Assembly: GCA_004010835.2 (NCBI GenBank)
Contig: CP030868.2
Location: 62,001-126,000 of the forward strand
Source: Oenococcus sp. UCMA 16435
GTDB lineage: Bacteria > Bacillota > Bacilli > Lactobacillales > Lactobacillaceae
Length of the DNA: 64,000 bases
Reading direction: 5' to 3'
The notes beneath the pieces are model-generated. The model was not told the DNA's origin. It searched no databases and was given only the letters and a program-made list of their open reading frames with translations. The stretch's first letter is position 1. Every line of letters begins with the position of its first letter. The translations under genes and the position numbers were made by a program. This document shows positions 1 through 64,000 of this stretch, piece by piece.

Positions 1-1
1 T

Positions 2-121
2 TTTTTGGAATTAGGATTTGTTAGAATTGTAAATGGCGTTGTTTTTGTCGTTCCTGAAGCAAAGCATGCTGAATTATCTCAATCATATACATATCGAAAG
101 CGAGCTGAAAATGGATATTGA
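2..121 (+). CDS. recJ: RecJ single-strand exonuclease, C-terminal fragment (cut by window start)
   Basis: An open frame enters from the left edge and ends with TGA at 119-121, giving 39 residues that include ELGFVRIVNGVVFVPEAK. The end overlaps the apt start by 11 bases. In many Lactobacillales recJ lies directly upstream of apt, and the C-terminal domain of RecJ carries this kind of short basic beta sequence. The identification therefore rests on position and a short tail, not on catalytic motifs, which lie outside the window. It should be treated as the 3' end of a DNA repair and recombination exonuclease gene. Confidence 0.6.
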   Translation, partial: FLELGFVRIVNGVVFVVPEAKHAELSQSYTYRKRAENGY

Positions 122-638
122 TTTACATGATTATATTGCAACTACTCCAGATTTTCCTGAAAAGGGGGTAATGTTTCGAGACATTAATCCTCTAATAGGC
201 AACGGCCCGGCTTATAAGCAGGCAATTAATGAACTGATTGATTTTGCTCGTCCATTAAAACCTGATATTATCGCTGGTCCGGAGGCTCGTGGTTTTGTTG
301 TTGGATCGCCAATGGCATATGCATTAGGTATAGGCTTTGTTCCAGCACGCAAATATGGCAAACTGCCTCGAAAATCTGTTAGTTCCAGTTACAGCTTGGA
401 ATATGGGAAAAATGAATTGCAAATGCATGTCGATTCTATCAAACCGGGTCAGCGGGTGTTCATTGTTGATGATTTGTTGGCAACTGGAGGGACAATTACA
501 GCAACAATGGATTTGGTTCGTCAATTGGGCGGTCGAGTCGTTGGTACGGGTTTTTTTATCGAATTAGCAGAGCTCCAGGGGCGTGAAAAAATCATGAAAG
601 TTGAAAACGTTCCTTTTAAGTCCTTACTGGAATATTAA
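111..638 (+). CDS. apt: Adenine phosphoribosyltransferase
   Basis: Salvages adenine plus PRPP to AMP in the cytosol. The 175-residue length is normal for the family. The PRPP-binding motif VFIVDDLLATGGT is present, together with the N-terminal PDFPEKGVMFRDINPL segment and the GPEARGF loop. An in-frame start exists at 33, but ATG 111 is preferred because MDIDLHDYIATTPDFP is where Apt proteins begin and the extra 26 residues merely shadow the upstream recJ tail. The start overlaps the recJ stop, so the two are probably co-transcribed, and a terminator follows at once. Confidence 0.95.
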   Translation: MDIDLHDYIATTPDFPEKGVMFRDINPLIGNGPAYKQAINELIDFARPLKPDIIAGPEARGFVVGSPMAYALGIGFVPARKYGKLPRKSVSSSYSLEYGKNELQMHVDSIKPGQRVFIVDDLLATGGTITATMDLVRQLGGRVVGTGFFIELAELQGREKIMKVENVPFKSLLEY

Positions 639-640
639 TT

Positions 641-666
641 AAAACCAGTCATTTGGCTGGTTTTTT
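641..666 (+). terminator. Rho-independent terminator after apt
   Basis: Perfect 8-bp stem AAAACCAG/CTGGTTTT (641-648 with 657-664) with an 8-base loop, running into a T tract. It lies two bases after the apt stop and separates apt from the epimerase gene. Confidence 0.8.
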
Positions 667-681
667 AGTAGGCTAGGTTAT

Positions 682-1773
682 ATGAAGATTGTTGATTGTA
701 AATTAGCTCACTATTCAGTTCCTCTAAAAACGACTTTTAAAACTGCCTTACATGCACAAAATTTTGCAAATGGGTGGATTGTTCGCTTAGAATCAGAAAT
801 GGGTAATTATGGTTATGGGGAGGCAATTCCTTCTTTAAGAGTCACCGGTGATAGCAATGCCAGTATTTCCGGAAGTTTGAAAGAGATAATTTGTCCGGCA
901 ATTATTGGCAAAAGTTTCGAAAATATTGGAAAATTTGATGATTTCGTTTCCAAGTTAATCACGCAAAATTCAGCTGCCAGAAACGCTGTTAGTGAGGGAA
1001 CTTTGGATTTGTTCATTAAAGATAAAGGAACAAATTTAAGTAGTTTTTTTAATTTAAGCAAAAAAGAGGAGAAAGTTGAGACTGACTATACCTTGAGCAT
1101 CAATGATGAATCGAATATGTTAAGCGAAGCAAAAAAACTTATTGAAAAAGGCTTTTCGACATTAAAAATCAAACTTGGAGATAATCTAATTGAAAAGGAA
1201 ATTCAAAAATTGGTCTATTTGAATAATAATTTAGACAATATTTCTTTTCGAATTGATGCAAATCAAGCTTGGAATGTTCGCCAAAGCTTGCAATTCGATC
1301 AGCTTGCCTTTGAAAATGATTTGCCAATCGAAACAGTTGAACAACCCCTGCCTGTCGGCTTTGAAGACGAGTATTCAAATTTAGTTCATCACTTTCATTT
1401 TCCGCTTGTTTTGGATGAGTCAATTCATGAGTTCAACGATGCTCGTAAATTGACGCCGGGTGTGGACTTTGATGGTTACAACGTAAAGTTAGAAAAAACG
1501 GCTGGTATTTCCCAAGCGAAAGCCTTGTTGGATTACGCAGAATCGATCGATAAAGCGGCGATGATGGGCTGCATGATTGAATCAAACATTGGCATTGCTT
1601 TTGCGGCAGCTTTGGCAAAGGCGTATCCAATTGTTAAATTCATAGATTTGGATTCTCCTTTAATGTTTAAGAATGAAATTTTTAAGGGTTGGCTTAATGA
1701 CGAACAGACCGGCTTCTCTTTTAATTCAAAATTCGTTGAAACAGATGCTTTGAGAGGTCTTTTGTGGCAGTGA
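682..1773 (+). CDS. Dipeptide epimerase, enolase superfamily (L-Ala-D/L-Glu epimerase type)
   Basis: A 363-residue MR/MLE-type enolase-superfamily protein. The KxK motif (TLKIKLG, about residues 160-165) supplies the catalytic base. The metal ligands are visible as DANQAW, ETVEQP and LDESIH, followed by the second-half KLEKTAGI lysine. This set is typical of L-Ala-D/L-Glu epimerases such as YkfB and YcjG, which convert the L-Ala-D-Glu dipeptide of peptidoglycan into L-Ala-L-Glu that peptidases can cut. The gene starts a run of overlapping genes for peptide hydrolysis, which supports a role in cell-wall peptide recycling. Exact dipeptide specificity cannot be read from sequence alone. There is no signal peptide, so it is cytosolic. 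Confidence 0.85.
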   Translation: MKIVDCKLAHYSVPLKTTFKTALHAQNFANGWIVRLESEMGNYGYGEAIPSLRVTGDSNASISGSLKEIICPAIIGKSFENIGKFDDFVSKLITQNSAARNAVSEGTLDLFIKDKGTNLSSFFNLSKKEEKVETDYTLSINDESNMLSEAKKLIEKGFSTLKIKLGDNLIEKEIQKLVYLNNNLDNISFRIDANQAWNVRQSLQFDQLAFENDLPIETVEQPLPVGFEDEYSNLVHHFHFPLVLDESIHEFNDARKLTPGVDFDGYNVKLEKTAGISQAKALLDYAESIDKAAMMGCMIESNIGIAFAAALAKAYPIVKFIDLDSPLMFKNEIFKGWLNDEQTGFSFNSKFVETDALRGLLWQ

Positions 1774-2525
1774 ACTTTATCGAAGTAAGTCAGGAAATTG
1801 AAGACATCTTAAAAAGTCTTGATGAACAGTTAAAACTGTCTTTTTGTTTATCGACTAAGGAAAATTATTTTACTTTTCACGGAGAAGAAGCTATGCCGAG
1901 CGCTAGTTTAATCAAACTTATGATTGCTGATTATTATTGCTCAAATTTTTCACTAGTTGATTTGCAAGAACGAATTCAAAAGACTAATCAGCGTGTTGGC
2001 GGATCTGGAATTATGCAAATTTTGGATCGACAAGTTTTTTCACTTGCTGATTTAATTTCAATGATGTTAAGTTTATCCGATAATACTGCGGCAAATACAT
2101 TGATCGATGTTGTCGGATTGGATAATTTGAATTTTTGGATAAAAGAACACTATTCTGCGACACGTCTCTCAAGAAGATTTATGGACTTTGACCAATCAAA
2201 GGATAATTTAACCAATGCGAATAACGTCGCTGAAGCTTTAAGAAAGTTGCTTGAATTTCCTTTGACGAGAAAAGCTCTTTTCAATCAACAATCTAGGGCT
2301 AAATTTGAGTTAAATTTTGTTGAATCTGGTAATCAAAAAATAAAAATTTTTAATAAAAGTGGCGAGGGAATCGGTATTGATCATGATGCGATCATTTTTC
2401 AATATCAAGATCAACAAATTACAGCAGTTTTGATGACAAAATATAATCCAGAAATTGAAAGTCGATTAGAAATTATTAATTTGTTCAGTGAGATTGGAGA
2501 TTTGCTCAAGGGGTCGATTTTATGA
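1764..2525 (+). CDS. Cytosolic serine hydrolase of class A beta-lactamase fold
   Basis: The 253-residue product starts at GTG 1764, overlapping the epimerase end by 10 bases; a second GTG at 1770 is an alternative. The three active-site motifs of the penicillin-recognising fold are all present: S48-L-I-K51 (SxxK), S105-D-N107 and K198-S-G200. No signal peptide or membrane segment is visible, unlike true beta-lactamases or PBPs, so it should act in the cytosol. Together with its neighbours it may hydrolyse D-amino-acid-containing muropeptides or other amides or esters. It is probably not an antibiotic-resistance enzyme; the substrate is unknown. Confidence 0.75.
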   Translation: MAVNFIEVSQEIEDILKSLDEQLKLSFCLSTKENYFTFHGEEAMPSASLIKLMIADYYCSNFSLVDLQERIQKTNQRVGGSGIMQILDRQVFSLADLISMMLSLSDNTAANTLIDVVGLDNLNFWIKEHYSATRLSRRFMDFDQSKDNLTNANNVAEALRKLLEFPLTRKALFNQQSRAKFELNFVESGNQKIKIFNKSGEGIGIDHDAIIFQYQDQQITAVLMTKYNPEIESRLEIINLFSEIGDLLKGSIL

Positions 2526-3313
2526 TTGAATTGCAAACTGCTGCCCAATCATCAATTTTTGCGGAATTAAACGGAAGGATTCTAGCTGAGAAAAATGCTC
2601 AAAAAATATTGCCGATTTTTGGCTTAAGCCGCTTGATTTTAGTCTATGAAACTTTATCAGCAATAAGGTCGAAGAAAATTTTGCCAAGTACGCCAATAAT
2701 TGTTTCCAAAGAGCTTAGCTATTTTTCAAAAAAAGACCAATCGGCGCAAATACATTTCCGAATTGGCGAAATTTTTACAATTAAACAGGCAATTGAAATG
2801 CTCCTAATTATCTCTGAAAAATCGGCAGCTTATTTATTGGTTGAAAAAATTTTTGGCAGTTTAGATAACTGGAAAATCGAAACAGCTCGTTTTTTAAAAC
2901 AAGCGAAGATTGAGGGCGTTATTTATGATCCTGTCGGTTTTGAAAACGCAGGTCAGGAAAATTTACTTAGTGCCAGGTCGGTTTTGAAAATTATTAATAA
3001 GTTGGTAAATGATTTTCCCAAAATACTAACAACGATACAAAGGAAACGTTTTATTTTTCAATCAAACCAGCAGGTACAATTTTATAAGAACCCAAATTTT
3101 CAACAACAAAGAGATGATCTTCAAATATCTGCCTTTGTTTCAGAAAAAAATAAACAAACCAGTAGTTTTATCTCCATTTTCAAAATAAAAGATAAGCTAT
3201 ATCTATCAGAATTGTTGGCGGTTGATAACACTTTTTTTAATCGTGAAGAAACAGCTGATACTCTCATAAATAATCTATTTTTAGAGGTCGAAAAACAATT
3301 ATGGCAAGAATAA
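2522..3313 (+). CDS. Serine-hydrolase-fold protein with lost catalytic motifs (probable pseudoenzyme)
   Basis: The 263-residue product overlaps both neighbours (ATGA with the gene before it, 13 bases with vanY). Its layout follows the D-Ala-D-Ala carboxypeptidase/beta-lactamase fold: LPIFGLSRLILVYETL sits where PBP5-type proteins have PASxTKIMTALLALE, and SEKSAAYLLVEK sits where they have SxNDAAxALAE. The nucleophile of SxxK is not present in register and the SxN motif reads SEK. No signal peptide is seen. The frame is intact and of full length, so it is not a simple pseudogene. It could be a regulatory or partner subunit of the active homologue just upstream. The fold assignment is my reading of weak similarity. 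Confidence 0.55.
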   Translation: MIELQTAAQSSIFAELNGRILAEKNAQKILPIFGLSRLILVYETLSAIRSKKILPSTPIIVSKELSYFSKKDQSAQIHFRIGEIFTIKQAIEMLLIISEKSAAYLLVEKIFGSLDNWKIETARFLKQAKIEGVIYDPVGFENAGQENLLSARSVLKIINKLVNDFPKILTTIQRKRFIFQSNQQVQFYKNPNFQQQRDDLQISAFVSEKNKQTSSFISIFKIKDKLYLSELLAVDNTFFNREETADTLINNLFLEVEKQLWQE

Positions 3314-3960
3314 AACATAATCTACCAAATAGTGCTTATTTGGATAATCCCTTATTAAAGCTCGTTAATCGAAAACATAAATTGCGTGCCGAGATTGATT
3401 TTAAAAAATTTAAAATTGGGCGAGAGTCTTTTGATATTGTAATTCTTGATAATTTATTGAGATTTTTGTCGGATGCCGAGAAGAGAATGTTCAAACTGAC
3501 ACTCGTTTCCGGCTATCGTTCAATTGATTATCAAAAAAAACTTTTTAATCGCGCTTTAAAAAAATATCAAAAGAAAGGCCTGACCGAAAGGGAAGCTCGA
3601 GAAAAGGTGCTTGAATATCTTCAGGCTCCAGGAGCTTCCGAACATCATACCGGTTTGGCGGTTGATATTATCGATAGCAGTTTTCTTAAAGAAAAAGGCG
3701 ACTTATATCCGGAAGTTGATCAATTGCAATCACAAGAATGGTTGATTAATAATGCATCAAAATATGGTTTTATTTTGCGTTTTCCAAAAGATAAAGAAGA
3801 AGAAACCGGGGTTAAATATGAGTCGTGGCATTTTCGTTATGTTGGCATTGAGAATGCAAAATTCATTCATACCGAGCGAATTTCTTTAGAAGAGTATATT
3901 AAGTTATTAAAAAAGGAAAAGCGCAATAAGATTCTTATTCAAACGCAATATAACGCATGA
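3301..3960 (+). CDS. VanY-type carboxypeptidase, peptidase family M15B, without signal peptide
   Basis: A 219-residue zinc peptidase. The family signatures SGYRS, SEHHTGLAVD (SxHxxGxAxD, zinc ligands His and Asp) and ESWHFRYVG (catalytic Glu/His pair) are all present. Members of M15B remove C-terminal D-Ala from peptidoglycan peptides, either as DD- or LD-carboxypeptidases (VanY, LdcB). Those proteins are usually exported or lipid-anchored, while this one begins MARIKHNLPNSAY with no hydrophobic leader, so it should be cytosolic. This fits trimming of imported muropeptides rather than resistance to vancomycin. Start ATG 3301 overlaps the preceding gene. Confidence 0.85.
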   Translation: MARIKHNLPNSAYLDNPLLKLVNRKHKLRAEIDFKKFKIGRESFDIVILDNLLRFLSDAEKRMFKLTLVSGYRSIDYQKKLFNRALKKYQKKGLTEREAREKVLEYLQAPGASEHHTGLAVDIIDSSFLKEKGDLYPEVDQLQSQEWLINNASKYGFILRFPKDKEEETGVKYESWHFRYVGIENAKFIHTERISLEEYIKLLKKEKRNKILIQTQYNA

Positions 3961-4877
3961 AGCATAAAACAAAAATTTTACATTTGAAAAATGGCTACGA
4001 TCTTTGGGGAGCTCGTTTTGGCAATCCAAATTCGCCAATTAAAATTTTGGCTCTTCACGGTGGCCCCGGTGATGATGCAGATGAATTCCTTATTTGGGCC
4101 GAACAGTTGAAAAAATTCGCGCGAATCGATGCGGAGATTTTTATCTATGAACAACTTGGATCCTTTCATAGCGAATCGCCTGATTTTTCTAAAAAAGAAA
4201 ATGTCGACAAATATTTAAATTATAATTACTACATAAATGAAGTCGAAGAAGTTCGTCAGCTTTTTGGATTGGATAACTTTTATCTGGTTGGCCACTCTTG
4301 GGGTGGGATTTTAACGTATGAATACATGCTTCGTTCTGAATATCGGAAACATTTAAAAGCCGGAATTGTTTTTTCAATGAACGATAATATTGACGATTAT
4401 GTTAGACAAATTAATCAAGAACTATTTGATATGTTTGGCAAAGAAGAATTCAAATATATGAAAACAATAGAAGTTTCCGGAGACTTTTCTGAGAAACATT
4501 ATCATCAAAATTTGATCAAACTATATAAGGAACATTTAAATAGAAATCCGAATTACGACCCTGATGCCGGAATGAAAATGATGGCTGAAGATGTTTATCA
4601 TCATTTTCAGGGCAATAATGAATTTGTCGTTACCGGAGAAATGAAAAATTGGAATGTATCGGATCGTTTGCCGGAGATTGATATCCCTGTTTTAGAGACA
4701 ATCGGAGAATTTGATACTATGTCGGTTGCATCTGCGAAAAGATCGGCTAAAGCGTTGCCGAGAGGATGTTTTGCTTTAACTAAGAATGGTGGACATTCTC
4801 ATGCCCAAGACCACCCTAAAGAATTTTTTGAACATTTGGGAAATTTTATCAATGATGTCGAGGCTGGAAATGTCTGA
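3957..4877 (+). CDS. Proline iminopeptidase-like alpha/beta hydrolase (family S33)
   Basis: A 306-residue alpha/beta hydrolase. The oxyanion-hole motif LHGGPGDDADEF, the nucleophile elbow VGHSWGGILTYEY, the acid region GEFDTMS and the catalytic histidine in GGHSHAQDHP are all recognisable and in family order. S33 peptidases of this type (PepI/Pip) remove N-terminal amino acids, classically proline, from small peptides in the cytosol. The start ATG overlaps the vanY stop (ATGA) and the end overlaps pepV by 8 bases, so translation is probably coupled. Preference for Pro is a family expectation and is not shown here. Confidence 0.8.
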   Translation: MKHKTKILHLKNGYDLWGARFGNPNSPIKILALHGGPGDDADEFLIWAEQLKKFARIDAEIFIYEQLGSFHSESPDFSKKENVDKYLNYNYYINEVEEVRQLFGLDNFYLVGHSWGGILTYEYMLRSEYRKHLKAGIVFSMNDNIDDYVRQINQELFDMFGKEEFKYMKTIEVSGDFSEKHYHQNLIKLYKEHLNRNPNYDPDAGMKMMAEDVYHHFQGNNEFVVTGEMKNWNVSDRLPEIDIPVLETIGEFDTMSVASAKRSAKALPRGCFALTKNGGHSHAQDHPKEFFEHLGNFINDVEAGNV

Positions 4878-6282
4878 AGATGAATTCATTGAAAGAAATT
4901 ATGATCAATGGCTAACTGATTTTCAAGAATTATTGTCGATTAATTCGGTTCGCGATAACAGCCTATCTAATTCGGATCATCCCTATGGTCCAGGACCGAA
5001 AACTGCTTTAAAGAAAATGATCTCTTTTGCCAAACGCGATGGTTTTAAGGAGATGGATATTATAGATAATCGGGCTGGTTATATTGAAATTGGTCCAAAA
5101 GAAGCCCAACAAACCGTAGGAATCTTAATCCATGTCGATGTTGTTCCAGTTGATAAAGAACTATGGAATTATGAACCCTTCGCTGGAACAATTATCGGCA
5201 ATCGCCTGTATGGCCGCGGGTCTGATGATATGAAAGGTTCCGACATGCTTAGCTATTATGCTTTAAAAGCTTTAAAGGATCGAGCCAGTACGTTTAAAAA
5301 CAAAATCAGACTTGTGATCGGAACCGATGAAGAAAATGATTGGCAGGATATGGAAGCCTATTTTGCCGCTGAAGGACGACCAACTCTGGGATTTTCTCCT
5401 GATGGTGATTTTATTGTTGAGAATGCCGAAAAGGGAATTGCTCATCTGGATTTAATATCCGACAGTAAAATTTTGAATCCATCGAAAGGGCAATTGTTAT
5501 TTCTACGAGCTGGAAAAGCTTCTAATATTGTTCCTGGAGTTGCTAAAGCGGCAGTAGAAAACGTCGCTTTTGATCAGGCTCAAAAAAGTTTTCGGGAGTT
5601 TTTGAAGAAAGAAAAATTAACCGGTCAAATAGAAAAAGAAAGTAATGGCTTTCAAATTATTTTGAATGGTTTTTCTGTTCATGGTTCGACACCTGACGAA
5701 GGAAAAAACGCCGCGACTTATTTAGCTCTTTTCTTATCGAATTTTGATTTTGATGAAAATTCAAAATATTGGTTGGATTTTCTTGCCAAAACAATTCATC
5801 AAGATTATTTTGCAGAAAAACTTGGGATTGGTATCAGGACTCCGGAAATGGGGGAAACAACTCTCAATCCCGGAATTATTGATTGGGAAATTAATAAAAC
5901 TGCGAAAATAAATTTAAATTTACGATATCCGGTCGGTTTTAGTGGACTAAAAGCGGCAAGAATTATTGAAAAAAAATTTCCTCGAATCAAGGCTTATTTG
6001 CAAGATGATGGTTTAAAACCACATTTAGTTTCCGCAGATGATCCGGTAGTGATAAATCTGCTGTCGATCTATAAACAAGTGACTGGGAAGCAAACTCATT
6101 TAAATGTATCTGCAGGTGCTTCTTTTGGCCGATTAATGCCGCGAGGCGTTTGCTACGGAACCCGTTTTATTGGTCAGAAATCAACTGCTCATCAAATTGA
6201 TGAATATTTCAATTTACAAAATTATCAACCGGCAATGAAAATTTTGATCAAATCGATTGAAGCTTTGGCTAATTTGGATTAA
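4870..6282 (+). CDS. pepV: Dipeptidase PepV (family M20)
   Basis: Two-zinc dipeptidase of 470 residues, the same length as characterised lactobacillal PepV. Metal-site motifs are present: LIHVDVVPVD, GRGSDDMKGSDM (bridging Asp) and GTDEENDWQDM (catalytic Glu region). The lid-domain segment NGFSVHGSTPDEGKNAA and the C-terminal SAGASFGR are also typical. In-frame starts exist upstream, but ATG 4870 is chosen because it follows GAGG with 6-base spacing and begins MSEDEFIERNYDQW, as PepV proteins do. It overlaps the preceding gene by 8 bases. PepV hydrolyses a broad range of dipeptides and would complete peptide breakdown after epimerisation and trimming. Confidence 0.9.
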   Translation: MSEDEFIERNYDQWLTDFQELLSINSVRDNSLSNSDHPYGPGPKTALKKMISFAKRDGFKEMDIIDNRAGYIEIGPKEAQQTVGILIHVDVVPVDKELWNYEPFAGTIIGNRLYGRGSDDMKGSDMLSYYALKALKDRASTFKNKIRLVIGTDEENDWQDMEAYFAAEGRPTLGFSPDGDFIVENAEKGIAHLDLISDSKILNPSKGQLLFLRAGKASNIVPGVAKAAVENVAFDQAQKSFREFLKKEKLTGQIEKESNGFQIILNGFSVHGSTPDEGKNAATYLALFLSNFDFDENSKYWLDFLAKTIHQDYFAEKLGIGIRTPEMGETTLNPGIIDWEINKTAKINLNLRYPVGFSGLKAARIIEKKFPRIKAYLQDDGLKPHLVSADDPVVINLLSIYKQVTGKQTHLNVSAGASFGRLMPRGVCYGTRFIGQKSTAHQIDEYFNLQNYQPAMKILIKSIEALANLD

Positions 6283-6330
6283 GGAATAATTTATTTTTGA
6301 TACCGAAATATTAGAAATGGAATCGAACCA

Positions 6331-9300
6331 ATGTACAGACGATTGTTTACTTATGGACATGAAAAACTTAAATATGGATTAACAGAGGCTTTTTTTGCTT
6401 GGCTTGAAAGCCTAGAAATTTTGTTGCTTTTTTGGGCTTTAGCCGATTACTATAATAATCATCGGCTTGGGCTTTTTTTCTGCCTAATTGCCCCGATTGT
6501 TTTCCTGTCGATTATTGTTTATCGACTGTTGTTTTCCAGAAAAATTGTTCAAATTTGGTCCAATTCAGCTATTAAAGAGATTCAAAGAGATTTTTTAAAC
6601 GTTTATTTAAGGAAAAACAATTCTAATCAAAAACTCTCTGTTTTGATTCAGCGCGATTTGAAAGCAATTACAGATTTAAATTCTTTTTATACACTGATCG
6701 TGCCTACGATTATTAAGCTGTCTTTGACTGGTCTTTTACTTATAATCTTTATTGTAATCTGGCAACCTTTTAGTATTTTCATTCCTTTTTTGTCAATCAT
6801 CCTAATAGGAATCGGTATGATGACTTTAGCCAAACACGGCGATAAAGAAAACGCTCGTTATATAAGCAGTTTTGTCCATATGGGAGAACGTTTCTTAGAC
6901 GATTTTTTTGGAATGAATGCAATTATTATGTATCGAAGGGACAAGGATTTTTCTGAGGATTTTCATCATGATTCGGAAAAATTTCGAAGGAGAACAATGG
7001 CCGTTCTGGCTTATCAATTACAGACCTTGAATATTTTGGATTTCGCTATATATGGCGGTATTGGTGCTTTTGCCCTTTTTCTGACTTTTGCAACAACTCA
7101 AGGAAGTTTATCTGTTATTCAAGCGATAATTTTATTTGTAGTTGATGCAGATTGGTTTATTGAATTCCGGAAGTCTGGATATTTTATTCATCTAATGAAA
7201 CAGTTAAGCCCGACTTTGGAACATATTTTCGCGGCAATCGATGATCGGGGTTCTTCTTTATCTAAGGACAAGCATAAAACAATTTCATTTAGGATCCCAA
7301 AAATTTCGGAAATAAATATAAATAATCTTGCAATTGGTTATGATAAACCATTAATAACACGATTGTCCTGGTCTCTAAAAATTGGTCATCTTTATGCTCT
7401 TAGTGGCCAAAGTGGCTCGGGCAAGAGCACTTTGGCAAAAACGTTGATGGCTCAGCAAAAATCCTTGGCCGGAGAAATTTGTTTTTCTGATCAAGAGTCA
7501 AAGCTAAGCACAGATTTTCAGCAGGACTGGCTTAAAAAAGCTGTTTATATTGATAGTGAATCCTACTTGTTCAATGGCTCGATTATTGATAATTTATTAT
7601 TTGCTAGTAAATACAGCCGAAAAGAATTAATAAAAATTTTTGATAAATTGGGCTTGTGTTCTTTTGTTTCCACCTTACCTGATCGGTATGACAGCCAAGT
7701 TGGCGAAAATGGAAAATGGTTATCACCTGGTCAATGTCAGCAAATTGCCTTTGGACGAGCTGTTGCAGCCGATAAAAGTTTTTATATTTTTGATGAAGTG
7801 ACTTCGAATATCGATCATGAGAATGCGGAAATTATTCTACAGGCCATGAAACGTTTGGCAAAACAGAAAATTGTTTTAATAATTACACATAAAATAGAAG
7901 ATCTTAAGCAAAGCGATCAAATTGCTTTTATTACTGAAAAAAGGGTGATAATAGCCAATCATGAGTCATTATTAAAAGATTCGTCCGCATATAAGAATCT
8001 TATCGATCAACAGCTTCTTTTGTTGAAAGGAAATAGAAAAATGCTTAAGCGACTGCTTACTCAAACACATCGACTAAATAATTTACTATTAGCAAGTATT
8101 TTTTGCGGTACGATTTCCACTTTGCTTCAGGTTTTCGTTATTGCAGCAGGTTTTTATTTAATTATCAAACAGCAATTCAGTTGGACTTATGCAATATTCT
8201 TATTGATTGTGGCTTTGGCCTTGGGTTTTTCCCGTTTTGGCGAACAATACCTGGGACATTTCATCGCTTTTCATTTACTTGCAGATTTGCGAAGTAAATT
8301 ATATGATCATTTGCTATCGTTGGCACCGGCTAAATTAGACGACAAAGAATCCGGCAAAATATTAAAATTATTGGTCAAAGATATTGAGCAGATTGAAGTT
8401 TTTTATGCGCATACGGTTGCACCGGTTGTGATTGCCGTATTCATTTCATTTTTGCAAGTGTTTGCTATTTTTTTAATTTCACCGTTAATGGCCGGCCTGG
8501 CTTTATTAGCATATTTTTGGATTGGTTTTGTACTACCTTTTTTTAGAAAGAAAAAGATTCAGAGCACGAGCTCATCTTTATCGGCGTATGAAACTGAAAA
8601 TGATCAATTGCTTAGTGAGACCGTTAATGGAAAAAGTGTTTTGCAGCAATTCCAAAAAGTTGATCAACGAATTTCTTTTTTAGATAGGCATCGTGATTCG
8701 ATAGGCAATATCATAAAAAAAAGAAATTTCGACGATTCAATTGCTGCTTCGATAACCCAGTTCAGTTTATTATTTTTCTGTGGTGTAATGGGTTATTTGG
8801 CTTTTAACTCATCTTTTAATAATTCTTTAATTTGGGTGGTTGTCTTCACTTTTCCGTTTTCTTTTGCCAGGGTTCTCGCTTTGGCAAATCTTCCAAGCTC
8901 TTTGGGCGATGCATTGATATCTGCTAAAAATATTTTTAAGCTTCTTGATGAAAAGCCACTATCCGAATTATCCGAAAATGAAGAAATTGCTTTGATTAAG
9001 CAGGGACATTTTTCAGACGTAGATTTTTCATATCCTTTACGTCCGGACAAAACTGTTTTGAGAAATGTTTCCTTACTTGGAGAAAAACCAAAAATTGTTG
9101 GTATTGTCGGAGAAAGTGGGGAAGGCAAGAGTACTTTGATGAAACTTTTGATGAAATGGTACCAGCCGAATCGAGGTTTAATCAAGGTTAATGATCGTGA
9201 TTTGCAAAAAATAAAAAAAGATAGTCTTCGTAAACAAATTAATTATGTTACACAAAATCCTCTGGTTCTTTCAGGCACAATTCGAGATAATATAACTTTA

Positions 9301-9660
9301 AAAAATTCTGATTTTTCAGACCTGAAAATTTGGCAAGCTTTAAAGAAAGTTCAATTGGATAAAACTATCAGAAAAATGCCCGAAAAACTTGATACAAAAA
9401 TTAGTCGTCTTGAGCAACGTTTTTCTTCCGGAGAATTACAAAGGCTGGAAATTGCCAGAGCATTGTTATATCCAAGTTCGATATTGATTTTGGATGAGCC
9501 GACAAGCAATCTGGATACACTCAATGAAGCTATTATAATTAATAGTCTAGAGACTTATTATCGGGGATTGATTTTTATTGTGACCCACAGGTCCAGTTCA
9601 CTTTCCTTTGCTAATCAGATTTATCGTTTATCTAACGGTCAATTGAGTGAAATTGAATAA
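6331..9660 (+). CDS. Single-chain double ABC exporter, CydDC-like
   Basis: An 1109-residue protein with the order membrane domain, ATPase, membrane domain, ATPase. Half one has hydrophobic helices to about residue 300, Walker A SGQSGSGKST (about 358), signature LSPGQ (about 464) and Walker B FYIFDE. Half two begins near Met571 (MLKRLLTQTHR), with Walker A GESGEGKST (about 927), signature FSSGE and Walker B SILILDEPTSNLD. CydD and CydC are normally separate genes needed for cytochrome bd assembly and thiol export; here they form one frame. Signature motifs deviate from LSGGQ in both halves. No cytochrome bd gene is nearby, so substrate and role are open. A gap of 48 bases after pepV allows read-through from the peptidase cluster. 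Confidence 0.75.
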   Translation: MYRRLFTYGHEKLKYGLTEAFFAWLESLEILLLFWALADYYNNHRLGLFFCLIAPIVFLSIIVYRLLFSRKIVQIWSNSAIKEIQRDFLNVYLRKNNSNQKLSVLIQRDLKAITDLNSFYTLIVPTIIKLSLTGLLLIIFIVIWQPFSIFIPFLSIILIGIGMMTLAKHGDKENARYISSFVHMGERFLDDFFGMNAIIMYRRDKDFSEDFHHDSEKFRRRTMAVLAYQLQTLNILDFAIYGGIGAFALFLTFATTQGSLSVIQAIILFVVDADWFIEFRKSGYFIHLMKQLSPTLEHIFAAIDDRGSSLSKDKHKTISFRIPKISEININNLAIGYDKPLITRLSWSLKIGHLYALSGQSGSGKSTLAKTLMAQQKSLAGEICFSDQESKLSTDFQQDWLKKAVYIDSESYLFNGSIIDNLLFASKYSRKELIKIFDKLGLCSFVSTLPDRYDSQVGENGKWLSPGQCQQIAFGRAVAADKSFYIFDEVTSNIDHENAEIILQAMKRLAKQKIVLIITHKIEDLKQSDQIAFITEKRVIIANHESLLKDSSAYKNLIDQQLLLLKGNRKMLKRLLTQTHRLNNLLLASIFCGTISTLLQVFVIAAGFYLIIKQQFSWTYAIFLLIVALALGFSRFGEQYLGHFIAFHLLADLRSKLYDHLLSLAPAKLDDKESGKILKLLVKDIEQIEVFYAHTVAPVVIAVFISFLQVFAIFLISPLMAGLALLAYFWIGFVLPFFRKKKIQSTSSSLSAYETENDQLLSETVNGKSVLQQFQKVDQRISFLDRHRDSIGNIIKKRNFDDSIAASITQFSLLFFCGVMGYLAFNSSFNNSLIWVVVFTFPFSFARVLALANLPSSLGDALISAKNIFKLLDEKPLSELSENEEIALIKQGHFSDVDFSYPLRPDKTVLRNVSLLGEKPKIVGIVGESGEGKSTLMKLLMKWYQPNRGLIKVNDRDLQKIKKDSLRKQINYVTQNPLVLSGTIRDNITLKNSDFSDLKIWQALKKVQLDKTIRKMPEKLDTKISRLEQRFSSGELQRLEIARALLYPSSILILDEPTSNLDTLNEAIIINSLETYYRGLIFIVTHRSSSLSFANQIYRLSNGQLSEIE

Positions 9661-9663
9661 TAA

Positions 9664-9692
9664 AAAAAGTTACCGGCCATAGTAACTTTTTA
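9664..9692. terminator. Bidirectional terminator between convergent genes
   Basis: Perfect 9-bp stem AAAAGTTAC/GTAACTTTT (9665-9673 with 9682-9690) and loop CGGCCATA, with A/T runs on both sides. It sits between the ABC exporter (plus) and the SPFH gene (minus) and can serve both. Confidence 0.85.
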
Positions 9693-9698
9693 AAATAT

Positions 9699-10529
9699 TT
9701 ATTTTTTAATTTTTTGTGTTCCGGAATTCAATAATTGACCCACAACTGGAAGCTGGCCGAAGCTGCCAACTTGGTCATTTGAAACGACAATTGTATTGGT
9801 ATCGGATTTTGCTAATTCAGTAAAGGCATTGATACTTTGATTTTGAAAATACTTATTATCAGCATTTTTTAGTCCAGTCTGGACGGTATCGATTCGATAT
9901 TTTTCAGCTTCCGCTCGTGTCTTGGTTGCATCGGCTTGAGCTTTAGCAGTTGCCATGATTGCGTCGTTTTTGGCTTTAGTTGTTAATTCAATTGATTTTG
10001 CTTCACCTTCCGCTTGAGCGATTGTTGCGACACGTTCACGATCAGCTGTCAGCTGTTTGTCCATTGCTTCTTGAATAGCTCGGGAAGGAGTTAATTCGTC
10101 TATATTTATCCGATCGACATTAATACCATAAGTGTTGGTTAAATCACCGATAGCTGAAGCCAATTCCTGGTTGATTCTGGCTGTTGCGCCTAAAGCCTCG
10201 TTTAGATCCAAACGACCAATAATATCACGTAGATGGCCACGAACCAGCTGAGCCATTGATTCAACCGAATCGGTATTTTCGTATTCGTATTTTACTGCAT
10301 CAGTTACATGATAGTTTAAAGTAACACTTGCAGATACGTCTGCGTTATCTTTCGTAATAACCGAGTAATTTGGTAGTTTTAATGGGCTCATTGCCAAAGT
10401 AACTTTCTTGATTCCCTGGAAAAAAGGAACGTAAAAGTGGATTCCCGGATCAACGCTTTTCCGATATTTTCCCAATACTTCAACTAATCCCTTATTATTT
10501 TGTGGAACAATTTTAAAAAATATTGCCAT
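9699..10529 (-). CDS. SPFH/band-7 domain protein (stomatin/prohibitin family)
   Basis: A 276-residue SPFH protein. The N-terminal part, IVPQNNKGLVEVLGKYRKSVDPGIH, and the region through ITKDNADVSASVTLNYHV and GRLDLNEAL form the band-7 core. A long Ala/Glu/Lys-rich coiled coil follows (about residues 165-225, ERVATIAQAEGEAK). Stomatin-like proteins oligomerise on membranes and scaffold other membrane proteins. The usual N-terminal transmembrane helix is missing, so attachment must be by a short hydrophobic start (MAIFFKIV) or a partner. The upstream gene, 8 bases away, carries an NfeD-like domain; SPFH and NfeD genes are typical operon partners, which supports the pair working together. Confidence 0.85.
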   Translation of the reverse strand: MAIFFKIVPQNNKGLVEVLGKYRKSVDPGIHFYVPFFQGIKKVTLAMSPLKLPNYSVITKDNADVSASVTLNYHVTDAVKYEYENTDSVESMAQLVRGHLRDIIGRLDLNEALGATARINQELASAIGDLTNTYGINVDRINIDELTPSRAIQEAMDKQLTADRERVATIAQAEGEAKSIELTTKAKNDAIMATAKAQADATKTRAEAEKYRIDTVQTGLKNADNKYFQNQSINAFTELAKSDTNTIVVSNDQVGSFGQLPVVGQLLNSGTQKIKK

Positions 10530-10537
10530 TTTCTCTC

Positions 10538-10915
10538 CTAATTTGCTATTTCCATTTTTCTAAGTGTTAAAACATTGCCAGTAGCTTCAAGAATAACGTA
10601 ATTGACTGTTTTATCGACTTTTTGGTTGTCTTCGATTAAGTAACGATAGTATATTCCCGAAACTTCAACGAGACCATTTTTGTCATTAATTCTTTTTCCG
10701 GGTATAAGAGTACCAACGAATTGTCGATCTTCAAAAGAATTATTTTTAACATCCTTTTCAAGGATTTTTGTGATATAAGAGTTTACACTTCGATTGTCAG
10801 CAGCAGCCAGGTGAGTGATTTTTTCGTGCAATTCAGGATCAATTCGCAACGCAATATTTCCGGATTTTTTTGTACTCGTAATCCTGCCTCCATTCTTGTA
10901 ATTCCGTCTAAACAA
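10538..10915 (-). CDS. Fusion of ribbon-helix-helix domain with NfeD-like OB-fold domain
   Basis: A 125-residue protein. Residues about 17-56 (SGNIALRIDPELHEKI, NRSVNSYITKILEK) match a HicB/Arc-type ribbon-helix-helix DNA-binding segment. Residues about 80-125 (NGLVEVSGIYYRYL, VNYVILEATGNVLTLRKME) resemble the soluble OB-fold domain of NfeD proteins, which pair with SPFH proteins such as the one just downstream. The combination is unusual. The start is uncertain. The longest frame begins at TTG 10915, but a strong GGAGG lies inside the frame at 10887-10891, so translation may begin a few codons later from a weak codon such as ATT near 10882. Both domain calls are by eye. Confidence 0.55.
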   Translation of the reverse strand: MFRRNYKNGGRITSTKKSGNIALRIDPELHEKITHLAAADNRSVNSYITKILEKDVKNNSFEDRQFVGTLIPGKRINDKNGLVEVSGIYYRYLIEDNQKVDKTVNYVILEATGNVLTLRKMEIAN

Positions 10916-10923
10916 TGATTATG

Positions 10924-10938
10924 ATATCACATTGATAT
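10924..10938. promoter_or_regulatory. Possible operator upstream of the RHH-NfeD gene
   Basis: Perfect inverted repeat ATATCA-cat-TGATAT just upstream of the RHH-NfeD/SPFH operon. Ribbon-helix-helix proteins often bind such short palindromes in their own promoters. No binding evidence exists here, and AT-rich palindromes also occur by chance. Confidence 0.3.
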
Positions 10939-11328
10939 ATTTTTTATATTAAATTCTTTCCAAGGACATAAATATTCAGTTTTTTCGAGTTAATAAATGT
11001 TTAGAGGAATTCTCTTTGTTTTACGTTAATCTTGGTAAACCTGTTTATTTAGAAATATATAATCGAAATGAGTTCGAGTAATAACAGAATTGTCTGTCGC
11101 TTTGATTTGTTATTTCATTATTTTTCCTTCAAAGCAATCGCAAAGAAAGAATCACTATCAAATTAGATTACACTAAGTGTTATATAGATATAGAAAGCGT
11201 GGAGAACTATTTTCGGAGGTTGTGGCATAAAAGGCAGCTTGTTGTGTGGATATTGCACATAAACAGGCTTGAACTTATGTGACAGATTTCTGAAGCTTTG
11301 AACGCATTTATTTTATTAAGAGGTGAAG
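10939..11328. other. Intergenic region between divergent SPFH operon and pepN
   Basis: About 390 bases without a convincing frame. It must hold the promoters of both flanking units. I see AGAGG (11319-11323) as the pepN ribosome binding site but no clear -35/-10 pair. No RNA structure with a T tract was recognised. Confidence 0.5.
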
Positions 11329-13863
11329 ATGACGAAATTTAAACATTTTTTTGAGACGTTTCAACCAAAACATTACGGAATTTTTTTGGACATTAACCGG
11401 GGAAATAAAAAAATCTCTGGTAAAACAACCATTACTGGTGAGGCGAGAAACACGAAAATTTCTGTACACGAAAAAGATTTGACGATTGGGTCTGTTCAAT
11501 CGAATGGACAAGATGTGCCATTTACGATTGATAAGGAATTTGATGCCATTAATATAACGTTGTCACAAGTTGGTACAACGACGTTGGTTATTAGCTATAC
11601 AGTGCCTTTAACAGATACGATGGTGGGTATTTATCCATCATATTACGAAGTTAACGGTGAAAAAAAACAGATTATCGGTACACAATTCGAGACAAATTTC
11701 GCTCGTCAGGCTTTTCCGTGCGTTGATGAGCCGGAAGCCAAAGCAACATTTGATTTAGCGATTAAGTTCGATGAACAACCTGGTGAAACGATTTTAGCAA
11801 ACATGCCGGAAACACATGAAGAAAAAGGCGTACATTATTTTGATACGACTATGCGCATGTCGACTTATCTGGTTGCATTTGCCTTTGGTGATCTGCAAAG
11901 TAAAAAAACGCAGACTAAGAGCGGTGTTGAAGTTGGCGTCTACAGCACAAAAGCCCATGCAGCAAAGCAACTTGATTTTGCCTTGGATATTGCTAAACGT
12001 TCGATTGAGTTCTATGAAGATTTTTATCAAACGCCGTACCCGCTGCCGCAATCCAACCAATTGGCCCTGCCTGATTTTTCAGCCGGTGCCATGGAAAATT
12101 GGGGCCTCGTAACTTATCGTGAAGCTTATTTGCTGCTTGATCCCGATAATACAGCACTTAATATGAAGCAGCTTGTTGCTACAGTGATTGCGCACGAATT
12201 AGCGCATCAATGGTTTGGTGATTTGGTAACGATGAAATGGTGGGACGATTTATGGCTGAACGAAAGTTTTGCCAACATGATGGAATATGTTGCTATTGAT
12301 GCAATTGAACCCGAATGGCATATTTGGGAAACCTTCCAAATTTCCGATGCACCATCTGCTTTGCAACGTGATGCGACCGATGGCGTGCAATCTGTTCATG
12401 TTCAGGTTGAACATCCAGCAGAAATTGATGCTTTGTTCGATGGCGCAATTGTTTATGCCAAGGGTGCCCGCATGTTGGTGATGGTGCGGGCATTGATTGG
12501 GGATGATGCCTTGCGTGAAGGATTAAAAAACTATTTTGCGGCACATCATTACGGCAACGCAACCGGTGCTGATTTATGGGCTGCTTTAGGTACTGCTTCC
12601 GGTATAGACGTAAGCACAATTATGAATTCATGGCTCGAACAACCTGGTTATCCGGTTGTTACAGCAGCGGTTGTTGATGGTAAATTGACGTTGTCGCAGC
12701 AACAATTTTTTATCGGTGAGCATGAGGGAGATTCCCGTTTATGGCAGATTCCTTTGAATAGCAATTATGATGCTGTCCCGACGATTTTCGCCGACCAGAA
12801 CATAGTAATTGGTGATTATGCTAAATTACGCGAAGCAGCTGGCAAACCTTTTCGTTTGAATATCGGCAATAACTCGCATTTTATTGTTAAATATGATGAA
12901 ACTCTGTTATCGGATATTTTAAACAGTGCAAATTCGCTCAACGCTATTTCCCAACTTCAAATTTTGCAGGATTTGCGTTTGTTGGCAGAAGGCCAACAAG
13001 TTTCATATGCAGATATTGTGCCATTATTAATGCGCTTTGTTGACAGCCATTCAATGCTTACCAATTCTGCCCTGTATCGTGTTGCCAACAACTTGAAAAA
13101 GTTTGTTATGCCAGATTCCGATGAAGAAAAGGCCTTGAAAGCATTCTATGACAAGTTGAGTTCTAGGCAACTTGCACGTTTGGGTTGGAGCTCTAAACCT
13201 GGTGAATCTAATGATGATCAATTAACGCGTCCGTATGTTTTGAACGCGGCGTTGTATGCAGGGAATGACAATGCCGTTGCCTCTGCGCACGATTTATTTG
13301 TTGCAAACGCTGATAAGCTGTTGACTTTACCGGCGGACATTCGTGTGTATGTTTTGAGTAATGAAATGAAGAATTTTGTTAATTTGGAATTATTCAACAA
13401 GTTAATGAGTACTTATCACGATTCCTCAGATGCCAGTTTTAAAGGTGACCTGCGTGTGGCGATTACCAGTACAACGGATCGTACTTTAATTGCACATTTG
13501 ATTGAAAAATTCAAAGACGCCGATGTAATAAAACCACAAGACTTGCGTGGTTGGTTCTATAGTCTTTTGGCTAATAATGATGGTCAACAAGCTGCTTGGG
13601 ATTGGATTCGAAAGGACTGGGGATGGCTGGAGGAAACTGTTGGCGGCGATATGGAATTCGCAACTTATATTACGGTTATTTCTACGGTTTTCCGTACACC
13701 AGAACGATTAACAGAATTTAAAGAATTTTTTGAGCCGAAATTAAATACTCCCGGTTTAACGCGTGAAATTAATATGGATACTAAGGTAATTGCGAGCCGT
13801 GTTAACTTGATCGAAGCAGATAAAACTGCTGTAAATGCAGCAGTTTTAGAAGCAAATAAGTAA
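11329..13863 (+). CDS. pepN: Aminopeptidase N (family M1)
   Basis: An 844-residue zinc aminopeptidase, the usual length for lactic acid bacterial PepN. GAMENWGL (substrate N-terminus recognition), HELAHQWFGDLVT (HExxH zinc site) and WWDDLWLNESFA (third zinc ligand Glu) are intact, followed by a long helical C-terminal domain. It removes N-terminal residues from a wide range of peptides in the cytosol. ATG 11329 is preferred over the in-frame GTG 11323, because the AGAGG ribosome binding site would overlap the latter. The gene stands alone with its own terminator. Codon use looks richer in GC than the upstream peptidase cluster. Confidence 0.95.
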   Translation: MTKFKHFFETFQPKHYGIFLDINRGNKKISGKTTITGEARNTKISVHEKDLTIGSVQSNGQDVPFTIDKEFDAINITLSQVGTTTLVISYTVPLTDTMVGIYPSYYEVNGEKKQIIGTQFETNFARQAFPCVDEPEAKATFDLAIKFDEQPGETILANMPETHEEKGVHYFDTTMRMSTYLVAFAFGDLQSKKTQTKSGVEVGVYSTKAHAAKQLDFALDIAKRSIEFYEDFYQTPYPLPQSNQLALPDFSAGAMENWGLVTYREAYLLLDPDNTALNMKQLVATVIAHELAHQWFGDLVTMKWWDDLWLNESFANMMEYVAIDAIEPEWHIWETFQISDAPSALQRDATDGVQSVHVQVEHPAEIDALFDGAIVYAKGARMLVMVRALIGDDALREGLKNYFAAHHYGNATGADLWAALGTASGIDVSTIMNSWLEQPGYPVVTAAVVDGKLTLSQQQFFIGEHEGDSRLWQIPLNSNYDAVPTIFADQNIVIGDYAKLREAAGKPFRLNIGNNSHFIVKYDETLLSDILNSANSLNAISQLQILQDLRLLAEGQQVSYADIVPLLMRFVDSHSMLTNSALYRVANNLKKFVMPDSDEEKALKAFYDKLSSRQLARLGWSSKPGESNDDQLTRPYVLNAALYAGNDNAVASAHDLFVANADKLLTLPADIRVYVLSNEMKNFVNLELFNKLMSTYHDSSDASFKGDLRVAITSTTDRTLIAHLIEKFKDADVIKPQDLRGWFYSLLANNDGQQAAWDWIRKDWGWLEETVGGDMEFATYITVISTVFRTPERLTEFKEFFEPKLNTPGLTREINMDTKVIASRVNLIEADKTAVNAAVLEANK

Positions 13864-13899
13864 AGCATTAGCAAGTATGAGTAACTGCTTCACTTTTCT

Positions 13900-13930
13900 A
13901 AGTGCCAAACGGCGCTTTTTTTGTTTTTGT
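13900..13930 (+). terminator. Rho-independent terminator after pepN
   Basis: Stem AAGTGCC/GGCGCTT (13900-13906 with 13911-13917, one G-U pair), loop AAAC, then a run of T with one interruption. It lies 36 bases after the pepN stop. Confidence 0.85.
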
Positions 13931-14280
13931 CTCGTTTTGCATAAAACATCAATTTATTCTTGATATTTCTCAGAAATATATGGCTTTGAATATATATATT
14001 ATTTTGATTGCTGCTATAAAAAGTTATTTTAAGCAGTCGGATGCCATCTTGATTGATATTGGTTGAGGTTAGTACTGTTTATGCCTAATCAATGTGGTGA
14101 TTTTATCACGAGATCGAAGGGCAACGATTGCTGAATTAAGTGGCTGCTTGAACAAATTTTTATTCATAACAATCTCAAATGCAGAAGACCGGAAACCGAC
14201 AACTAAACGTCCCGTAAGTTTTTAAAAATAAAAAACTTTTCAACAAGAGAAAATTAATTGCCAAATATTTATCATAACTG
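13931..14280 (+). pseudogene. Gene-poor stretch with a weak transposase-like relic
   Basis: No intact gene. A short frame near 14090-14225 reads LSRDRRATIAELSG, then degenerates and ends after TTKRPVSF. The first part recalls the N-terminal helix-turn-helix of IS30-family transposases (LSxxxRxxIxxL). Nothing else of a transposase follows and no terminal inverted repeats were found, so this is a tentative relic only. Confidence 0.25.
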
Positions 14281-14309
14281 TTGACAAAAATAAGAAAAAG
14301 GATTAGGTT
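14281..14309 (+). promoter_or_regulatory. Probable promoter of the trp T-box operon
   Basis: A perfect TTGACA (14281-14286) lies 17 bases before TAGGTT (14304-14309). The -35 is strong and the -10 weak. Position is right: transcription would start about 20-30 bases before the first T-box helix. Confidence 0.5.
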
Positions 14310-14337
14310 TACTTTCAAACTTAAATATTCGTCCATG

Positions 14338-14624
14338 AAACCAATGAAGTGGAGATCAAGATAAGTATGCTCGTATAGAGAGTCGCAGGTGATGGGAGTG
14401 CGATCGAATACAGCTTATTAAATGGACCACTGAGGGCACGGCCAAAGCGCAAAGATGCGTAATTACCCCGTGACGCTGAGGGATACGTCAATTCCCGGAA
14501 ATGTGTTTGCATTTCGCTAAGGAGGAAAAGTTTCGATTTTTTTATGATCGTTAACTTTTCAAACAAGGTGGCACCGCGGAATTATCCGTCCTTGGCTTCA
14601 ATTAGTCATGGGCGGATTTTTTTG
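14338..14624 (+). ncRNA. T-box riboswitch, tryptophan specifier
   Basis: A complete T-box leader. Stem I starts with AAGTGG (14347-14352), which pairs with CCACT (14427-14431). An AGTA element, AGAGAGTCG and a GGTGATGGGAGTG distal region follow in order. The specifier just before the closing arm reads TGG (14423-14425), followed by A as usual, so it should sense uncharged tRNA-Trp. The T-box sequence AACAAGGTGGCACCGCGG (14562-14579) leads to terminator ATCCGTCC/GGGCGGAT (14584-14591 with 14610-14617) and a T run. Uncharged tRNA-Trp would stabilise the antiterminator and switch on trpDCFBA and the aro genes. The Trp codon matches the pathway downstream. Confidence 0.93.
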
Positions 14625-14642
14625 TTTTCAAAGGAGTAGGAA

Positions 14643-14672
14643 ATGAAAATCAGACGATGGCAAAACAGCTGA
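14643..14672 (+). CDS. Possible 9-residue leader peptide with a Trp codon
   Basis: ATG 14643 follows AAGGAG (14631-14636) at 6-base spacing, the best ribosome binding site in this stretch. It encodes MKIRRWQNS and stops at TGA. It lies between the T-box terminator and trpD, with the Trp codon TGG at 14658-14660. It may be a real short peptide adding translational control, or the start of a lost first gene of the operon (trpE is usually first). No second attenuator hairpin is obvious between it and trpD. Confidence 0.35.
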   Translation: MKIRRWQNS

Positions 14673-14709
14673 AAGCTATGAAACTAATTAAACATTGGAG
14701 AAAATAAAT

Positions 14710-15729
14710 ATGATTAAAGAAGCAATTTCTACTTTAAGTAATAAAAAGAATTTAGATTTTAAAACTAGTGCAGCCGTAATCGATGAAATTATGAGCGGCA
14801 AAGCGACTAATGCACAAATTGCTGGTTTTCTAACTGCTTTGGCCATTAAAAAAGCGACAATTGATGAAATCGCCGGAGCAGCTTCAGCGATGCGCCAACA
14901 CGCTTTAGCTTTCAACAGCAACGAAAAAACTTTGGAAATCGTTGGTACCGGTGGCGATCGCTCTAATTCTTTTAATATTTCAACCACGGCGGCCTTCGTG
15001 ATTGCCGCTGCTGGGGTTCCCGTTACCAAGCACGGCAACCGTGCGGCTTCTTCAAAAAGTGGTGCGGCCGATGTGCTGGAAGCTTTAGGTATCAAAATTG
15101 ATCTCGAACCAGTTCAGGCACAAGATCTGCTTCACAAAATTAATTTAACCTTTATGTTTGCACAAAAATATCATGCGGCTATGCGCTTTGTTGCCCCAAG
15201 CCGAAAAGAACTCGGTATTCCAACGATTTTTAATATTTTGGGTCCCTTAGCTAATCCAGCTAATCCGCAGGTCGAATTATTAGGTGTCTATGATGAAAGT
15301 TTGCTCGATCCAATGGCACATGTTCTTGACCGCTTAGGGGTTATTTCTGCCATGGTCGTGCACAGCCAAGACGGTTTGGATGAAATTTCCTCAGCGGCGG
15401 TCACAGATGTTGAAGAAGTTTTCAACCATCAATTTAGGCGTTATACAATCCGACCAGAGCAGTTTGGTTTGACTGCAAGTCGACACAAAGATTTGATTGG
15501 CGGTTCGGCACGGGAAAATGCCCAAATTACCCGTGATGTGTTAGCTGGAAAAGCGGGTGCGCCTAGGGACGCGGTCTTAATGAACGCGGCGGCGGCCCTT
15601 TATTTGGCCAAAAAGGCCACCTCATTAGAAAGTGCTTTTCAATTAGCGAAAACCACGATTGACAGCGGCCGGGCCCAACAAAAATTGCGTGATTTCGTCA
15701 ATTACAGCCAACAGGTATTTGTCTCATGA
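14710..15729 (+). CDS. trpD: Anthranilate phosphoribosyltransferase
   Basis: Transfers the phosphoribosyl group of PRPP to anthranilate, the second step of the Trp branch. The 339-residue product shows the PRPP loop GTGGDRSNSFNIST, KHGNRAASSKSGAADVLE (anthranilate and metal site) and FAQKYHAAMRFVAPSRKELG. ATG 14710 is chosen over the in-frame TTG 14695, because GGAG (14697-14700) overlaps that TTG and sits correctly for the ATG. First large gene after the Trp T-box; its stop overlaps the trpC start as ATGA. Confidence 0.96.
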   Translation: MIKEAISTLSNKKNLDFKTSAAVIDEIMSGKATNAQIAGFLTALAIKKATIDEIAGAASAMRQHALAFNSNEKTLEIVGTGGDRSNSFNISTTAAFVIAAAGVPVTKHGNRAASSKSGAADVLEALGIKIDLEPVQAQDLLHKINLTFMFAQKYHAAMRFVAPSRKELGIPTIFNILGPLANPANPQVELLGVYDESLLDPMAHVLDRLGVISAMVVHSQDGLDEISSAAVTDVEEVFNHQFRRYTIRPEQFGLTASRHKDLIGGSARENAQITRDVLAGKAGAPRDAVLMNAAAALYLAKKATSLESAFQLAKTTIDSGRAQQKLRDFVNYSQQVFVS

Positions 15730-16520
15730 TTTTAGATGATTTAGTCGCCGCTACTACTTTGAGAATTAAAAAAGAACAGAAAAAATTACCACTAAAAAAA
15801 CTGAAAGCGCAGGTCAGTGAACTGGCCATTAACAGACAATTTCCTTTTGAATTAGCTTTAAAACAAAACCGGCTCGGTTTTATCTGTGAAATTAAACAAG
15901 CTTCGCCATCGAAAGGAAAAATTGTTAATCACCTGGATTATTTACAAATTGCTAAGGATTACCAAGCCGCTGGGGCCAATGCCATTTCAGTTTTAACCGA
16001 ACCGACGTATTTTCATGGCAGTTTAGACTACTTAAGAGAAGTTCACAAAGTTGTTTCGCTACCGCTTTTAAGAAAAGATTTTACAATCAGTCGATATATG
16101 ATCTATCAGGCCAAGGCAGCCGGCGCCAGCGCGATCTTATTGATTGTCGGTATTTTATCGGATTTGCAGTTAAAAGAGTACTTATCGATTGCTGATCAGT
16201 TGGGTCTTTCGGCGATTGTCGAGGCACATAACCCAGCCGAAATTAAGCGGGCGTTGATAGCTAAGGCCAGGATTATTGGCGTCAATAACCGTAACCTAAA
16301 GGATTTTACGGTTGATTTAACAACCAGCCTGCATTTACGCAAGCTGGTTCCTAAAAATGTGCTCTTTGTTTCGGAAAGTGGCATTCAAACAGCGACCGAC
16401 ATTGCCAATTTAAAAAAAGCCGGCGTGAATGCAGTCCTAATCGGTGAAACAATGATGCGAGCCAAGGATAAAATTGCCGCGTTAGAAAAACTGCAGGGAG
16501 ACGATCTTGACGAAGATTAA
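15726..16520 (+). CDS. trpC: Indole-3-glycerol phosphate synthase
   Basis: Converts CdRP to indole-3-glycerol phosphate with loss of CO2. A 264-residue TIM barrel with FICEIKQASPSKGKI (catalytic Lys and substrate loop), LRKDFTISRYMIYQAKAAGA (catalytic Lys), GVNNRNLKDF and VSESGI. It is separate from TrpF, not fused as in enterobacteria. Start ATG overlaps the trpD stop, and the end overlaps trpF by 14 bases, suggesting coupled translation. Confidence 0.96.
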   Translation: MILDDLVAATTLRIKKEQKKLPLKKLKAQVSELAINRQFPFELALKQNRLGFICEIKQASPSKGKIVNHLDYLQIAKDYQAAGANAISVLTEPTYFHGSLDYLREVHKVVSLPLLRKDFTISRYMIYQAKAAGASAILLIVGILSDLQLKEYLSIADQLGLSAIVEAHNPAEIKRALIAKARIIGVNNRNLKDFTVDLTTSLHLRKLVPKNVLFVSESGIQTATDIANLKKAGVNAVLIGETMMRAKDKIAALEKLQGDDLDED

Positions 16521-17100
16521 ACTTTGTGGCCTGTTTCAAAAAGTGGATATCGTTTACGCCAATCAGGCCCAACCGGATTTTGTCGGTTTTGTATTCGTGA
16601 AAACCAGTCGGCGCTATGTTAGCTTTCAACAAGCAGTCACTTTGCGAAAAAAACTGGATTGGTGTATTCCGGTCGTCGGAGTCTTTGTTAATGAACCATT
16701 AATAAACATTCAAAAAGCGTTTAAAGCCGGCATCATTCAATACGCCCAGCTTCAGGGGCAGGAATCGGAAAAATTTGTCAACCAATTACAAACAAATGGT
16801 ATTCCGGTGATCCGAGCTGTTTCTGCTGGACAATTGCCCTTTAAAAGTCAGGCTGAATATCTCTTAATTGACGGTCCAAAAGCCGGTTCCGGTCAGACCT
16901 TTTCTTGGTCAACCATTGCCCGACCAGACCAAGCCTTTTTTCTGGCTGGCGGCATAACTTTGACGAATGTTTTACAAGCCATCAAAGAGCTTTCACCCAA
17001 CGTTATTGATGTGAGCAGTGGGATTGAAACACGGGGCGTTAAAGATAGACAAAAAATGATTTCAATTGTTAGAAAGGTACATTATGCAAAAAACAACTAA
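16507..17100 (+). CDS. trpF: Phosphoribosylanthranilate isomerase
   Basis: Performs the Amadori rearrangement of PRA to CdRP. The 197-residue product begins with the typical KIKLCGL (catalytic Cys) and contains [17 protein letters not shown], a [15 protein letters not shown] segment (catalytic Asp) and LAGGIT, ending with [15 protein letters not shown]. Start codon is TTG at 16507, inside trpC, preceded by GGGAG. The usual SKSSGGTG-type phosphate loop is represented by SSGIE. Ordinary length and gene order. Confidence 0.95.
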
Positions 17101-18286
17101 AAGCGTCAAGGGCCGTTACGGCCAATATGGAGGTCAATATATTCCGGAGACTTTAATGACCGAACTGCATCGTTTAGAAGATGCTTACGATCACTATAAA
17201 AAAGATCCGATTTTTCAAAAAGAATTAGACGAGCTTTTAAATAACTATGCCAACCGACCGTCGCTGCTTTATTATGCTCAGCGAATGACCAAGGATCTCG
17301 ACGGGGCAAAAATCTATCTTAAGCGAGAAGACTTGAATCATACCGGGGCACACAAGATTAACAACGTTCTCGGCCAGGCCTTACTAGCTAAAAAAATGGG
17401 CAAAACCCGCTTGATTGCCGAAACCGGTGCTGGACAGCACGGCGTGGCTACGGCTACGGTGGCCGCTTTATTTGGAATGGAATGCGAAATTTTTATGGGC
17501 CAAGAAGACATGAAACGCCAGGCCCTAAACGTTTATCGAATGGAATTATTGGGTGCCAAGGTTCGTTCGGTTACCACGGGTTCGATGGTTTTAAAGGATG
17601 CGATTAACGCGGCTTTACAAGAGTGGACGGCTCGATGTGATGACACGGCCTATATTATGGGTTCGGCGACTGGGCCGTACCCGTTTCCTTTAATGGTTCG
17701 AGATTTTCAAAGTATCATTAGCAAGGAAGCTCGGCAACAAATTCTTAGTCAAACAGGAAAATTACCAGATGCTGTAGTGGCCTGTGTTGGCGGCGGCAGC
17801 AACGCAATCGGCAGCTTTGCCAATTTTATTGATGATAAATCCGTGCAGTTGATCGGCTGTGAAGCTGCCGGCAAGGGCCTTGACACACCGCTGACGGCTG
17901 CGACGGTCGAAAGGGGTAGCGAAGGCATTTTTCACGGCATGAAATCGCTTTTTATGCAAAACGATGACGGTCAGATCAATCCGGTTTACTCGATCGCGGC
18001 TGGTTTAGATTATCCAGGTGTTGGGCCTGAACATGCCTATTTGGCCGAAAGCGGGCGGGCGAAATATGTCGGTATTACCGATGACCAGGCTGTGAATGCT
18101 TTTGAATATATTGCCAAAACCGAGGGTATCATTTGTGCGATCGAAAGTGCCCATGCGGTTGCCTATGTGCAACAACTGGCTCCTACTATGCGGGCGGATC
18201 AGACGATTATTTGCACTCTATCTGGTCGTGGCGATAAAGATGTTGCCGCAATTGCAAAATACCGAGGGGTGAATATCAATGAATAG
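17084..18286 (+). CDS. trpB: Tryptophan synthase beta chain
   Basis: Joins indole and serine to give Trp, with PLP. The 400-residue product has the PLP lysine in HKINN (Lys91), the [13 protein letters not shown] [14 protein letters not shown], the phosphate-binding [10 protein letters not shown] and a C-terminal [14 protein letters not shown] 17084 is chosen over an upstream in-frame codon because AGAAAGG (17071-17077) is placed for it and [25 protein letters not shown] matches the family. It overlaps trpF by 17 bases and trpA by 8, forming the usual alpha2-beta2 enzyme with TrpA. Confidence 0.97.
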
Positions 18287-19085
18287 ACTTACTGAAGCCT
18301 TTAAAAAACATAAAGCCTTTATCAGTTTTGTTGTCGCTGGTGATCCGGATTTTCAAGCGACCGTCGATCACGTGGTGACTTTGGCCAGGGCGGGCAGTGA
18401 CATTATCGAACTGGGAATTCCTTTCTCCGATCCGATTGCCGACGGCGCGGAAATTCAGGCCGCTGATTTACGGGCCTTTAAAAAGGGTATTACCACTGAA
18501 AAAGTTTTCGAGTTAGTCACGGAAATTAGAAAACAGACGCAGGTTCCTTTGGTATTTTTAACCTATCTGAATATTGTCTTTAAATACGGTTATGAAGCCT
18601 TCATCAACCGCTGCTCTCAAGTTGGCGTTGATGGTTTGATCATACCGGATTTGCCGCTAGAAGAAGCAGACGAATTATTAATTCATAGCAATAAAAAGCA
18701 CGTGGCTTTGATTCCACTGGTAGCACCAACTACTAGCACTATTCGTTTAAAACAAATCGTTAAACAGGCAACGGGGTTTGTTTACGTGGTCTCTTCAATG
18801 GGAATCACGGGCGTGCGCAATGATTTTAACAAGCGCCTGCGGACTTTAGTTGGTGAAATTAAACAGGCGACGGACCTGCCGACTGCAATCGGTTTTGGTG
18901 TTCACGAGCCCCAACAAGCATTTGATATGACCCAATTTGCCGATGGGGTAATTTGTGGCAGCGCAATTGTCCATCAAATTTACTACAAAGGTGGCGACGT
19001 CAATCAAAATTTGTCCGATTATGTTCATTTAATGCGTTCGGCAATCGACAAGCCGCCTAAACAAAATTCCGATGACCAAAAATAA
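18279..19085 (+). CDS. trpA: Tryptophan synthase alpha chain
   Basis: Cleaves indole-3-glycerol phosphate to indole and glyceraldehyde 3-phosphate and channels indole to TrpB. The 268-residue barrel has [24 protein letters not shown] (catalytic Glu and Asp), [14 protein letters not shown] and [16 protein letters not shown]-terminal tail of about 10 residues extends past the fold. Start overlaps trpB; end overlaps the transporter gene by 14 bases. Confidence 0.97.
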
Positions 19086-20265
19086 TTCGCGAATTTTAAC
19101 CATTTGTTTGTACCTGAATTATTTTGTTCACGGAATTGGTTTGGTCGTGTTGGCCCAGAATATGGACAACTTTGCTAGCTACTGGCGGGTTTCGTTGGCG
19201 GAGGTTTCCTACGTTATTTCTGGTGTTGGTTGGGGGCGTTTATGCGGCTACTTTTTCTTTAGTTATTTGGCGGATAAAGTCGACCGGAAGAAAATTATTT
19301 ATAGCGGAATGCTGGCTTACTTTGTTTTCTTTTTCGCACTGCCTTTTAGTTTAAATATCTATCTAGCCTATTTTTTGGCGATGCTGGCCGGTTTGGCAAA
19401 TTCGGCCCTTGATTTAGGCACTTATCCAACCTTTATGGAATTAGGCGACAAACAGGCAGCTAATAACGTCTTAATCAAGGCCTTTATGTCATTGGGGGAA
19501 TTTTTCTTACCGATCTTGGTACTTTTGTTGGCCGATTATCATGGCTGGTATGGCTGGGCCTTTATTTTACCGGCCGGTATTTTAAGCTTGAATCTGACTT
19601 TTTTTAGCCAACAGGTTTTTCAAAAAGGCAAGTCGACTCAGCTCCCTGTCAAAAAAGATTATGACAGGCTTACGAATAATAAAAAGTATCGATTGACTTT
19701 TTGTTTAGCAATTTATGGTTATCTTTGCCAAGCGGTTATGCTCTTATTTACCCAGTGGATTAGTCTCTTTGCCCATCGCGAACTGGCTTATTCTTCGGCG
19801 ATGTCGCATGCTCTGTTGTCTTTTTATAGTCTAGGCTCGATTTCGGGCGTGTTGGTGGTTTTCAGTTTGTTATCGAGAAAAATTGCCGAAATAAAAAAAA
19901 TTTTATTACTAACTAATTTTCTTTCGCTGATCAGCCTCTTGATAATTTTAAACACTCGTCTGATTTGGCTTTCGGCAATGGCAACATTTATTTTTGGTTT
20001 CACGGCCGCTGGCGGGGCCATGCAGGTGGCTTTGAATCTGTTTTTAAAGCTTTACCCCGACCATAAAAGTCTTGTTACGGGCAGCTATTTTATTTTTGGC
20101 AGTGTGGCTTCGATTACAATTCCCGTGCTTACTGGTTTAATTTCGCAAAGCAGTCTTACGGCCGTGTTGGACGTGGATGTTGTTATCAGTCTGCTAGCCA
20201 GTCTGACAGTCGTCTGGGCCTACTACTTGTTAAAACCCGTTTTTTATAAAAAAATCTCGGTCTAA
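19072..20265 (+). CDS. MFS transporter embedded in the trp-aro operon
   Basis: A 397-residue major facilitator with about 12 hydrophobic helices. The loop between helices 2 and 3 reads FSYLADKVDRKKIIYSG, a recognisable variant of the MFS A-motif (GxLaDrxGrkxxl). It starts inside trpA (14-base overlap), so it is bound to the operon, and is followed by aroC after 68 bases. Given its place between Trp and chorismate synthesis genes, uptake or efflux of shikimate, an aromatic acid, or a Trp-related compound is a reasonable guess. Sequence alone does not give the substrate. Confidence 0.75.
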   Translation: MTKNNSRILTICLYLNYFVHGIGLVVLAQNMDNFASYWRVSLAEVSYVISGVGWGRLCGYFFFSYLADKVDRKKIIYSGMLAYFVFFFALPFSLNIYLAYFLAMLAGLANSALDLGTYPTFMELGDKQAANNVLIKAFMSLGEFFLPILVLLLADYHGWYGWAFILPAGILSLNLTFFSQQVFQKGKSTQLPVKKDYDRLTNNKKYRLTFCLAIYGYLCQAVMLLFTQWISLFAHRELAYSSAMSHALLSFYSLGSISGVLVVFSLLSRKIAEIKKILLLTNFLSLISLLIILNTRLIWLSAMATFIFGFTAAGGAMQVALNLFLKLYPDHKSLVTGSYFIFGSVASITIPVLTGLISQSSLTAVLDVDVVISLLASLTVVWAYYLLKPVFYKKISV

Positions 20266-20333
20266 TATCTTTTGGCCAGTCGGCACAGTCAGTAATTTTT
20301 AAGTTCGTTTGCTTAAGTTAAAAAGGAGATACT

Positions 20334-21497
20334 ATGGAATATTTAACAGCCGGAGAATCCCACGGCCCGAAACTCACGGGTATTTTGCAAGGAATTCCCG
20401 CGGGACTAAAGCTGGACATCACCGAAGTTAACGCCCAACTTAGGGCCCGCCAAGGTGGCTATGGTCGTGGCGAGCGGCAAAAAATTGAATATGATCAAGT
20501 CAAAATTACGGCCGGTTTAAGGCACCAAGTAACCTTGGGCTCGCCGATCTCTTTAGTCATAGTCAACGATGACTATGCTAATTGGCAATCGTTAATGGAT
20601 CCGGTCGCTTCCCAGACAGACGAAAATGTACAGCTGGTTTATCGACCGCGTCCGGGACATGCCGATTTGGTCGGCGGTATGAAATATCAGCAACATGATT
20701 TAAGAAATGTTTTCGAATGTTCGTCAGCTAGAGAAACTGCCATGCGTGTGGCAATCGGCAACATCGCAAAACAGCTTTTAAAAGCCCTGGGTATTAATCT
20801 GATCGGTTATGTTGCTTCGGTCGGACCTATCAAGGCTGATAAAAATCCTTTGTTGGATGTTTCAAAGATTCGAAAGGCGATTTTGAAAAATGACCTCCGG
20901 ATCGTTGATCAGAGTTTCGTGACGGATATTCATCAATTGATTGATCGAACCAAAAAGGCCGGCGATACGCTGGGAGGAATTTTAAGAGTCATCGTGACCA
21001 ATGTACCGGCCGGCTTAGGCAGCTATGTCCAGTGGCAGACAAAACTGGATGCAAAAATCGCTGCGGCGGTAATGGGTGTAAATGCAATTAAGGGAGTTGA
21101 AATTGGCGACGGTTTTCTGGCCGCGAAAAATCCTGGCAGTCAAGTCATGGACGAAATTGTCTACGAGAAAAAGAATGGTTTTTCACGAACTTCGGATCAT
21201 CTGGGCGGTTTTGAAGGAGGAATGACCAATGGTCAGCCGATTATCGTAAAAGCCGCGATGAAACCCTTACCGACTTTATACAAGGCCTTAAAAAGCGTCA
21301 ATGTTTTAACCAAGGAAACAACGACCGCAACAATCCAACGGTCGGATGTCATCGCGATTGTACCGGCTTCAATTGTCATCGAAAGTGTCGTGGCCATCGA
21401 ATTGGCCAAGGCGATATTATCGGTGTTTGACGATAATAGCCTGGTGCGTTTAAAAAAACAATTGGCGGATTACCGTCAGGAATTGTTGGATTATTAG
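20334..21497 (+). CDS. aroC: Chorismate synthase
   Basis: Converts EPSP to chorismate with reduced FMN as cofactor. The 387-residue product shows the N-terminal signature AGESHGPKLTGILQGIPAGL, the middle RPRPGHADLVGGMKYQQHDLRNV with FECSSARETAMRVA, and the late RTSDHLGGFEGGMTNGQP region. Preceded by AAAAAGGAG. It supplies chorismate for TrpE/TrpG at the end of the same operon and for TyrA elsewhere in the window. Confidence 0.97.
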   Translation: MEYLTAGESHGPKLTGILQGIPAGLKLDITEVNAQLRARQGGYGRGERQKIEYDQVKITAGLRHQVTLGSPISLVIVNDDYANWQSLMDPVASQTDENVQLVYRPRPGHADLVGGMKYQQHDLRNVFECSSARETAMRVAIGNIAKQLLKALGINLIGYVASVGPIKADKNPLLDVSKIRKAILKNDLRIVDQSFVTDIHQLIDRTKKAGDTLGGILRVIVTNVPAGLGSYVQWQTKLDAKIAAAVMGVNAIKGVEIGDGFLAAKNPGSQVMDEIVYEKKNGFSRTSDHLGGFEGGMTNGQPIIVKAAMKPLPTLYKALKSVNVLTKETTTATIQRSDVIAIVPASIVIESVVAIELAKAILSVFDDNSLVRLKKQLADYRQELLDY

Positions 21498-21504
21498 GTG
21501 AATT

Positions 21505-22812
21505 ATGCGAATCTTACGCAGTCATTTAATTAGTGGTTTACACGGGCGGGTCAAGGTTCCTGGTGACAAAAGTATCGCCCACCGCGGCATTATGCTCGCT
21601 GCAATCAGTCGCGGCAAAAGTCGCTTGGATCATTTTCCTTTTTCTTTAGATTGTCTAACCACCATACGGGCATTTAGTCAGTTGGGAGTTTCATCCGTCG
21701 TTTCTTCTAACAAACAGGTTGTTACGATTAACGGTGTGGGTCTTGATGGTTTAAAACAGCCTAGCGGACCGTTAAATATGGGCAATTCGGGGACAACTAC
21801 ACGGTTAATTAGCGGACTTTTGGCCGGACAAACTTTTTCTAGTAGCTTAATTGGTGATCAATCGCTTTCTAAACGTCCCATGCTACGCGTCAGCCAACCG
21901 TTGAATTTAATGGGCGGAAAAATTAACTCCCTTGACGGTCACTTGCCAATTAAAATTAATGGGCAAAAATTACACGCGATCGACTATCAGTTGCCGATTG
22001 CCAGTGCACAGGTAAAAAGTGCTTTAATTTTGGCTGCTTTATACGGTTCGTCAACGAGTACCTTTGTTGAAAAATTGCCAACCAGAAATCACACAGAAAA
22101 AATGCTGGCGGCCTTTGGGGCCCAAATTAACACGGCAAAAGATAATTTAACGATTACCGTTTCACCTCGGCCCCATTTACACGGGCAGCAATTTATTATT
22201 CCTGGAGATTTCTCCTCGGCGGCCTTTTTTATCGTAGCAGCGACCCTGGTTCCTAATTCGACAATTAGTCTGAAAGATGTCGGTATTAATTCGACTCGAA
22301 CTGGCCTCTTGACAGTTTTAAAGAAAATGGGCGGTCGTTTCAGTTTGACTGGGCAAACCCGAACCGTCGAACCGCGGGCAAATTTGCAGGTCCATTCAGC
22401 TAATTTAAGCCCGATTAAAATTGGTAAAACGCAGATCCCGGGCCTGATAGACGAATTACCGCTCGTCGCCTTATTAATGAGCAGGGCTGATGGTCTCAGT
22501 AAGATTACCGGTGCTGAAGAACTGCGCTTGAAAGAGGTTGACCGAATTAAAGTGATCGTTAGCGAATTTAAAAAATTAGGGATCGCTATTTCAGAATTGG
22601 CGGATGGATTTTTAATCGATGGTCGCCAGCCTTGGCAAATCAAAAATCGGCATTTGGACAGTCACGGAGATCACCGGATTGCAATGACACTTGCAGTGGC
22701 AGCTTTACTTGCAGATTGCTCACAGCCGATCACCTTGGAGCAAGCGGATAGTGTACAAATTTCTTATCCGGATTTTTTTCAGGATTTAGATCAGTTGTTA
22801 ATGAATAAATAA
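21505..22812 (+). CDS. aroA: 3-phosphoshikimate 1-carboxyvinyltransferase (EPSP synthase)
   Basis: Joins PEP and shikimate 3-phosphate. The 435-residue product has GDKSIAHRGIMLA (PEP- and S3P-binding Lys/Ser), NMGNSGTTTRLISGLLAG (signature 1), DELPLVALLM and LRLKEVDRI with HGDHRIAMTLA (signature 2). The NSGTT and HRG variants are typical of Gram-positive enzymes. The gene lies 7 bases after aroC. Confidence 0.97.
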   Translation: MRILRSHLISGLHGRVKVPGDKSIAHRGIMLAAISRGKSRLDHFPFSLDCLTTIRAFSQLGVSSVVSSNKQVVTINGVGLDGLKQPSGPLNMGNSGTTTRLISGLLAGQTFSSSLIGDQSLSKRPMLRVSQPLNLMGGKINSLDGHLPIKINGQKLHAIDYQLPIASAQVKSALILAALYGSSTSTFVEKLPTRNHTEKMLAAFGAQINTAKDNLTITVSPRPHLHGQQFIIPGDFSSAAFFIVAATLVPNSTISLKDVGINSTRTGLLTVLKKMGGRFSLTGQTRTVEPRANLQVHSANLSPIKIGKTQIPGLIDELPLVALLMSRADGLSKITGAEELRLKEVDRIKVIVSEFKKLGIAISELADGFLIDGRQPWQIKNRHLDSHGDHRIAMTLAVAALLADCSQPITLEQADSVQISYPDFFQDLDQLLMNK

Positions 22813-22934
22813 ATTGAAGCTATTAATTACTTTTTATAAAAACTGTTCGAAAACTATTTGCTAAACAAGGCAGTCTGAGCTTTGAATTTTAAGCAGACTC
22901 AAGTGCTTAAAAAGAAAATTTGAAAGGAGATTTC

Positions 22935-23462
22935 ATGAAGGTAATTCTCATCGGTTTTATGGCCAGCGGTAAAACAACCGTCGGCCGTATATTGGCAGAA
23001 AACTTACAGACTGTCCATTTTGATTTGGATCAACTGCTGGTTTTAAAAACCGGCCAGACAGTCCCGGAACTCTTTTTAAAGAGAGGGGAAAGTGGTTTTC
23101 GCAAGCTGGAACACGAGCTTTTAGCCGAGGTTCTTTCAAGAGACGGAGTTCTGTCCACTGGCGGAGGTACATTGCTTAGGCCGGATAATTTTCAGCTCCT
23201 TTCTCAGCTTAAAGCGCCGAAGATTTTTTTAAAAGTCGCCATTTCGACAGTCCTTTTGCGTTTAACAAATGATCAGCAAACCACCCGGCCAATGATTCAA
23301 AAAGCTGGCCTGCGAGGTCTGGAAAAGCTAGAAAGGGTCCGGGAAAAACAATATCGACAACTTAGCGATTACGAAATTGTGACTGATCACTTGTCAGCCC
23401 AGCAGGTGGCGGAACTGATTTGCCAAAAATTTCAATTAAGCAGACAACTCGACAACCGTTAA
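22935..23462 (+). CDS. aroK: Shikimate kinase
   Basis: Phosphorylates shikimate at the 3-position. The 175-residue P-loop kinase has Walker A GFMASGKTT, the shikimate-binding DLDQLL and FRKLEHELL segments, GGGTLLR (Walker-B-like GGG) and RPMIQKAG in the lid. ATG 22935 is chosen over TTG 22920 because AAAGGAG (22923-22929) is placed for it. A 122-base gap precedes it and 84 bases follow it, the loosest spacing in the operon; internal promoters are possible but none is clear. Confidence 0.93.
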   Translation: MKVILIGFMASGKTTVGRILAENLQTVHFDLDQLLVLKTGQTVPELFLKRGESGFRKLEHELLAEVLSRDGVLSTGGGTLLRPDNFQLLSQLKAPKIFLKVAISTVLLRLTNDQQTTRPMIQKAGLRGLEKLERVREKQYRQLSDYEIVTDHLSAQQVAELICQKFQLSRQLDNR

Positions 23463-23546
23463 ATAATCACTAAGTTCAAAAATTTAAGCAATTAAGCAGA
23501 GAAAGTGAATTGATGCAATTAAAGTTCAATTCCAGAGGTTAACGAA

Positions 23547-25013
23547 ATGAAAAAAGCAGATTTAGAAGTTTTTACCAGTGATTATCAAACATTACCGGTG
23601 ACAATTCAATTTAAATTAGAGAATTTTAGAGCCTTGAATCTGATTAGTCACTTTCGGCAAGCTGGCCAAAGCTGTTTTTTATTGACAATTGCCAAGGCAC
23701 CCAATCGGACGTTTATCGGTTATCGGCCCAAGGCAAAAATTCACTACCATAATGGTCGGCTGACCGTCTATAAGCGAGGCGAAGTAATTCATAAAGTAAC
23801 AGCTTTAAAACCCTACTTGGAAAAATTATTAAAAGATTTTAAAACACCGCATTTAGCTGCTTTACCAGCTTTCACCGGCGGACTGGTTGGTTATTTTGCT
23901 TACGACTACGCGCGATATGCGAATCCTGTTTTGGCTAAAGATGATCTTTTTGATCCTGATCAGTTAAACGATGTCGATCTCCTGTTAGTCGATTCGGTAA
24001 TTACCTATGACCAGGACATGCAGATAATGACCCTAAGCAAACTTATTTCGACCGATGATTTTAACGCCCAATTTACCGCTGCTGAACAATACCTCGTTCG
24101 TTTAAAAACAAAAATTTTACAACTGCAAAGCACGTTTTTACCGGTCGGTCTAAAACTCCGGCCATTACAAAGTCATTTTGATTTGCCGACCTTTACCAAA
24201 CTAGTTGAAAAAATAAAGAAGCATATTTATGCCGGCGATATTTTTCAGTTAATCCTGTCTAATCCACAGCATGCCAAAATTAACGGCAGTTTACTGGCCG
24301 CCGCCGAGCAGCTCTTTACGAAAACTTTGTCGCCCTACCGTTTTTATTTTCAGGACGGTTCTTTTGAAGCCCTTGGCGCTTCGCCTGAAACATTGGTTAA
24401 AAAACAAAAGGACAAGTTGTTTACTTATCCATTGGCCGGAACGCGCCGCCGTGGTGAAAACGCGATTGAAGATTTACAACTGGCCAAGCAGTTACAGCAC
24501 AGCCCTAAAGAACTCGCGGAACACAGCATGTTAGTCGACCTTGGTCGTAACGATTTGGGCCGGGTTAGTTTGTTTGGCAGCGTGCGGGTTGATAAATATC
24601 GGCAATTGTTGCGTTTTAGCCAGGTTATGCATTTAGCTTCGACAATTGAAAGTAAAGTAGATCCACAACAATCGGCCCTTGATATTATTGAGGCTTTAAT
24701 GCCAGCTGGGACTTTGTCGGGAGCGCCAAAGATTCGCGCAATGCAGTTAATTAGTGCCTTTGAGAAAAATAAACGCGGATTGTATGGGGGCTGTTTTGGT
24801 TATTTGGACTTCAATGGTGACCTTGATTTTTGTATTGGCATTCGCTTGGCCTATCGACAGGGTGAAAACTTAACTGTGTCCTCAGGTGCCGGGATTGTAG
24901 CAGACAGTATTGCCAAAGACGAATATCAGGAATGCCAAAACAAAGCGCGGTCCGTAATTTTGGCCCTACAGTCGTCGCAAACAAAAGGGGGGCAGGATGT
25001 TTTTATTAATTGA
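23547..25013 (+). CDS. trpE: Anthranilate synthase component I
   Basis: Makes anthranilate from chorismate with ammonia from TrpG. The 488-residue product ends in the conserved chorismate-binding core: YAGDIFQLILSNP, LVDLGRNDLGRV, FSQVMHLASTIE, MPAGTLSGAPKIRAMQLI and GGCFGYLDFNGDLD. The N-terminal Trp-feedback domain is present but I could not place its LLES-type motif with certainty. It is unusual that trpE and trpG lie at the far 3' end, after the aro genes, instead of heading the operon. Overlaps trpG by 17 bases. Confidence 0.93.
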   Translation: MKKADLEVFTSDYQTLPVTIQFKLENFRALNLISHFRQAGQSCFLLTIAKAPNRTFIGYRPKAKIHYHNGRLTVYKRGEVIHKVTALKPYLEKLLKDFKTPHLAALPAFTGGLVGYFAYDYARYANPVLAKDDLFDPDQLNDVDLLLVDSVITYDQDMQIMTLSKLISTDDFNAQFTAAEQYLVRLKTKILQLQSTFLPVGLKLRPLQSHFDLPTFTKLVEKIKKHIYAGDIFQLILSNPQHAKINGSLLAAAEQLFTKTLSPYRFYFQDGSFEALGASPETLVKKQKDKLFTYPLAGTRRRGENAIEDLQLAKQLQHSPKELAEHSMLVDLGRNDLGRVSLFGSVRVDKYRQLLRFSQVMHLASTIESKVDPQQSALDIIEALMPAGTLSGAPKIRAMQLISAFEKNKRGLYGGCFGYLDFNGDLDFCIGIRLAYRQGENLTVSSGAGIVADSIAKDEYQECQNKARSVILALQSSQTKGGQDVFIN

Positions 25014-25581
25014 TAATTATGATAGTTTTACCTACAATCTCTATCAGTTAATTGGCCAACTGACGAAGGAGAAAATTGTAGTTGTTAAAAACGATCAGTT
25101 AACGATCGCCGAAATTGGTGCACTAAAGCCTCAAGGAATTATTATCTCTCCAGGCCCCGGTCGACCAGAAGCGGCCGGCATTACGTTGGTAGTCGTTCGT
25201 TCTTTTCTTGGCAAAATTCCTTTATTTGGTGTTTGCCTGGGTCATCAGGCGATTTGTTTTGCTTATGGGGCACAAATCAACCAAGCTAAAAAATTAATGC
25301 ATGGCAAAACGTCGCAGATCAAACTACAGGCGGACAGCCAATTATTTTTCCGTTGTCCGGCGACCTTTAAGGCAGCTCGTTATCATTCTCTAGTTGCATC
25401 GAAAACTAATTTTCCGAGTACACTTCAAGTTACAGCAACAAGCACCGATGGCGAAATTATGGCCGTGGCGGATGAAAAACGCCATGTTTACGGAGTTCAG
25501 TTCCATCCGGAATCGATTATGACTGATGCGGTCGTTGGCAAACAAATTATCAAAAATTTTTTAACTATCTGTTCACTTTGA
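24997..25581 (+). CDS. trpG: Anthranilate synthase component II (glutamine amidotransferase)
   Basis: Releases ammonia from glutamine for TrpE. The 194-residue class I amidotransferase has LLIDNYDSFTYNL, ISPGPGRPE (oxyanion loop), GVCLGHQAICFAYG (nucleophile Cys) and VYGVQFHPESIMT (His/Glu). It could also serve a PabA role if a pabB exists elsewhere. It is the last gene of the operon; no strong terminator follows at once, but a 13-bp hairpin with T run lies 200 bases on, before the next gene. Confidence 0.94.
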   Translation: MFLLIDNYDSFTYNLYQLIGQLTKEKIVVVKNDQLTIAEIGALKPQGIIISPGPGRPEAAGITLVVVRSFLGKIPLFGVCLGHQAICFAYGAQINQAKKLMHGKTSQIKLQADSQLFFRCPATFKAARYHSLVASKTNFPSTLQVTATSTDGEIMAVADEKRHVYGVQFHPESIMTDAVVGKQIIKNFLTICSL

Positions 25582-25782
25582 TTTAATGCTGCTGGCAGGT
25601 TATTAGAATGGTATATAAGGTTCAAACACCGAGCTTTAAGATGAGTGGTTTATTTGCATAATTATTAATCGAAATTAATCGGCTAGTTTTTGATTATCAA
25701 AAGATAGGTAACGGACAATTGAGTCCGCTTGAGAGATGATTATTATATGTTTTGATTAAACTATCGTTTGTGACTTAAAGAA

Positions 25783-25826
25783 AACAACTAGGATAGAATT
25801 TGTTGTTATTCTAGTTGTTAATTTTT
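25783..25826 (+). terminator. Long hairpin with T run just before the DmpA-type gene
   Basis: 13-bp stem (25783-25795 with 25807-25819, AACAACTAG/CTAGTTGTT at the base, one G-U pair), an 11-base loop, then AATTTTT. It ends only 15 bases before the next start codon and directly before the ribosome binding site GAGGTG. It may end trp operon transcripts, or act as an attenuator for the gene that follows. Confidence 0.6.
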
Positions 25827-25840
25827 CGAGGTGAATTAAT

Positions 25841-26950
25841 ATGGGTTTATCAGTCGATTTAATCGATGATATTTCGGAATGTATAAAAGGACCAAAAAAC
25901 TTAATAACAGATGTTGATGGCGTTGAAGTTGGCCAGATAACAATTGATCAAGACGACTTTCATAGCGGGGTGACAGCAATTCTTCCTCATCCGGGAAACG
26001 TTTTTAAAAGAAAAGTCCCGGCGGCTTCCTATGTGATTAATGGATTTGGTAAAAGCGTTGGACTGATTCAGATTGATGAGCTCGGGACAATTGAAACACC
26101 GATTATCTTAACGAATACTTTTGGCGTTGGAACGGCTATCAATGCACTCACAAAATATATGCTGAAGCAGAACCCTGAGATTGGTGACACGACCAGTACG
26201 GTAAATCCGATTGTCGCCGAATGTAATGATGGCAATATTTCAAATATTCGCGCAATGAAAATTACTGAGTCTGATGTTTTCTCTGCATTAAATGCTGCTA
26301 AGGATACCCTTGAAGAAGGAGCGGTTGGCGGCGGTCGCGGCATGGTCTGTTATGGTTTGAAAGGTGGAATTGGTTCATCATCCCGAATTGTAAAAGTCGA
26401 TGATGATCATACTTACACGCTTGGCGCGTTGGTAATGGCTAATTACGGTTTTCTTGACAACTTTATTGTTAACGGAATCCCCATTGGCAAATCATTAGCA
26501 GAAATGCTTGTTATCGACAAACAAAAAGAAGAAAAAGGATCGATTATTACTATTTTGGCAACAGACGCTCCTTTAAATTCCCGACAGCTCAAACGTTTGG
26601 CAAAGCGGGCTACTGTTGGTATTAACCGGACTGGTGGATACATTGGCAACGGCAGCGGCGAAATTGTCTTTGCTTTTTCAACAAGCAACCTGGTTAGCCA
26701 TTTCACAGAGCAGAATTTTGACACGGTATCTCGATTCAACGACAATCATATCGATTTATTTTTTCGAGCCGTTGCTGCTAGTGTCGATGAGGCTATTTTA
26801 AGTTCCATGGTTCATGCAAAAACAGTTATTGATCGAAAAGGTCATTTGCGTTATGGACTGGTCGATGCTGCCAAGCAATTAATTCAACAGCAACCCCGAT
26901 ATGCCGCTATGGTTAATCAGCTTTTTAAGCAACTTGGAGTTAAAAAATAA
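25841..26950 (+). CDS. DmpA/P1-type self-processing aminopeptidase (family S58)
   Basis: A 369-residue Ntn-fold peptidase of the L-aminopeptidase/D-esterase group. Visible motifs are LITDVDGVEVGQ, TNTFGVGTAINAL, VNPIVAECNDG and the processing region AVGGGRGMVCYGLKGGIGSSSRIV. Family members cut themselves before a Ser in this last segment (here one of Ser179-181), and that Ser becomes the catalytic nucleophile of the beta chain. They release N-terminal amino acids, in some cases D-amino acids or beta-amino acids, from small peptides and amides. No signal peptide. The gene is alone between the trp operon and a TetR regulator; GAGGTG is the ribosome binding site. Confidence 0.88.
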   Translation: MGLSVDLIDDISECIKGPKNLITDVDGVEVGQITIDQDDFHSGVTAILPHPGNVFKRKVPAASYVINGFGKSVGLIQIDELGTIETPIILTNTFGVGTAINALTKYMLKQNPEIGDTTSTVNPIVAECNDGNISNIRAMKITESDVFSALNAAKDTLEEGAVGGGRGMVCYGLKGGIGSSSRIVKVDDDHTYTLGALVMANYGFLDNFIVNGIPIGKSLAEMLVIDKQKEEKGSIITILATDAPLNSRQLKRLAKRATVGINRTGGYIGNGSGEIVFAFSTSNLVSHFTEQNFDTVSRFNDNHIDLFFRAVAASVDEAILSSMVHAKTVIDRKGHLRYGLVDAAKQLIQQQPRYAAMVNQLFKQLGVKK

Positions 26951-27107
26951 GTTAAGGGTATTTTATTTGAACATGTACCCGATTTTTGGCAATAAAATTA
27001 ACTATTTCTATCGAGTTTTTATTTCTTTAACAAACTTCCTTTTATTAACATCTGCTTTACTTAAGACGAATCATAAGTATCGTTTCATTAGGTAGGGCAC
27101 TTTTTAT

Positions 27108-27233
27108 TTATCGCTGATAGCTTTTAAACCTTCGCTTTAATGTGGCGATACTAATTCCCGTTTTATCTTCAATCATCCAGTTGATCGTCCTTTGTTGTTT
27201 AAATGTAAAACCAATATGATTTTCAGGATGTAT
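27108..27233 (-). pseudogene. Fragment of an unknown helix-turn-helix-like protein
   Basis: On the minus strand a 41-codon frame reads HIGFTFKQQRTINWMIEDKTGISIATLKRRFKSYQR and then stops. It is preceded by a stop codon and lacks a start. The second half looks like a recognition helix (TGISIATLKRRF). I take it for the C-terminal relic of a DNA-binding protein. It lies in a 430-base stretch (26951-27383) that is otherwise empty apart from a weak GGGTA/TACCC hairpin at 26956-26980 after the DmpA-type gene. Confidence 0.35.
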
Positions 27234-27383
27234 TTATAGCTATTAATATTTACTATCATCAAATAGTTTTGAGTTCTAATCGCTCTTTTGAAATAAAAAT
27301 AATTTCGGACAATTTAAATTCAGAAAAATAATTTATTATAATTTAATCTGAAGAATAAAGGAAAAATATTAAAAAAGTAGATC

Positions 27384-27929
27384 TCAAAAAATGAACTCGT
27401 CGCTGGTATCAAAATCTTTAGTAATTTTCTCAACTAATCTACCGGTAATTTCATGAATCGACATTGCATAATTTGTCTGGCTCCAATAAAGCAGAACTGA
27501 AAAAATAGCTCCCGAATAGTAAGAAATTTCATACAACGATGGTTGCTGTCCGTCTTGAACTTTACCTTTAAAGAATTCTTTTAAATAATTAGTCTGTTGC
27601 TCAAGGGCTGTTCCTTCAATGCCAGCGTTGGAGATCGACAAAATAATTTGTGGATTTTGTTGAAAATAAGTGAAATAAACATTCAACAATTGGTCGAGCT
27701 GATTCAAATCATGTTCGGAAATATCTTCAATGAAACGGTCATATTCCTTTTGAATAAAATTATTTAATACATCTTCTTTTGTTTTGTAATTTCGATAAAA
27801 CGCCATTCGAGAAATTTTGGCTGCATCGGTGATTTCTGTAATTGAAATAGTATCGAATTTTTTTTGTTGCATCAATTGAAACAGGGCATCTTCTGCTTGT
27901 TGTTTTGTTCGTGCACTTTTTTTATTCAT
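27384..27929 (-). CDS. TetR/AcrR family transcriptional regulator
   Basis: A 181-residue regulator. The N-terminal helix-turn-helix reads FDTISITEITDAAKISRMAFYRNYKTKEDVL, a clear TetR signature; the C-terminal ligand domain is not conserved. ATG 27929 (MNKKSARTKQQAED) is preferred over the longer frame because AAGGAA lies 7 bases before it. It is divergent from the oleate hydratase gene, and the region between them holds overlapping promoters and a 30-bp perfect palindrome, so it very probably represses both genes and responds to a fatty-acid-like or hydrophobic ligand. The ligand is inference. Confidence 0.9.
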   Translation of the reverse strand: MNKKSARTKQQAEDALFQLMQQKKFDTISITEITDAAKISRMAFYRNYKTKEDVLNNFIQKEYDRFIEDISEHDLNQLDQLLNVYFTYFQQNPQIILSISNAGIEGTALEQQTNYLKEFFKGKVQDGQQPSLYEISYYSGAIFSVLLYWSQTNYAMSIHEITGRLVEKITKDFDTSDEFIF

Positions 27930-27964
27930 AATAAATTCCTTAATTAAATTGTGACAATGATCTA

Positions 27965-28022
27965 TTGAAAAAGCTAGCAAATTCAATTATACTAAAAATA
28001 GTTACATATGTAACTATTTTTA
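27965..28022. promoter_or_regulatory. Divergent promoters and 30-bp palindromic TetR operator
   Basis: Plus strand: TTGAAA (27965-27970), 17 bases, TATACT (27988-27993), driving ohyA. Minus strand: TATAAT (plus coordinates 27986-27991) with GTTACA (28009-28014) 17 bases upstream, driving the regulator. A perfect 30-bp palindrome with core GTTACATATGTAAC spans 27993-28022. It covers the ohyA transcription start and the regulator's -35 box. One bound repressor would block both promoters. Confidence 0.85.
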
Positions 28023-28072
28023 TAGGCAGTATTCAATTGTTCAGACGTACTGTCCTTCATGGAGGTTTTAAA

Positions 28073-29845
28073 ATGTATTACAGTAGTGGTAATTACGAAG
28101 CATTTGCACGCCCCAAAAAAGCGACTGGCGTGGATAAAAAATCCGCCTATCTGATTGGTTCAGGATTAGCCTCATTGGCCGCAGCGACTTTTTTAATCAG
28201 AGATGGCCAAATGAATGGCGATCGAATTCATATTCTTGAAGAGTTGGATCTTCCTGGTGGCAGTATGGATGGCATTTGGAATGAACAAAAAGGTTACATC
28301 ATTCGTGGTGGACGAGAAATGGAGCCCCACTTTGAAACTTTGTGGGATCTATTCAGATCGATTCCATCACTTGAAGACCCGAATCTTTCAATATTAGATG
28401 AATACCGCTGGTTAAATAAAGAGGATCCAAGTTATTCCAAAGCCCGTGTGATTGAAAATCGTGGTCAGCGTTTGATAAATGATGGTAAATTGACTTTATC
28501 TAAAAAAGCGATCAAAGAAATCATTCAAGTTGTCTTAACTCCTGAAGATCAATTGCAGGATAAAAAAATAAACGAAGTATTTACAAGCGAATTCTTTGAT
28601 TCCAACTTCTGGTTGTACTGGTCAACGATGTTCGCTTTTGAACCTTGGGCAAGTGCACTTGAAATGCGCCGCTATTTACTTCGTTTTATTCACCATGTAG
28701 CTTCACTATCAAACCTATCCTCGCTAAGATTTACCAAATATAATCAATATGAATCTTTAATTCTTCCAATGGTCAAATACTTGAAAAGTCAGGGAGTTCA
28801 TTTTCAATACAATACCGTTGTGACTAATATTTTAGTTAATCATGTTGGGGATCATAAATCGGCAACCAAATTGGAAATGACTGTTAATGATCAAATAGAG
28901 AGTCGCAATTTAAGCGAAGATGATCTGGTGTTTGTCACAAACGGTTCGATCACTGAAAGTTCGACTTATGGTGATAATACTCACCCAGCTGCCGCCGAAC
29001 ATGAGCTAGGAGCTGCTTGGCAGCTTTGGAAAAACCTAGCAGCACAGGATCCTGATTTTGGAAAACCGGAAAAATTCTGTGAAAATATTCCGGATGCCAA
29101 TTGGGTTATTTCCGGCACGATAACCTTCACGGACGATAAAGTAACACCTTACATCGAAAAAATTAGTCAAAAAGATCCACATAGCGGTTCGATCGTCACT
29201 AGTGGCCCAGTAAGCATTAAAGACTCTAATTGGTTATTAGGATATTCAATCAGTCGACAGCCTCATTTCAAGGCCCAAAAAGAAAATGAATTAGTCGTCT
29301 GGGTTTACGGATTATTCTCGGACAAACCCGGCAATTATGTTAATAAAAAAATAACAGAGTGTAGCGGCATTGAGCTTTGTGAAGAATGGCTATATCATAT
29401 CGGTGTTCCAAAGAATCAAATTGCCGACATTGCTATACACTCGGCCAACACAGTTCCTTGCCGGATGCCTTATATTACTTCCTACTTTATGCCGCGAGCA
29501 ATAGGAGATCGACCATTAATCGTGCCAGAAGGATCTAAGAACTTCGCTTTCATTGGTAACTTTTCCGAAACAGAACGTGATACGGTCTTTACGACCGAGT
29601 ACTCTGTTCGGACTGCTATGGAAGCTGTCTATACATTATTGGATGTTGATCGCGGTGTTCCAGAAGTCTTTGGATCGGCATTTGACGTTCGAACGCTCTT
29701 AAGTGCTATTTACTATTTGAACGATGAGAAAAAAATAATCGATTTCCCACTATCCTTTACTGAAAAAGCGGTTGTTAAAGAAGTACTGAAAAAAACCAAG
29801 AATAGTTATATAGAAGAACTCTTAAAAGAAGCTAAGTTATTATAA
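28073..29845 (+). CDS. ohyA: Oleate hydratase (MCRA family, FAD)
   Basis: Adds water to the cis-9 double bond of unsaturated fatty acids such as oleate, giving 10-hydroxystearate, a detoxifying reaction at the inner face of the membrane. The 590-residue length fits the family. The dinucleotide motif is [21 protein letters not shown], followed by [13 protein letters not shown] and [21 protein letters not shown]. Further on are [19 protein letters not shown] and NVPCRMPY-like [20 protein letters not shown] 28073 is chosen because GGAGGT (28061-28066) precedes it and [14 protein letters not shown] is the family start. It has its own promoter and operator. Confidence 0.95.
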
Positions 29846-30305
29846 CTATAAAAAAGACTTCTTGCCGTTAGTCAAGGGTTAACCATGCTCCAAAATAAAG
29901 CAAACAGTGGATGGACAATCCTTATCAGATTCGGAAAATTTATTATCAAAATACAGTCTGCTAATGCATCTGGTCTATGACTGGGTGTTTTTTTATGTAA
30001 GCAAGAAACAGTTAGTAAAAATTCTATCTATTTATAAGTTATGAAATAACAAAATGAAAAGACTAAAAATATCAGCTTTGAATAATTATTCAAACTTTAA
30101 AAAACAAAAATAATTATCTCTATTTTTTTAAAAGTTAACTTGGCAATTTTTGCCGGTACTGATTATTTAGTTCGAAATTCTTTTGATTTATTTATCTTCA
30201 GTGTGAATAATTGCTTTTACTGCTTTGTTAATAAGAACATTTTGGTAATATATTAAAAAATTACATTTGAAGATCTTTCAGTAATTCGATAAATATAAAA
30301 AAATA
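29846..30305. other. Intergenic region after ohyA
   Basis: About 460 bases of AT-rich DNA with no convincing frame. A T run follows CTGGGTG near 29978-29997, but I could not build a good stem for it. The 3' part leads into the promoter of the pxp operon. Confidence 0.4.
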
Positions 30306-30334
30306 TTGTGAATGATTTCAATTGTTGCTATAAT
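30306..30334 (+). promoter_or_regulatory. Promoter of the pxp-acc operon
   Basis: TTGTGA (30306-30311), 17-base spacer, TATAAT (30329-30334), with an extended TG two bases upstream of the -10. GGAGG and the first start codon follow within 40 bases. No riboswitch fits in the short leader. Confidence 0.8.
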
Positions 30335-30372
30335 AGCCCCAATCATTTTTCATAAGCGTGGAGGAAGCATTA

Positions 30373-31110
30373 ATGATTGATTATTTTTGTGTACCAATTG
30401 GTGAACAATCGATTAATCTGGTATTTCCAAATATGATCGATATTAAAGAGAATCGGTTTATTCAAGCTGTTGCTAAATATTTACTCAATAAAAATATTTC
30501 CGGCATTGTTGATGTAATTCCGGCCTACCACACTTTAACTGTTAACTTTGACTTATCAGTAACGAACTATCAAAAAACTACAAGCAAAATCAAAGAAATT
30601 ATAAATTCCCGACAGTTGCAACAGGAAGAAAATAGTTATCGAATTTTGGAATTACCGGTATGTTATGACGAAGAATTTGGTCCTGATTTGAAAGATGTGG
30701 CCAAATTTGGAAATCTAACTGTCAAAGAATTAATTAATTTGCACACGCAGACAGATTATTTTATTTATATGCTTGGTTTTTTGCCCGGTTTTGCCTATAT
30801 GGGAACTGTTCCGAAAAGAATTGCAATGCCAAGACTCGATCGACCACGACCATTGGTTCCGGCTGGTAGTGTTGGCATTGCCGGTGAACAGACCGGTATG
30901 TATCCAGTTTCGTCACCAGGAGGATGGCGTTTACTAGGAAAGACTCCAATTCGACTTTATAATTCAAGAAGGCCAAAACCGAGATATCAGGCTGGAGATT
31001 TTATTCGTTTTAAATCTATTTCTAAAACTGAGTATCGTGATATTCAATTAGCCGATCAGAATGGTGATTATCAGCTTACCGAAATTTTAAAAAAAGAAGG
31101 CGAGTTATGA
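30373..31110 (+). CDS. pxpB: 5-oxoprolinase subunit B (KipI/allophanate hydrolase subunit 1 family)
   Basis: A 245-residue KipI-family protein. The C-terminal signature is clear: YMLGFLPGFAYMGTVPKRIAMPRLDRPRPLVPAGSVGIAGEQTGMYP, followed by GGWRLLGKTP. With PxpC it forms an ATP-dependent 5-oxoprolinase; both are homologous to the carboxyltransferase region of urea carboxylase. ATG 30373 is chosen over GTG 30358, because GGAGG (30360-30364) is placed for the former. First gene of a seven-gene operon and overlaps pxpC as ATGA. Confidence 0.9.
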   Translation: MIDYFCVPIGEQSINLVFPNMIDIKENRFIQAVAKYLLNKNISGIVDVIPAYHTLTVNFDLSVTNYQKTTSKIKEIINSRQLQQEENSYRILELPVCYDEEFGPDLKDVAKFGNLTVKELINLHTQTDYFIYMLGFLPGFAYMGTVPKRIAMPRLDRPRPLVPAGSVGIAGEQTGMYPVSSPGGWRLLGKTPIRLYNSRRPKPRYQAGDFIRFKSISKTEYRDIQLADQNGDYQLTEILKKEGEL

Positions 31111-32120
31111 GAGGAATCGAAGTAATTAACCCCGGTTTAACAGCAACTATTCAAGATCTTGGACGTTACAAACACCAAATTGAAGGATTTCCTGTTTCTG
31201 GCGCACTCGACCAAAAAGCCCATAGACTGGCTAATCTGCTTGTTAATAATTCGACGAATGCAGCAACTATTGAGTTCTGTTTATTAGGACCAAAATTAAG
31301 ATTTTTCTGTCCGACATTTATCGCTATTACTGGTTCTGATTCGTACCCAAAACTAAATGAAAAAGTGGTTCCTTTAAATCGAACTATTCAAGTTTTTACC
31401 GGAGACATTCTGACTTTCAGTTTTATGCAAACCGGTCGTTGGGGTTATTTGGCCGTTGCCAATGATGGAATAAGGACTAGCCCCATTTTGGATAGTCGTT
31501 CGACAACTCTTCGGGCTCAATTGGGAGGTTTGGACGGCGGAGCTTTAAAAAAAGGAGATAGATTGCCGATTAAAGAATCTTACATTATGCCAAGTTTAAG
31601 TTACCGCAAGATTTCCGTTACAAAAAATGATTGTCATCGAATTCGTTTTTTAAAGGGACCGCAATGGCATTTATTTTCAGAAAAAGCTCAAACTCAATTT
31701 ACTGGGAAAACTTTTACAGTTTCTCAACAGGCTGACCGGATGGGCTACAGGCTATCTGAAAAGTTATCTTCGCCAGTAAAAGAGAGCCTCTTATCTGAGG
31801 GAACTGTTTTTGGCAATGTACAAATTACCCGTGATGGACAAGCAATTGTTCTGTTATCCGACCGGCAAACAACAGGCGGTTATCCGGTGATTGCGACGAT
31901 TATTGCTGCTGACTTTAGTGATTTCGTTCAGATGCCAATCGGACAAAAGTTTAATTTCGTTGAGACAGATTTAAAAACCGCAACCCAGGAATTTTTTATC
32001 CAGAGACAGCATTTTAAACGAATTTTTGATAATTGGCATCGACAGCGTTACCAATTTCCGATTGGTCCATCTCGTAAAGCTGCCACTAAAATTGAAAAAT
32101 TGATTGAATCGGAAAATTAA
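31107..32120 (+). CDS. pxpC: 5-oxoprolinase subunit C (KipA/biotin-dependent carboxyltransferase family)
   Basis: A 337-residue KipA-family protein. Recognisable parts are GLTATIQDLGRYKHQIEGFPVSGALDQ, FIAITGSDSYPKLNE, FMQTGRWGYLAV and the late QQADRMGYRL and SEGTVFGNVQITRDGQAIVLLSDRQTTGGYPVIATI segments. It pairs with PxpB to form the ATP-using lactam-opening part of 5-oxoprolinase. The homologous region of urea carboxylase carries the carboxyltransfer site. The two following genes encode exactly the other parts of such a carboxylase, which makes a biotin-linked role worth testing. Confidence 0.9.
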   Translation: MRGIEVINPGLTATIQDLGRYKHQIEGFPVSGALDQKAHRLANLLVNNSTNAATIEFCLLGPKLRFFCPTFIAITGSDSYPKLNEKVVPLNRTIQVFTGDILTFSFMQTGRWGYLAVANDGIRTSPILDSRSTTLRAQLGGLDGGALKKGDRLPIKESYIMPSLSYRKISVTKNDCHRIRFLKGPQWHLFSEKAQTQFTGKTFTVSQQADRMGYRLSEKLSSPVKESLLSEGTVFGNVQITRDGQAIVLLSDRQTTGGYPVIATIIAADFSDFVQMPIGQKFNFVETDLKTATQEFFIQRQHFKRIFDNWHRQRYQFPIGPSRKAATKIEKLIESEN

Positions 32121-32134
32121 GAGGTTCGGCAATT

Positions 32135-32566
32135 ATGGAAATAACACGAATAGAGAAACTCATCAGTCTCTTTAATGAAGCAAAATTAAGTCATTTTGAA
32201 ATTAACGATGCCGAAGGTCGACTGGTTTTAGAAAAGAAAATTGCTGATTCTTTGGATCCTGAGCTAAAAACGATTAATCAGTCAAAGCTGGAAAAGAAAA
32301 AAATAGACACATCTTTGGAATTAATCAGAGCGCTTTTTGTAGGAACTTTTTACGCTAGTGCAGGACCGAAACATCAGCCCTTTGTTAAGACTGGTGACAA
32401 AGTTGCTAAGGGCCAAACAGTTGCAATTATTGAAGCGATGAAAGTTCAAAATGAGGTCAAGTCGCCAACTAACGGAATTATTCAAGAAATATTTGTCAGC
32501 GATGGTAATTCAGTTGAATATGGAGAAAAATTGTTTTCTTTACAGAAACCGGGTGAGGGCCTTTGA
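32135..32566 (+). CDS. accB: Biotin carboxyl carrier protein (AccB-like)
   Basis: A 143-residue carrier. The biotin-acceptor lysine is Lys103 in IIEAMKVQNEVKSP, inside a C-terminal lipoyl/biotinyl domain with GDKVAKGQTV and GNSVEYGEKLF. An N-terminal AccB-type stretch (ITRIEKLISLFNEAKLSHFEI) and a charged linker precede it. It overlaps accC by 4 bases. Fatty-acid accBC genes normally sit with fab genes, so this copy inside a 5-oxoprolinase operon is more likely dedicated to the local enzyme. Confidence 0.9.
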   Translation: MEITRIEKLISLFNEAKLSHFEINDAEGRLVLEKKIADSLDPELKTINQSKLEKKKIDTSLELIRALFVGTFYASAGPKHQPFVKTGDKVAKGQTVAIIEAMKVQNEVKSPTNGIIQEIFVSDGNSVEYGEKLFSLQKPGEGL

Positions 32567-33876
32567 AAAAAGTTTTGGTGGCTAATCGTGGTGAAATCGC
32601 CATTCGAATCATTCGTGCCTGTCGAATAATGCATCTTACCAGTGCTGCTATTTATTCGACAGCTGAAGCCCTCCATGTAAAATTGGCCGATCAAGCAATT
32701 TGCATCGGAGCCGCTAGTCCGGAAAACAGTTATCTAAACCAGCAGAATATTCTAGCTGCAGCCAAAATAACTCAAGCAGATGCAATTCACCCTGGTTATG
32801 GTTTTCTATCAGAAAATGCCGAGTTTGCAAAATTGTGTGAAAAAGAAGGTATTAAATTCATTGGACCGAGCTCACACGTCATTGAAATAATGGGCCAAAA
32901 GGCAGCTGCCAGAAAAACAATGCTAAATGCTGGAGTACCAATAGTTCCGGGAAGCAAAGATGATTTTCAATCTTTGGAAAAAGGAATCAGGTTAGCTAAT
33001 CAGCTCGGATATCCACTGATGCTTAAGGCCAGTGGCGGTGGCGGTGGAAAGGGAATGCGACTTGTTCACTCAGCTGAAGAATTTAAAAAAGAATTCTTCT
33101 TAGCTCAAAACGAAGCAAAACATGCTTTTTCCGATGGACATATGTATTTGGAAAAATATTTATCCCATCCTCGACACATTGAGGTCCAAGTTATTGCTGA
33201 TCAATTTGGCAATGCAGCCGCATTGGGTGAACGTGATTGTACAATTCAGCATCGTCATCAAAAAGTCTTAGAAGAAGCCCCGGCTGTTGCTTTGGATAAT
33301 GAGAGTCGGAAAAAAATGTTCGCTATTTCAATCGAAGCAATCAAAAGCATTCATTACGAGGGTGTTGGAACCCTGGAATTTTTGTTCGAGGGACCTGGAC
33401 AATTTTATTTTATGGAAATGAATACCCGCTTGCAGGTCGAACATCCTGTGACCGAGCTAACCAGTAATGAAAATATTGTCGATTTGCAATTACGAATTGC
33501 CGCCGGTCAAAAATTGCCTTTTTCACAAAAAAATATTCGGATTAAAAATTTTGCCTTAGAATGCCGAATCATGGCTCTAACCCCGGGAAAAATAAAAGTC
33601 TTGCATTTACCGGGTGGCAATGGAATTCGCATAGATACTGCTTTGTATCAAGGATATATCGTACCAGCAAATTATGATGCATTAATCGCGAAAATTATTG
33701 CCTATGGTCCTGATCGGACAACCGTCATTTCACAAATGCAGGCAGCTTTGGACGAAACGGTTATTTATGGCATTCAAACTAATTTGGATTTTTTAACGCA
33801 GTTGGTTCATGAACCGAAATATTTAGATAATGATACCGATATTAATTGGTTGGATACTTTAATGGAAAACACTTAG
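32563..33876 (+). CDS. accC: Biotin carboxylase (AccC-like)
   Basis: Carboxylates biotin on the carrier using ATP and bicarbonate. The 437-residue product has KKVLVANRGEIAIRIIRACR, the glycine-rich ATP loop MLKASGGGGGKGMRLV, GERDCTIQHRHQKVLEEAPA, FMEMNTRLQVEHPVTEL (metal and ATP Glu) and ECRIMA. Start is TTG 32563 inside accB, preceded by GTGAGGG. It ends shortly after the normal carboxylase C-terminus and carries no extra carboxyltransferase domain. The KipI/KipA-like proteins upstream could supply that function. Confidence 0.93.
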   Translation: MKKVLVANRGEIAIRIIRACRIMHLTSAAIYSTAEALHVKLADQAICIGAASPENSYLNQQNILAAAKITQADAIHPGYGFLSENAEFAKLCEKEGIKFIGPSSHVIEIMGQKAAARKTMLNAGVPIVPGSKDDFQSLEKGIRLANQLGYPLMLKASGGGGGKGMRLVHSAEEFKKEFFLAQNEAKHAFSDGHMYLEKYLSHPRHIEVQVIADQFGNAAALGERDCTIQHRHQKVLEEAPAVALDNESRKKMFAISIEAIKSIHYEGVGTLEFLFEGPGQFYFMEMNTRLQVEHPVTELTSNENIVDLQLRIAAGQKLPFSQKNIRIKNFALECRIMALTPGKIKVLHLPGGNGIRIDTALYQGYIVPANYDALIAKIIAYGPDRTTVISQMQAALDETVIYGIQTNLDFLTQLVHEPKYLDNDTDINWLDTLMENT

Positions 33877-33887
33877 GGGCGTAATCA

Positions 33888-34682
33888 ATGACAGAAGATT
33901 TAAAAAAACTAACGCCGGTCGAATTGAGACATTTAATTCGAAAAGGAGATTTTTCCGGTCAAACAAGTGGCTTGGCAGCTGGCTATACTCAGGCTAATTT
34001 GGTCGTTCTACCAAGTAGTCTGGCTTACGAATTTTTATTGTTTACACAACGTAATTCCCGATCTTGTCCGGTATTGGAAGTCAGCGATCAAGGTAGCCGT
34101 AAATTAAATTGGCTAGCAAGCGATATTGATTTGGCCAACGATTTTCCTAAATATCGCATCTATCGTAAAGGAAAATTAGTCAAAGAAACAACAAGTGTTG
34201 CCGATATTTGGAGAGATGATTTGATTGGTTTCCTGATTGGTTGTAGTTTTTCCTTCGAATCGGAACTGCTCGCCGCCGGAATTGAAGTTCGTAATATTAC
34301 TGAAAAAGTTAACGTGCCAATGTTTAATACGAATATTTCTTTACGGTCAGCTGGAAGATTTACCGGAAAAATGGTTGTCAGCATGCGACCGATTCCGAAA
34401 AATCAAGTAATTAAAGCGGTTCAGATAACTGCGGCAATGCCTAAAGTTCATGGAGCACCAATACAGATTGGCAATCCCGAAGAGATTGGAATTACCGATC
34501 TGTTTCATCCTGATTATGGCGATCCAGTCACAATTAATCCTGGAGAGGTTCCTGTTTTTTGGCCCTGCGGCGTCACGCCACAAAATGTGATTATGCGGGT
34601 TAAACCGGATTTCGTCATTACTCATTCACCGGGGCATATGCTTGTGACTGATATTAAAAATGCAAGTTTGAAATATGACTAG
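33888..34682 (+). CDS. DUF1445/YcsI family protein, putative hydro-lyase
   Basis: A 264-residue member of the DUF1445 (YcsI) family. It includes LRHLIRKGDFSGQTSGLAAGYTQANLVVLP near the start, FLIGCSFSFESELLAAGI in the middle, NVPMFNTNI, and FWPCGVTPQNVIM and HSPGHMLVTDI at the end. Mammalian relatives act as D-glutamate cyclases that interconvert D-glutamate and 5-oxo-D-proline, which links the family directly to the substrate of the pxp genes. The B. subtilis homologue lies in the same gene group (ycsF-ycsG-ycsI-kip). The exact reaction here is inferred. Confidence 0.85.
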   Translation: MTEDLKKLTPVELRHLIRKGDFSGQTSGLAAGYTQANLVVLPSSLAYEFLLFTQRNSRSCPVLEVSDQGSRKLNWLASDIDLANDFPKYRIYRKGKLVKETTSVADIWRDDLIGFLIGCSFSFESELLAAGIEVRNITEKVNVPMFNTNISLRSAGRFTGKMVVSMRPIPKNQVIKAVQITAAMPKVHGAPIQIGNPEEIGITDLFHPDYGDPVTINPGEVPVFWPCGVTPQNVIMRVKPDFVITHSPGHMLVTDIKNASLKYD

Positions 34683-34694
34683 AAAGGATAAAAG

Positions 34695-35444
34695 ATGATA
34701 ACGGTTGATTTGAATAGTGATTTGGGAGAGAGTTATGGACGTTATTCTTTAGGAAAAGATGCTGAGATCATTAAACTGGTTAGTTCGGTCAATATTGCCT
34801 GTGGCTTTCACGCAGGTGATCCTGATGTCATGGCTAAAACAGTTAAGATGGCTGAAGTAAATAATACGTCAATTGGGGCTCATCCTGGTTTTCCAGATTT
34901 ACAGGGCTTTGGTCGCAGGGCAATGGCAATGAGCCCAGCGGAAATTAAAAATATGATTATTTATCAAATCGGTGCTTTGCAGGCTTTTACAGCTAAAGGC
35001 CGTTTGCACCATGTCAAACCACATGGTGCTCTATATAATTTGGCAGCTCAAGATCATAATTTAGCGTTGGCGATCTGTTCGGGCATTCAATCCGTGGACC
35101 CCGAATTACCAATTTATGGTTTAGCGAATAGTCAATTGATTATCGCGGCCAAAGAAATCGGGCTGCCTTATGTTCAAGAGGTTTTTGCTGATCGAAATTA
35201 TCGCGCAAATGGTAGTTTGGTTTCCCGTTCACAAGCAAATGCCATAATTACCGATCCTATGATCATTGCCAATCGCGTTGTTGAAATGATTAAAAAACAA
35301 TCGATTCAGGCGGTTGATGGAACAAACATTTCTTTGGTAGTTGATTCAATTTGTGTTCACGGAGACAATCAATCAGCCTTGGAAATTGTAAAAAAATTAG
35401 TAAGCGTGTTGAAAATAGAAGGCATCACAATGAAAAGTTTCTAA
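34695..35444 (+). CDS. pxpA: 5-oxoprolinase subunit A (LamB/YcsF family)
   Basis: A 249-residue LamB/YcsF-family protein. Features are VDLNSDLGESYGRYSLG, VNIACGFHAGDPDVM, GAHPGFPDLQGFGRRAM, HVKPHGALYN, EVFADRNYRANGSLVSR and the late VDSICVHGDNQSALEI. PxpA works with PxpB and PxpC to open 5-oxoproline to glutamate. It begins 12 bases after the DUF1445 gene, with GAAAGGA as ribosome binding site. All three oxoprolinase subunits are thus present. Confidence 0.92.
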   Translation: MITVDLNSDLGESYGRYSLGKDAEIIKLVSSVNIACGFHAGDPDVMAKTVKMAEVNNTSIGAHPGFPDLQGFGRRAMAMSPAEIKNMIIYQIGALQAFTAKGRLHHVKPHGALYNLAAQDHNLALAICSGIQSVDPELPIYGLANSQLIIAAKEIGLPYVQEVFADRNYRANGSLVSRSQANAIITDPMIIANRVVEMIKKQSIQAVDGTNISLVVDSICVHGDNQSALEIVKKLVSVLKIEGITMKSF

Positions 35445-35466
35445 AAATAGGAAGAAGAGAATTAAA

Positions 35467-36720
35467 ATGGCGGATAAAAAGGAAAGTGTATCACAAACAA
35501 AAAACACGGTCTTCAAGCCCAATAAAGAACCTCTAAAACGTTCACCGCGAAGCATTGCTATGGGTGCTGCTTTTTTAATGGCAATGGCAGCGGTTGGGCC
35601 GGGATTTCTCACTCAGACAGCAACTTTTACTGGCCAAATGGGTGCTAATTTCGGATTTGCCATTTTACTATGTATCATCGTTGACATTATTGTTCAGATG
35701 AACGTTTGGCGCATCATCGTAGTTAGCGGTAAACGTGCACAAGTGATTGCTAACGAAGTGTTTCCAGGTTTGGGTTACGTTCTATCCTTTCTTGTAGCTG
35801 TCGGCGGTTTGTTTTTCAATATCGGTAATGTTGGCGGCGCAGGTTTAGGATTAAATGTCTTATTTGGAATTTCACCAGAAAATGGAGCCGTTATAGCAGC
35901 AGCGATCGCAATCGGCATTTTTGTTGTTAAAAACGCCTTGACAGTCATGGACCGAACAGTTCAATTTTTGGCAGTTGTGAAAATTGGCATTTTAATTTAT
36001 ATCATTACGATTATGGCAGTACCTTACCAATCGGCTGTTCAACATACTTTTGCCCCTACGCAAATTAGTTTCTACGCAATTGTGACAATTGTCGGTGGAA
36101 CCGTCGGTGGCTATATTTCATTTGCCGGCGGGCATCGCTTAATCGAAGGTGGTTTGGTTGGAAAAGATAAAATCAAATATGTTAACGAAGGAGCGTTGAC
36201 AGGGATTGGAATCGCTTCGGTGATTCGTATTTTGTTGTTCTTAGCCGGTTTATCAGTTGTTGTTATTGGTGACAAACTTGATTCGGCTAATCCTGCTGCT
36301 TCAATTTTTAAATATGCCGCTGGAAATTTTGGCTATAAATTTTTCGGTTTGTTACTTTTGGCAGCTGGAATGACTTCAACTTTAGGGTCGACTTTCACTT
36401 CTACTTCTTTTCTTGATTATGCTGTCAGCAGCAAAGCACAAAGCAAATACAATCGCTATCGTAACTGGATTATTGTTGCTTTTATTGTTATCTCGACAGC
36501 CATTTTCTATTTCGTTGGTAGCCCAGCTCAAGTTTTGGTAATTGTCGGTACAATGAATGGTTTCGTGCTGCCAATTGCTTTGGCAATTTTATTAGCTGCT
36601 GCTAATAATCATAAAATTATTGGTCAATATCATCATCCAAAAATATTGATCTATAGTGGCTGGTTGGTTGTTTTATTTATGGCATATGCCAGTATCAAAA
36701 CCTTAATTACTTTATTTTAA
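35467..36720 (+). CDS. NRAMP-related transporter (YcsG-like)
   Basis: A 417-residue membrane protein with about 11 helices. The first helix region reads AAVGPGFLTQTATFTGQMGANFGFAILLCIIVDIIVQMNVWRIIVVSGKRA, related to the NRAMP start but without the DPGN metal motif. Lack of that motif argues against a classical Mn/Fe transporter. As last gene of the pxp operon, like ycsG in B. subtilis, it may take up 5-oxoproline or a related compound. A soluble N-terminal tail of about 30 residues is unusual but short. Confidence 0.75.
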   Translation: MADKKESVSQTKNTVFKPNKEPLKRSPRSIAMGAAFLMAMAAVGPGFLTQTATFTGQMGANFGFAILLCIIVDIIVQMNVWRIIVVSGKRAQVIANEVFPGLGYVLSFLVAVGGLFFNIGNVGGAGLGLNVLFGISPENGAVIAAAIAIGIFVVKNALTVMDRTVQFLAVVKIGILIYIITIMAVPYQSAVQHTFAPTQISFYAIVTIVGGTVGGYISFAGGHRLIEGGLVGKDKIKYVNEGALTGIGIASVIRILLFLAGLSVVVIGDKLDSANPAASIFKYAAGNFGYKFFGLLLLAAGMTSTLGSTFTSTSFLDYAVSSKAQSKYNRYRNWIIVAFIVISTAIFYFVGSPAQVLVIVGTMNGFVLPIALAILLAAANNHKIIGQYHHPKILIYSGWLVVLFMAYASIKTLITLF

Positions 36721-36818
36721 AAATTATTTTATTAAGGTTGGATATTTGTTTAACTAGCATCATTCAACATAAAATTTCGATTAATTATTTATTAATTTCA
36801 ATCTTATTTTGTTTAAAG

Positions 36819-36846
36819 TTGACATACTTTTAACAAGTGTTATATT
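36819..36846 (+). promoter_or_regulatory. Promoter of the second T-box operon
   Basis: TTGACA (36819-36824), 16 bases, TATATT (36841-36846). The start site would lie about 20-30 bases before the first T-box helix. Confidence 0.75.
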
Positions 36847-36869
36847 TTAGTGCATAGATTTCAAACGAA

Positions 36870-37147
36870 TTGATCCGGAAAGTACTTTTCCAAGTAATGT
36901 CTAGAGAGTCGGTACTAGCTGTAAGCCGATCTTTATTAAGAAAAGGAAAATGGCCGGTGATTGGTTGATACGAACGGTTTACCGAAAGTATCAAACGGAA
37001 TGGTCCTCGTTATCGGACACGCCCTTGCTGTTAGCCCATCTGCTAACAAAGATGGTTAATAAGGTTTATTTGTGCAAGCAAAGAAACAAATCAGGATGGT
37101 AACGCGACAAGTCGCTTCTGTATTAATTTACAGGAGCGATTTTTTTG
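36870..37147 (+). ncRNA. T-box riboswitch, probably lysine
   Basis: T-box leader before an amino-acid importer. TTTTCC (36886-36891) pairs with GGAAAA (36945-36950) at the specifier stem. An AGTA element, AGAGAGTCGG and the distal region follow between them. The specifier strand reads AAGAAAAGG before the closing arm; the likely registers AAA (36941-36943) and AAG (36943-36945) both encode Lys, though the neighbouring GAA (Glu) cannot be fully excluded. The T-box AGGATGGTAACGCGAC (37093-37108) is a variant of the consensus. The terminator has an 11-bp stem (37112-37122 with 37129-37139) and a T run. Confidence 0.85.
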
Positions 37148-37196
37148 TCGGGAAATTCCGCGAGAAATCACTAAATTTTGGGGAGATTTATTTATT

Positions 37197-38012
37197 ATGA
37201 AAACAACAATTGGAAAAAAATACTTTTTATTTACATTTGTATTGGCCTTGTTAGTCACTTTAATCATTCCAGTCTTTATTAGTAGAACGGTTTCCGCCAA
37301 GGCCAAAGTAAGTTCAGAGCTAATTAAAAAAGGGACTCTCACTGTTGGTCTTGAAGGTACTTACGCTCCTTATTCATACAGAAAAAATAATAAGCTGACT
37401 GGTTTTGAAGTTGATCTGGCTCGTGATATTGCGAAAAAATCAAACTTAAAAGTTAAGTTTATACCAACTAAATGGGATTCTTTAATCGCAGGATTAGGCA
37501 GTAAAAAATTTGATGTAGTACTAAACGACATCACAATTACATCCCAGCGAAAGAAACAGTTTCTTTTCTCGATTCCTTATATTTATTCACGGTCAGTTTT
37601 AATTACAAGATCAAATGATAAAAAAATAAAATCAATCAGTGATATTAAAGGAAAAACTTTCGCCGAAGCTACAGGAACAAACAATGAAACTACTGCCAAA
37701 AAATTTGGTGCGAAGATCGTACCTTCTGGTGAATTTGACACTTCTTTATCGCTGATTCGTGAAAAAAGAGTGGAGGGTACTATCAATGCACGAGAAGCTT
37801 GGTTTGCATATAAAAAACAAAAGACAACCAAGGGGCTAAAATACCAGGTTATTCCGAACAAAAAGGTGGCAGCGGCCAAAATTGCTGTTCTAATCAACAA
37901 AAGCTCACCGCAACTGCAAAAACAAATTAACAAAGCATTAAAAGAAATCAAAAAGAACGGGACGCTAACAAAACTATCCAAGAAGTATTTTGGTTCTGAT
38001 ATTACAAAGTAA
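37197..38012 (+). CDS. Polar amino-acid ABC transporter, substrate-binding protein
   Basis: A 271-residue family 3 solute-binding protein. KKGTLTVGLEGTYAPYSYRKNNKLTGFEVDLARDIAKK is the standard start, followed by WDSLIAGLGSKKFDVVLNDITITSQRKKQFLFS and a C-terminal INKALKEIKKNGTLTKLSKKYFG. The N-terminal hydrophobic leader ends ISRTVSAKAK with no lipobox cysteine, so it is either cleaved and free or stays anchored by the leader; most Gram-positive binding proteins are lipoproteins. Substrate is suggested by the Lys-type T-box in front, so lysine or another basic amino acid. Confidence 0.88.
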   Translation: MKTTIGKKYFLFTFVLALLVTLIIPVFISRTVSAKAKVSSELIKKGTLTVGLEGTYAPYSYRKNNKLTGFEVDLARDIAKKSNLKVKFIPTKWDSLIAGLGSKKFDVVLNDITITSQRKKQFLFSIPYIYSRSVLITRSNDKKIKSISDIKGKTFAEATGTNNETTAKKFGAKIVPSGEFDTSLSLIREKRVEGTINAREAWFAYKKQKTTKGLKYQVIPNKKVAAAKIAVLINKSSPQLQKQINKALKEIKKNGTLTKLSKKYFGSDITK

Positions 38013-38044
38013 ATAAATAAGTTTAAGAAAGTACTAATAAAAGC

Positions 38045-38752
38045 ATGAATAATATCTGGCATATAATTATAAATTCAGCTCTACCGATCGCTGTTGCAGG
38101 ATTAAAATATACTATACCAATTACGATCATTTCATTTTCTCTAGGATTGATAATTGCGGTTTTAACAGCCTTGGTTAGAATTTCTAAAAAACGAAGTATC
38201 TTTTTTATGCTAATTAAATGGATTGTAAAGTTTTATGTATGGCTATTCCGTAGTACACCGTTACTTGTCCAACTTTTTATTGTCTATTTTGGATTGCCTT
38301 ATCTTATAATTCCTGCAGTTGCACCAACAGGGATTGAATTAGGACCATTAGTCTCGGGAATTTTGACTTTTTCATTAAATACCGGAGCCTATTGTTCTGA
38401 AACAGTTCGCAGCGCAATTTTATCGATTCCTAATGGCCAATGGGAAGCAGCTTATTCAATTGGTATGACAAAAACACAAGTACTACGTCGAATTATTTTT
38501 CCCCAAGCTTCTAGAGTGTCATTACCGCCTTTATTTAATAGTTTTATTAGTTTAGTGAAAGATACTTCTTTGGCGGCTTCGATAACAATTGTTGAAATGT
38601 TTGAAGTAAGTCAACAAATTGCTGCCGAGAATTATCAGCCACTTGTGATGTATTCTTTGGTTGCTGCTTTTTATGCGATTATCTGTACCTTCTTAAGTAC
38701 TTTGCAAAGATACTTGGAAAAACGAGTTTCAAGATATGTCGTGACTATTTAA
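38045..38752 (+). CDS. Polar amino-acid ABC transporter, permease
   Basis: A 235-residue HisM/GlnP-type permease with about five helices. The EAA coupling loop is GQWEAAYSIGMTKTQVLRRIIFPQASRVSLPP. LFRSTPLLVQLFIVYFGLP is the conserved start of the permease domain. It lies 32 bases after the binding protein gene and 15 before the ATPase. Only one permease gene is present, so it should form a homodimer. Confidence 0.92.
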   Translation: MNNIWHIIINSALPIAVAGLKYTIPITIISFSLGLIIAVLTALVRISKKRSIFFMLIKWIVKFYVWLFRSTPLLVQLFIVYFGLPYLIIPAVAPTGIELGPLVSGILTFSLNTGAYCSETVRSAILSIPNGQWEAAYSIGMTKTQVLRRIIFPQASRVSLPPLFNSFISLVKDTSLAASITIVEMFEVSQQIAAENYQPLVMYSLVAAFYAIICTFLSTLQRYLEKRVSRYVVTI

Positions 38753-38767
38753 TGGAGAAACTGATCT

Positions 38768-39529
38768 GTGAATTTAATTAAATTAGAAAATATTAATAAA
38801 CAATTTGAAAATCACAAGGTTCTTGACAATATTAATGTTGAATTTTTACCTAAAAATACAACTGTTCTAGTTGGCCCATCTGGAGCTGGAAAGTCAACCT
38901 TGTTACGTTCGTTGAATCTTTTGGAACGACCTGAATCTGGTAAATATTTAATTAACGGGTTGACAATTAATTTCGGTAAAGTCCTTACAAACAAAACGAT
39001 TCTTCATATTCGTCGAGAAACCGGAATGGTGTTTCAAAATTACAATCTTTTTCCGCACCTTTCCGTTATTGATAACTTAACAGAAGGGCCAGTACAAGTT
39101 TTAAAACAAAAAAAATACGACGCAGAAAATGAAGCACTGCAATTACTGACTAAAGTTGGTTTAGAAGAAAAAGCCCATTTTTACCCAAATGCCTTATCTG
39201 GCGGGCAACAACAGCGTGTGGCAATTGCCAGATCTTTGGCAATGCATCCCAGCTATATTTTGCTTGACGAACCAACCAGTGCGCTTGATCCTGAATCGGA
39301 ATTAGGTGTCTTAAAAATTCTTTTACAGTTATCAAGAGAAGGCCAATCTTTAATTATCATTACCCATAATATGGAATTCGCTAAAGCCGTTGCTGATAAA
39401 ATCGTCTTTCTTGAAGATGGAAAAATTTTATTTGATGGTGACCCTAAAATTTTTTTCAATCGTCCTAATGGACGAATAACTGATTTCTTATCTGCAATGA
39501 CTTTTAACAGTAAGCAATACGAGAAATAA
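38768..39529 (+). CDS. Polar amino-acid ABC transporter, ATPase
   Basis: A 253-residue GlnQ/HisP-type ATPase. Walker A GPSGAGKST, Q-loop GMVFQNYNLFPH, signature LSGGQQQRVAIARSLA, Walker B YILLDEPTSALDPE and switch THNM are intact. Start is GTG 38768 with GGAG upstream. It completes the importer controlled by the T-box. The next 190 bases (39530-39719) are very AT-rich, with no clear terminator. Confidence 0.95.
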   Translation: MNLIKLENINKQFENHKVLDNINVEFLPKNTTVLVGPSGAGKSTLLRSLNLLERPESGKYLINGLTINFGKVLTNKTILHIRRETGMVFQNYNLFPHLSVIDNLTEGPVQVLKQKKYDAENEALQLLTKVGLEEKAHFYPNALSGGQQQRVAIARSLAMHPSYILLDEPTSALDPESELGVLKILLQLSREGQSLIIITHNMEFAKAVADKIVFLEDGKILFDGDPKIFFNRPNGRITDFLSAMTFNSKQYEK

Positions 39530-39719
39530 ACTTTATTTTTTATATACAAATTAATATTTAAGAAAATAAAACATTCAAAAAGTAAAAACAAAATAATAAT
39601 GATCATATAAGTCATTTTTTTTATTTGTTTTAAAAAAGCAAACACATTGTTCATATTCTCTAAATTTAAATACCGTTGAGTACATGTTATTATATTCACA
39701 TAAAAAGAAGGTATTGATA

Positions 39720-40937
39720 ATGAAAACATTACAAGACTCGGTTACGTTTCGTCATGGCGCTAAGGTTAAGGGACGGATTGTGCAACCACCAATGCTGACA
39801 AACAGTGGGAATGACGGCTACGTTACGCAAGACACGGTTGATTACTATGCGGCACGTTCTCAATCTGCCGGAATGGTAATCGTTGAATATACTACTGTAA
39901 GTGAAAATGGCGGACCATCACGTTCTTGGGCCAGGGATCGCGAACAATTAACAATTTTTGATGATAAATTCAAACCTGGCATGGCCAAGTTAGCAACTGC
40001 AATCAAAAAAAATGGAAATAAAGCTTTATTGCAATTAGTTCATACTGGTCGGGAAGCTAATTATCTGGCCCAACTGGGCAAGGCAGTTTATGCTCCGAGT
40101 GCAATGGATTTCAGCTTCCTTAACTATAGTGTGCATGAATTGAGCGATACACAAATCAGAAAAATTATTGAAGATTTTGGCGCTGCAACAAAAAGGGCAA
40201 TCGATTGTGGTTTTGATGGTGTTGAAATTCATGGTGCCAATCATTATCTTATTCAACAATTCTTCTCTAAATGGTCCAATAAACGAAATGATTTTTGGGG
40301 TGGCTCCTCAGAAAAACGAATGAATTTCGCCAAAGCAGTTACGGACGAAGTTTTCAAAATCGCAAAAAAATATGCACCGAAGGATTTTATTATTGGCTAT
40401 AGAATATCACCGGAAGAAATTCATGATACGGTTGGTTATACTTGGCACGAATCGACGCAATTAATTAAAACTTTAATGAGCGAATTTGATTTTGATTACA
40501 TTCATCTGTCAATGCCAGAATATAATTCGAAACCAATTGACTCGGATAAAACCTTTGCAGAGTTATTTCAAACTGCTATCGGGTACATTGCCAAAGAAAT
40601 TATCGTTGGTAATGTCATGAACGAATCTGATGCGAAAGATGCAATGCGATATACCGATTTAGTTGCTGTTGGGCGCGCCACACTGATTGACCCGCAATTC
40701 GGCCTGAAGATTCAAGAGGACCACGGAAATGAGATTATCCAAAAAATTTCTCCCGAACAAATTAAAAAATCGCACCTGACACCTGGCTTAATTAACATAT
40801 TCTCTGATTCAAAGATGGAACCACATTTGCCGGGACGAGAATCGATTTATAGTCTTCATCAGGAAGGTTCTCTTGATGAGTCGGTAATCAAAAACGGAAC
40901 AGGCGCTTCATATAATCTCGATAATTTTAAAAAATAG
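39720..40937 (+). CDS. NADH:flavin oxidoreductase, Old Yellow Enzyme family
   Basis: A 405-residue FMN-binding TIM barrel. It has QPPMLTNSGNDGYVTQDTVDYYAARS at the N-terminus, LLQLVHTGREA, DFGAATKRAIDCGFDGVEIHGANHYLIQQFFSKWSNKRNDFWGGSSEKRM (active-site His/Asn and signature) and late VAVGRATLIDP (phosphate loop). No C-terminal Fe-S or NAD domain is present, so it is a single-domain enone reductase type. ATG 39720 is preferred because AGAAGG precedes it by 8 bases. It faces a LysR regulator gene across a shared terminator; a regulatory link is possible but unproved. Confidence 0.9.
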   Translation: MKTLQDSVTFRHGAKVKGRIVQPPMLTNSGNDGYVTQDTVDYYAARSQSAGMVIVEYTTVSENGGPSRSWARDREQLTIFDDKFKPGMAKLATAIKKNGNKALLQLVHTGREANYLAQLGKAVYAPSAMDFSFLNYSVHELSDTQIRKIIEDFGAATKRAIDCGFDGVEIHGANHYLIQQFFSKWSNKRNDFWGGSSEKRMNFAKAVTDEVFKIAKKYAPKDFIIGYRISPEEIHDTVGYTWHESTQLIKTLMSEFDFDYIHLSMPEYNSKPIDSDKTFAELFQTAIGYIAKEIIVGNVMNESDAKDAMRYTDLVAVGRATLIDPQFGLKIQEDHGNEIIQKISPEQIKKSHLTPGLINIFSDSKMEPHLPGRESIYSLHQEGSLDESVIKNGTGASYNLDNFKK

Positions 40938-40942
40938 ACAAG

Positions 40943-40979
40943 AATGCTGATGTTTTAAAAAAATCACCGGCATTTTTTT
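40943..40979. terminator. Terminator between convergent OYE and LysR genes
   Basis: Stem AATGC-TGAT paired with ATCA-CC-GGCATT (40943-40951 with about 40962-40974), with T run TTTTTTT after it and A run inside the loop. Strong for the plus strand, weaker for the minus strand. Confidence 0.7.
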
Positions 40980-40980
40980 G

Positions 40981-41889
40981 TTAGCAATCTTTAATTTGCG
41001 CATCAACGTGCTTAATGAATTCCTGTGTATAAAAACTGGAGCTATACTTGGGATTTGTAAGCCAGCCAAGATAGAATCGGTCGTCTATTAGATTGTCAAT
41101 ACTCAAGCTCGGAAGTTTTTGCAGGGGCTCATAAGATGAGTAACTCGTTTGCCAGTCGCGGACAAGCGCAACGGCATTCGTTTGTTTGATTGTCGTATAC
41201 ATCGCCCAACCGTCGTCAGTTTTGATTACTGTCTTGAGTGGACCACAAAGATATTGCAGGTGTTCAAAAATACGATCATTATAAGGATCGTTAAAAAGAG
41301 CGAACCGTTGTTTTTGAAGATCTTCAATAGTAATTTTTTGTTTTTTAACAAGTGGATTATCAGGGGAAACAAAAAGCATTAGGTGCCCAGTATGAACCGG
41401 TTGAAAATCCAGATCATGAATTTCTTCTTTATTTGAATCATTAATAGCTATAAAACCTAGATTTATTCGATGACTACGAATTCCGCTAATAATCTGAGTT
41501 GCAGTTTCTTGAGAAATTTCCATATTAAATTTCGTCGGCACATCTTGATACATCGTCAAATACTCGTTGAGGAATGGTTTTAGCATTGTATTAGCGTAAG
41601 CAACGCGTACTGTTTCAATCTGTCCCGACTTCCCAAGGTTACGAGCTTTTTTAGTTAAAGAGACGCCCTGTGACAGCATTTGCTTAATCGACGGCAGTAA
41701 TTCTTTCCCTTGAATCGTGAGTTTGGAACCATAGCGAGTACGCTTAAATAGTTTGACCCCCAGTTCGTTTTCTAATTGTGAGATTGATTGGCTAAGACCG
41801 GATTTACTAATGTGTAGTAGGTCGGCAGTTTCTTGGAGAGTCTGGTGATTAGCCAGTTCTGCAGCGTAAAGAAGTTGTTCGAAAGTCAT
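40981..41889 (-). CDS. LysR family transcriptional regulator
   Basis: A 302-residue LysR protein. The N-terminal winged helix-turn-helix is MTFEQLLYAAELANHQTLQETADLLHISKSGLSQSISQLENELGVKLFKR. The C-terminal effector domain includes VRVAYANTMLKPFLNEYL. It follows lacZ on the same strand after 23 bases and may be co-transcribed with it; alternatively it controls the convergent OYE gene. LysR regulators usually act on divergent neighbours, which is not the case here, so the target is open. Confidence 0.9.
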   Translation of the reverse strand: MTFEQLLYAAELANHQTLQETADLLHISKSGLSQSISQLENELGVKLFKRTRYGSKLTIQGKELLPSIKQMLSQGVSLTKKARNLGKSGQIETVRVAYANTMLKPFLNEYLTMYQDVPTKFNMEISQETATQIISGIRSHRINLGFIAINDSNKEEIHDLDFQPVHTGHLMLFVSPDNPLVKKQKITIEDLQKQRFALFNDPYNDRIFEHLQYLCGPLKTVIKTDDGWAMYTTIKQTNAVALVRDWQTSYSSYEPLQKLPSLSIDNLIDDRFYLGWLTNPKYSSSFYTQEFIKHVDAQIKDC

Positions 41890-41912
41890 TAGTATTGTTT
41901 CCTTGGATATCT

Positions 41913-45017
<3,105 letters not shown>

Positions 45018-45037
45018 CTAAATGTGTATATTAAAAT

Positions 45038-45051
45038 CGTAAGCGCTCACA
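45038..45051. promoter_or_regulatory. cre/LacI-type operator in the lacZ promoter
   Basis: CGTAAGCGCTCACA matches the cre consensus TGWAANCGNTNWCA at 13 of 14 positions. On the lacZ strand it reads TGTGAGCGCTTACG, close to an ideal lac-type operator. It lies 36 bases before the lacZ start codon, overlapping the expected promoter. Confidence 0.65.
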
Positions 45052-45114
45052 CAATAAAAATCAAATCCTTTATTGCAAAAAAGAATGAAGATAATTACGT
45101 AATTTCGGCCAAAG

Positions 45115-45143
45115 TTGAAAGCGGTTACATGAAATCATAAAAA
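45115..45143 (+). promoter_or_regulatory. SDR promoter overlapped by a perfect cre site
   Basis: TTGAAA (45115-45120), 17 bases, TAAAAA (45138-45143). TGAAAGCGGTTACA (45116-45129) matches all 14 positions of the cre consensus and covers the -35 box. CcpA or a LacI-family regulator bound here would repress the SDR gene and could also affect lacZ. Confidence 0.7.
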
Positions 45144-45193
45144 GTGATAGAGTGACCTTAGATTCAAAGTATTTTTTAAAAAGGAGCTTAATA

Positions 45194-45958
45194 ATGAGTG
45201 AGAAATTAAAAAATAAAATTGCAATTATTACCGGTGCTGCTTCTGGTATGGGGAAGGCAATCGCTGAATTGTTTGCTCGTGAAGGAGCAAAAATAATTGC
45301 CGGTGATCTAAATGAAGATGGTGTTAAGTTAGTTGTAGAAAAAATTAATCAAGCAGGTGGGAAAGCCGTCGCAGTCAAAGCCAATGTCGCAAATCAGGCC
45401 GATATTGATAATTTATTCGACAGTGCTCAAAACAGTTTTCACGGTTTGGATATTCTAGTAAATAATGCTGGAATTATGGACAGTATGGAACCGGTTGCCA
45501 ATGTTACAGATTCGGAATGGGAACGTGTTTTTGCAGTAAATACGGTTAGCGTTGTGCGTGCAAGTCGAGCCGCAGTTAAGCTTTTTTTACCAAAAAAATA
45601 CGGAGTTATTTTGAACATCGCTTCAGTTGGTGGTACTCATGGAGCTCGAGCTGGCGCAGCTTATACGGCATCGAAACACGCCGTAGTCGGATTAACTAAA
45701 AATACAGCTTATATGTACGAAAAGGAAGGTATTCGTTGTAACGCGATTGCACCTGGAGGAATTAATACCAATATTTCTTCAAGTATGACAAATATTGATA
45801 AATTCGGTATGCAACGTCAACAAACTGGGATGGCAACAATGTCCGAGCCCGGATCAGCCGAAGATATCGCCAATGCAGCTTTGTTTTTGGTTTCCGACGA
45901 GGCAGCTTATGTGAACGGAGCCATTTTGCCTGTCAATGGTGCTTGGACTGCTTACTAA
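45194..45958 (+). CDS. Short-chain dehydrogenase/reductase
   Basis: A 254-residue classical SDR. The cofactor motif is TGAASGMGKAIAE, with DLNED after strand 2 (Asp suggests NAD preference), NNAG, the catalytic Ser in ILNIASVGG and YTASKHA (Tyr-x3-Lys). ATG 45194 is chosen for AAAAAGGAG just upstream. Substrate is unknown; relatives include glucose, acetoin/diacetyl and alcohol dehydrogenases. It is divergent from lacZ, with cre-like operators between them, so it is probably tied to sugar supply. Confidence 0.88.
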   Translation: MSEKLKNKIAIITGAASGMGKAIAELFAREGAKIIAGDLNEDGVKLVVEKINQAGGKAVAVKANVANQADIDNLFDSAQNSFHGLDILVNNAGIMDSMEPVANVTDSEWERVFAVNTVSVVRASRAAVKLFLPKKYGVILNIASVGGTHGARAGAAYTASKHAVVGLTKNTAYMYEKEGIRCNAIAPGGINTNISSSMTNIDKFGMQRQQTGMATMSEPGSAEDIANAALFLVSDEAAYVNGAILPVNGAWTAY

Positions 45959-46126
45959 TTAATTAAAAACCACCAACCCCTTTAATAATAAAATCATCAA
46001 AAACGAACTATCTAAAAGAATTAAAATTAAAGATATTTTTTTGTAATTGTATTAATTATTGGGTATGTTTTTATATCTTGTGATAATATTTACTTTACAT
46101 TTTAGTTGCAAAGGAGATATAAGAAT

Positions 46127-46786
46127 ATGAATTCATCATCAGTAGTAAAAGCAGTTGAAGCGTTGAAAAAAGGAAAATTAATTATCGTTGTTGATAATAG
46201 TGACCGTGAAAACGAAGGAGATCTATTGGGACTAGGGGCTAAAATGACTCCCGAAAATATGAATTTCATGGTGACCAAGGCCAGAGGGCTGGTATGCGCG
46301 CCAATAACTTCAGCACTTGCTAAGCGTTTAGGACTGAATCCGATGGTTGAAAAAAATACAGAGACCAATAAAACAGCTTTTACTATTTCACTTGATGGTA
46401 CACACGAAGTAGGCGGAATTACAACTGGTGTTTCCGCTTATGACCGTGCAGCCACAATTAAGAAATTAAGCGATCCGGATTGTAAAGCCGAAGATTTTGT
46501 CCATCCTGGACATATGTTTCCTTTGATAGCTAAAGATGGTGGCGTTTTGGAACGCAATGGGCATACCGAAGCAGCAGTCGATTTGGCTAAATTGTCCGGA
46601 GTCACGGCAGTTGGAACAATTGTCGAAGTTTTACGACCTGACGGACATATGGCACGAAGAGATTATTTATCGCAAATGTCGGTTGAATATCAACTACCAT
46701 TGCTAACAATCGATGAACTATCAGAATTCATTCGTGAAAATGGTTTAGATCCAATTGATTTGAAATCTTTAAATAAACAAGTCTAG
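46127..46786 (+). CDS. ribB: 3,4-dihydroxy-2-butanone 4-phosphate synthase, stand-alone
   Basis: Turns ribulose 5-phosphate into the four-carbon unit of riboflavin. The 219-residue product has DNSDRENEGDL (metal site), THEVGGITTGVSAYDRAATI, HPGHMFPLIAKDGGVLERNGHTEAAVDLAKL and the late HMARRDYL. ATG 46127 follows AAAGGAG. No GTP cyclohydrolase II domain is fused, no other rib gene is near and no FMN riboswitch was seen upstream, so the role of a lone RibB is unclear. A strong hairpin follows about 90 bases downstream. Confidence 0.92.
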   Translation: MNSSSVVKAVEALKKGKLIIVVDNSDRENEGDLLGLGAKMTPENMNFMVTKARGLVCAPITSALAKRLGLNPMVEKNTETNKTAFTISLDGTHEVGGITTGVSAYDRAATIKKLSDPDCKAEDFVHPGHMFPLIAKDGGVLERNGHTEAAVDLAKLSGVTAVGTIVEVLRPDGHMARRDYLSQMSVEYQLPLLTIDELSEFIRENGLDPIDLKSLNKQV

Positions 46787-46877
46787 TTCTTTTACTCTAG
46801 CTATCATACTGCGCCACTTATTGAATTGTATAAGAAGCTTAAAAAAGGAATATTAATAGAAACACCCAGTAATATAT

Positions 46878-46930
46878 ATCCCAATAGTGTTTAAACTCTA
46901 TTTTTAGACACTATTGGGATTTTGTTTTAT
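46878..46930. repeat. Hairpin repeat, copy 1 (terminator-like)
   Basis: An 18-bp stem with one G-U pair (46878-46895 with 46903-46920, ATCCCAATAGTGT/ACACTATTGGGAT at the base) and a 7-base loop, followed by TTTTGTTTTAT. The 20 bases 46878-46897 recur exactly in reverse orientation at 51313-51332. It can end ribB transcripts and marks the left edge of the secreted-protein cassette. Confidence 0.85.
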
Positions 46931-47017
46931 CAAATGATAAATTGGTGCTTTTTGTGCAAAAATACACAATTATTTATGTTAATGTTAAACGTATAACAAA
47001 TAACTAAGGGAGATATT

Positions 47018-47446
47018 ATGAATAAGAAAGCAATTGTATTGTCTGTAATGATAACTGCATTAACCGCCGCTAGTGTTTATGGCAATTTTGGAGAAGGACA
47101 TCAAGCTAGTGCTACAACTTCTAGAATACATTTTCAATTTAGATGGAATGACCCTACTGACTGGAGTAATAATCAACAAAAATGGACTAAGTCTGCATAT
47201 AATTTGCAATCCACTACTGTATCAGTTCCCTCGTATTATGCTAACGCTTGGGGACATTCATATAAAGCAGGGAAAACAGGTAATGTTGATGTATCTGAAG
47301 GACATACATATACCGTATATAGTAACCATACGTATGGAATATATAATAAATTAGTTGAGTGGTATGGCAAAGGTAACAATGCCTTTATTCATGCCTGGTC
47401 TTATAACAATGGTGATGCTTGGGGAAACTGGTCAGCAGATCGCTAA
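47018..47446 (+). CDS. Small secreted Trp-rich protein of unknown family
   Basis: A 142-residue protein. A Sec-type signal peptide is clear: MNKK, hydrophobic core IVLSVMITALTAASVYG, and a possible cut after HQASA. The mature part of about 108 residues has eight Trp, many Tyr, Asn and His, and no Cys. It ends AWSYNNGDAWGNWSADR. It starts with GGGAG 7 bases upstream and a TATAAC -10-like box at 46992. Five genes for a membrane/ABC system follow at once. I do not recognise the family. The layout recalls lactococcin 972-type bacteriocins, which are Sec-secreted and have an adjacent ABC system, but the sequence does not align by eye. Confidence 0.7.
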   Translation: MNKKAIVLSVMITALTAASVYGNFGEGHQASATTSRIHFQFRWNDPTDWSNNQQKWTKSAYNLQSTTVSVPSYYANAWGHSYKAGKTGNVDVSEGHTYTVYSNHTYGIYNKLVEWYGKGNNAFIHAWSYNNGDAWGNWSADR

Positions 47447-47481
47447 ATTCAAAAAAATAAAACAGTTAGGATTTTAATAAT

Positions 47482-48306
47482 ATGACCAGTGAGATTAATA
47501 AAAACATGTCGTTTTACTTATTGCGCTTAAAAAATTATCGCTACTTTATAGGGCTTGCCATAGGCATTTCTATCGTAATATTACATGCTGTATTAACTTT
47601 GCAACCATTAATGCATCTTATTGATGGAGACCAATTTTGGTTCACGCCATATACTGAATGGATATCTTTTAATGTGAATGGCTGGACTATTTTGTTTTAT
47701 CTCAGCATCCCATTACTAAGTAGCCTATCTGCAGCTCAATTAATGATCGATGATCTTCAAAGCGGTTTTTTATGGCAAATAATTAACCGCATGAATTATA
47801 TAAAATATATTGGAACAATTCAGATTATTTCGTTTTTAAGCGGAGCAATCACAATTTTAATTCCGTTAGCGCTGGATTACTTTATATTTTGGTGTTTCAC
47901 ACCGAATCTAAAAGCAAATTTTGTCTTAAATGCTAATCATCCGTTGCTTGGCCAGACTACTTTCTTTGCGAATTACTACTATACTCAACCTTTTAAACTT
48001 GTTATTTTTTATCTACTGTTTTCCGCGGTATTGGGTGGTTTATATGCCTTATTTTCCAGTACATTAGCCAGCTGTATTAATAATCGATTTGTATCATTAG
48101 CAACTGGTTTTGTGTTAACGATGATATTGAATGTTTTATCTGCTGCATTTCCACATATATCTTTGCCTTCACCGGTTCTAATTGCTATTGGGAGTAGTCC
48201 GGTATATTTGCCAGGAATAGTGCCAACAATATTTGTGATTGCCACAGTCTTGCTGCTTCTAATCGTTGTTCACACAGTAGGGGTTAATAAGCGTATTCAT
48301 GTATAA
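47482..48306 (+). CDS. Polytopic membrane protein of the ABC cassette (1)
   Basis: A 274-residue protein with about six hydrophobic helices. It starts MTSEINKNMSFYLLRLKNYRYFIGL and has helices such as LVIFYLLFSAVLGGLYALFSSTLA and VPTIFVIATVLLLLIVVHTVG. The form, with a cytoplasmic N-terminus, a paired first helix and a large extracytoplasmic loop, resembles ABC-2 type permease subunits. It begins 35 bases after the secreted protein gene and overlaps the next gene by 8 bases. No enzymatic motif is visible. Confidence 0.7.
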   Translation: MTSEINKNMSFYLLRLKNYRYFIGLAIGISIVILHAVLTLQPLMHLIDGDQFWFTPYTEWISFNVNGWTILFYLSIPLLSSLSAAQLMIDDLQSGFLWQIINRMNYIKYIGTIQIISFLSGAITILIPLALDYFIFWCFTPNLKANFVLNANHPLLGQTTFFANYYYTQPFKLVIFYLLFSAVLGGLYALFSSTLASCINNRFVSLATGFVLTMILNVLSAAFPHISLPSPVLIAIGSSPVYLPGIVPTIFVIATVLLLLIVVHTVGVNKRIHV

Positions 48307-49006
48307 ATATCTCAAGGAACATCAAACAAAAAAACAGCAATTAATATCTTATTGTGTATTAATTATTTGGGCTTGTATCGTTAGTACCTGGTTGTACCAA
48401 ATGGATACAAATACAACTGAAAAAGTTGGAATTCTACATAGGCTAATATTTGTTTTGCAAAGTCCGCATAATCAATTATATTTTGGTATTCCGATTTTAT
48501 CAGTTTCTTGGCTTTTAATATTCAAAACACCAACGCATCAGGAGTTGTATCTAATATCGCGACAAAAAAAATTTCCGATCTTTTTACTTTTTAACGTCCT
48601 AAAAATGTTAAAAATCTTTTGTCTTGGAACATTTCTAGGAACAATAGCATATTCATTGTTACCAATTCATTTATCTCCTATTATATGGGACGTTCAAAAT
48701 CTGTTTTTAGCTTTTTATTTGTTCATACTTCATTGTTTTGGATTAATAGTGTATTTGGGAATACTGGCATTATTAAGCGTTTTATTCAATAAAGTTTCTT
48801 CTCTAATCTTTTGGGGCGTTTTACTATATGCAGACTATTTCACGTTTAACACCTGTTCTTGGTCTTTTTTCATATCTCGAGGATTGACTTTTCCCTCGAC
48901 AGAATATGGAATGAATTTGCTCATTTATTTGTCTTTGTATAGTTGTTACATATATGTATTGTTCTTTTTATCGGATTCATTTCTTCAAAAAAGGAAAAAT
49001 ATATGA
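48299..49006 (+). CDS. Polytopic membrane protein of the ABC cassette (2)
   Basis: A 235-residue protein with about six helices, starting with a charged cytoplasmic head (MYKYLKEHQTKKQQ). LILFKTPTHQELYLISRQKKFPIFLLF-like text between helices two and three resembles the coupling loop of ABC-2 type permeases. It overlaps both neighbours (8 bases upstream, ATGA downstream). It is not a close copy of the first membrane protein. Function unknown; a permease subunit is the best guess. Confidence 0.65.
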   Translation: MYKYLKEHQTKKQQLISYCVLIIWACIVSTWLYQMDTNTTEKVGILHRLIFVLQSPHNQLYFGIPILSVSWLLIFKTPTHQELYLISRQKKFPIFLLFNVLKMLKIFCLGTFLGTIAYSLLPIHLSPIIWDVQNLFLAFYLFILHCFGLIVYLGILALLSVLFNKVSSLIFWGVLLYADYFTFNTCSWSFFISRGLTFPSTEYGMNLLIYLSLYSCYIYVLFFLSDSFLQKRKNI

Positions 49007-49656
49007 ATAAACATAATTATTTACTATATCGGAACGCTTTATTATATTGGGGAAAAATCAAATATCGTTTTTATATAATAAGTCTGATTTTCGGAATTGT
49101 GATTTTCATAAATCGCTTACGCGGAAATGAATTTAAAACGATATTTAACGGCGTCCATCAAGTTTCCGGAACATTTACTTTTCCAAGCACGTGGTTGTTT
49201 TTAGTCTTTGCGCCATTGCTAATAATTGGGGAAAGTATTAGTCAACTAGTCAAAAAAAACTACTTATCAGTTAATACAGTTTCTTTAAAGTGCTACTTGC
49301 TAACATTGATTGAGTTAATAATTGCTACTGAACTTTTCTTATGCTTGCTGGCAATTGTTTTATCTGGAAAATCATCTGCTTGTCAGTTTATGATCTCGTT
49401 TTTTATATATTCGTCCATCGTTGCTTGTACATACGCTTTATTAGAAATATTTTTGACTCCTGCAATAACACAAATATTTTTTCTCGGTATATTTGTGGCT
49501 GCTATATCAATTAATAATTTTCCAATAATATCTCATTTAATGTTTTGTCGAAGTCCTTATCTAATTGATTTGTCAGACATAGCACCACTCGGTTTACTCA
49601 TTATCGGAATTACCGGATTAATCAAGTTTTTATATCACATCGATTTTACAAGTTAG
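49003..49656 (+). CDS. Polytopic membrane protein of the ABC cassette (3)
   Basis: A 217-residue protein with about six helices. ATG 49003 is chosen because AAAAAGGA precedes it and it overlaps the upstream stop as ATGA; the longer frame adds only a shadow of the preceding gene. It starts MNKHNYLLYRNALLYWGKIKYRFY, a head similar in style to the first membrane protein (short, then Tyr/Lys-rich). The ATPase gene follows 11 bases on. Function unknown. Confidence 0.65.
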   Translation: MNKHNYLLYRNALLYWGKIKYRFYIISLIFGIVIFINRLRGNEFKTIFNGVHQVSGTFTFPSTWLFLVFAPLLIIGESISQLVKKNYLSVNTVSLKCYLLTLIELIIATELFLCLLAIVLSGKSSACQFMISFFIYSSIVACTYALLEIFLTPAITQIFFLGIFVAAISINNFPIISHLMFCRSPYLIDLSDIAPLGLLIIGITGLIKFLYHIDFTS

Positions 49657-49667
49657 GAAATAATAAT

Positions 49668-50318
49668 ATGACATCACCTATAATTGAATTAAAAAACGTA
49701 AGTAAAAAATTTCGAAATCGTACTGTTATTCACGGACTTAATTTAGAATTGAATGCCAATCAAATATATGGCTTTAGCGGTCCTAATGGTGCCGGAAAGA
49801 CATTGACCTTTAAACTAATTCTTGGTTTTGTGAAAGCAACCCGGGGACAAGTCATTGTTAACGGCAAAGTGCTGCGCCAAGACACTTTATTTGCTCCCGG
49901 AATTGGTTTTGCTATTCAAGAATACGGATTACTAGCAGATAAAAGTGGAAGTGAAAATTTAAAACTGCTATCGATATTATCGAAAATACAAACCAGTGTT
50001 GTCCCAGGTATACTGTCTTATGTTGGCCTGGATCCAATTGATGACCGTCAGGTAAGAGAATATTCGTTAGGCATGAAGCAACGTCTCTTAATAGCTGCTG
50101 CATTGTTAAGAGATGATAATATATTAATTTTCGATGAACCGACTAACGCATTGGATGAAAACGGGCAGCATTTTCTAGTGAGTTTAATTCGTGATTTAAA
50201 AAGCCAAGGAAAAACTATTTTGATTTCCAGTCATGATGCCGAATTTTTAAAACTAGTTTCGGATAAAATATTTAAGTATAGCAGTGAAGGGAACATTATC
50301 GGAGAGATAGTTCCATGA
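49668..50318 (+). CDS. ABC transporter ATPase of the cassette
   Basis: A 216-residue ATPase. Walker A GPNGAGKT, Q-loop FAIQEYGLLADKS, signature YSLGMKQRLLIAAALL, Walker B NILIFDEPTNALDENG and switch SSHD are present. The LGMKQRL signature is typical of ABC-2 type export and immunity systems (CcmA/LanF-like). It would drive the membrane proteins encoded just upstream and overlaps the next gene by 4 bases. Confidence 0.92.
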   Translation: MTSPIIELKNVSKKFRNRTVIHGLNLELNANQIYGFSGPNGAGKTLTFKLILGFVKATRGQVIVNGKVLRQDTLFAPGIGFAIQEYGLLADKSGSENLKLLSILSKIQTSVVPGILSYVGLDPIDDRQVREYSLGMKQRLLIAAALLRDDNILIFDEPTNALDENGQHFLVSLIRDLKSQGKTILISSHDAEFLKLVSDKIFKYSSEGNIIGEIVP

Positions 50319-50791
50319 AAAGAAAATCATTTTTAAAAATTATTATTACCTTGGTTTTGATAGGCGCTATTTGCTTGATGATTAGAAATAAGCTAGCTGT
50401 TAATCAAAAATATAAAGATTTTCGAATCACTGAAAAAAATGTCCAATCAGCATCACAAAAAATTGAGCTAAACGACAATTTAACTGTAACTAAAGTGGTT
50501 CAAACGCACAAAGAGACAAAATATTATGCAACCGTAAATATATATGCTAAAAAAGCAAGCGAGTTATCCATTAATAATTGGTATTTGTATGAAAACAAAA
50601 ATATACAACCTAATCAATTTGATGTAGACTATCTCCGAATTAATGGCCAAGCGACAAAACAAATGAAAGCAGGGAATAATACAATTAAAATATTTACCTA
50701 TCTCGATTCCAAGGCCCTCCAGCAATATCACCTGACTATCGTTGCTCACCCTCAAAAAAGTAAATACTTGATATACAATTTTCTGCGATAA
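50315..50791 (+). CDS. Membrane-anchored extracytoplasmic protein of the cassette
   Basis: A 158-residue protein. The basic start MKRKSFLK precedes one hydrophobic helix (IIITLVLIGAICLMI) with no cleavage site that stands out, so it is probably a signal anchor. The rest is hydrophilic and beta-rich (ELNDNLTVTKVVQTHKETKYYATVNIYAKK). As last gene of the operon it may be an accessory or immunity protein, as seen in many bacteriocin loci. No family recognised. Confidence 0.6.
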   Translation: MKRKSFLKIIITLVLIGAICLMIRNKLAVNQKYKDFRITEKNVQSASQKIELNDNLTVTKVVQTHKETKYYATVNIYAKKASELSINNWYLYENKNIQPNQFDVDYLRINGQATKQMKAGNNTIKIFTYLDSKALQQYHLTIVAHPQKSKYLIYNFLR

Positions 50792-50990
50792 ATAATCTGC
50801 AATTTTTAAGCATGCAATAAAAATTAATTTGCATCAGCACTCTCATGCTTAGCAATCACAAATTATTTTTAAAATGCATTGATGGAAGTCACAATCAAAG
50901 TAATTCCTTTGATTTATCATTAAAAGACCTTGGTAGCAAGAAAATACGTTAAATTACTTATCAAATACCCGTCAAGACCTTTAATCATGA
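50792..50990. other. AT-rich non-coding stretch after the cassette
   Basis: No convincing frame or structure seen between the last cassette gene and the terminator-like region at 50991. The stretch from 51040 to 51290 is likewise empty and very AT-rich. Confidence 0.4.
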
Positions 50991-51038
50991 AATAGAATCT
51001 ACTTTTCGTTTTTTTAGAACTTAGGTTCTATTTTTATT
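50991..51038 (+). terminator. Terminator with an alternative pairing partner
   Basis: TAGAAC-TTAG-GTTCTA (51015-51020 with 51025-51030) followed by TTTTTATTTAT forms a small terminator. AATAGAATCT (50991-51000) can instead pair with AGGTTCTATT (51023-51032), which would break that hairpin. This could be chance, but it resembles a terminator/antiterminator pair. Confidence 0.5.
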
Positions 51039-51290
51039 TATCTATGAAATCTTCAAAAATTCGCAAGAACAGAACACCAAAAAATAATATTTCTGTTAAT
51101 TTACCGTTCAAAGTAAAATTTAATTGAATTTAAAATGTAACATCACAGACAAATAATTTTTTTAATTTTAGTTAACATAATATATATTATTCAAAGTTAT
51201 TAAAATTTAACTAATTATAAAATTAGGAAGCTTCTAATTTTATTTATAACCTTTTTTAAAATTGATTCATAAAGTTTTTAGATAAAACAA

Positions 51291-51340
51291 AAAATCCCAA
51301 TAGTATATAAAAAGTTTAAACACTATTGGGATTTTATTTT
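51291..51340. repeat. Hairpin repeat, copy 2 (terminator for dextransucrase gene)
   Basis: A 14-bp perfect stem (51291-51304 with 51322-51335, AAAATCCCAATAGT/ACTATTGGGATTTT) with T runs on both strands. It lies 22 bases beyond the dextransucrase stop on the minus strand and is a good terminator for it. The sequence 51313-51332 is the exact reverse complement of 46878-46897, so the two copies bracket the secreted-protein cassette in inverted orientation. Confidence 0.85.
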
Positions 51341-51361
51341 ATTAATTATTAAATGTTCTTA

Positions 51362-54300
51362 TTAATACTGTTTTTTTAAAGCTCTCACATCAATCCAGTA
51401 TGTTTTTGAACCATCCTGAACTTCGGCATACTTGTAACTAATACCGTTTGAGCGTTGTGTTACGGCAGTTTGCAAAACAGTGACCGTATGTCCATTATAT
51501 TTATTAGCTTGGTCATCCGAATAGAAAGTATTTTTGCTTGTATATGCCGGACCATTCAGATAAATTCCATCTTTTCTGTTTGTTTCGTTAATCGTAGCCG
51601 TATAGCCATTCCAATCGTGAGAAGAAATAGTCGAATAAACTAACGAACGAACATCGAGCCAATAAGTTATATCCCCGTCCTGGACTTGAGCGTAACTGTA
51701 AGTATTGCCGTTTGGGCGTTGGGTTTTGGTGATTTGTAAAATTTGGACAATGTGATTATTATATTTGGAATTTTTATAATCTGCATTCCAAGTCATAATA
51801 CTAGTCATGGCAGGACCATTTAGGTAAATCCCATCATCACGAGTTGTTCCGTCTATAATCGCATATTGGTTGCCATTTGTGGTCATCGACTGAGTACTTA
51901 TAATTTGGTCCAAACGATGAATTGCTCTTTCGTCTATCCAATAATTATGGCTACCATCATGGACGTAAACGTAAGTATAAGTTTTTCCATTAGCTCTTTT
52001 AGTAACAGCAATTTTATCGACTGTTACTATATCGCTCTGATAATTCGCTGCTTGTCCATCGGCTTTTAATGTATCTGTCGAAGTCAAAGCTGGACCATTT
52101 AAATAAATTCCGTCAGTTCGACTTGTTTGATCAACGAAAGCCTGATATGAAGACACATTTTGATAATTGAAGTTTGCATATTTTTCGATATCCAAACTTC
52201 TAACATCGATCCAATAAATTGCAGTTCCGTCTTGGACCTTAGCATATTGATACTTGTTTCCATTTGATCTTTCCGTTGTATCAATTTCTAATACTTGGAC
52301 CACATTTCCTTTATACAAAGCGCTTGACGACATATTATCAGCTTTAATTGTCTGGCTGTTGGTCAAGGCCGGACCATTTAGATATATACCATCATTTCTT
52401 GTATTGCCGTCAATAATTGCGTATTGATTGCTAGCGTTCTCGACATTAATAACTTGTGCAAGAGGATCTATAGCTCTTTTGTCCACCCAAAATGTTTTAG
52501 AACCATCCTGAACTTTTGTATAAGTATATTCGGTTGACCCCCTTTTTGTGGTTATCGTTTCCAAAACTGTGACTATGTCTCCGTTAAAATTATCGACTTT
52601 TCCGTCCGACAACAAAGTAAGTGGGTTCGTTAAAGCTGGCCCGTTATTATAAATACCGTCTTTTCTGTTATTTTGTTTGATAATTGCTTGATAAGAATTT
52701 AAATCGCGATTGTACATGGTGGCATACTGTTGTGAACTTGATCCATCTTTTGTGTTTAATGCCCTTACGTCAATCCAAAAATTTTCTTTAGTTTTTTGGT
52801 CATAGACCTTTACATAGGTATAAATTAATCCGTTCGCTCTTTGAGTGATTGATGTCTGTAAAACAGTAACTTTGTCGCCATTGAATTTCTGGCCTTGTTC
52901 ATCACTGCTCATTGTTTTATCAGATGACAATGCAGGACCGTTTAGGTAAATCCCGTCATTTCTATCTCTTTGAACAATATATGCGTCGTACAAATTAGAG
53001 TTCGAGTCAATGATTTGAGCATAAGCATTATTGAATTTGATTGTCGAATCGAAAGTTACATAATTAACATTATCTCGTCCACTGATTTTGTGCCCATTTC
53101 CGGTTCCGTCGTCAAATGCATACCATTGGCCGGTTGCTTGATCGTATGCATCCGCATTTTTTAACTGAACACCATTTTCAGAAAAGTATTGTAAATTCTG
53201 GCCCATTGTATTCAGGCCTCTTGACATTTTTCCATCAGTCCCGAGATGGTAGACATTGCCGGCTCCATCGAAGACATATTTGTCTTTAACCATCTGACCA
53301 ACTTCATCGAAATAATAAGTATAACCATCGACATCCTGAGCAAAACCGTTTCTCATTTCAACACTATTCGGAAGAATTAAATAAGTAGCGTCCTGCGTAC
53401 TGCCATTTATCGGAATTGTCGTTAAAGCACTCATCCCATCTTGAGAACCTTGTTTCATATAACCGTTTTCGTCAAAATAATACCAATTACCATTTCCGTC
53501 TTCAATAAAAGTATTTTTAGCTTGATAGCCACTTAATGAATAATACTTTATGCCTTTTTCATCAGAAACGAAACCCGTTTGCGAAGTTTTGTTCATTAAT
53601 TGCAAAGGCAAAAAAACATCACTGGTTTGCCCAATTTTAAAATATTTATTGCTTCCCCAATCCTTTAAAACAAAGTAAGCACCACGCCCAAGGATGTTTG
53701 TACCGTTAAAATATTTCGCTTCCCAAGACGTAATTTTGGTACTTGGGTCAATTGTCGTTCCGGTTGATTCCTGTTTGCGCGTAAACAGATTTGGATACTT
53801 GCTTTCTAATTCTGACAGGAAAGCACCACCATATTTAGCTTGGTAATCCCCTCCTCCGATTGTATTTGCAACATATAATAAATCTTTGAATTGCGAGCCA
53901 CTCATTGGATCTCCGTTTTGATCCACACGAGTAGCAGTTACCGCTTCTTGTCCTGGCAAGTTATAAATTTGATCTGGTACCCAATCGGCTATGACCTGAA
54001 TCCCTTGGGCATGTAACGATTTAATAGCACTTGTTAAATCATTGGTTGTACCATATTTCGTTGGAGTATTAAAACCTAAATCATATCGATCGGTAAATGC
54101 ATATCCATTATTAACTGTTGAATCCAAAAAAGTTCCATCTTCGCTAGAACGATATTGGGGAGCTATTTCAAAACTAGTGATTCCCCAAGACTTAAATAAA
54201 TCAGCATTTTTAGCGATCACTGCATTAGTGTATTCATCCTTATTTGTGGGCATTGACTGAAAATTAGAAAATCCCTCATAAATAACGTTTGAATCCAGCG

Positions 54301-57169
54301 CTGCATTTGAATGAAAAACCGAGTTATCGCCTGATTCCTCATTTGAAGCAACGGTCGTTGAATTTTGATCGGCTGGTGCGCCAACTGGTACCCAAACAGC
54401 CAAGTAACCAGAAACCTGAGCGTTGGCATAACCCTTTATCAAGGTATATTGCTGGCCATTTATATTCTGATTTGTAAAAATTAAATCGCCGTTTTCATTA
54501 GTATAAACAACCGGTGAATTGTCATCACTTAAATATGTTTGAATTCCATTAGAAGTGGTGAGAATCAATGCTCGATAGGCTTGATTTTTATGGGCTGCAC
54601 CCATGTGTAACACGACGGTACCTGAATTTATATTTAAATTAGGATCGTTGCTAACAATCACACCAAGACCTTTGGTACGAGTTTCAGAAGTTCCTTGATC
54701 AGCAGATGTCATTGCACTGTCGCCAAAACGTACACTTGTTAAAACTCCATTTCCATCCATAGACATACTCTGACCGCCGGCAACATATTTAGTTCTTGCT
54801 TTTAATAAAGCATCGATGCCATCATAATATATTGACTTAGTCGCCATATACTGTCCACCGTCAGTAAAAAGATCTCCATAATATACCCGAGGAACTGTGT
54901 CTTTATTTGTTAGCAACAGTGAGTACGCGCTCGGAACATTATATTGTGTATATTCTTTTTCTGTCGAAGCCTGGTCGGCATAATAAAACTGCAAAGCTTG
55001 GCTCAATTGATCCCAGGTGAAATCGTTTCCGGAATTTGCGCCTACTTTATCCGTTAATATTTGGCCAATGATGCTTTGTACCTCGCTATCATGAGCACGA
55101 ACAAAACTATAATTAGGATTTTCACCACTTTCTGACGAATCTGATTGACGATTAACTAATGCGTTACTAATTAAAGAATCAAGCGACCACCGAGATCCTG
55201 GTTTTCCTGTTAGGGCGGATATCAGTGAATTGTGCAGGGAATTGTCCATTGTTAATTGTGGATTTCCCATTGTTTTAAGTGGATCGACATCGGCCCCACT
55301 CCAGTCCTCTAATATAGAAAGATGTTGATCGGCCAAATAATCATTTTTGTCTACACCATATGCTTCTTTAAAATAATCGGCAGCAATTTGCAGCAAGTCA
55401 GTATCGATATTGTCAACTGCGTCAACACGAATGCCATCAAAATTAGCATCTGAATCATTGGTAGTGATTGAACCAAAATTCATTAAATAATAAAGCCAAT
55501 TTAATTCCTCGGCCTGGACAATCGGATTGGAATTATCAATGTCATTTGCGAGTAAAAAATCAGAACCTGAATATGAGTTTTCCCCATTTCTATCAAAAAG
55601 TGCTCTATTCAATAGACGCCAATCCGAGTTCGCATTTGGGGTTAAGTCACTATTCTGATAGGATAAAAATCCTCCCTGAAATTGAAGGCCACTATAATTA
55701 ACGTCTTCAGTCGAACTATTCCAATTAGCTTCCTGCTTAACGAAAACCGCAAGAACAGATTTTAACCAATCAGTATCTTTTTGTTGAGATATCTTTTCTT
55801 CAATTGCTACTTGAACATTTTCAGCTGCTTTATTCAAGACAAGTTGACTATCACTCGAAGAAAATTTGTCAGTGTTTTTGATTAATCCCTGTTTTTGCAT
55901 AAAATTCAGATAATCAGCCTGAGTTTGCTTATCCGGCCACCAAGTCATTAAAAGAGGACGAAAATCCTCATTGGTTGAGGATGTCCAGGTAGTGCCGTTT
56001 TTTAAAATATCTACAGGTCGATACCAAGTTTCAGCAGTAAGATAGTCATCTACATTTTGAAAACTATTTTCGTCATAAGATTTTGCGGCATTATGTGGAG
56101 TAAATGAATCATTTTGAGAAGTTAGACCCAATTCAAATTGATATTGTAAAGAATTTTTCCCAGCACCGGTATTTGAATCAAAATAATACCATTGTCCACT
56201 AATTGATGTCGCATAATTCTTTCGTTGATGTCCTTGCTGATCGAAGTAATAAGTTTGGCCATTGATTTTTTGCAGACCAACAACAACCTGCCCTTCAGCA
56301 CCAAAGTAATAGGTATTTCCAGAAATATCATTGGCAAAACCATTTTTTAAAGCTTGCCCCTGACTGTCAAAACCTTTAATCTGATTATTTATGCTCAATG
56401 CATAAGGAACTGTTTGGCCATTGGCATCGAAATAATAAGTGGTTCCATTGCTATCGCTGGCGAAAGCATTTTTCAAAGGCTGCCCTTTATCATCAAAGCC
56501 TTCTATTTTTCCTGCTTGGTTTTCTGCATAATTGATAGAATTACCAGTATTTTTATCAAAATAATAAGTTATCCCACTAACTGTTTCAAAGATGCCCTTC
56601 GCTTGCGCCCCGGTTTTCTGATCGAAATATTGAAGATCTCCATCGATCGTATGTAAACCTGTCAACATTTTTCCATTGATATCGATATAAACCCAAACGC
56701 CATTTTGTAATTTGTAGGTGCCGCCGGTAATGTTAACGAAACTATCATCATTTTCTACGTTGGTAGCAGTAATTACTGCACTATTATTCGCTGGATCTTG
56801 ATTGGAATTGTCTTTATCATTATTTGTTGTTTGACTGTCTTTATTTTGATCTTGACCAGAATTTGTGGTGGTTGTTGAATTTGAGTTTTGGACATTATTG
56901 GTAACATTTGTCGTATTTGTATCAGCCGTTTTCGTCTGATCATCTTTACTTTTGTCAACAGTTGTTTGGTCCTGTGCATTCAAAGATGCCTGTGTATTGT
57001 TATCTTTGTCTACAGTTACAGGATCCTGTTTTGTCACTGGATCGGCAGCATTAGCATTGATTGGACTGGAAAAAAATAAAGTTGTGGCAAATAAAGCACT
57101 TGCGACAACCCAATTTTTCCCGGACTTATACATCCTTTTTCTTGAAAAAAGCTTCTCTTTATTAAGCAT
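51362..57169 (-). CDS. dsr: Dextransucrase (glucansucrase, GH70)
   Basis: Polymerises glucose from sucrose outside the cell. The 1935-residue product has: a KxYKxGKxW-type signal peptide ([17 protein letters not shown], about 1-42); a Thr/Asn/Gln-rich variable region (to about 135); YYFD-type glucan-binding repeats (about 140-340); the circularly permuted GH70 core; more YYFDE repeats (about 1200-1340); and six repeats of about 90-100 residues with [10 protein letters not shown] and a closing YWIDVRAL. Catalytic residues are Asp582 ([11 protein letters not shown]), Glu617 (SILEDWS) and Asp694 ([10 protein letters not shown]); motif I is [13 protein letters not shown] after the last Asp points to alpha-1,6 linkages. 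No LPxTG anchor. GGGAG precedes ATG 57169. Confidence 0.94.
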
Positions 57170-57229
57170 TTTAGTATCTCTCCCATTAGATATCTCTTCT
57201 CTGTAACATGATCTAAATGCAAAGTATTA

Positions 57230-57260
57230 AATCATGATTAACGTTTAACATTGTATTATA
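57230..57260 (-). promoter_or_regulatory. Probable dextransucrase promoter and operator-like motif
   Basis: On the minus strand TATAAT (57255-57260) is a good -10; the -35 is weak. Just downstream lie AATGTTAAACGTTAAT (57237-57252) and the palindrome AATCATGATT (about 57230-57239). The first shares 12 bases with the region upstream of the secreted-protein gene and with the region before tyrA. Such a position suits a repressor, but this is inference. Confidence 0.45.
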
Positions 57261-57711
57261 AGAAAAGGCTAAATAATTGAAAGATAGATAATTTTTTAAC
57301 AAATATTTTAAATTACTTTAAAAAACGATAATTCTATATTTACAAAATATCTTCAATAAAATAAAAGAGGAAAAATTTTACGTACTTTCCAACAATCGTT
57401 TGATCAAACAAGGCACAAAACTTACCGGAATTATTAAACTTTTCTTGCACTCTTCTACTAAACTTAGAGACAAATCTTCGGGTCTTGCCATGATTTGTCA
57501 GCAATAGCTTATGACTTATTAGAGCAATGATCATCTAAAGTTCTGATATAATTTTGTGCATCGTTAACATTAACAAACACAGCGAAAATTGATAACCGAA
57601 ATTGCAACTTAACGTTTAACTTGTAATCATCTTCTAAACGAAATCAAAATTCTCTCAATTTTTTAACTAATTTAACCTTATTAATCTAAAAGGAAGGAGT
57701 GTAATTTAAAA
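57261..57711. other. Intergenic region between dextransucrase and tyrA
   Basis: About 450 bases with no gene I can support. A TATAAT at 57547-57552 is a possible -10 for tyrA. TTAACGTTTAAC at 57609-57620 repeats a motif of the dextransucrase upstream region, and GTTAACATTAAC lies at about 57563-57574. No T-box was seen. Confidence 0.4.
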
Positions 57712-58806
57712 GTGACAACCATATTTATCAAAGGCCTTGGTCTAATAGGAAGTTCTTTAATCAGGGCGATCCGCGAACAGTATCCGGATTTTAAAATTAT
57801 TGGAAGCGACACAGAAAAAAGAACTTGTTCATATGCGCTTAATCATAAATTAATAAACCAAGCAAACATAGATTTGAATGGAACGGAAATTGCTGATTTC
57901 ATCATTTTAACCACGCCAGTTACTACGATCATTAGAGATCTTCATCGACTAGCCGACATGCCATTAAAGAAAAATGTGATTATTACTGATGTCGGTAGCA
58001 GCAAGCAAGAAGTTTTAAAGGCCGCGAGTGCTTTACAAAAAAGAGGAGTAGTTTTTATTGGTGGACACCCTATGGCTGGTTCGCACAAAACAGGTATAGT
58101 GGCTGGGCGAAGTGATCTTTTTGAAAATGCTTTTTATTTTCTCGTGAAAACAAAAGCTACCAACGCTGAATGTCTAAAACTTCAAAATCTTCTTCAAGGA
58201 AGCAAACCAAAATGGTTGTTGATATCTGCCAAGGAACACGATCAACTGGTTGGACAAATTAGTCATTTGCCACATATTATCGCTTCTGCACTTGTTAATC
58301 AGACACAAAAGTTTTTTGCGGATTCTCCATTGGGAATGCGTATGGCTGCTGGAGGCTTTAAATCAATAACTCGAATTGCCTCATCAGATCCAACCATGTG
58401 GAGTTCAATCCTGGAATCCAACTCAAAAATTATTGTTCAACAAATTCAACAATATATCGTTGAATTGAATAATATTAAACGAGCTATTGAAAATAATGAC
58501 CATGCTCAAATTTTTTCTTTCTTTGAGTCTGCAAAAAATAGTCGCGATAAAATCGGACTCAAAAAAGTTGGCCAACTGCCTGATTTCTTTGATCTTTTCA
58601 TCAATATTTCCGATCAAGTTGGCACAATTGCAGATATTGCACAAATACTTGCCGTTAATAATATAAATCTTGTAAATATTCATATTTTGGAAATTAGAGA
58701 GGATATAGATGGAATCTTGCAACTTACTTTCACATATAAAAAAGATCGTGTTCAGGCTGAAAAAATATTATCTCAAAAACATTACGCCATATTAAGAAGC
58801 AATTGA
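57712..58806 (+). CDS. tyrA: Prephenate dehydrogenase with ACT domain
   Basis: Oxidises prephenate to 4-hydroxyphenylpyruvate for tyrosine. The 364-residue product has the NAD motif FIKGLGLIGSSLIRAI, then ILTTPV, ITDVGSSKQEV, FIGGHPMAGSHKTGI (active-site His) and LVGQISHLPHIIASAL. A C-terminal ACT domain (LFINISDQVGTIADIAQILAVNNINLVNIHI) suggests feedback control by tyrosine. Start is GTG 57712 after GGAAGGAG. It stands alone, apart from the aro genes of the trp operon, and shares only their chorismate product. Confidence 0.93.
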   Translation: MTTIFIKGLGLIGSSLIRAIREQYPDFKIIGSDTEKRTCSYALNHKLINQANIDLNGTEIADFIILTTPVTTIIRDLHRLADMPLKKNVIITDVGSSKQEVLKAASALQKRGVVFIGGHPMAGSHKTGIVAGRSDLFENAFYFLVKTKATNAECLKLQNLLQGSKPKWLLISAKEHDQLVGQISHLPHIIASALVNQTQKFFADSPLGMRMAAGGFKSITRIASSDPTMWSSILESNSKIIVQQIQQYIVELNNIKRAIENNDHAQIFSFFESAKNSRDKIGLKKVGQLPDFFDLFINISDQVGTIADIAQILAVNNINLVNIHILEIREDIDGILQLTFTYKKDRVQAEKILSQKHYAILRSN

Positions 58807-58864
58807 ACGCAATGAAATTTTGATCTAATTTCATATAATAAATGCCTCTTAAGCAGCCATACAA

Positions 58865-58909
58865 AGAAACATCTCAAAGTTTTTCCTTTGGAAACCTTGA
58901 GATGTTTCT
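58865..58909. terminator. Long hairpin between convergent tyrA and ridA
   Basis: 13-bp perfect stem AGAAACATCTCAA/TTGAGATGTTTCT (58865-58877 with 58897-58909), with further pairing GTTTTTCC/GGAAACC inside. No T run follows, so it may act as a weak terminator or as an RNA-stabilising end for both convergent genes. Confidence 0.55.
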
Positions 58910-59004
58910 GATAATTAATGTTTCTGTTCACAGAATAGTTTGCAATCTGCTTTTTTATATTTCAGCTTTCGTTAAGGCAATAATACGTTTTTTATAGTTC
59001 AGCC

Positions 59005-59391
59005 TCAGTGTTGGACCGCGAGAGCTTCAATTTCTACTGTAGCCGAAGCAGGAAGAGCTTGTACTCCAACGGCTGAACGTGCAGGTAATAGTGATGCACC
59101 TTCAAAAAAAGCTGCATATATTTCGTTGATTTTCCCAAAGTCATTAATGTTTACCATGAAGACAGTAACCTTTACAATATCAGCCACATCTAAGCCGGCG
59201 GCAGTGACAATCGCTTTCACATTTTCCAATGCTTGTTTTGCCTGTGGTTCAACATCTGAACTGACTAAAGTTCCTTTTTTGGGATCTATTCCTATTTGGC
59301 CTGAGCAATAGAGTGTCTTTCCACTTTTCACTCCTTGTGAATATGGGCCTAGTGCTTGTGGTGCTCTATCAGTTGCAATCGTTTTGTTCAT
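59005..59391 (-). CDS. ridA: RidA family reactive-imine deaminase
   Basis: Hydrolyses reactive enamines/imines such as those released by threonine dehydratase. The 128-residue product has the family features APQALGPYSQGVKSGKTLYCSGQIGIDP, NVKAIVTAAGLDVADIVKVTVF and the substrate-binding Arg in LPARSAVGVQALP with EIEALA. It lies downstream of ilvA and an ABC ATPase on the same strand, which fits its known link to IlvA products. Confidence 0.93.
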   Translation of the reverse strand: MNKTIATDRAPQALGPYSQGVKSGKTLYCSGQIGIDPKKGTLVSSDVEPQAKQALENVKAIVTAAGLDVADIVKVTVFMVNINDFGKINEIYAAFFEGASLLPARSAVGVQALPASATVEIEALAVQH

Positions 59392-59418
59392 TTAAATTTT
59401 TATCTCCATCTCTATTTT

Positions 59419-60207
59419 TTATATTTTATTCCGGGGGTATATCAGGATTCGCTTTTTATTGTTTATGATCATTTTGATAGGTTTTTCATAAAAACTGGTT
59501 AGAATCTTCTCACTTAAAATTTTTTCTCTTCTACCACTGGCATAGATGCTTCCACCCTTTAAAAGCAATACGTTGCCAAAACATGGAAGCAGCTCTTCGG
59601 TATAGTGAGAAACAAACAGTAAAGACGGTCTGCTAGGAGAATGGGCGATTTTTGAGATCTTTTCAAGCAGTACTTCTCTTGCAAAAAGGTCCAAGCCATT
59701 ACAAGGCTCATCTAAAATCAATAGTTCCGGTTTGGCCATCAGTGCACGCGCTATTAAAACGAGTTGGCGCTCTCCTTGAGATAATATACAATATGGTTTA
59801 CCAATTAATTTAGTTCCACCTAATCTTGTAATTTCAGCCTTGGCTTCCTGCACCTCATCTTCAGAATAACTTTCATACAATCCAATGCTCGCGAACTTAC
59901 CTGAAAGAACGATTTCTTCTACCAAATCACTTGAGTGGAACTGATCCTGCAGAGCGATACTTACCCAGCCAATTCTCCGCTTCAAAACAGGAATGTTTGT
60001 ATGCCCAAAAATTTTTCCAAGTACTTCTAGTTTTCCTTTTGTGGGCCAAATGTCACCATAAATCATCTTTAGCAATGTTGTTTTTCCAGCACCATTTAAG
60101 CCTAGAATCGCCCAATTTTCTTTTTCTTTAACGGTCCAACTGATATCGTTCAAGATTTGTCTGTCTTCTTTTATCAAAAAGACATTTTGGAAAGACAAGA
60201 TATTCAT
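59419..60207 (-). CDS. Orphan ABC transporter ATPase (YlmA-like)
   Basis: A 262-residue ATPase. Walker A GLNGAGKTTLLKMI, a Q-loop in SIALQDQFHSS, signature LSQGERQLVLIARALM (variant of LSGGQ) and Walker B LLILDEPCNGLD are clear. No permease gene is next to it. Similar stand-alone ATPases exist in many Firmicutes, and their substrates are not settled. It lies between ilvA and ridA, 27 bases before the latter, and may simply share the transcript. Confidence 0.85.
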   Translation of the reverse strand: MNILSFQNVFLIKEDRQILNDISWTVKEKENWAILGLNGAGKTTLLKMIYGDIWPTKGKLEVLGKIFGHTNIPVLKRRIGWVSIALQDQFHSSDLVEEIVLSGKFASIGLYESYSEDEVQEAKAEITRLGGTKLIGKPYCILSQGERQLVLIARALMAKPELLILDEPCNGLDLFAREVLLEKISKIAHSPSRPSLLFVSHYTEELLPCFGNVLLLKGGSIYASGRREKILSEKILTSFYEKPIKMIINNKKRILIYPRNKI

Positions 60208-60265
60208 TATATTGAACTCCTTTCATTTAAAATGACATAACAGCATAATTTTCTAGCTTGAACGA

Positions 60266-61540
60266 TTAAATCATCATTTCATACAAGGTCTGATTATCTT
60301 TTAGATCAATATAATATGGATCAAATTTCCGTAATCTTTCCTGCAAGGGTCCAATATTTTTCCGTTTTCCAAGGTTAATTCCAATCAGAACAGGACCTTT
60401 ACCTAGATTGGCCTTTTTTGTGTATTCAAACTTGCTGATATCATCGTCCTTATTTAAAATTTTATTGACGAATTCGCGGAGTGCACCAGGACGTTGCGGA
60501 AAATTCACAATGAAGTAACGTTGATAGCCTTCATAAATAAGTGATCGTTCCTTGATTTCCTGCATCCTTCCGATATCGTTATTGCCACCACTAATTACGC
60601 AAACAATTGTTTTACCAGCTATATCTATATGCTGATCATCCAGGGCTGCGACGCTGAGTGCACCAGCAGGTTCAGCAACAATTGCTTCTTTACTGTAAAG
60701 TTCCAACAGAGTTGTGCAAACATGCCCTTCAGCAACACTAATCATTTGGTCTACATATTTTTTCGTGTTTCTATAAGTCAGCTTACCGACTGTTTTGACG
60801 GCTGCACCATCGACAAACTTATCTATATTATCAAGTGTGACCGGATGCCCAAGATTGAGGGCAGCAGTCATTGAGGCAGCACCTGCAGGTTCAACTCCTA
60901 CAATTTTCGTTTTAGGACTAACATCTTTCGAATATGCAGCGAGGCCACTAATCAGGCCTCCGCCTCCAACTGCTGAAAACAAATAATCCACCGTAATGTT
61001 ATGTGATAAGGCATCGGCAAATATCTCGCAAGCGATCGTTCCCTGACCAGCGATTGTGTATTTATTATCGAAAGGTGCAATAAAGGTCAACTTATTTCTT
61101 TGACAAAAATCCTTAGCAGATTGAGCCGCACTATCAAAAGTATCACCTGTGAGCTTGATCGTTACTTCGTTTCCACCAAAAAAATTAACCTGATCCACTT
61201 TTTGATGTGGCGTTGTTGTCGGCATGAAAATCACGGCCGGAATCTTCATTTTATGGCAGGTCCATGCTACACCCTGGGCATGATTACCGGCACTTGCACA
61301 AACTATTCCCTTCTGGCGAACTGTTTTTGCCGTCTTGGAGATTGCATAATATGCACCGCGAATCTTAAAGGAACGTACTACTTGCAGATCCTCTCTTTTT
61401 AAATAAACATTGCAATGATGTTTTTGAGATAAGTATGCGTCATATTGGAGAGGCGTCCGTTTAATAATCGGGCGTAACACCTTATATGCTTCTTCGATAT
61501 CTTCTTTTTTCAGCAATTCTTTTTCTGCCATCGCATCCAT
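60266..61540 (-). CDS. ilvA: Threonine dehydratase (threonine ammonia-lyase)
   Basis: Deaminates threonine to 2-oxobutanoate, the first step to isoleucine. The 424-residue product has the PLP lysine in LQVVRSFKIRGAYYAIS, CASAGNHAQGVAW, the phosphate loop SAVGGGGLISGL and the SGGNNDIGRM motif. One C-terminal ACT-like regulatory domain follows (RYFIVNFPQRPGALREFVNKIL). ATG 61540 is preferred over the longer frame because AAGGGGG lies about 11 bases before it; ATG 61531 is possible. It follows ilvC by about 114 bases. Confidence 0.92.
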   Translation of the reverse strand: MDAMAEKELLKKEDIEEAYKVLRPIIKRTPLQYDAYLSQKHHCNVYLKREDLQVVRSFKIRGAYYAISKTAKTVRQKGIVCASAGNHAQGVAWTCHKMKIPAVIFMPTTTPHQKVDQVNFFGGNEVTIKLTGDTFDSAAQSAKDFCQRNKLTFIAPFDNKYTIAGQGTIACEIFADALSHNITVDYLFSAVGGGGLISGLAAYSKDVSPKTKIVGVEPAGAASMTAALNLGHPVTLDNIDKFVDGAAVKTVGKLTYRNTKKYVDQMISVAEGHVCTTLLELYSKEAIVAEPAGALSVAALDDQHIDIAGKTIVCVISGGNNDIGRMQEIKERSLIYEGYQRYFIVNFPQRPGALREFVNKILNKDDDISKFEYTKKANLGKGPVLIGINLGKRKNIGPLQERLRKFDPYYIDLKDNQTLYEMMI

Positions 61541-61654
61541 TATCGAGCCGTCCCCCTTAAAATATTTTATTATGTAAAGCGAAAAGCGCACCACCACTTA
61601 AGTTACTGGTTAGAGCTCTAATTTTCGCCTTTTTCTGTCATTTGCCTCTCAAAA

Positions 61655-62885
<1,231 letters not shown>

Positions 62886-62994
62886 TTAGGCTTCTACTTG
62901 GCTATTTGAGATGGGAATAATTACAGCATTCTCAATACTGATAGTTCTATGTGCCAACTCTATTTTTCATTTTGCAAATAATTATTTCGTGCAT
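62886..62994 (-). pseudogene. ilvN: Decayed acetolactate synthase small subunit
   Basis: The ATG at 62994 immediately follows the ilvB stop (TAAATG), as ilvN starts do. The frame reads MHEIIICKMKNRVGT and then hits a stop. One base shift on, it continues HRTISIENAVIIPISNSQVEA before TAA. The first part fits the start of IlvN (hydrophobic strand, then NRxGVLxRI); the rest of the ACT domain is missing. This looks like an ilvN gene ruined by deletion and frameshift. Confidence 0.55.
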
Positions 62995-64000
62995 TTAATC
63001 AACTCCCAGCATATTTCTGTTCGACTGACCGGGAGCAACCATTGGATAAACCTGCTCAAGAGCAGGGATATCCGCTTCTACCAAAACACTTTCTTTTTTT
63101 GTGAAAACATCTGCCAATGTTTCACGCCAGTTTTGAGGAGCAAGTTTTAATCCTTTGATATCGTATGCATGCGCGAGCTTAATGAAATCCGGTTGTTCAT
63201 TGAAAACAGTTTGAGAATGTCTTTTTTTGTAGAACAGGTCTTGCCATTGGCGAACCATTCCAAGAGCTTTGTTGTTAAGCATGACTATCTTGATATCCAA
63301 CTTATATTCTCTGATCACATCGAGCTCCTCGATCGTCATTTGAATTCCGCCATCGCCAACAAACAGAACAACTTCTTTTTCAGGAACGGCTAGCTTAGCA
63401 CCAATCGCTGCCGGAAGACCGAATCCCATTGTTCCTAGCCCTCCACTGGTAATAATTTGATGTGGACGATTGAAAGGATAATATTGTGCTACCCACATTT
63501 GATGCTGGCCGACATCGGTGACGATTGTCGCATCACCGGCAGTCAGTCTGCCAACCTCTTCAATCACTGCTTGCGGCTTAATTTTCCCTTCCTCTTCAAT
63601 GTAGTGCTGAGGATGTTTTCGTTTCCAGGTATTCAATTGTCGAAGCCATGCATTGTGCTCTTTTAACTGAAAACTACTCGTGTTTTCCAACAGCCAGTTC
63701 AAAGCTTCCTTGCCGTCAGCAGCAACTGAAAAATTGGTGGCAACTACTTTTTTAAATTCAGAATCATCTATATCTATCTGTACTACACATGCTTTTTGCG
63801 CAAATTGAGAAGTATTAGTCGCTAAGCGATCATCAAATCGTGATCCGATATTTAAGAGAAAATCACATTTGCAGAACGCCAAGTTTGCTTGATAACTACC
63901 GTGCATTCCACCCATTCCTAGTGAAAGAGGATCAGAAGACGGCATCGCTCCTAGACTCAACAAAGTTGAAACAACAGGCAGTTTGTACTTATGAGCAAAA
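62995..64000 (-). CDS. ilvB: Acetolactate synthase large subunit (cut by window end)
   Basis: The C-terminal 335 or so residues of a TPP enzyme; the frame runs off the right edge, beginning FAHKYKLPVVSTLLSLGAMPSSDPLSLGMGGMHGS. TPP site: FVGDGGIQMTIEELDVIREY with NNKALGMVRQWQDLFYKKRHSQT. FAD/central-domain text GLGTMGFGLPAAIGAKLA is also typical. It makes acetolactate and acetohydroxybutyrate. Followed by a broken ilvN, so the enzyme may lack its regulatory subunit. An internal TTG at 63963 is not a start, because the family sequence clearly continues upstream. Confidence 0.93.
   Translation of the reverse strand, partial: FAHKYKLPVVSTLLSLGAMPSSDPLSLGMGGMHGSYQANLAFCKCDFLLNIGSRFDDRLATNTSQFAQKACVVQIDIDDSEFKKVVATNFSVAADGKEALNWLLENTSSFQLKEHNAWLRQLNTWKRKHPQHYIEEEGKIKPQAVIEEVGRLTAGDATIVTDVGQHQMWVAQYYPFNRPHQIITSGGLGTMGFGLPAAIGAKLAVPEKEVVLFVGDGGIQMTIEELDVIREYKLDIKIVMLNNKALGMVRQWQDLFYKKRHSQTVFNEQPDFIKLAHAYDIKGLKLAPQNWRETLADVFTKKESVLVEADIPALEQVYPMVAPGQSNRNMLGVD

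What the first reader, a model, noticed from the sequence alone, without database searches (positions are those of the whole stretch)
47018..50791. Unrecognised operon: secreted Trp-rich protein, three membrane proteins, ABC ATPase and anchored protein
Seen: a signal-peptide protein with a mature part of about 108 residues, eight Trp and no Cys, followed by three different six-helix proteins, an ABC-2-style ATPase (LGMKQRL signature) and a single-helix extracytoplasmic protein. Gaps are short and four junctions overlap or nearly so. Known: lactococcin 972-like and other bacteriocin loci pair a secreted polypeptide with an ABC system for immunity or export. Inference: this may be a new bacteriocin-like or cell-surface signalling system. 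No maturation enzyme, peptidase or regulator is present, so the polypeptide probably leaves by Sec and the ABC unit protects the producer or releases it.
Basis: partly seen in the sequence, partly recalled or inferred. Interest (0 to 1): 0.82.

Follow-up and report, generated by a model that had tools for sequence, protein, structure and literature searches.

The report
Secreted protein with immunity-type ABC transporter
This stretch holds a six-gene cassette, also found in many related bacteria, that makes a small secreted protein together with a transporter resembling those that protect antibiotic-making bacteria from their own product, so it is probably an undescribed antibacterial protein with its self-protection system, though no activity has been shown.

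Summary
Observation confirmed: six same-strand genes (S, M1, M2, M3, A, X) at 47018-50791. S belongs to a diverse family reaching Pfam DUF2712 and travels with the transporter: of 56 S genes in fetched loci, 50 lie within 500 bp of M1 and 55 within 4 kb of an ABC ATPase. In Bacillales relatives the partners are DUF2705, WxPxxD, DUF2705 and ABC. No paper on these families was found. S is not lactococcin 972. Most family ATPases carry the E-loop of lantibiotic-immunity transporters, but the window's subclade has lost it. M1 weakly resembles LanG permeases. S is missing or broken in relatives whose transporter genes stay intact at 95-99.5% DNA identity; loss is certain only where S remnants or a frameshift remain. 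Some relatives have sensory or quorum-type regulators nearby. Best reading: a Sec-secreted beta-sandwich antibacterial protein with a LanFEG-like immunity transporter and an Ig-like surface helper (confidence 0.6). Activity is unshown; a stress or resistance module remains a live rival.

The parts
46878..46920 (+). Terminator-like hairpin between the upstream gene (46106-46786) and S, suggesting that the cassette starts its own transcript
   Evidence: 1 found; shuffles mean 2.1, so no more than chance by that count; an 18-pair stem is seen directly
47018..47446 (+). S: secreted 142-aa protein, N-terminal signal peptide about residues 1-33 (cut site assumed), mature beta-sandwich of about 109 aa, 8 Trp, no Cys; distant DUF2712 relative
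47482..48306 (+). M1: membrane protein, DUF2705/LanG-like ABC-2 half permease (inferred from relatives)
   Evidence: no direct family hit for the window protein
48299..49006 (+). M2: membrane protein at the position of the WxPxxD family (NF035952) in Bacillales relatives
   Evidence: no direct family hit for the window protein
49003..49656 (+). M3: membrane protein at the position of DUF2705 in Bacillales relatives
   Evidence: no direct family hit for the window protein
49668..50318 (+). A: ABC ATPase; best NCBIfam match is the lantibiotic-protection ATPase TIGR03740 (below its cut-off); Q at the Q-loop position, followed by E
50315..50791 (+). X: single N-terminal helix plus extracytoplasmic Ig-like beta-sandwich (predicted; MPT63 / YjhA type)

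Best explanation
The cassette encodes a Sec-secreted, unmodified antibacterial protein (S) and its self-immunity machine. S folds into a cysteine-free beta-sandwich outside the cell and acts on neighbouring Gram-positive cells, probably at a conserved surface target such as a cell-wall precursor. M1, M2 and M3 (three different ABC-2-type half permeases) with the ATPase A form a LanFEG-like transporter that removes S from the producer's membrane or target and expels it outward; X, an Ig-like domain tethered by one helix, catches S or presents it to the transporter, in the role of LanI/LanH. Shown here: the conserved linkage, the folds of S and X by prediction, the E-loop in most of the wider family's ATPases, the transporter kept where S is missing or broken. 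Inferred: killing activity, the target, that M1-M3 are permeases, the direction of transport and the role of X.
For: Linkage: 15 of 15 family genomes with S (of 301 searched) also have M1, which is found in 45 of 301; 50 of 56 S genes within 500 bp of M1, 55 of 56 within 4 kb of an ABC ATPase. E-loop: Glu at the Q-loop position in 47 of 59 ATPases near S and 19 of 33 near M1 loci first scored S-less, against 5 of 35 other ABC proteins in the same loci (crude alignment; misfiled rows are told in the full report); 19 of 20 ATPases next to MutG-type permeases show it by regular expression (12 of those 20 permeases pass the curated cut-off). The window's A scores best against TIGR03740, lantibiotic protection, though below cut-off. 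M1 profile versus LanG: hhalign probability 77%, E 2e-5 for one comparison. S missing or broken, transporter intact: plasmids L018/L021 (99.5% over 3709 bp starting 58 bp after S), genomes L054/L069 (94.9%), L056 versus L070 and L071 (97-98%, about 365 bp gone from S), plasmids L017/L022 (99.1%, S frameshifted). Regulators next to S in some relatives, picked by eye: GHKL kinase plus LytTR regulator (L151, L160), ComQ/ComP-type genes between two cassettes (L104), ECF sigma factor (L060). One Lactococcus cassette lies beside a Blp bacteriocin and its exporter. Five of the six plasmids read are 8.5-14.3 kb. Seven genomes hold two or more S matches.
Against: No activity data. The window's A and the ten other ATPases of its close group lack Glu at the E-loop position; nine of the eleven have Glu one residue later. 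Mature S is the most conserved part of the cassette in the close group (54.6% mean identity versus 51.9% A, 33.1% M1, 25.7% M3, 21.8% X, 18.1% M2) and is under purifying selection in the one pair tested (dN/dS about 0.10), unlike many toxins. L158 has intact S with a split M1 and no ATPase, an integrase-like gene following M3, though that genome has two other S genes. Between the two S-less relatives L070 and L071, M2 and X look relaxed (dN/dS 0.85 and 1.2, few changes) although M1, M3 and A stay constrained (0.10, 0.31, 0.12). For L018/L021 and L054/L069 the change could equally be a gain of S. ECF sigma factors suggest envelope stress as much as competition. Fold matches of S are to a common jelly-roll arrangement only.
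Confidence: 0.6

Rival explanations
1. Envelope-stress or antibiotic-resistance module: the ABC complex expels foreign cell-wall-active peptides, and S is a secreted helper that shields the target, soaks up the drug or reports damage.
For: LanFEG-like transporters also serve as pure resistance systems (CprABC, LctFEG, NsrFE1E2G-X; passages of PMC5786555); ECF sigma factor beside S in L060, and by eye in L061 and L063; up to 31 of the fetched M1 loci have no intact S; S strongly conserved.
Against: The transporter persists where S is missing or broken; S lies divergently in 6 loci; two or more different S genes per genome, quorum-type regulators and a Blp neighbour fit competition better.
Confidence: 0.22
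2. Cell-surface signalling: S is a protein ligand sensed through X and the transporter.
For: Sensory regulators beside some cassettes; S conserved, X and M2 fast-changing.
Against: The window shows no regulator among the ORFs of 60 aa or more beside the operon (by eye); regulators were not surveyed in all loci; the transporter is kept without S.
Confidence: 0.08
3. S is a surface structural or binding protein (fibre subunit or carbohydrate binder) whose display needs the transporter.
Confidence: 0.06
4. Lactococcin 972-like bacteriocin system.
For: Same logic: Sec-secreted beta-sandwich with presumed immunity and transport partners (passages of PMC11796350).
Against: No PF09683 match in the genome; profile comparison with 21 family sequences gives probability 0.15%; six genes rather than three.
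Confidence: 0.03

Closest known systems
DUF2712 (PF10916) with DUF2705 (PF10920) and WxPxxD_TM (NF035952) gene sets of Bacillales
   Same: Same order: secreted protein, three membrane proteins, ABC ATPase, anchored protein
   Different: The window proteins do not reach these models; no published function was found for them
LanFEG plus LanI/LanH lantibiotic self-immunity
   Same: ATPase of the E-loop type in most of the wider family, M1 weakly similar to LanG, extracytoplasmic helper
   Different: Three membrane proteins not two; the protected product would be a 109-aa unmodified protein, not a lanthipeptide; the window ATPase lacks Glu at the E-loop position
Lactococcin 972 / streptococcin B
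   Same: Sec-secreted beta-sandwich with membrane and ABC partners; some strains lack the functional toxin and keep the partner genes (passages)
   Different: No sequence or profile relation; different partner genes
NsrFE1E2G-X / CprABC resistance transporters
   Same: ABC with two or three membrane subunits, in one case plus an extra protein (table in PMC5786555, passages)
   Different: E1 and E2 there have 82 and 171 aa; I did not look for S-like genes beside them

Membership tests
DUF2712 (PF10916) | Window S matches the Pfam model | tested here: not met
   No DUF2712 hit for the window S
DUF2712 (PF10916) | Chain of relatives linking S to DUF2712 with the same operon | tested here: met
   6 of 42 aligned relatives hit DUF2712 at E up to 0.01, best 1.7e-38; the DUF2712 gene in L104 heads the same operon
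LanFEG immunity transporter | E-loop (Glu in place of Gln) in the ATPase | tested here: not met
   Window A has Q, then E; the wider family mostly has it, 47 of 59 ATPases near S
LanFEG immunity transporter | ATPase over the LanF model cut-off | tested here: not met
   Best NCBIfam model TIGR03740, 161.6 bits versus cut-off 309.75
LanFEG immunity transporter | Permeases homologous to LanE/LanG | tested here: inconclusive
   hhalign versus 15 MutG-type sequences: M1 77%, M3 46%, M2 14% probability
LanFEG immunity transporter | Lanthipeptide precursor and modification enzymes nearby | tested here: inconclusive
   None recognised by eye among ORFs of 60 aa or more at 44000-54000; neighbours were not run through a family search and shorter precursors not sought
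Bacteriocin (functional class) | Secreted product inhibits other bacteria | not testable with these tools
   Needs an activity assay
Bacteriocin (functional class) | Cognate immunity genes, retained in non-producers | tested here: inconclusive
   Transporter intact where S is missing or broken; whether it gives immunity is untested
Lactococcin 972 (PF09683) | Sequence match to the family profile | tested here: not met
   (own genome none, family found in 37 of 246 genomes of the order)
MPT63/YjhA-like secreted Ig-fold proteins (X) | Ig-like beta-sandwich fold | tested here: met
MPT63/YjhA-like secreted Ig-fold proteins (X) | Sequence match to a Pfam family of this fold | tested here: not met
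   Only DUF2500 at E 0.019 and EMC3_TMCO1 at 0.074, both below cut-off

The most novel reading that the evidence does not exclude
DUF2712-type proteins are a large, unrecognised class of Sec-secreted, unmodified beta-sandwich antibacterial proteins of Firmicutes, each with a dedicated three-permease ABC immunity machine, mostly of the E-loop kind; lantibiotic-type immunity transporters would then serve more than modified peptides, and the window's subclade has rewired the ATPase's coupling loop.
Probability: 0.45. Interest if true: 0.8.

Novelty: new variant of a known kind. Interest (0 to 1): 0.62.

Why it matters
Families of unknown function (DUF2712, DUF2705, WxPxxD) and an uncharacterised ABC set would get a common, testable role. 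If S is antibacterial, bacteriocin searches that look for small modified or double-glycine peptides would miss a class that is spread over lactic acid bacteria and also carried on small plasmids. Natural relatives with the transporter but without intact S give ready-made tests of immunity. The loss of the E-loop Glu in one subclade is a natural experiment on how such ABC transporters couple ATP use to release of the target.

Tried and rejected
Lactococcin 972: rejected as membership; its solved structure (recalled as PDB 2LGN) is not among the listed fold matches of S, which excludes nothing. DUF5065 for S: E 0.035, below cut-off, one member only. DUF4179: 2 of 42 S members at best 0.0016, not followed. 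A solved relative of S: none by profile of 23 S sequences up to E 5. Phages: no match for one Lactobacillaceae S; two unannotated Listeria records match the L104 S. The 540-aa protein beside one S-less locus (L095) is a solute-binding protein, not an alternative S. Rfam: nothing at 45900-51500. Promoter scan uninformative: 36 sites versus 27.6 expected. S as fibre or adhesin: only common-fold matches. A text search for Sec-dependent or new-family bacteriocins gave one unrelated paper.

Rows dropped or misfiled: alignment A1 used 23 S sequences and left out the frameshifted plasmid copy; A3 used 42 and left out plasmid rows, fragments and near-duplicates; the identity comparison used 37 cassettes (36 found by script plus one added by coordinates). 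Of the 33 loci first listed as S-less, L054 and L136 do have S (hidden by my ORF choice), and L062, L070, L071 and L095 keep remnants (L071 by eye and), so at most 31 lack an intact S. In the E-loop count at least three of the 59 and two of the 33 ATPases are not the cassette's own, one gene is counted twice in the 33 (L095 and L101 overlap), L054 and L136 sit in the S-less column, and some control rows are poorly aligned.
Full report
What is there. Searches confirm six same-strand genes at 47018-50791: S (142 aa, signal peptide), M1 (274), M2 (235), M3 (217 from its ATG), A (216, ABC ATPase) and X (158, one helix). Three junctions overlap and one has an 11-bp gap. The operon is 32.5% G+C against 37.6% for the window, and neither S nor M1 was found in the six other genomes of the genus in the sample, two of them only 65-68% complete, which points to an acquired cassette. 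A terminator-like hairpin precedes it.

Direct family searches say little. S, M1, M2, M3 and X had no family above cut-off. A is an ABC ATPase whose best NCBIfam model is TIGR03740, the lantibiotic-protection ATPase, at 161.6 bits against a cut-off of 309.75.

Relatives. In 301 genomes of the family, S matched in 15 and M1 in 45, and all 15 S genomes are among the 45; relatedness of the genomes was not corrected for. Named relatives are Lacticaseibacillus manihotivorans and jixianensis, Lactiplantibacillus xiangfangensis, Leuconostoc inhae and carnosum and Ligilactobacillus ruminis (6 loci). Plasmids of Lactiplantibacillus and Lactococcus carry it; five of the six I read are 8.5-14.3 kb, one of them (L021) without S. 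A profile of 23 S sequences found S in 27 of 395 genomes of the order. I read the neighbourhoods of 88 loci, counting the window: of 56 S genes found by script, 50 lie within 500 bp of M1 and 55 within 4 kb of an ABC ATPase. The usual order is S-M1-M2-M3-A-X. In six loci (L017, L022, L053, L144, L154, L161) S lies on the other strand, divergent from the transporter genes.

Link to DUF2712. In 42 aligned relatives one Trp is invariant and a Lys, an Asn, a Glu, a Gly and an Asp are at least 90% conserved, giving a C-terminal G-x-W-x-x-D pattern. Six of the 42 hit Pfam DUF2712 at E up to 0.01. The Pfam family itself matched 1 of 299 genomes of the class, plus the Bacillus subtilis control. That one genome (L104) has a DUF2712 gene heading the same operon, whose M1 and M3 hit DUF2705 and whose M2 hits WxPxxD_TM. 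L104 holds a second S-type cassette; between the two lie a polyprenyl synthetase and a histidine kinase, with a small ORF and a response-regulator-like ORF, an arrangement that I recognise from recall as ComQXPA. A Priestia plasmid shows the same annotated names and a second one most of them, and a Listeria monocytogenes record the same order. Text searches for DUF2712, DUF2705 and their accessions found no paper; the single WxPxxD hit, seen in the listing, concerns systemic sclerosis.

Transporter type. The E-loop, Glu in place of the Q-loop Gln, is a motif of lantibiotic immunity ATPases (Okuda et al. 2010; I saw only its reference entry in PMC7038271, the paper itself is not held; the exact position is recalled). 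As a control, 19 of 20 ATPases next to MutG-type permeases show it by regular expression; 12 of those 20 permeases pass the curated cut-off. Near S it is present in 47 of 59 ATPases, near M1 loci first scored S-less in 19 of 33, in other ABC proteins of the same loci in 5 of 35. At least three of the 59 (L058_10091, L061_720, L096_11875) and two of the 33 (L076_3755, L080_3353) are not the cassette's own ATPase, one gene is in the 33 twice, L054 and L136 are misfiled there, and some control rows align poorly. The window and the ten other cassettes of its close group lack Glu at that position (Q, P, S, G, T, V or D instead); nine of these eleven have Glu one residue later. M1 aligns with LanG-type permeases at 77% probability, M3 at 46%, M2 at 14%, so the permease link is suggestive and strongest for M1.

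S missing or broken. Plasmids L018 and L021 match at 99.5% over 3709 bp beginning 58 bp after S, but L021 lacks S. Genomes L054 and L069 match at 94.9% beginning 55 bp after S, and L069 has another gene there. In both cases the change could be a loss or a gain of S. Two genomes (L070, L071) match L056 at 97-98% across the transporter genes but lack about 365 bp of S, with its C-terminal end left, so S was lost there. S is frameshifted on plasmid L022, which matches L017 at 99.1%. Between L070 and L071, which share the deletion, M1, M3 and A show dN/dS of 0.10, 0.31 and 0.12, while M2 and X show 0.85 and 1.2 on few changes. So the transporter seems useful without S, as expected of immunity to other producers, although M2 and X may be relaxing. 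The clear opposite case is L158: S intact, M1 split, no ATPase, an integrase-like gene after M3. Some other loci have split transporter genes in genomes of 83-89% completeness (L139, L141, L148, L155), which I took for poor assemblies without testing it.

Regulation and company. I picked conspicuous neighbours by eye and scanned ten proteins from seven S loci and one S-less locus, so this is not an enrichment test: a GHKL kinase with a LytTR regulator (L151, L160), an ECF sigma factor beside a one-helix protein (L060; L061 and L063 look alike), HTH proteins (L018, L019), but also an alpha-amylase (L138). One Lactococcus cassette lies next to a Blp bacteriocin and its exporter. The window has no recognisable regulator next to the cassette (by eye).

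Reading. The pattern fits a secreted antibacterial protein with LanFEG-like self-immunity. Shown: linkage, predicted folds of S and X, E-loop in most of the wider family, transporter kept where S is missing or broken. Inferred: killing, target, permease nature and export direction, the role of X. Against: S is the most conserved component in the close group (54.6% versus 51.9% for A and 18-33% for M1, M2, M3 and X) and is under purifying selection in the one pair tested (dN/dS 0.10); stress-type regulators occur; the window's own ATPase lacks the E-loop. A resistance or stress module is the main rival. For comparison, lactococcin 972-like systems are Sec-secreted beta-sandwiches with presumed immunity partners whose function is itself unproven (passages of PMC11796350), but S is not related to them.

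Noticed in passing
L104:4087-14842: Two DUF2712-type cassettes flank a set that looks like ComQXPA quorum sensing (polyprenyl synthetase and histidine kinase by Pfam; a 65-aa ORF and a response-regulator-like ORF by eye).
   Followed up: partly
L098:173-3882: Variant cassette order: S, ATPase, one-helix protein, then three membrane proteins.
   Followed up: no
L151:8079-10325: A 58-aa secreted-peptide-like ORF precedes a GHKL kinase and LytTR regulator next to S: possible autoinducing peptide system.
   Followed up: no
L140:8446-9947: Beside S, a 127-aa and a 371-aa ORF that resemble a BlaI/BlaR1-type pair by eye; not tested with a family search.
   Followed up: no
L061:259-1852: A further ABC ATPase with an E-loop and membrane ORFs in the same locus as an S cassette, with no S of its own seen.
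   Followed up: no
window:51362-57169: 1935-aa secreted protein downstream on the other strand, by eye a glucansucrase with long C-terminal repeats of a Y-L-N-G-P-A type.
   Followed up: no
L158:8104-11997: Integrase-like gene directly after M3, ATPase and X not seen, M1 split, S intact: a cassette broken on the transporter side.
   Followed up: partly
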